The notes under the pieces: model-generated | Seen by the model: only the letters and a program-made list of their open reading frames with translations | Database searches by the model: none | What the model was told of the DNA's origin: nothing | Position numbers and translations under genes: made by a program | Assembly: GCA_937860195.1 (NCBI GenBank) | Contig: CALMBN010000176.1 | Coordinates: 1-17,473 of the forward strand | Length of the DNA stretch: 17,473 bases | Direction of reading: 5' to 3' | Origin: an uncultured Novosphingobium sp. | GTDB taxonomy: Bacteria; Pseudomonadota; Alphaproteobacteria; Sphingomonadales; Sphingomonadaceae | Shown: in pieces, positions 1 to 17,473 of the stretch | How the letters are laid out: each line of letters begins with the position of its first letter | Numbering within the stretch: position 1 is the first letter of the stretch

Positions 1-555
1 GTGCCGGGGACGCACGATATTGGTCTGGGGCTGAGTCTGATCGCGGCGCTTGAGCGCAGTGAAGCCGCGTCGCTGCCGCGCTTCGATAAGGCCGTCGACG
101 ACCGCTCACCGCAGACCGAGTGGCCATTGGCGCCAGCGCAGACCCAAGTGCTGCTGCTCGAAGGCTGGTGCCTTGGTGCCCGCCCGCAAGGTGACATCTC
201 GATCCCGGTCAATGCGCTGGAGGTGGAGGAGGACCCGCAAGCGATTTGGCGCAGCTTTGCCAACACAGCCCTGGCGAACCGCTATCAAACACTGTTCGCC
301 CGGATCGACCTGCTGGTTCTGCTCGCCGCACCGGATTGGGCAGTGGTGGCCAAATGGCGCGAACAGCAAGAGGCTGAATTGCGTGCAGGCGGCGGTCCTG
401 CGGTAATGCGCGCTGCCGAAGTGACCCGCTTCATCCAGCATTACGAACGCCTGACCCGCTGGATCCTGGCGGAAATGCCCGCGCGGGCTGATCTGGTGGC
501 ACGGCTCGGGCCAAACCGCGAAGTGCTCGGAATCGGGGCTGGAATTCCCGGCTAA
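1..555 (+). CDS. D-glycerate 3-kinase-like P-loop kinase, C-terminal part (5' truncated by window edge)
   Basis: The family phosphorylates D-glycerate in the cytoplasm, feeding glyoxylate/serine carbon into glycolysis. The reading frame is open from base 1. The first codon is GTG, but the protein begins VPGTHD followed by LPRFDKAVDDR, which in this family is internal sequence (the R-G-x-P-G-T-H-D block), so the GTG is a valine codon and the N-terminal half with the Walker A loop lies outside the window. Supporting landmarks are LLLEGWCLGARP near residues 52-63, the hydrophobic strand around IDLLVLLAAPDWAVVAKWR, and the terminal FIQHYERLTRWIL block ending in a TAA stop. About 184 residues of an expected roughly 280-300 are present. 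A DUF805 membrane-protein gene follows 72 bp downstream on the same strand. The family call is from remembered motifs; the exact substrate (glycerate or another small acid or sugar) is inferred. Confidence 0.8.
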   Translation: MPGTHDIGLGLSLIAALERSEAASLPRFDKAVDDRSPQTEWPLAPAQTQVLLLEGWCLGARPQGDISIPVNALEVEEDPQAIWRSFANTALANRYQTLFARIDLLVLLAAPDWAVVAKWREQQEAELRAGGGPAVMRAAEVTRFIQHYERLTRWILAEMPARADLVARLGPNREVLGIGAGIPG

Positions 556-627
556 GCGCATTTGCCATTGTCAGCCTCGCCGCGAGGTGTTCTACTTACT
601 ATCTCGAACCAAAATGGGGGGAAGACC

Positions 628-1053
628 ATGACGTTTGCTGAATCAGTCAAGACGTGTTTCGCCAATTCCACTGTCTGGCAGGGGCGCGCAACGCGCTCCG
701 AATATTGGTATTTCACGCTCTACAGTTTCCTGGTCCAGATCGCCGCGATGGTGGTCGACAATGTTTTGGGAACGTCGTTCTCGGTGACCGATCCTGGCAC
801 CGGCGAAGCGATGAGCGCGGGCTATGGCTGGATTTACTTGCTGGTCGCACTGGTCAACTTACTCCCAGGCTTGGCAGTCCTCGTTCGCCGCCTGCACGAT
901 ACCGGACGATCAGGCTGGTGGTACTGGATCATTCTGGTGCCGTTGATCGGGGTGATCATGCTGCTGGTGTGGTTCTGCTCACGCGGCACTGTCGGTAACA
1001 ACGCTTACGGCCCCGATCCGCTCGGCGGCGATCTCGGCTCAACGTTCAGTTGA
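628..1053 (+). CDS. DUF805 family small inner-membrane protein
   Basis: This is a 141-residue protein of unknown function in the DUF805 (YhaH-like) family. The start at ATG 628 is preferred over an upstream in-frame ATG at 562 because a purine-rich GGGGGGAAG lies 5-12 bases before it and because family members begin directly with the F-A-x-S-V-K-T-C-F segment. Seen in the sequence: the amphipathic N-terminus ending in the family hallmark GRATRSEYWYF (about residues 17-27), then hydrophobic spans around residues 27-48, 70-90 and 104-122. The second span is followed by LVRRLHDTGRSGWWYW, the most conserved DUF805 motif. It probably sits in the inner membrane with three to four helices. It converges on the flavoprotein gene ending at 1074, with only 20 bp between the stops. 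No function is assigned; family confidence is high. Confidence 0.9.
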   Translation: MTFAESVKTCFANSTVWQGRATRSEYWYFTLYSFLVQIAAMVVDNVLGTSFSVTDPGTGEAMSAGYGWIYLLVALVNLLPGLAVLVRRLHDTGRSGWWYWIILVPLIGVIMLLVWFCSRGTVGNNAYGPDPLGGDLGSTFS

Positions 1054-1061
1054 TCCGCACA

Positions 1062-1091
1062 GCCGGCTCTGTCCTAAATGGCTGAGCCGGC
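1062..1091. terminator. Hairpin between convergent genes, possible bidirectional terminator
   Basis: GCCGGCTC at 1062-1069 and GAGCCGGC at 1084-1091 form a perfect 8-bp GC-rich stem around a 14-base loop. The hairpin starts 9 bp after the DUF805 stop and overlaps the stop codon of the convergent flavoprotein gene. There is no clear T-tract on either side, so intrinsic termination is inferred from position and stem strength only. Confidence 0.4.
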
Positions 1092-2237
1092 AGCGTGGGC
1101 ACTCGCCCAGGCCCACTGGAAGTTGTATCCGCCCAGCCAGCCGGTCACGTCGACCGCCTCGCCGATCGCATAGAGCCCCGGCACCTTGCGCGCTTCCATG
1201 GTCTGGCTCGAAAGCTCGGCCGTGCTGATCCCTCCGGCGGTCACTTCGGCCTTGGCAAAGCCTTCGCTGCCGTTGGGCACAAACACCCAGTTGCGCAGCC
1301 GCTGTTCGGCGCTGCGCAGGGCCTTGTCGGACTGACCCACCAGCTCGCCTGCCAGCCCGAGCTGCTCGCTCAGGGTCAAGGCCAGCCGTTCGGGCAGCGG
1401 CAGAACCCGGCGCAATGCGGCGCGGGGCTGGGAGCGTTTGGCTTCGATCAGCCAACCGGGCGCGGCATCGGGCAGAAAGTCGATCCACACGTCATCGCCG
1501 CGTTGCCAAAAGGACGAGATTTGCAGGATCGCTGGGCCGGACAGGCCGCGATGTGTGAACAGCGCCGCCTCACGGAAACTGGCCTTGCCGCATTTGGCTA
1601 CCACTTCGGCGGAAACCCCCGACAGTTCGGTGAACAGCGCGTCTTCTCCGGCCAGCGTCAACGGCACCAAGGCGGGACGCGGCTGGACCACTTTAAGGCC
1701 GAATTGCCGGGCGAGCTCATAGGCGGTGTTGCTCGCGCCCAGCTTGGGGATCGAAGGCCCGCCGGTGGCGATCACCAAGGTGGGCGCGCTGGATCCGGCC
1801 AGATGGAACCTCCCATCACGGTGTTCGATAGCGCCCGCCGGGGTGCCATAACGCAGCGTCACGCCGCCCTTCGCGCATTCTTGGGCCAGCATCGCCACGA
1901 TCTGACGGGCCGAACCGTCGCAGAACAATTGCCCCAGGGCCTTTTCGTGCCAGGCAATGTCATAGCGATCGACCAGCGCCAGAAAATCACGCGGGGTATA
2001 GCGGCTGAGCGCCGATTTGGCGAAGTGCGGATTTGCGCTCAGAAACCGGTCCGGCGCGGTATTGAGATTGGTGAAATTGCACCGCCCCCCGCCAGAGATC
2101 AGGATTTTGCGGCCCGGCTCATCGTTGTGATCGATCAGCAGCACCCTCCGCCCGCGTTGCCCGGCAGTGGCGGCGCAAAACAGCCCGGCTGCCCCCGCGC
2201 CGAGGATTATGGCATCGAAGTTCAAATTCACACCCAT
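1074..2237 (-). CDS. HI0933/YhiN-family NAD(P)/FAD-dependent oxidoreductase (aminoacetone oxidase-like)
   Basis: A cytoplasmic flavoprotein of the HI0933 family (BaiN/YhiN group), whose physiological substrates are mostly unknown. The N-terminal Rossmann motif GAGAAGLFCAATAGQ is followed by an acidic LLIDHN strand end and the family block GRKILISGGGRCNFTN, where FAD binds. Further landmarks are GGPSIPKLGASN (mid-protein), GLSGPAILQIS and the C-terminal FAD-contacting segment YAIGEAVDVTGWLGGYNFQ. Length (387 aa from this start) matches the family, so the gene is intact. The start is uncertain: an in-frame ATG at 2255 lies directly against repeat element 1 and has no ribosome-binding sequence. 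ATG 2237 is preferred, with GTG 2231 and TTG 2225 also possible. It follows the COG2509 flavoprotein gene on the same strand, but the repeat element lies between them, so co-transcription is doubtful. Confidence 0.88.
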   Translation of the reverse strand: MGVNLNFDAIILGAGAAGLFCAATAGQRGRRVLLIDHNDEPGRKILISGGGRCNFTNLNTAPDRFLSANPHFAKSALSRYTPRDFLALVDRYDIAWHEKALGQLFCDGSARQIVAMLAQECAKGGVTLRYGTPAGAIEHRDGRFHLAGSSAPTLVIATGGPSIPKLGASNTAYELARQFGLKVVQPRPALVPLTLAGEDALFTELSGVSAEVVAKCGKASFREAALFTHRGLSGPAILQISSFWQRGDDVWIDFLPDAAPGWLIEAKRSQPRAALRRVLPLPERLALTLSEQLGLAGELVGQSDKALRSAEQRLRNWVFVPNGSEGFAKAEVTAGGISTAELSSQTMEARKVPGLYAIGEAVDVTGWLGGYNFQWAWASAHAAGSAI

Positions 2238-2256
2238 CCCCAAAAATCCGCCCATG

Positions 2257-2340
2257 CTGAGCTTGTCGAAGCACTGTCCTTTTTTTCGCGTATCAGGCGC
2301 GACCGCTCAAAGAACAAGAACAGCCCTTCGACAAGCTCAG
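2257..2340. repeat. Sphingomonad-type intergenic inverted repeat, element 1
   Basis: The 15-base arm CTGAGCTTGTCGAAG (2257-2271) and its exact reverse complement CTTCGACAAGCTCAG (2326-2340) flank a 54-base centre. Next to the left arm is CACTGTCCTTTTTTTC and next to the right arm is AAGAACAGCC, so the two halves are distinguishable. The same two half types occur in the opposite order at 12472-12555. It lies between two same-strand flavoprotein genes, and its left end touches the most upstream ATG of the HI0933-family gene. It resembles REP-like elements; there is no transposase in the window. Confidence 0.85.
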
Positions 2341-2367
2341 GATAAGCGGTGTTGGAGAAGTGCGGTT

Positions 2368-3975
2368 TCAATTCTTCACCAGATCCGCCGCCAGCGCCTC
2401 GGCCACCTTTATCCCGTCAACCGCCGCCGACAAAATCCCCCCGGCATAGCCAGCGCCCTCGCCTGCCGGGTACAGTCCCTTGGTGCCGAGCGACTGGAAG
2501 TCGGCCCCGCGCGTAATCCGGACCGGGCTGGAGGTTCGCGTTTCGACCCCGGTCATCACCACATCGGGATGATCATAGCCCGGCATCTGCCGCCCGAACA
2601 CCGGCAGCGCCTCGCGGATAGCACCCAGCACAAACGGCGGCAGGCACTCGGCCAGATCGGTCAGCGTCACGCCGGGTTTGTAACTCGGCATGATCGAGCC
2701 AAACGCGCTGCCAGTTTTACCAGCCAGAAAATCGCCGACCTTCTGCCCCGGCGCGTGATAGTTCGATCCGCCCGCGACATAGGCTTGGGCTTCCAGCCGT
2801 CGCTGCAATTCCACGCCCGCCAGCGGCCCGCCGGGAAAATCGCGTTCCGGGCTGATATCAACCACCAGCCCCGAATTGGCGTTGAATTCGGCGCGCGAAT
2901 ACTGGCTCATCCCGTTGGTGACGACCCGGCCTGCTTCGGATGTAGCGGCGACCACCCGCCCGCCGGGGCACATACAGAACGAATAGACCGAACGGCCGTT
3001 GCTGGCCTTGTGCGCCAGTGCATAGCTGGCCGGGCCAAGCACCGGATGGCCCGCGTTCGCGCCATAGCGGGCCCGGTCAATCCAGCCCTGCGGGTGTTCG
3101 ATCCGCACGCCGATGGCAAACGGCTTGGCCTCAAGAAACACGCCGCGTTCGAGCAGTACCTCAAACGTATCGCGGGCCGAATGCCCTACTGCCAGCACCA
3201 CGTGCGATGCGGGCATCAGTTCGCCAGTCGATAGCCGAAGCCCGGTCAACCGGCCCTGTTCAATCACGAAATCATCGACCCGCGTGCCGAACCGGTATTC
3301 GCCGCCCAGCGCCTCAATCGTCTCGCGCATACGCATCACCATGGTGACAAGACGAAACGTGCCGACGTGGGGGTGCGCCTCGGTCAGGATATCATTCGGC
3401 GCACCAGCACGCACGAATTCGGTCAGCACCTTGCGCGACAAATGGCGCGGATCCTTGATCCGGGAATAGAGCTTGCCGTCAGAGAATGTGCCCGCGCCGC
3501 CCTCGCCAAACTGGGCATTGCTTTCGGGTTCAAGCACCCCGCGCCGCCACAGCCCCCAGGTGTCCTTGGTTCGCTCGCGCACCGCCTTGCCGCGCTCGAT
3601 GATGATCGGTTTCAGGCCCATTTCGGCCAGCACCAACGCCGCCAGCAGCCCGCATGGCCCGGCCCCGATCACCACCGGGCGCTGGCCGCTCCATCCAGCG
3701 GCTGCCTGCACCGGCGGGTGATAGGCAGTATCGGGGGTGGGGCGAACCTGCGGATCCTCGGCATGGGCCGCCAGTACCGCCACCTCGTCATGAACGGCCA
3801 CATCGACGGAATAGACCAGCAGGATCGCCCCGCGCTTGCGCGCATCGTTCCCGCGCCGGGCCAAGGTGCAGCGCAGCAAGTCCGCAGGCGCAATCCCCAG
3901 CCGAGCGCAGACCGCTGCCTCCAGCGCCTCGGGCGGATGGTCAAGCGGCAGGGTCAGGTTGGACAGGCGGATCAT
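2368..3975 (-). CDS. COG2509-type FAD-dependent dehydrogenase, uncharacterised
   Basis: A 535-residue predicted cytoplasmic flavoprotein of the uncharacterised COG2509 FAD-dehydrogenase group. The N-terminal ~70 residues form a small domain that is not flavin-binding (R-L-G-I-A-P-A-D-L-L-R with a later KRGAILLVYSVDV strand), as is usual in this family. The dinucleotide-binding motif VVIGAGPCGLLAAL is at residues 101-114 with the ribose-binding acidic residue E127 in IIIERG, followed by the family block ESNAQFGEGGAGTFSDGKL. The C-terminal FAD segment reads GLYPAGEGAGYAGGI and SAAVDGIKVAEAL. ATG 3975 is chosen over the ORF-maximal start (4026) because family N-termini begin here and because the ATG overlaps the AraC stop as ATGA (4 bp), implying translational coupling to the regulator gene. 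The reaction is unknown. The coupling raises the possibility that it belongs to the regulated module, which is inference. Confidence 0.87.
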   Translation of the reverse strand: MIRLSNLTLPLDHPPEALEAAVCARLGIAPADLLRCTLARRGNDARKRGAILLVYSVDVAVHDEVAVLAAHAEDPQVRPTPDTAYHPPVQAAAGWSGQRPVVIGAGPCGLLAALVLAEMGLKPIIIERGKAVRERTKDTWGLWRRGVLEPESNAQFGEGGAGTFSDGKLYSRIKDPRHLSRKVLTEFVRAGAPNDILTEAHPHVGTFRLVTMVMRMRETIEALGGEYRFGTRVDDFVIEQGRLTGLRLSTGELMPASHVVLAVGHSARDTFEVLLERGVFLEAKPFAIGVRIEHPQGWIDRARYGANAGHPVLGPASYALAHKASNGRSVYSFCMCPGGRVVAATSEAGRVVTNGMSQYSRAEFNANSGLVVDISPERDFPGGPLAGVELQRRLEAQAYVAGGSNYHAPGQKVGDFLAGKTGSAFGSIMPSYKPGVTLTDLAECLPPFVLGAIREALPVFGRQMPGYDHPDVVMTGVETRTSSPVRITRGADFQSLGTKGLYPAGEGAGYAGGILSAAVDGIKVAEALAADLVKN

Positions 3976-5000
3976 GGTTGCCGCCCTAGTCGCTGGCCGG
4001 ATGTTGGGAAAGCTGCTTCCCGCCAAGCCTGTGGCGGCTTGCCGAAATAGCCTTTGAACCAGCGGACAAAGGCGCTGGGATTTGCATAGCCCAAGTGATC
4101 GGCGATACGTCCGACAGCAAGCTGCGGATCAGCCAGATAGGATTGCGCCAGCTCGGCTCGCAGTTCGGCAAGCAAGACCGAAAAGCTGGTGCGTTCGCGT
4201 TCGAGCAAGCGCTGGAGACTGCGTTCACTGGTGTCCAACGCCTGAGCGCAGGTAGGCAGACTTGCCCGGCCCAATGGGAGCAACAGAATCATGGTCGAAC
4301 GCAACCGTTCCATCGGTTCGCGGTGCTGGGGTGCAGGCAAGGCATCAAGCAGTCGGCGTAACTGATCGGCTAGCGATGTTTGTGCGTTGGGGTTGATCCG
4401 GTCCAGATCGCTGCTGGGGCACGTAAAGCCGTCGTAGTATTCGTCAAAGTTCAATCTGCAGCCGAAAAATCGGCGATGGCTGGCTAGGTCGATTGGTCGC
4501 TGGTGGGTAAAACTGACCTGTTGCGGGTGCCAGTGTTCACCTGCGATCAGCCGGAATATCTGAACTACTGCGGCAACTGCCAGCTCTTTTAGCTGGCGGG
4601 CGTCAGCGTCTGGAAACGACAGGCGGCAACGCACCAACGCTTGGTCATCCCGTTCTTCGACGGCGGTATGCAGCGCCTCGGTAAGCAGATGGCGATACTG
4701 CTCGGCGGTCTCAAGCGCAGCCCGGGGGGTTGGTTGCTGGCTCAAGACCAGCCCGGACAAACCGAGGTGACCGATCTGGCGCCGGAAAGCCATTTGCAGG
4801 CCGATATCCTGGCGCCCGCTTCGCCGCGCGGCTCCTTCCAGCAAGGCGGCGACCCGCTCCGCCGGTATCAGCAAACCTTCATCACCCAATACAGCCGGAG
4901 AAAGGCCGGCTGCACGTAGTTCTGCCAGCGGATCAAATCCGCACTCAAGGCCGAGTTCGGGAAAATCTGATAACAGTGCGGCGCGAACTTCAGCTGTCAT
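3972..5000 (-). CDS. AraC-family transcriptional regulator with Arabinose_bd-type N-terminal domain
   Basis: A DNA-binding regulator of about 342 residues. The N-terminal ~190 residues match the PF12625-type ligand domain seen in OruR/ArgR-like AraC proteins (G-L-L-I-P-A-E-R-V-A-A-L-L followed later by RRQIGHLGLSG and RFFGCRLNFDEYYDG). The C-terminal ~95 residues carry the two helix-turn-helix units: CAQALDTSERSLQRLLER, and GRIADHLGYANPSAFVRWFKGYFGKPPQAWR, the conserved AraC signature. The start is ambiguous. TTG 5036 gives 12 extra residues but would place the 19-bp tandem repeats inside the coding sequence, so ATG 5000 is preferred even though no strong ribosome-binding site is visible. The gene diverges from the cupin/TauD/hydrolase/MFS operon and overlaps the downstream flavoprotein gene by 4 bp. 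It probably activates the divergent operon in response to the operon's substrate (inference from arrangement). Confidence 0.9.
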   Translation of the reverse strand: MTAEVRAALLSDFPELGLECGFDPLAELRAAGLSPAVLGDEGLLIPAERVAALLEGAARRSGRQDIGLQMAFRRQIGHLGLSGLVLSQQPTPRAALETAEQYRHLLTEALHTAVEERDDQALVRCRLSFPDADARQLKELAVAAVVQIFRLIAGEHWHPQQVSFTHQRPIDLASHRRFFGCRLNFDEYYDGFTCPSSDLDRINPNAQTSLADQLRRLLDALPAPQHREPMERLRSTMILLLPLGRASLPTCAQALDTSERSLQRLLERERTSFSVLLAELRAELAQSYLADPQLAVGRIADHLGYANPSAFVRWFKGYFGKPPQAWREAAFPTSGQRLGRQP

Positions 5001-5038
5001 GGCGTAGAATGATAACGATATGGCGTATAATGGCAATG
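4999..5038. promoter_or_regulatory. Tandem 19-bp direct repeats, candidate AraC-type operator
   Basis: ATGGCGTAGAATGATAACG at 4999-5017 and ATGGCGTATAATGGCAATG at 5020-5038 agree at 15 of 19 positions and start exactly 21 bp apart, i.e. on the same DNA face two turns apart. Direct half-sites at about 21-bp spacing are the classical AraC-family arrangement (araI1/I2). They sit at the 5' end of the AraC-type gene and 90-130 bp upstream of the divergent cupin gene. No convincing -35/-10 pair could be assigned. Operator function is inferred. Confidence 0.6.
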
Positions 5039-5127
5039 ACAGATCGTCATGTTCAGCGCAGTCTTAGGCTAAGCAATAAAGGCAATGGTCCGTTCAGGCG
5101 GAGCCAGGCCAGCCGGGAGAGATGCCA

Positions 5128-5607
5128 ATGACCTATTATTCCGACTCCGTAGGTGCAGCGATGATTGATGTCGCCGCCCTGCCGTGGATCCCTTTCCTGC
5201 CTTATTCGGACCAGCTGCAGCTCAAATTGATCAAGCTCAATCCGGTGAATGGCGAATGGACTTCATTGCTGAAGGTTCCAGCTGGGATGGTAATGCCAAA
5301 ACACCATCATGCGGGGACGGTTCATGTTTATACGATCCAGGGCAGCTGGCGCTATCTGGAGCACGACTGGATCGCGCGTCCCGGTAGCTTCGTGTTCGAA
5401 ACCGCGGCCTCGTCACACACTCCGGTCGCCGAACCGGGTGAAGATGTGATCACGCTCAACATTGTGGTTGGCGACTGGAACGTTCTCGATGAAAGCGGCT
5501 CAATTCTCGCAGTTGAAAACTGGAAGTCGATGCTGAAGCGCTACATTGATTTTTGCGCGGCCGAAGGAATCGAGCCGGTCGATATCACCAGCATGGCGGG
5601 CAATTGA
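5128..5607 (+). CDS. Cupin dioxygenase, 2,4'-dihydroxyacetophenone dioxygenase / ChrR-like family
   Basis: A 159-residue single-domain cupin resembling the group that includes 2,4'-dihydroxyacetophenone dioxygenase and acetylacetone-cleaving Dke1, enzymes that use a non-haem metal and O2 to break C-C bonds in ketones. Cupin motif 1 is GMVMPKHHHAGTVHVY (residues 53-68): metal ligands H59 and H61 are present, but the usual motif Glu is replaced by H66. Motif 2 is RPGSFVFETAASSHTP, supplying H97. This fits the three-histidine centre of that group. Two ATGs compete: 5122 is too close to the GGGAGAG at 5114-5120, whereas 5128 has proper spacing. It is the first gene of the operon divergent from the AraC gene, followed after 67 bp by the TauD-like gene. 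The metal site supports an oxygenase, but an anti-sigma (ChrR) type sensor fold or an isomerase role cannot be excluded from sequence alone. Confidence 0.82.
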   Translation: MTYYSDSVGAAMIDVAALPWIPFLPYSDQLQLKLIKLNPVNGEWTSLLKVPAGMVMPKHHHAGTVHVYTIQGSWRYLEHDWIARPGSFVFETAASSHTPVAEPGEDVITLNIVVGDWNVLDESGSILAVENWKSMLKRYIDFCAAEGIEPVDITSMAGN

Positions 5608-5625
5608 GCGCTGGCTAACACGCTT

Positions 5626-5645
5626 TCCGGACCGCAAGGACCGGA
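5626..5645 (+). other. GNRA-capped stem-loop in the cupin-TauD spacer
   Basis: The 20 bases starting TCCGGACC and ending GGACCGGA can fold into 5 bp, one A-A mismatch, 2 more bp and a GCAA tetraloop. It lies 19 bp after the cupin stop and about 18 bp before the ribosome-binding site of the TauD-like gene. No T-tract follows, so termination is unlikely. A role in mRNA processing or differential stability is speculative. Confidence 0.4.
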
Positions 5646-5674
5646 GCAGATATATCAGTTAGAGGAGAGGGATT

Positions 5675-6562
5675 ATGGCAGAACTGCTTCAAACTAAGGA
5701 CTACGTTCAGTTCCGCGTTGTCCCCCGCACCCCGGTGATTGGCGGCTGGATCGAAGGCTGCAATCTGGGTGATCTGGATGATGCCGGTCTGGCCGATCTG
5801 CGCGAGGCCCTGTGGACCTATGGCGTGTTGTTCGGACGCAATCAGAACCTGCCGTTCGATGTCATGAAACGGGTTGCGCTGGGCTTTGGCGATCAGTTGG
5901 AAAAGCACACCTTTGCGCCGACCAAAGCTGATGAGGACCATCCGGAAGTGGTCGTAATCCAGCGGCTTCAGACCGAGAACGCCAAGGCTACTACTGACCT
6001 GTGGCATCACGATGTGACCGCGCGCAAGCACCCCAACATCATGTCGATCCTTCAGGCCGAGCAGGTCCCGTTCGGGGCTGATACGATGTGGGCCAGCATG
6101 AGCGCCGCCTATGAGCGCCTGCCTGCTGCGCTCAAGACACTGTTCTCCGGGATCGAGGTGGAGCACGATTCGCTTTATCTGATGCTGCGTCATGATTTTG
6201 GCGATCCGGCAATCATCGAACGGATCATGGGAAGCCGCGAGCACGCGGTGCATCCAGCAGTGATCCGCCACCATGCCACCGGCAAGCCGTGCCTGTTTGT
6301 CGGCAATGCCTATGTCCAGCGGGTCAAAGGATACGAAACCGAGCTGTCCGAGCCGCTGATCAAGCTGGCCAATGAAATGTCGAAGATTCCCGAGATCCAG
6401 GTCCGGCACCAATGGGAGCCGGGCGACGTGGCGCTGTGGGACAATTTCGGCACCACCCACTACGGCGTCTCGGCCGACATCGGCACCCAGCTGCGGCGGC
6501 TCCACCGGGTTGCGAGCTGGTCGGAAAAGGTTGCGCCAACAGCGTGGTCAGCCGCCGCGTGA
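5675..6562 (+). CDS. TauD/TfdA-family Fe(II)/2-oxoglutarate-dependent dioxygenase
   Basis: A 295-residue oxygenase that, by family, couples decarboxylation of 2-oxoglutarate to hydroxylation of a substrate, often releasing a leaving group (as with taurine, 2,4-D or alkyl sulfates). The Fe(II) facial triad is visible: WHHDVT gives H111 and D113, and TTHYG gives H262. Arginines R274/R275 in QLRRLHR are placed to bind the 2-oxoglutarate carboxylate. The N-terminal VIGGWIEGCNL and the WTYGVLFGRNQNL block are typical TauD/TfdA features. Length matches the family. The start is well supported by AGGAGAGG at 5663-5670. Its stop overlaps the GTG start of the hydrolase gene. The true substrate is unknown. 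Lacking taurine or sulfonate transport neighbours, taurine is unlikely; an organic acid or ether handled by the module is inferred. Confidence 0.9.
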   Translation: MAELLQTKDYVQFRVVPRTPVIGGWIEGCNLGDLDDAGLADLREALWTYGVLFGRNQNLPFDVMKRVALGFGDQLEKHTFAPTKADEDHPEVVVIQRLQTENAKATTDLWHHDVTARKHPNIMSILQAEQVPFGADTMWASMSAAYERLPAALKTLFSGIEVEHDSLYLMLRHDFGDPAIIERIMGSREHAVHPAVIRHHATGKPCLFVGNAYVQRVKGYETELSEPLIKLANEMSKIPEIQVRHQWEPGDVALWDNFGTTHYGVSADIGTQLRRLHRVASWSEKVAPTAWSAAA

Positions 6563-7560
6563 CCGACTGGAACGATCCCGGCAGCTTTGCGCATCACACG
6601 ATCGAGATCGAAGGCCTGCCCATCCATTACGTCGAAGCGGGAAATGGGCCGCTGGTGCTGTTGCTCCACGGGTTCCCCTACACCTGGTTCGAATGGCGCC
6701 ATCAGATCGGCCCGCTGGCTGAGGCGGGCTACCGGGTGGTAGCGCCCGATATTCGGGGCTTTGGGCAGAGCGGGAAGCCGGCGCGCACGCAAGACTACAC
6801 AATGCTGCACAATGCGGGCGATGTCGCTGGATTAGTGGCCGCGCTCGGCGAACCAGGTGCGGTGCTGGCCGGGCATGATCTGGGGGCGTGGGTTGCCGCA
6901 GCTGCGGTCCGGCTCAGGCCAGACCTGTTCCGCGCACTTGCGATCCTCAGCACTCCGGTTGGTCAGCGCGAAGCGGCACGCCCAAGTTTGGGTTGGGAGC
7001 GCATTGAGCGCGAACGCGGCGGAAAAATGCACCATCACTATTTCCAGGAACCGGGCCGGGCGGAACGCGAGCTGGATGCAGACATCGCCAGTTCGCTGCG
7101 CGGGATCTACCACGCAATCTCGGGCGATGCGCGTGGGGCTGAGCGTTGGCGGCTGTTGACCCGTCCCGGTGAGACCATCTGCGACACGATGCCAGACCCC
7201 GGGCCAGAGCGCCTGCCGGCATGGCTACCGCAGCGTGTTCTGGACGAGTATGTCCGGCAATACTCAAAAAACGGGTTCGCGCCGCCGCTGGCGCATTATC
7301 GCTGCCGTGAATTGACCTGGGAACTCACCACTTCATGGTCCGGGCAGAAAATTACCTGCCCCAGTATGTTCATTGGCGGCGATGCCGATCCGGCGCTCGA
7401 CCTGATCCGCGCGCAGTATGATGCGCTTGAGCATACCTACACCGACCTGCGGACCAAGGCCTTGCTTCCAGGCATCGGACACGGTGCCCCGGAGGAGGCT
7501 CCACACCTGGTCACCGAGGCGCTATTGCAGTTCCTTTCGGGACTGGGAGACGGTGGATGA
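6559..7560 (+). CDS. Alpha/beta hydrolase with Asp nucleophile (epoxide hydrolase / dehalogenase type)
   Basis: A 333-residue cytoplasmic alpha/beta-hydrolase. The oxyanion-hole motif HGFP is at residues 37-40. The nucleophile elbow is AGHDLGAW with D107, not Ser, which points to the epoxide hydrolase/haloalkane or haloacetate dehalogenase branch that works through an ester intermediate. The catalytic base is probably H308 in LPGIGHGAPEEAP, and the acid D275 or D277 in FIGGDADPALD. The cap contains YFQEPGRAE (Y161) and LAHYR (Y247), positions where epoxide hydrolases carry the ring-opening tyrosines, so epoxide hydrolase is favoured over dehalogenase. The GTG start at 6559 overlaps the TauD stop as GTGA. 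A longer GTG start at 6544 is possible. It ends 8 bp inside the MFS gene. Tight coupling suggests it acts on the product of an upstream oxygenase or prepares its substrate (inference). Confidence 0.88.
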   Translation: MTDWNDPGSFAHHTIEIEGLPIHYVEAGNGPLVLLLHGFPYTWFEWRHQIGPLAEAGYRVVAPDIRGFGQSGKPARTQDYTMLHNAGDVAGLVAALGEPGAVLAGHDLGAWVAAAAVRLRPDLFRALAILSTPVGQREAARPSLGWERIERERGGKMHHHYFQEPGRAERELDADIASSLRGIYHAISGDARGAERWRLLTRPGETICDTMPDPGPERLPAWLPQRVLDEYVRQYSKNGFAPPLAHYRCRELTWELTTSWSGQKITCPSMFIGGDADPALDLIRAQYDALEHTYTDLRTKALLPGIGHGAPEEAPHLVTEALLQFLSGLGDGG

Positions 7561-8818
7561 CAGAACCAGCGCGTTCATGATCAGTTCCGCAGGAGAACGC
7601 CGCACGCCCTGGGGACTAGTGGTCTTTCTGCTGGCGCTTCACATTCTTAACCAGATTGACCGGCAATTGGTCAGCGCCTTTGCCGCCGATATCATCCGCG
7701 ATCTGGATTTGAGCCGCGGCCAGTTTGCGCTGATCGCGGGCCTCGCGTTCTCGAGCGTCTATGCTTTCGCTGCGCTGCTGGCAGGGGTGCTGGCCGATCG
7801 GATCGGGCGGGTTCCGGTTCTGGCCACCGGGGTCGGCATCTGGAGCCTGTTCACTGTGCTCGCCGGCATGGCGCAAGGGTTCTGGACCTTGCTGGCCGCG
7901 CGGCCGTTTGTTGCTGCGGGAGAGGCCACGCTGGTTCCGACCGCCACCAATGTCATCCTCTCGCAGACCCCAGACCGGCACAAGGCAGCAGCACTGGGGC
8001 TGTTTTTTGCGGGAATTCCGTTGGGCATCGGTGGAGGTTTTCTGATTGCCGGGCTGCTGGGACCACTGCTGGGATGGCGGGGCACCTTCGTTGCCATGGG
8101 GCTATTGGGTCTGGTTGCGCTGTTCGCGGTGACCCGGCTGAAAGATGATCCGACAGTATCCAGCGATAAACTCACCGTCTTGGGCGACCTGTCCGACCTG
8201 TGGGCGGCATTCAGAGTCAACCCGCGCCTGCTCTATGCTTCGCTGGCGATGATCGTCGTCCATTGTCACGTCGCGACCAATCCGTTCGTCCAGCTCTGGC
8301 TGGTCGGCGAAAAGGGCCTTGATCCGGCTCACGCCGCCCGGACCTATGGCCTGATGTTCGTCGTCTTCGGATTGATCGGAACCTTCGGCTCGGGGGTTCT
8401 GGGGGATTGGGCGAAGCGGCGGTATGGCTGGGACCGCGCGATCACGGTATTTGGAACGCTGCTGCTGCTCGCACCTTTGCTGGTGCTCTACCGGCTCGCA
8501 CCGGGCGGTTCCTGGCTTCTGCTGATCGGCATGGCCGGATCGATCCTGTTCATGACCGTGATTTACGGCCCGCTGTTTGCGGTGATCGAGGAAGAACTTC
8601 CGCAGCGGCTCAAGGCCACGTCGACCGGGTTCAATATTCTGGCACTGAACATCTTTGCCATCGGCGGCGTTGCCTTGGCCGTGGGCTATGCCAGCGATTT
8701 CCTCGCCCGGGCAGGCGCGGCCCATAGCTGGACCTGGCCGCTGCTGGGGGCCGATATGCTGGCGCTTTTGGCGATTCCGCTGATCGGCTTGGCAGCGCGC
8801 AGTCCGGCCAGACCCTAA
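7553..8818 (+). CDS. MFS transporter (Spinster-like), last gene of the operon
   Basis: A 421-residue inner-membrane transporter of the major facilitator superfamily. Hydrophobic segments alternate over the whole length, consistent with 12 helices. MFS motif A between helices 2 and 3 is visible as GVLADRIGRVPVL (residues 78-90), and helix 1 carries HILNQIDRQLVSAF, typical of the Spinster-like group of sphingomonad transporters. GTG 7553 is chosen because GGGAGA at 7544-7549 precedes it and the downstream ATG 7577 has no ribosome-binding site. This overlaps the hydrolase gene by 8 bp, so translation is probably coupled. Substrate is unknown; by position it imports the compound metabolised by the three enzymes, or exports a toxic product. 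The TAA stop overlaps the ftsK stop on the other strand, leaving no space for a conventional terminator. Confidence 0.9.
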   Translation: MDDRTSAFMISSAGERRTPWGLVVFLLALHILNQIDRQLVSAFAADIIRDLDLSRGQFALIAGLAFSSVYAFAALLAGVLADRIGRVPVLATGVGIWSLFTVLAGMAQGFWTLLAARPFVAAGEATLVPTATNVILSQTPDRHKAAALGLFFAGIPLGIGGGFLIAGLLGPLLGWRGTFVAMGLLGLVALFAVTRLKDDPTVSSDKLTVLGDLSDLWAAFRVNPRLLYASLAMIVVHCHVATNPFVQLWLVGEKGLDPAHAARTYGLMFVVFGLIGTFGSGVLGDWAKRRYGWDRAITVFGTLLLLAPLLVLYRLAPGGSWLLLIGMAGSILFMTVIYGPLFAVIEEELPQRLKATSTGFNILALNIFAIGGVALAVGYASDFLARAGAAHSWTWPLLGADMLALLAIPLIGLAARSPARP

Positions 8819-11157
8819 AGCGGGCTGCCATCCTTGTCCCGGTAGATGTCCCGCCGTCCAACATGGTTGGCCGGACCGACAAAGCCGTCGCCTTCCATCC
8901 GCTCGACCCATTTGGCCGCAGTATTATAGCCAACGCCGAGCTGGCGTTGCAGCCATGAAGCACTGGCTTTCTGGCTTTCAAACACGATCTGGCAGGCCTG
9001 GCGGTATTTGCGCTCGTCCGGATTGTCGCTGGCGGTGGCATCCAGATCGTCGAAGCCAAAGCCGCCGTCTTCTGGTTCTTCGGTGACGCTATCGACATAT
9101 TCCGGGCTGCCCTGTGCACGCCAGAAATCGGCGACGCTTTCAACCTCCTCGTCGCTGACGAATGGCCCGTGGACCCGCATGACCGGCTGGGTATTGGGTT
9201 TATACAGCATGTCGCCCTTGCCCAGCAGCTGCTCGGCGCCTTGCTCGCCCAGAATGGTCCGGCTGTCGATCCGGCTGGTTACAGCAAAGCTGATCCGGGT
9301 CGGCAGGTTGGCCTTGATCACCCCGGTGATGACATCAACCGAGGGCCGCTGGGTGGCCATGATCAGGTGGATACCCGCAGCGCGGCTCTTTTGCGACAGG
9401 CGCTGGATCAGCACTTCGATTTCCTTGCCGACAGTGACCATCAAATCGGCCAGCTCGTCGACGATCACCACGATCTGCGGCAGCGGCTGATAATCAAGCT
9501 GCTGGTCTTCGTAGAGTTCCTCGCCGGTATCAGGATCAAATCCGATCGCGATCCGGCGGCCCAATGGCTTGCCCTTGGCCGCGGCGGTGCGGACCTTTTC
9601 GTTGAAGCCGGTCAGGTTGCGAACCGAAAGCTCGCTCATCATCCGATAGCGCCGCTCCATCTCCTCAACCGCCCACTTCAGCGCGCGGACGGCTTTGCCC
9701 GGCTCGGTCACCACCGGGGAGAGCAAGTGCGGGATATCGTCGTAGCTCTTGAGCTCTAGCACCTTGGGATCGACCAGGATCAGACGGCACTGCGCCGGGG
9801 TAAGCCGGTAGAGCAGCGAAAGCAGGATCGTGTTGAGCCCGACCGACTTGCCCGAGCCAGTGGTGCCAGCAACCAGCAGGTGCGGCATGGTCGCCAGGTC
9901 GGCGACGATCGGTTCGCCTGCGATGTCCTTGCCGAGGATGATCGGCAGTGCGGCCTTCGAGGCTGCGAACTGTTCGCAGGCAACCAGTTCCTTGAAGCTG
10001 ACCATCTGGCGGTTGGCATTGGGCAGTTCGATCCCCATCACGGTGCGCCCGGGGATCGAGGACACGCGCGCCGAAATCGCACTCATATTGCGAGCGATAT
10101 CGTCGGCGAGGCCGATCACCCGGCTGGCCTTGATCCCTGGAGCCGGTTCAAGCTCGTACATCGTGACGACTGGCCCGGTCCGGACCGCGTCGATCGTGCC
10201 TTTGACATTGAAATCATCGAGCACGGTTTCGAGCAGGCGGGCATTGCGCTCCAACGCCAGCTTGTCGACCTTGGGCACGGAATTGGGCGCAGGGTCGTTG
10301 AGCAGATCGAGGCCGGGCAGTTCAAAGCTGTCAAACAGATCACCCTGACGGCTTTTGTTCGAAAGCTGGGCGGGCCTGGCGGCGTTGGCCGGGTCGGTGA
10401 TCTCCGGAGCCTTGCGCGGCTCGCCGAACTGGACCGGGGCGGGGCTGCGCTCGCGCTTGGCGCGGGCGACCGGACTACTATCTGAGAGTCCGGCCGGCAG
10501 CGCTGCGCGGCGTGTTAGAAAGCCGGGCAGGGTAAACAGGCTGCCCCAGTCGATCGCAAAGACCCGTCCGGCGATGATCGCTCCGCCCGCCAGGCTCAGC
10601 AGGCCCGCACCAAAGGTGAAGATCCACTGAAAGGCCTCGGGCAATTTGTCCGCGAAATAGCCGATTCCGCCAGCGCCGAGCAGGCCTGCAATCCCGCCCC
10701 AACCAGCCGGCATGTCGCTATCAACCTCAACTGCCAAAGCAATCGGAGTGGCGATCAGCACCATCGCGAATATCAGCAAGCCGATTGGCCGCCACCACGC
10801 GTGGCCGGCATGCGGCAAGTCCTGATTCTCCTCCTCGACCATCGACCAAAGCCCGCGCGCCATGACGTAAAGCATCGGCAGCAGCAGAACCGCAGTCCAT
10901 CCGAACAGGAACAGTGCACGTTCCGCCATCCAGGCCCCGGACCCGCCCATCCAGTTCTTGGCGGGCCCCGCCGCGGCGGTCGAAACCGAAGGATCGGTTT
11001 GGTGATAAGACATCAACGCGAACGCCAGAAACACCGTACCTGCCAACAAAGCCAAGGCCCCGCCGATCTCCGCAGAGCGCAGCAGTGCACGTTTCATCGC
11101 CGCGCGCCAATCGACCCGCGAGCCGCGGTGGTTGGCTGATGCCGGACGTGTTGCCAT
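8815..11157 (-). CDS. ftsK: DNA translocase FtsK
   Basis: A 780-residue divisome ATPase that pumps DNA during chromosome segregation and activates XerCD at dif. The N-terminus carries four to five hydrophobic helices (roughly residues 31-51, 81-101, 123-143, 153-168, 178-200), anchoring it at the septum. A Pro/Ala-rich linker of moderate length follows (about 205-290), then the alpha domain. The motor has Walker A GTTGSGKS at 431-438 and Walker B QIVVIVDELADLM near 561-573. The gamma winged-helix domain that reads KOPS sites lies at the C-terminus (RQACQIVFESQKASASWLQ and later GDGFVGPANHVGRRDI). ATG 11157 is chosen because CTCCCCT at 11162-11168 gives a good AGGGGAG ribosome-binding site, though the frame stays open to 11229. 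It is co-oriented with and 25 bp downstream of the ThiE-like gene. Confidence 0.96.
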   Translation of the reverse strand: MATRPASANHRGSRVDWRAAMKRALLRSAEIGGALALLAGTVFLAFALMSYHQTDPSVSTAAAGPAKNWMGGSGAWMAERALFLFGWTAVLLLPMLYVMARGLWSMVEEENQDLPHAGHAWWRPIGLLIFAMVLIATPIALAVEVDSDMPAGWGGIAGLLGAGGIGYFADKLPEAFQWIFTFGAGLLSLAGGAIIAGRVFAIDWGSLFTLPGFLTRRAALPAGLSDSSPVARAKRERSPAPVQFGEPRKAPEITDPANAARPAQLSNKSRQGDLFDSFELPGLDLLNDPAPNSVPKVDKLALERNARLLETVLDDFNVKGTIDAVRTGPVVTMYELEPAPGIKASRVIGLADDIARNMSAISARVSSIPGRTVMGIELPNANRQMVSFKELVACEQFAASKAALPIILGKDIAGEPIVADLATMPHLLVAGTTGSGKSVGLNTILLSLLYRLTPAQCRLILVDPKVLELKSYDDIPHLLSPVVTEPGKAVRALKWAVEEMERRYRMMSELSVRNLTGFNEKVRTAAAKGKPLGRRIAIGFDPDTGEELYEDQQLDYQPLPQIVVIVDELADLMVTVGKEIEVLIQRLSQKSRAAGIHLIMATQRPSVDVITGVIKANLPTRISFAVTSRIDSRTILGEQGAEQLLGKGDMLYKPNTQPVMRVHGPFVSDEEVESVADFWRAQGSPEYVDSVTEEPEDGGFGFDDLDATASDNPDERKYRQACQIVFESQKASASWLQRQLGVGYNTAAKWVERMEGDGFVGPANHVGRRDIYRDKDGSPL

Positions 11158-11161
11158 GATG

Positions 11162-11168
11162 CTCCCCT
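11162..11168 (-). promoter_or_regulatory. Ribosome-binding site of ftsK
   Basis: Read on the minus strand this is AGGGGAG, four bases before ATG 11157. It decides between that start and in-frame alternatives further upstream, which would overlap the stop of the ThiE-like gene. Confidence 0.65.
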
Positions 11169-11182
11169 GGTCTGGTGGCACG

Positions 11183-11743
11183 TTATGCGCCTGCCCATGA
11201 CTCCCCGTCAAGAATCCTTGGGAAACCAAGGGTTCGGTTTACCGCAAAAAAAGCGTCGATCCCGGCCCAATGTGCAGCGTTCAGACGGCGCGCACGCTTG
11301 GCATCGATCCCGCCCATCGCAATAACCGGCACCAGCGAACGCGCTGCAATCAGGCGCCAACGCAGCGGACCGAGCACTTTGCCGCCGGGGTGGCTGCGGG
11401 TCGGGAATGCCGGAGAGAGCAGCACCGCGTCGGCGCGGCGGACACGGGCGAGTTCCCTTAGCGAATGGACCGGGACCAGATGTCCGTGCGGACCATAAGC
11501 TTTGTCCGCGCCCCAGCGGCGGGCCAGTGCCCTGCTGCCGGCCAGGGCCACCAGCTGTCCCCGCGCTCGCGCGATCAGGTGCAGTCTCGTGAACCGCGCG
11601 CGGCGCTGAGCCCAATCAAGGTGATAATGCCGAAAGATCAATCCGCTGCCGCGCGGCAGACCTTTCAGGACCGCTTCCAGCACCGCATCGTTGCGGGCAT
11701 CGGAAACGAGCCAGATGGTCGGCAAAGGCTGGCGCGGCTGCAT
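11183..11743 (-). CDS. Thiamine phosphate synthase-like (ThiE/TenI superfamily) protein, atypical
   Basis: A 186-residue protein of the ThiE/TenI TIM-barrel superfamily. ThiE joins HMP-PP and thiazole phosphate to give thiamine phosphate; TenI relatives do other chemistry. Family features seen: the first strand TIWLVSDAR, an FRHYHL in place of the usual R-x-K strand, ADAVLLSPAFPTRSHPGG (matching the G-P-x-F-x-T-x-T-K phosphate loop) and VIAMGGIDAKRARRL (matching the C-terminal A-I-G-G-I). The usual H-L-G-Q-x-D metal/pyrophosphate segment is missing: residues run from GADKAYGPHG directly to VPVHS. That makes true thiamine phosphate synthase activity doubtful. ATG 11743 is chosen, leaving 22 bp to the divergent yggS start; an ATG at 11767 would overlap yggS. 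It precedes ftsK on the same strand and probably shares its transcript. Confidence 0.75.
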   Translation of the reverse strand: MQPRQPLPTIWLVSDARNDAVLEAVLKGLPRGSGLIFRHYHLDWAQRRARFTRLHLIARARGQLVALAGSRALARRWGADKAYGPHGHLVPVHSLRELARVRRADAVLLSPAFPTRSHPGGKVLGPLRWRLIAARSLVPVIAMGGIDAKRARRLNAAHWAGIDAFFAVNRTLGFPRILDGESWAGA

Positions 11744-11765
11744 CGCATCGCTATAGCAGCGCACC

Positions 11766-12428
11766 ATGATCGATCCAGCCACTGCCCTGCAAGATGTCCG
11801 CAACCGAATTGCCGGGGCTGCCAGGATTGCGCAGCGCTCAGCTGACGATGTCACTTTGATCGCAGTCAGCAAAACCCACGATGCCGCTGCAATCCAACCG
11901 CTTATTGACACTGGCCAGAGGGTGTTTGGCGAAAACCGGGTGCAAGAGGCTCAGGCCAAATGGCCCGACCTGCGGGCCGCCCATCCCGAAATCGAACTCC
12001 ACCTGATCGGCCAGCTCCAGTCGAACAAGGCCGATGAGGCCGTGGCAATGTTCGATTGCATCCATTCACTCGACCGGCCCAGCCTGGTGCCCGCGCTGGC
12101 CAAGGCGATGGACAAGGCGGGCCGCCGGGTGCCGTGTTTTGTTCAGGTCAACATCGGCGCTGAGGAGCAGAAAGGCGGCTGCGCGATTGCCGAGCTAGCC
12201 GCTTTGCTGGCCGAGGCCCGCGCCGCCGACCTGCCCGTGATCGGCCTGATGTGCGTTCCCCCCGCCGACATCGAAGCTGCGCCGTTCTTCGCCCTGCTCG
12301 ATAAGCTGGCGCGTGATCACGGGCTCGCCGGGCGATCAATGGGCATGTCGGACGATTTTGAAACGGCGGTGATGCTGGGCGCAACCCATGTGCGAGTCGG
12401 TTCGGCTTTGTTTGGAGAGCGTGGATAG
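11766..12428 (+). CDS. yggS: YggS-family pyridoxal-phosphate homeostasis protein (PLPBP)
   Basis: A 220-residue cytoplasmic PLP-binding protein with a single alanine-racemase-like TIM barrel, involved in vitamin B6 and amino/keto-acid balance; no catalytic turnover is established. PLP would be held by K36 in LIAVSKTHDA. Other signatures are RVFGENRVQEAQAKW, ELHLIGQLQSNKAD, FVQVNIGAEEQKGG, and the family's final MGMSDDFETAV with RVGSALFGER, which contact the phosphate. The length is normal and the gene intact. ATG 11766 is the first start after the divergent ThiE-like gene; no strong ribosome-binding site is seen. Just downstream are repeat element 2 and the convergent KOW gene. Confidence 0.95.
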   Translation: MIDPATALQDVRNRIAGAARIAQRSADDVTLIAVSKTHDAAAIQPLIDTGQRVFGENRVQEAQAKWPDLRAAHPEIELHLIGQLQSNKADEAVAMFDCIHSLDRPSLVPALAKAMDKAGRRVPCFVQVNIGAEEQKGGCAIAELAALLAEARAADLPVIGLMCVPPADIEAAPFFALLDKLARDHGLAGRSMGMSDDFETAVMLGATHVRVGSALFGERG

Positions 12429-12471
12429 GGTCTATTCACCCGCCGCCAGCCACTCTCTAATTCCGTCTACC

Positions 12472-12555
12472 CTGAGCTTGTCGAAGGGCTGTTCTGGTTC
12501 TTCGAGCGAGCTCGCTCGAGCCTTGAAGAAAAGAGCAGTGCTTCGACAAGCTCAG
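12472..12555. repeat. Sphingomonad-type intergenic inverted repeat, element 2, with internal palindrome
   Basis: The arm CTGAGCTTGTCGAAG (12472-12486) and its exact reverse complement (12541-12555) flank a 54-base centre, the same span as element 1. Here the half carrying GGGCTGTTCT is on the left and the half carrying AAGAGCAGTG on the right, so the element is inverted relative to 2257-2340. The centre contains the perfect 18-bp palindrome TCGAGCGAGCTCGCTCGA at 12502-12519, absent from element 1. It lies between the convergent yggS and KOW/pyk genes, where a fold-back could act as a transcription terminator or insulator (inference). Confidence 0.85.
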
Positions 12556-12602
12556 CATGAACGGGATTTGGGGGCGATGGGTAAGATTTTCAGTACGCGA
12601 GG

Positions 12603-12773
12603 CTAAACCCTCCGCACATTCCGCTCCAAGGTTTTGAACCGCGCGCCTGATGCCTCGCGCACGGTGATCGTCACCGCGCCGCTCTTGCTGGTGTTGCGAT
12701 CTTCGACTGTGCCGGACTTGCCCTTGTGGGTTCCGCCGATCACGTCGCAGGTATCCCCGTTGGCAATGTCCAT
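12603..12773 (-). CDS. Small KOW-motif protein (56 aa)
   Basis: A short gene that most length cut-offs would miss. It translates as a 56-residue basic protein beginning MDIANGDTCDVIGGTHKGKS and continuing GTVEDRN, a good match to the KOW motif (G-D-x-V-x-V-I-x-G-x-x-K-G-K-x-G-x-V) shared by ribosomal proteins L24/L26 and NusG/Spt5. The rest reads KSGAVTITVREASGARFKTL and ends RNVRRV before TAG. The start ATG 12773 lies 3 bp after the pyk stop, and GGAGGGTAG, overlapping that stop, provides a strong ribosome-binding site. This suggests translation coupled to pyk. By motif it is expected to bind RNA or a ribosomal/transcription protein; it is too small to be L24 or NusG. The specific role is unknown. 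Confidence 0.8.
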   Translation of the reverse strand: MDIANGDTCDVIGGTHKGKSGTVEDRNTSKSGAVTITVREASGARFKTLERNVRRV

Positions 12774-12776
12774 GGC

Positions 12777-14234
12777 CTACCCTCCGTGCCTGCTCAGCTC
12801 ATCCCCGCTCAGCGTAACCACGTGGAGCAAGTTGGTTGAGCCCGGGGTGCCGAACGGAACCCCGGCCAGCGCGATCAGCTTTGACCCGGCTTCCCCAAAG
12901 CCTTGACGCAATGCCATCCGCTTGCCCTTGGCGATCATTTCTTCAAAGCTGCCGATGTCTTTGGTAGTGACCGCGTGCGTGCCCCACAGCAGGGACAAAC
13001 GGCGGGCGATCCGGCTTGACGGGGTCAGCACCAGCATCGGCACCCGCGGCCGCTCACGCGCCACTCTGCGCGCGGTGCTGCCAGAGCCGGTGAAGATGAT
13101 GATCCCGGCGACCGTCATCGTTTCGGCAATCGCCGCGCTGGCCTGGGCCAGAGCCGATGCGGTCGTCGCCTCGGGCCGGACAACGGTAAAGTGGATGCGT
13201 TCCGAATAGCCGGGGTCGTTTTCAACCTGCCCGGCGATCCGGTGCATGATCGTGACTGCTTCAACCGGCCAGGCTCCGGCCGCAGTTTCGGCCGACAGCA
13301 TCACCGCATCGGCCCCGTCATAGACCGCGTTGGCCACGTCGGACACTTCGGCGCGGGTCGGCGCGGGGCTTTCAATCATCGATTCGAGCATTTGCGTGGC
13401 GACCACCACCGGTTTGCCCGAACGGCGGGTAATCGCAACGATCCGCTTTTGGATCGGCGGCACTTCCTCGGGATTGAGTTCAACCCCCAGATCGCCGCGC
13501 GCGACCATGATCCCGTCGGCCAGCTCGATGATCTCTTCCAGCCGGTCGACCGCAGCGGGCTTTTCGATCTTGGCCATCAACGCGATCGAGGTGCTGCCAA
13601 TCAGCTTGCGGGCTTCGGCAACGTCTTCGGGCCGCTGGACAAAGCTGAGCGCAATCCAGTCTGCCCCCTGATCCACCGCAAAAGCCAGATCGCGGCGGTC
13701 CTTGTCGGTCAGGGCGGGCACCGGCACGACGGCATCGGGCACATTGACCCCCTTGCGGTCAGAAATCACCCCGCCAACCTCGGCCGAGCAGAGGATCCGG
13801 TCTTCGTTTGCTTCGATCACTTTCAGTCGCAGCTTGCCGTCGTCAATCAGCAGTCGCTGGCCTTTGTGGAGAATTCCGAACAGTTCGGGATGCGGAAGGC
13901 AGACCCGGTTTTCGTCGCCCAGCGCGGGATCACGGTCGAGCGTAAAGTGACCCGAATGGCGGATCACGGCTTTGCCGTCCTTGAACTGCCCAACCCGCAG
14001 CTTCGGTCCCTGCAGATCGCACAGCACCGCAACCGGGCGGCCAAAGTCCTTCTCCGCCGCCCGGATCGCGGCGATGGTCTCGGCATGCGTTGCATGATCG
14101 CCGTGGCTCATATTGACGCGGAAAGCATCGGCCCCGGCGCGCAGCAGTTTGGCGATCATTTCCGGGGAACGGCTGGCCGGCCCCAACGTGGCCAGAATTT
14201 TGACCTTGCGGCCGCGCGGATCGATCTTTGCCAC
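12777..14234 (-). CDS. pyk: Pyruvate kinase
   Basis: Converts phosphoenolpyruvate and ADP to pyruvate and ATP in the last step of glycolysis; cytoplasmic, normally a tetramer. From the chosen start it has 485 residues. N-terminal RGRKVKILATLGPAS and FRVNMSHG (R39, N41, S43, K+/nucleotide site) are standard. Domain B follows CDLQGPKLRVG. The active-site signature ALMAKIEKPAAVDRLEEI supplies K222 and E224, GIMVARGDLGVEL supplies D248, and VVATQMLESM supplies T280. The C-terminal domain retains FTGSGSTARRVARERP and GTPGSTNLLHV. GTG 14234 is preferred because AGGAAGAGG lies 5 bases upstream and homologues start at this point; ATG 14255 (7 residues longer) has only GAGCGGG directly adjacent. It is divergent from the DUF1244 gene and followed by the KOW gene. 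Confidence 0.97.
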   Translation of the reverse strand: MAKIDPRGRKVKILATLGPASRSPEMIAKLLRAGADAFRVNMSHGDHATHAETIAAIRAAEKDFGRPVAVLCDLQGPKLRVGQFKDGKAVIRHSGHFTLDRDPALGDENRVCLPHPELFGILHKGQRLLIDDGKLRLKVIEANEDRILCSAEVGGVISDRKGVNVPDAVVPVPALTDKDRRDLAFAVDQGADWIALSFVQRPEDVAEARKLIGSTSIALMAKIEKPAAVDRLEEIIELADGIMVARGDLGVELNPEEVPPIQKRIVAITRRSGKPVVVATQMLESMIESPAPTRAEVSDVANAVYDGADAVMLSAETAAGAWPVEAVTIMHRIAGQVENDPGYSERIHFTVVRPEATTASALAQASAAIAETMTVAGIIIFTGSGSTARRVARERPRVPMLVLTPSSRIARRLSLLWGTHAVTTKDIGSFEEMIAKGKRMALRQGFGEAGSKLIALAGVPFGTPGSTNLLHVVTLSGDELSRHGG

Positions 14235-14239
14235 GGATA

Positions 14240-14248
14240 CCTCTTCCT
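14240..14248 (-). promoter_or_regulatory. Ribosome-binding site supporting the GTG start of pyk
   Basis: On the minus strand this reads AGGAAGAGG, five bases before GTG 14234. It lies inside the coding sequence if translation instead began at ATG 14255, so it favours the shorter protein. Confidence 0.55.
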
Positions 14249-14299
14249 GTTTCATCCCGCTCTATGGCAAAGATGCGGGACAAACCCAAGGAAACCCCG

Positions 14300-14629
14300 A
14301 TGAGCTGCTCTGAAAATACGAATGCGGCCGCCCATGACGCGCTCGAAGCGCTGGATGATGCGATTGCCGCCGCTGCATTTCGCCGGCTTGTCCGGCATTT
14401 GCGGCACCGCCATGACGCGCAAAACATCGAGCTGATGGGGCTTGCCGGGTTCTGCCGCAACTGCCTGGCCGACTGGATTGTCGATGCCGGTGCGGAGCTC
14501 GACAAGGAGGCCGCGCGCGCAGTAATCCACGGGATGGCCAGCACGGAGTGGAAGGCCCGGTTCCAGAGTGCGGCAACCCCAGAGCAGCTGGAACTGATGG
14601 CGGAGAGCATGAAGCGGAATCCAGCCTAG
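14300..14629 (+). CDS. DUF1244 family protein
   Basis: A 109-residue soluble protein of the proteobacterial DUF1244 family, whose function is not established. The hallmark is RRLVRHLRHRHDAQN followed by LMGLAGFCRNCLADWIVDAG, with two conserved cysteines that could bind metal or be redox active (inference). The C-terminus MESMKRN-like end matches the family. ATG 14300 is chosen over an in-frame upstream ATG (14228) because AAGGAAA at 14288-14294 precedes it and because the upstream part overlaps the pyk start region. It diverges from pyk, with 65 bp between the starts, and is followed after 84 bp by gapR. Confidence 0.88.
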   Translation: MSCSENTNAAAHDALEALDDAIAAAAFRRLVRHLRHRHDAQNIELMGLAGFCRNCLADWIVDAGAELDKEAARAVIHGMASTEWKARFQSAATPEQLELMAESMKRNPA

Positions 14630-14713
14630 ATTTCCACAGCCTCGCTTTTGCCCGAATCAATTGCCGCCGCTACCGCGCCTCCAGCTGATTCATCGACTTG
14701 GAGTTTTCAACAA

Positions 14714-14950
14714 ATGGCCACTGCCACCGACGACCGCCTGCGCCTGCTGATCGAACGCGTCGAACGCCTTGAAGAGGAAAAAAAGGGCATCGGCGACGAT
14801 ATCAAGGACGTTTATGCCGAGGCCAAGGCAGTCGGCTATGATGCCAAGATCATGCGAAAGGTGGTTGCGCTCCGCAAGATGAAGCCCGACGACCGCGCCG
14901 AAATGGAAGCGATCCTTGATTTGTACAAAGCGGCACTGGGGCTGGGGTAA
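14714..14950 (+). CDS. gapR: GapR-family (DUF2312) nucleoid-associated protein
   Basis: A 78-residue homologue of GapR, the alphaproteobacterial nucleoid protein that encircles AT-rich, overtwisted DNA ahead of replication and transcription and supports topoisomerase action. The sequence shows [19 protein letters not shown], a heptad-like coiled coil for dimerisation, then [15 protein letters not shown] and the basic [17 protein letters not shown] segment that contacts DNA, ending [12 protein letters not shown]. Length is close to family size. ATG 14714 is chosen; a TTG start at 14648 would add 22 unrelated residues. GGAG at 14700-14703 may serve as the ribosome-binding site. Confidence 0.93.
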
Positions 14951-14970
14951 GCAGGGCTGATGCTTTTTCG

Positions 14971-14994
14971 CTTTTGATCCATGCAGATCAAAGG
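14971..14994. other. Inverted repeat upstream of the YbjQ-like gene
   Basis: CTTTTGATC (14971-14979) and GATCAAAGG (14986-14994) pair over 9 bp with one G-T wobble around a 6-base loop. It lies 20 bp after the gapR stop and 40 bp before the YbjQ-like start. It could be a weak gapR terminator stem (no T-tract follows) or an operator dyad; neither is shown. Confidence 0.35.
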
Positions 14995-15034
14995 CTATCT
15001 TGAGTCAACCAACCCGCCAGCCAAGGAACCAGCC

Positions 15035-15352
15035 ATGATCATCACCACAACCCCCACGATCGAAGGCCAACCGATCCAGAAATACTGCGGCGTGGTCACC
15101 GGCGAGGTGATCGCCGGGGCCAATATCGTCCGCGATCTGTTTGCTTCGGTAACCGACATTTTCGGCGGTCGCTCGGGCAAGTATGAAGAGGTGCTGGCCA
15201 GCGCCCGGACCCAGGCCTTTGCCGAACTTGAAGCCGCTGCTATCCGTCAAGGCGGCAATGCGGTGGTTGGGGTCGATATCGACTATGAAGTGCTGGGCAA
15301 GGCCGGCTCGATGCTGATGGTTACTTGTTCGGGAACCGCCGTGGTTGTCTGA
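15035..15352 (+). CDS. YbjQ/UPF0145 family protein
   Basis: A 105-residue protein of the UPF0145 (YbjQ, former DUF74) family, function unknown; members form pentameric rings in crystal structures. Family features: an initial [14 protein letters not shown] strand, [18 protein letters not shown], the middle [13 protein letters not shown] helix and [14 protein letters not shown] followed by the C-terminal [16 protein letters not shown] 15035 has AAGGA at 15023-15027; a longer start at 14981 would include unrelated residues and the tail of the dyad. It lies between gapR and yebC on the same strand. Confidence 0.92.
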
Positions 15353-15408
15353 ACGGCGCTACTCGGCTAGGGGCGGGCCAATTCCCAACCCTAGCTGACG
15401 GCGATCCC

Positions 15409-16152
15409 ATGGCAGGCCATTCCAAATTCAAGAATATCATGCACCGCAAGGGTGCACAGGACAAAAAGCGTGCGGGGCTGTTTTCCAAGCTCAGCCGTGA
15501 AATCACCGTGGCGGCCAAGATGGGCATGCCCGATCCGGACTTTAACCCGCGGCTGCGCGCGGCGGTCAACGCCGCCAAGGCGCAATCGGTGCCGAAGGAC
15601 AATATCCAGCGCGCGATCGACAAGGCCAGCAAGGGTGACGGGGACAATTACGAAGAAATCCGCTATGAAGGCTACGGCCCGGGCGGGGTCGCTCTGATCG
15701 TGGAGGCGCTGACCGACAACCGCAACCGGACCGCCACCAATGTCCGCACAGCCTTTGCCAAGAACGGCGGAAATCTGGGCGCGAGCGGAGCAGTCAGCCA
15801 CGGGTTTGAGCGGCTCGGCCTGATCGAATACGGGATCAAGGCGGGTGATGAGGACAAAGTCCTCGAAGCCGCGATCGAAGCTGGGGCTGATGATGTCGAA
15901 AGCGATGAAGATGGCCACGCGATCTGGGTCGCGGTGGAAAACCTCCACCCGGTCGCTCGCGAACTCGAAACTGCACTGGGTGAGGCCGAGGGGGTCAAAC
16001 TGGGCTGGAAACCCGGCCTGAAGGTCGAAGTCGATGAAGGCGCTGCGGCCACGCTGCTCAAGCTGATCGACGTGCTCGACGATGATGATGACGTTCAGAC
16101 CGTCTGGGGCAATTACGATATCTCCGACGAAGTGATGGAAAAGCTGGGGTGA
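15409..16152 (+). CDS. yebC: YebC/PmpR (TACO1) family protein
   Basis: A 247-residue cytoplasmic protein of the YebC family, first described as a DNA-binding transcriptional regulator and later linked to translation (relief of ribosome stalling; TACO1 in mitochondria). Typical features are [20 protein letters not shown] at the start, [27 protein letters not shown], then [20 protein letters not shown] and [18 protein letters not shown], with an acidic C-terminal domain ending DEVMEKLG. Length is standard. ATG 15409 is chosen from family N-termini; a frame open to 15325 would overlap the YbjQ-like gene. It precedes ruvC, a frequent neighbour across bacteria. Confidence 0.97.
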
Positions 16153-16208
16153 TGACTGGTGGGCGCTTGATCACGGTCGATGCGCAAAGCCGATGGCTTG
16201 CAGATTTA

Positions 16209-16353
16209 TCACGCAAAGACGCAAAAACGCAAAGAGGTTGCGCGCGGCGCCGCAGGCACGAATTAATTTTGAGTATGATCTGGCCCGACCGTTTGATGGT
16301 TGAGGGGCTTTGCCCCATTTCCAGCCTCTTCGCGTCTTTGCGTCTTTGCGTGA
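16209..16353. repeat. Long imperfect inverted repeat built of ACGCAAAG octamers
   Basis: The left arm (16209-16237) contains three tandem octamers, ACGCAAAG, ACGCAAAA, ACGCAAAG, ending in AGG. The right arm (16325-16353) is its reverse complement with 2 mismatches in 29 bases. The 87-base centre includes the hairpin GGGGC-TTT-GCCCC at 16304-16316. It fills the yebC-ruvC spacer and ends 22 bp before the ruvC ATG. Repeats of this CGCAAAGACGC kind are dispersed in many bacteria (recollection). No transposase or target duplication is seen. Confidence 0.8.
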
Positions 16354-16375
16354 ATCAACCTTCTTCTTTGCTTCC

Positions 16376-16873
16376 ATGCTGATCATCGGCCTTGATCCCT
16401 CTTTGACCTGTACGGGCTGGGGGATCGTGGCCAGACAGGGCAACCGGCTGAGCCATATTGCCAATGGCCAGATCAGGACCGATCCCAAGGCCAGTCTGGC
16501 CCAGCGGCTGGTCACGCTCGACAGCGGTCTGGCTGATGTCATCGCGCTGCACCGCCCTGAAACTGGCGCGGTCGAGGAAGTCTTCGTCAACGCCAACGCT
16601 CAGTCGACGCTCAAGCTGGGGCAGGCCCGCGGGGTCTGCCTGCTGGCGCTGGCGCGGGCCGGAATGCCGGTCGCGGAATATGCCACCCGGCTGGTCAAGA
16701 AAGCGATAGTTGGCACAGGCGGGGCAGAGAAGGCGCAGGTTCAGGCGATGCTCGGCGTGTTGCTGCCGGGGGTCAAGCTGGCCGGAGCCGATGCCGCCGA
16801 TGCCTTGGCAGTGGCGATCACCCACGCGAATTTGATGGGCGCAGCCAGCACAGGTTCATCGGCGGGCAGGTAG
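16376..16873 (+). CDS. ruvC: Crossover junction endodeoxyribonuclease RuvC
   Basis: A 165-residue homodimeric resolvase that cuts Holliday junctions with RuvAB. All four catalytic carboxylates are visible: D7 in [15 protein letters not shown]67 in GAVEEVFVN, and D139 and D142 in [11 protein letters not shown]. The connecting [14 protein letters not shown] block and [21 protein letters not shown] are standard. ATG 16376 is chosen from the family N-terminus. No Shine-Dalgarno sequence precedes it, because the inverted repeat arm ends 22 bp upstream; the open frame that continues to 16310 only encodes repeat sequence. A small lipoprotein gene separates it from ruvA. Confidence 0.97.
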
Positions 16874-16902
16874 CCGGGCGGCAACTGTTACGGAGTTGCC
16901 CA

Positions 16903-17241
16903 ATGCCGCGTTTCAAACTGCTTTCTCTCGCCGCGCTGGCGGGCCTGACGCTGTCAGGCTGTGTTGCCAGCCGTTACCAGATATCCGATTCGCTGATGCG
17001 CTATGGCCTCAATGAAAATCAGGCTGGCTGCGCTGCGGAATTCCTGCACGGGCACCTCAGCACGGGGCAAGTCAGCCGTCTGACAAAGGCCGCGCGCTAT
17101 TACAACAAGAATGGCCCGCTGCGGCTGGGCGATCTGGTCCGGGTCGCCGGATCGATGGAAGATCCCGAGATCCTGTTGCAAGTCGGCGCGGCGGCCTTTG
17201 CCTGCAAACTGGCGGCGGACATTCCGATCGGGCGGCTGTAG
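16903..17241 (+). CDS. Small predicted lipoprotein between ruvC and ruvA
   Basis: A 112-residue protein with a type II signal peptide: basic MPRFK, hydrophobic [12 protein letters not shown], then lipobox LSGC with the modified cysteine at C20, so it is expected to be a membrane-anchored periplasmic lipoprotein. The mature part is largely helical by appearance, with two further cysteines (C43, C101) that could form a disulfide. I do not recognise a named domain. GGAG at 16891-16894 gives a plausible ribosome-binding site for ATG 16903. Its placement inside the ruv locus, 29 bp after ruvC and 47 bp before ruvA, is probably transcriptional hitch-hiking rather than a recombination role. Confidence 0.75.
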
Positions 17242-17288
17242 CCGACGCAGACTTGCGCGGGGCGATCAGGCGGTTCATAGAACAAAGC

Positions 17289-17473
17289 ATGATCGCCAAG
17301 CTGACCGGAACGCTCGATGACTTCGGCCCTGACTGGGCGGTGATCGACGTGGGCGGGGTCGGCTATCTGGTCCAGTGTTCGGCCCGTACGCTGGATGCGC
17401 TGGGCAATCGCGAGTCGGCACCGTTGGCGGGCGACGCGCAGACGCAGATCGTCGCCGTCCTGCGACACAAGCC
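17289..17473 (+). CDS. ruvA: Holliday junction helicase subunit RuvA, N-terminal fragment (3' cut by window edge)
   Basis: The first 61 codons plus two bases are present. The start [20 protein letters not shown] and [15 protein letters not shown] are the hallmark OB-fold domain of RuvA, which binds Holliday junctions as a tetramer and loads RuvB. ATG 17289 has no clear ribosome-binding site. The rest of the gene lies outside the window. The last ~20 visible residues ([20 protein letters not shown] and beyond) do not show the expected H-x-x-x-R-E-D-like end of the OB fold, so a frameshift or real divergence near the window edge is possible. Confidence 0.88.

Follow-up and report, generated by a model that had tools for sequence, protein, structure and literature searches.

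Closest Characterized Systems

According to the available excerpts of PMC5443232, tauD occurs in all Novosphingobium strains studied, these strains have no taurine transport system, and strain AP12 carries 15 copies of the gene. The taurine-amine residues of TauD are Tyr73, Asp94, and Asn95, and the type II alkylsulfatases AtsK (1oih) and Rv3406 (4ffa) have Val or Ile at Tyr73, Ala at Asp94, a retained Asn95, and Tyr at Phe159 (excerpted text of PMC3675115). Other described enzymes with counterparts in this locus are the cupin DAD (2,4'-dihydroxyacetophenone dioxygenase from Alcaligenes sp. 4HAP; 4p9g, 5bpx) and the soluble epoxide hydrolases 6unw and EphA (5cw2).

The locus described here holds relatives of all of these in one operon beside an AraC-type regulator. 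We read it, with a probability of about 0.6, as encoding an undescribed catabolic module, linked to an AraC regulator, that acts on a small organic compound. This is in line with the original prediction, since two non-haem iron oxygenases, an Asp-nucleophile hydrolase, and an importer are combined, the set is conserved, and the catalytic residues are intact. It was also stated that no named pathway is known to have this exact gene set. Neither a published description of the set nor a characterized pathway with the same gene order was found in a search of the open-access literature, which leaves room for one that may still exist; the available excerpts of PMC6449761, PMC10866074, PMC4219425, PMC3675115, and PMC5443232 do not describe the set. 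Through the module, one of the Novosphingobium TauD paralogues is connected with a DAD-like cupin, a beta-keto-acid cleavage enzyme (BKACE), and an enzyme of the epoxide hydrolase type, and a short list of testable substrates emerges.

Organization of the Locus

The window is the whole 17,473-nucleotide stretch of uncultured Novosphingobium sp. DNA that was analyzed. A check of its open reading frames placed all five genes at the positions given below. The predicted arrangement, a divergent AraC regulator followed by a tight plus-strand operon, was borne out by the ORFs, the Pfam assignments, and the reading of the junctions. The regulator gene (3972..5036, minus strand) encodes Arabinose_bd-type and HTH_18 domains, and the former agrees with the ligand-binding N-terminus that had been proposed. 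Its start is probably the ATG ending at position 5000 rather than the TTG at 5036; the divergent gap would therefore be about 121-127 bp. On the plus strand, the operon comprises the genes of a cupin dioxygenase-like protein of the DAD/Dke1 superfamily (5122..5607; Cupin_7, PF12973), a TauD/TfdA-family Fe(II)/2-oxoglutarate oxygenase, here called TauD-A (5675..6562; PF02668), an alpha/beta hydrolase of the soluble epoxide hydrolase group, here called ABH-A (6559..7560; Abhydrolase_1), and an MFS transporter (7553..8818; MFS_1, PF07690). The cupin gene probably starts at 5128 rather than 5122 because, by eye, the MTFY/MTYY-like N-termini of its relatives align there. The three predicted junctions were re-read from the DNA: 67 bp separate the cupin stop at 5607 from the TauD start at 5675, the TauD stop at 6562 overlaps the hydrolase GTG at 6559 by 4 bp, and the hydrolase stop at 7560 overlaps the MFS GTG at 7553 by 8 bp. 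An alternative MFS start is the ATG at 7577.

Two direct repeats with a period of 21 bp lie at 4996..5038, at the 5' end of the regulator gene. They differ by 3 mismatches in 16 positions, and 0 of 300 shuffles were equally good. With spacings of 20-23 allowed, 14 of 15 promoter regions gave their best repeats at 21 bp, but individually no more than 5 of the 15 regions outperformed 95% of shuffles. This test yielded more than a search for shared k-mers, in which nothing rose above the shuffles save one 18-mer (2 loci versus a null maximum of 1). The repeats are a candidate operator of the AraC regulator.

The transporter is perhaps of the organic-anion type; its best NCBIfam matches, TIGR00893 and TIGR00895, are both far under the cut-off. 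In the congener G1033, an MFS protein 73% identical to it is encoded at the same chromosomal site.

Active Sites of the Three Enzymes

The cupin had been predicted as a dioxygenase, and a comparison with the active sites of DAD/Dke1 had been proposed. Its His61, His63, and His99 align with the iron ligands His76, His78, and His114 of DAD, and Tyr78, Glu93, and Trp46 align with the invariant Tyr93 and with Glu108 and Trp61, which lie near the iron in DAD. DAD Asp63 is replaced by Ser48; of the 11 module cupins aligned, 10 have either Ser or Thr at this position, and the one from locus L062 has Val. The two proteins share the family and most active-site positions, but DAD matches only at E 3.3e-17 (5bpx), the uncharacterized structure 3ebr is far nearer (2.7e-54), and the window cupin is encoded among TauD and hydrolase genes.

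The second, different non-haem iron oxygenase of the original prediction was recognized in TauD-A, whose catalytic residues are present. It keeps His111, Asp113, His262, Arg274, Arg278, and His78, and thereby the H-X-D...H motif and the Arg of Fe(II)/2-oxoglutarate enzymes. In TauD, a His and an Arg act at the sulfonate site, and the residues aligned to them are retained in TauD-A. At the taurine-amine positions it has Ala81, Thr106, and Thr107 (alignment to E. coli TauD, counted by hand), and it scores 159 bits against an NCBIfam equivalog cut-off of 313 (NF007104). These two results rule out its identity as a taurine dioxygenase and the use of taurine. AtsK and Rv3406 share with TauD-A the TauD/TfdA family, the H-X-D...H motif, both arginines, and the anion-site His, but match it more weakly (E 7.5e-27 and 4.4e-27) than do PlaO1, RdpA, and TauD. 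Their substrate-site pattern was not found in TauD-A, which has Ala81, Thr106, Thr107, and Met170 at these positions (counted by hand), so that the equivalents of Asn95 and of the Tyr at 159 are Thr and Met.

For the hydrolase, an epoxide hydrolase or dehalogenase type had been proposed, and the first is the better fit. ABH-A (6unw, 6.1e-68) has the full set of soluble epoxide hydrolase residues shared with 6unw and EphA: the HGFP motif, the nucleophile Asp107, the two lid tyrosines Tyr161 and Tyr247, the acid Asp277, and His308. It differs from them in having Leu for the Trp after the nucleophile and Gly for the Trp after the catalytic His. Haloalkane dehalogenases carry a halide-binding Trp after the Asp nucleophile. 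Because Leu occupies this position in the window (Leu108), and likewise in six ABH-A relatives (L011, L013, L016, L057, L061, L062), and because the NCBIfam dehalogenase models match far below cut-off, a haloalkane dehalogenase is unlikely. Trp is found there in a second hydrolase type (ABH-B) and in the distant match of L015.

Solved structures exist for relatives of all three enzymes.

Conservation of the Gene Set

Cupin, TauD, hydrolase, and AraC genes occur together in 12 loci (the window, L011-L017, L054, L061, L062, and L068) from alpha-, beta-, and gammaproteobacteria. A restriction to this strain, which had been named as evidence against the prediction, and with it a strain-specific oddity, is ruled out by this association. 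In none of 37 other loci with a cupin relative was a TauD gene close by, a control in which 30 loci had just ~1.5 kb of flank and three (L055, L063, L069) were added once already known to be without TauD. Since 12 loci keep the four genes together against 0 of 37, this is more than a chance neighborhood. Of five plasmid contexts of the cupin (H1, H2, H3, H8, and H9), two contain TauD, and the remaining three belong to the control; L007 and G050 share coordinates with L011, the Chakrabartia locus, and the three entered the count as one.

The predicted conserved five-gene neighborhood stood as to its core and failed as to its order: among the loci examined, the exact synteny was found only in the window. 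The Chakrabartia locus has all five genes in a different order, with a second TauD and a second hydrolase that are type-B copies. The order also differs in L016, where AraC, TauD-A, cupin, and ABH-A are accompanied by a remnant of an MFS gene. Comparison of these sequences indicates that AraC, TauD, cupin, and hydrolase form the core and that MFS is optional. TauD and hydrolase each come in two exchangeable types, A and B, of which Chakrabartia carries both. In L068, a single 481-aa ORF fuses hydrolase and cupin.

The arrangement of the regulator also varies. It is not divergent from TauD in L062, is separated from TauD by an SBF transporter gene in L068, and is only 24% identical in L061. In the AraC tree, the window regulator pairs with that of L012 (99/97), and, with lower support (82/98), it also groups with regulators from six more loci carrying type-B TauD. 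Four of six TauD-A genomes of the family have no cupin at E <= 1e-20 (L057-L060), and L055, L063, and L069 have a cupin without TauD nearby. In metagenomes, contigs of coinciding size linked cupin and hydrolase clusters 6 times, TauD and hydrolase 7 times, and cupin and TauD once, against shift null means of 0.15-0.20, counted among the top 45, 56, and 34 entries of the three lists of proteins; this weakly favors the association.

Probable Partner BKACE Operon

A second operon, encoding quinone oxidoreductase, TauD, BKACE, and MFS, lies elsewhere in the genome of the window (contig C82). BKACE was present in 4/4 family genomes with a cupin at about 55-56% identity or more versus 15/298 overall (hypergeometric 4.2e-6), a statistic that is not fully independent because G000 and G218 belong to one genus. 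In L068, TauD, the hydrolase-cupin fusion, BKACE, and SDR are all encoded on one strand, and a partner-type cluster adjoins the module in Chakrabartia. In G1033, BKACE-SDR-MFS genes occupy the chromosomal site of the window operon, between ftsK and an FAD gene. From these sequence contexts, the BKACE operon seems tied to the cupin/TauD/hydrolase operon. Clusters of quinone oxidoreductase, TauD, BKACE, and MFS or small hydrolase genes in Novosphingobium ES2-1 p2, Azoarcus KH32C, Tsukamurella, and Rhodococcus gordoniae resemble the window in TauD and MFS. AraC accompanies three of them and is not listed for Azoarcus KH32C. They differ from the window in having BKACE and, within these four stretches, no match to the cupin or the epoxide-hydrolase-type enzymes.

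Proposed Pathway and Nature of the Substrate

In the proposed module, the AraC regulator would sense the compound and turn the operon on, and the MFS transporter would import it. TauD could then hydroxylate a carbon with 2-oxoglutarate and O2, freeing a leaving group or making a reactive oxygen function. Water would be added by the epoxide-hydrolase-type enzyme. The cupin, like DAD and Dke1, could use O2 to cleave the C-C bond beside a carbonyl and so produce carboxylates. A resulting beta-keto acid might be converted with acetyl-CoA by the partner operon, which pairs BKACE with SDR or quinone oxidoreductase. The sequence of these steps is a guess; an epoxide-to-diol-to-ketol route would need a dehydrogenase, and none is encoded in the window operon.

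The compound may carry sulfate, since genes of sulfate-removing enzymes adjoin two related sets elsewhere among bacteria. An organosulfur substrate, most likely a sulfate ester, is possible, if on the doubtful side. An AtsK-like TauD would hydroxylate the sulfate-bearing carbon to give sulfate and a carbonyl, and hydrolase, cupin, and BKACE would dismantle the skeleton. Both cupin relatives at 55-56% identity that are without TauD in the 18-19 kb covered have a type I sulfatase gene directly adjoining the cupin gene: the order is FGE-domain protein, sulfatase with a CSPTR motif, and cupin in L055, and cupin, sulfatase, SDR, and anaerobic sulfatase maturase TIGR03942 (484 bits, cut-off 349) in L069. 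In a comparison of 91 sequences, overlapping loci included, these sulfatases or maturases matched at those two places only; the genomes have 2 (L055) and 9 (L069) PF00884 matches. However, PF03781 also includes non-maturase proteins, and no NCBIfam maturase model was over cut-off for L055. In L063 (48%), another cupin locus without TauD, 18 kb of sequence gave no match to a sulfatase. The partner operon adjoins an SdsA-type alkylsulfatase in G1014, but 0 of 13 other partner-operon loci match the L055/L069 sulfatases in the stretch covered. The His and Arg retained at the sulfonate-site positions of TauD-A fit such a substrate but are not diagnostic, and neither the AtsK/Rv3406 nor the taurine pattern is present. 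A YeiH-type protein (PF03601, annotated as putative sulfate exporter) is encoded in the operon region of L011, L068, L070, L074, and L090. Its scores are 160 and 170 bits against the TIGR00698 cut-off of 233, and YeiH as a strict partner of the module was not upheld, with relatives at E <= 1e-40 in 14/17 genomes.

A fuller version of this reading is doubtful. It would be an undescribed two-operon pathway by which sphingomonads and other bacteria use a carbon source that is sulfated (or sulfonated), and in which a 2-oxoglutarate oxygenase replaces the classical sulfatase, the epoxide-hydrolase-type enzyme and the DAD-like cupin break the skeleton, BKACE yields acetoacetate, and a YeiH-type transporter exports sulfate in some hosts. 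No PF00884 or PF14863 protein was found in G000, a genome 71% complete. The replacement is not strict, because the TauD-B genome G218 has 8 PF00884 and 3 PF14863 proteins. If TauD does remove sulfate here, such genes would be linked to organosulfate turnover.

It is unlikely that the module degrades aryl ketones from lignin or plants, with TauD or the hydrolase trimming the side chain and the cupin being a true DAD that acts on an alpha-hydroxyketone. The majority of DAD active-site residues are retained in the cupin, but Asp63 is not, and no ring-cleavage gene was recognized by eye among the ORFs of the window. The phenylpropanone GHP and 2,4'-dihydroxyacetophenone both induce a cluster of four genes in Novosphingobium MBES04, the first of which is DAD-like (PMC10866074), but the other three are called hypothetical, and the cluster may or may not correspond to the module. 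MBES04 is absent from the 9 loci of a genome contig scan that finds close relatives only.

A loose, fast-shuffling oxygenase gene set that has similar AraC regulators but serves no one common pathway, its neighbors being gathered at recruitment hot-spots, is improbable: extra or broken TauD copies occur in several loci and the contexts of TauD-A vary (alone with AraC; with the hydrolase only; with MFS next to genes that by eye are of a leucine-degradation type), but the hydrolase-cupin fusion in L068, the 12-locus association, and the syntenic swap in G1033 all speak against it.

Gene Organization and Conservation of the Module

As judged by sequence comparison, the divergent AraC gene and the plus-strand genes at 3972..8818 form a real, conserved, AraC-linked catabolic module. 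The five open reading frames lie in the window where the original prediction had placed them, and Pfam assigned them to the families it named (AraC, cupin, TauD, alpha/beta hydrolase, and MFS). The predicted junctions were also read on the DNA: a gap of 67 bp separates the cupin and TauD genes, the TauD and hydrolase genes overlap by 4 bp, and the hydrolase and MFS genes overlap by 8 bp, given an MFS start at GTG 7553.

The search for the same neighbourhood elsewhere was successful, as AraC, TauD, cupin, and hydrolase genes were found together in 12 loci, including the window. A scan of named genomes for the cupin returned nine loci, and all seven with at least 72% identity contain a divergent AraC, TauD, cupin, and alpha/beta hydrolase (L017 was counted although its hydrolase is truncated at the contig end). 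The others are the window, L054, L061, L062, and L068. The AraC of L061 (P. aeruginosa H15 plasmid) is a weak match (24%), that of L062 (Paraburkholderia terrae plasmid) is not divergent from TauD, and in L068 (a genome of the window's phylum) an SBF transporter gene lies between AraC and TauD. In the plasmid collection, cupin and hydrolase searches share their two best records. TauD was found near the cupin in none of 37 other loci with cupin relatives, a control in which the flanks of 30 loci were just ~1.5 kb long and the lack of TauD in three (L055, L063, and L069) was already known. With the window's genome counted, the cupin occurs in 5/298 family genomes (E ≤ 1e-20) and TauD-A, the window's type of TauD, in 6/298 (E ≤ 1e-60). 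Cupin relatives were present in 43/385 class genomes (E ≤ 1e-15), with identities no higher than 43% outside the window's genome, and in 4/398 phylum genomes (E ≤ 1e-33).

A search of open-access papers found none describing the gene set. The nearest lead, which may or may not be related, is a four-gene cluster of Novosphingobium MBES04 that is led by a gene of the 2,4'-dihydroxyacetophenone dioxygenase (DAD) kind and induced by a phenylpropanone (PMC10866074). The novelty lies in how familiar types of enzyme are combined; the system as such is not of a new type.

The G+C content of the AraC, cupin, and TauD genes (window 4000-6500) is 0.54-0.60, vs 0.63-0.65 in flanking genes, which could mean that this part was recently acquired. 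The source genome is incomplete (2.3 Mb, 359 contigs, 71% complete) and belongs to one family with Chakrabartia.

Link to the BKACE Operon

The comparison newly links the module to beta-keto-acid cleavage enzymes (BKACE). In Chakrabartia, it is adjoined by a run of quinone oxidoreductase (QOR), TauD, BKACE, MFS, YeiH (PF03601), and TonB receptor genes. The window's own genome carries such a partner operon (QOR, TauD, BKACE, and MFS) on contig C82 (L078), and partner-type operons were found on plasmids of Novosphingobium ES2-1, Azoarcus KH32C, Tsukamurella, Rhodococcus gordoniae, and Streptomyces NBC_00147. The BKACE subfamily occurs in 15/298 family genomes (E ≤ 1e-100), among them all four with a cupin of at least 56% identity (G000, the window's genome; G050, Chakrabartia; G218; and G261; hypergeometric 4.2e-6, uncorrected for kinship). 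At this threshold, the one remaining genome with a cupin (G150, 38%) has no such BKACE. In L068, TauD, a hydrolase-cupin fusion, TctC, YeiH, BKACE, and SDR genes follow in succession on a single strand, with no QOR match in the stretch.

The chromosomal site that holds cupin-TauD-hydrolase-MFS in the window is occupied in the congener G1033 by AraC / BKACE, SDR, MFS (L108, 1624-7238), between ftsK and an FAD gene. This MFS is 73% identical to that of the window, the BKACE and SDR are 68% and 54% identical to their L068 counterparts, and nothing at the site convincingly matches cupin, TauD, or hydrolase. Ten FAD-gene loci of the genus were fetched, and AraC adjoins the FAD gene within ~1.5 kb only in those of the window and G1033; the stretches from five other genus genomes opened further are without ftsK, so the site comparison is that of the window with G1033. 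This swap is the strongest sign that both operons may serve one pathway.

The 5' end of the window's regulator gene contains two direct repeats with a period of 21 bp (3 mismatches over 16 bp compared), equalled in 0/300 shuffles. With 20 to 23 bp allowed, a spacing of 21 was best in 14/15 regions, five of which (window, L012, L011, L057, and L061) individually beat 95% of shuffles. Direct repeats of this period are also present at L078. The best spacing at L108 is again 21, yet 24% of shuffles were equally good.

By eye, the AraC/QOR-TauD-BKACE-MFS operon of C82 (L078:2-5502) adjoins genes for a SulP-type transporter, a rhodanese/FAD protein, a persulfide-dioxygenase-like MBL-fold protein, and an ArsR-type regulator.

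Enzymes and Possible Substrate

The solved structure closest to the window cupin is the uncharacterised 3ebr (2.7e-54); DAD ranks second (3.3e-17), and the acetylacetone-cleaving enzyme 3bal is a weak match (4.8e-6). Of the DAD residues reported in parts of PMC4219425, His76, His78, His114, Tyr93, Glu108, and Trp61 align with His61, His63, His99, Tyr78, Glu93, and Trp46 of the cupin, whereas Asp63 corresponds to Ser48 (allowing for a shift of 21 in residue numbers of the 4p9g chain, derived here). In alignment, the residues that bind iron and 2-oxoglutarate are retained in TauD-A, but the amine-binding positions of taurine dioxygenase, taken from a portion of PMC3675115, are Ala, Thr, and Thr; its score is 159 bits vs the taurine dioxygenase cut-off of 313 (NCBIfam). 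The soluble epoxide hydrolase set is complete in the aligned window hydrolase, ABH-A (HGFP, Asp107, Tyr161, Tyr247, Asp277, and His308).

The module is possibly also linked to sulfate chemistry, a new connection, and an organosulfate substrate is conceivable, though we consider it rather unlikely. A type I sulfatase adjoins the cupin in L055 and L069 (cupins 55-56%, fetched stretches without TauD), and since the two genomes hold 2 and 9 sulfatase-domain matches, chance adjacency would be small; however, TauD and matches to these sulfatases are both absent from L063 (cupin 48%). The L055 sulfatase has a CSPTR motif and an FGE-domain protein alongside, but this domain occurs in non-maturases too, and the protein has no NCBIfam name above cut-off. 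The L069 sulfatase reads as Ser-type by eye (SSATR, missed by our motif pattern, which demanded Pro) and has as its companions an SDR and an anaerobic maturase (TIGR03942, 484 bits vs cut-off 349). Genome G1014 combines the partner operon, TauD included, with genes for an SdsA-type alkylsulfatase (PF14863, PF14864) and a 3-oxoacid CoA-transferase, some 20 kb from the cupin, whereas nothing in the fetched stretches of 13/13 other partner-operon loci matches the L055 and L069 sulfatases. YeiH-type proteins, annotated as putative sulfate exporters, are encoded in five fetched clusters, but the family is common, and the two scored by NCBIfam fell under the TIGR00698 cut-off. Nor does TauD-A have the residue pattern of the type II alkylsulfatase AtsK, as set out in part of PMC3675115.

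Exchange of TauD and Hydrolase Types

TauD and hydrolase are both of type A in the window and L016, and of the second type, B, in L012, L014, L015, L017, L054, and L068. Both types occur in Chakrabartia (L011), in the order AraC / TauD-A, MFS, TauD-B, cupin, ABH-B, ABH-A, while L013 reads AraC / split MFS, TauD-B, cupin, ABH-B, with an apparently broken ABH-A. A third TauD type is paired with ABH-A in L061 and L062. The TauD types form distinct clades (support 100/99 for type A and 97/99 for type B). In the AraC tree, the window regulator clusters with regulators of type-B-TauD loci (82/98), and those beside TauD-A in L016, L057, L059, and L060 form their own group (100/99) without it. Because its TauD and hydrolase are of type A, the window operon looks like a hybrid of the two types. 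The fusion in L068 (8331-9776) is one open 481-aa ORF in which a DAD-like cupin is joined to an alpha/beta hydrolase. This hydrolase has no acid Asp at the aligned position, so it may differ from the other copies.

A cluster next to the module (L068:956-5214) encodes an acyl-CoA dehydrogenase and an alpha/beta hydrolase; an AMP ligase, a flavin reductase, and a 2,5-dihydroxypyridine dioxygenase-like protein without a Pfam match were recognized there by eye. In L058:7686-14938 (G228), acyl-CoA dehydrogenase and leucine-degradation-type carboxylase genes flank TauD-A and MFS (by eye). Decaying copies were seen at L013:5673-7029 and 9003-10082 (split MFS and apparently broken ABH-A), L015:13265-14017 (split TauD), and L016:2623-3237 and 5189-6579 (including an MFS remnant), and among these loci transposase-like genes, recognized by eye, adjoin the module.
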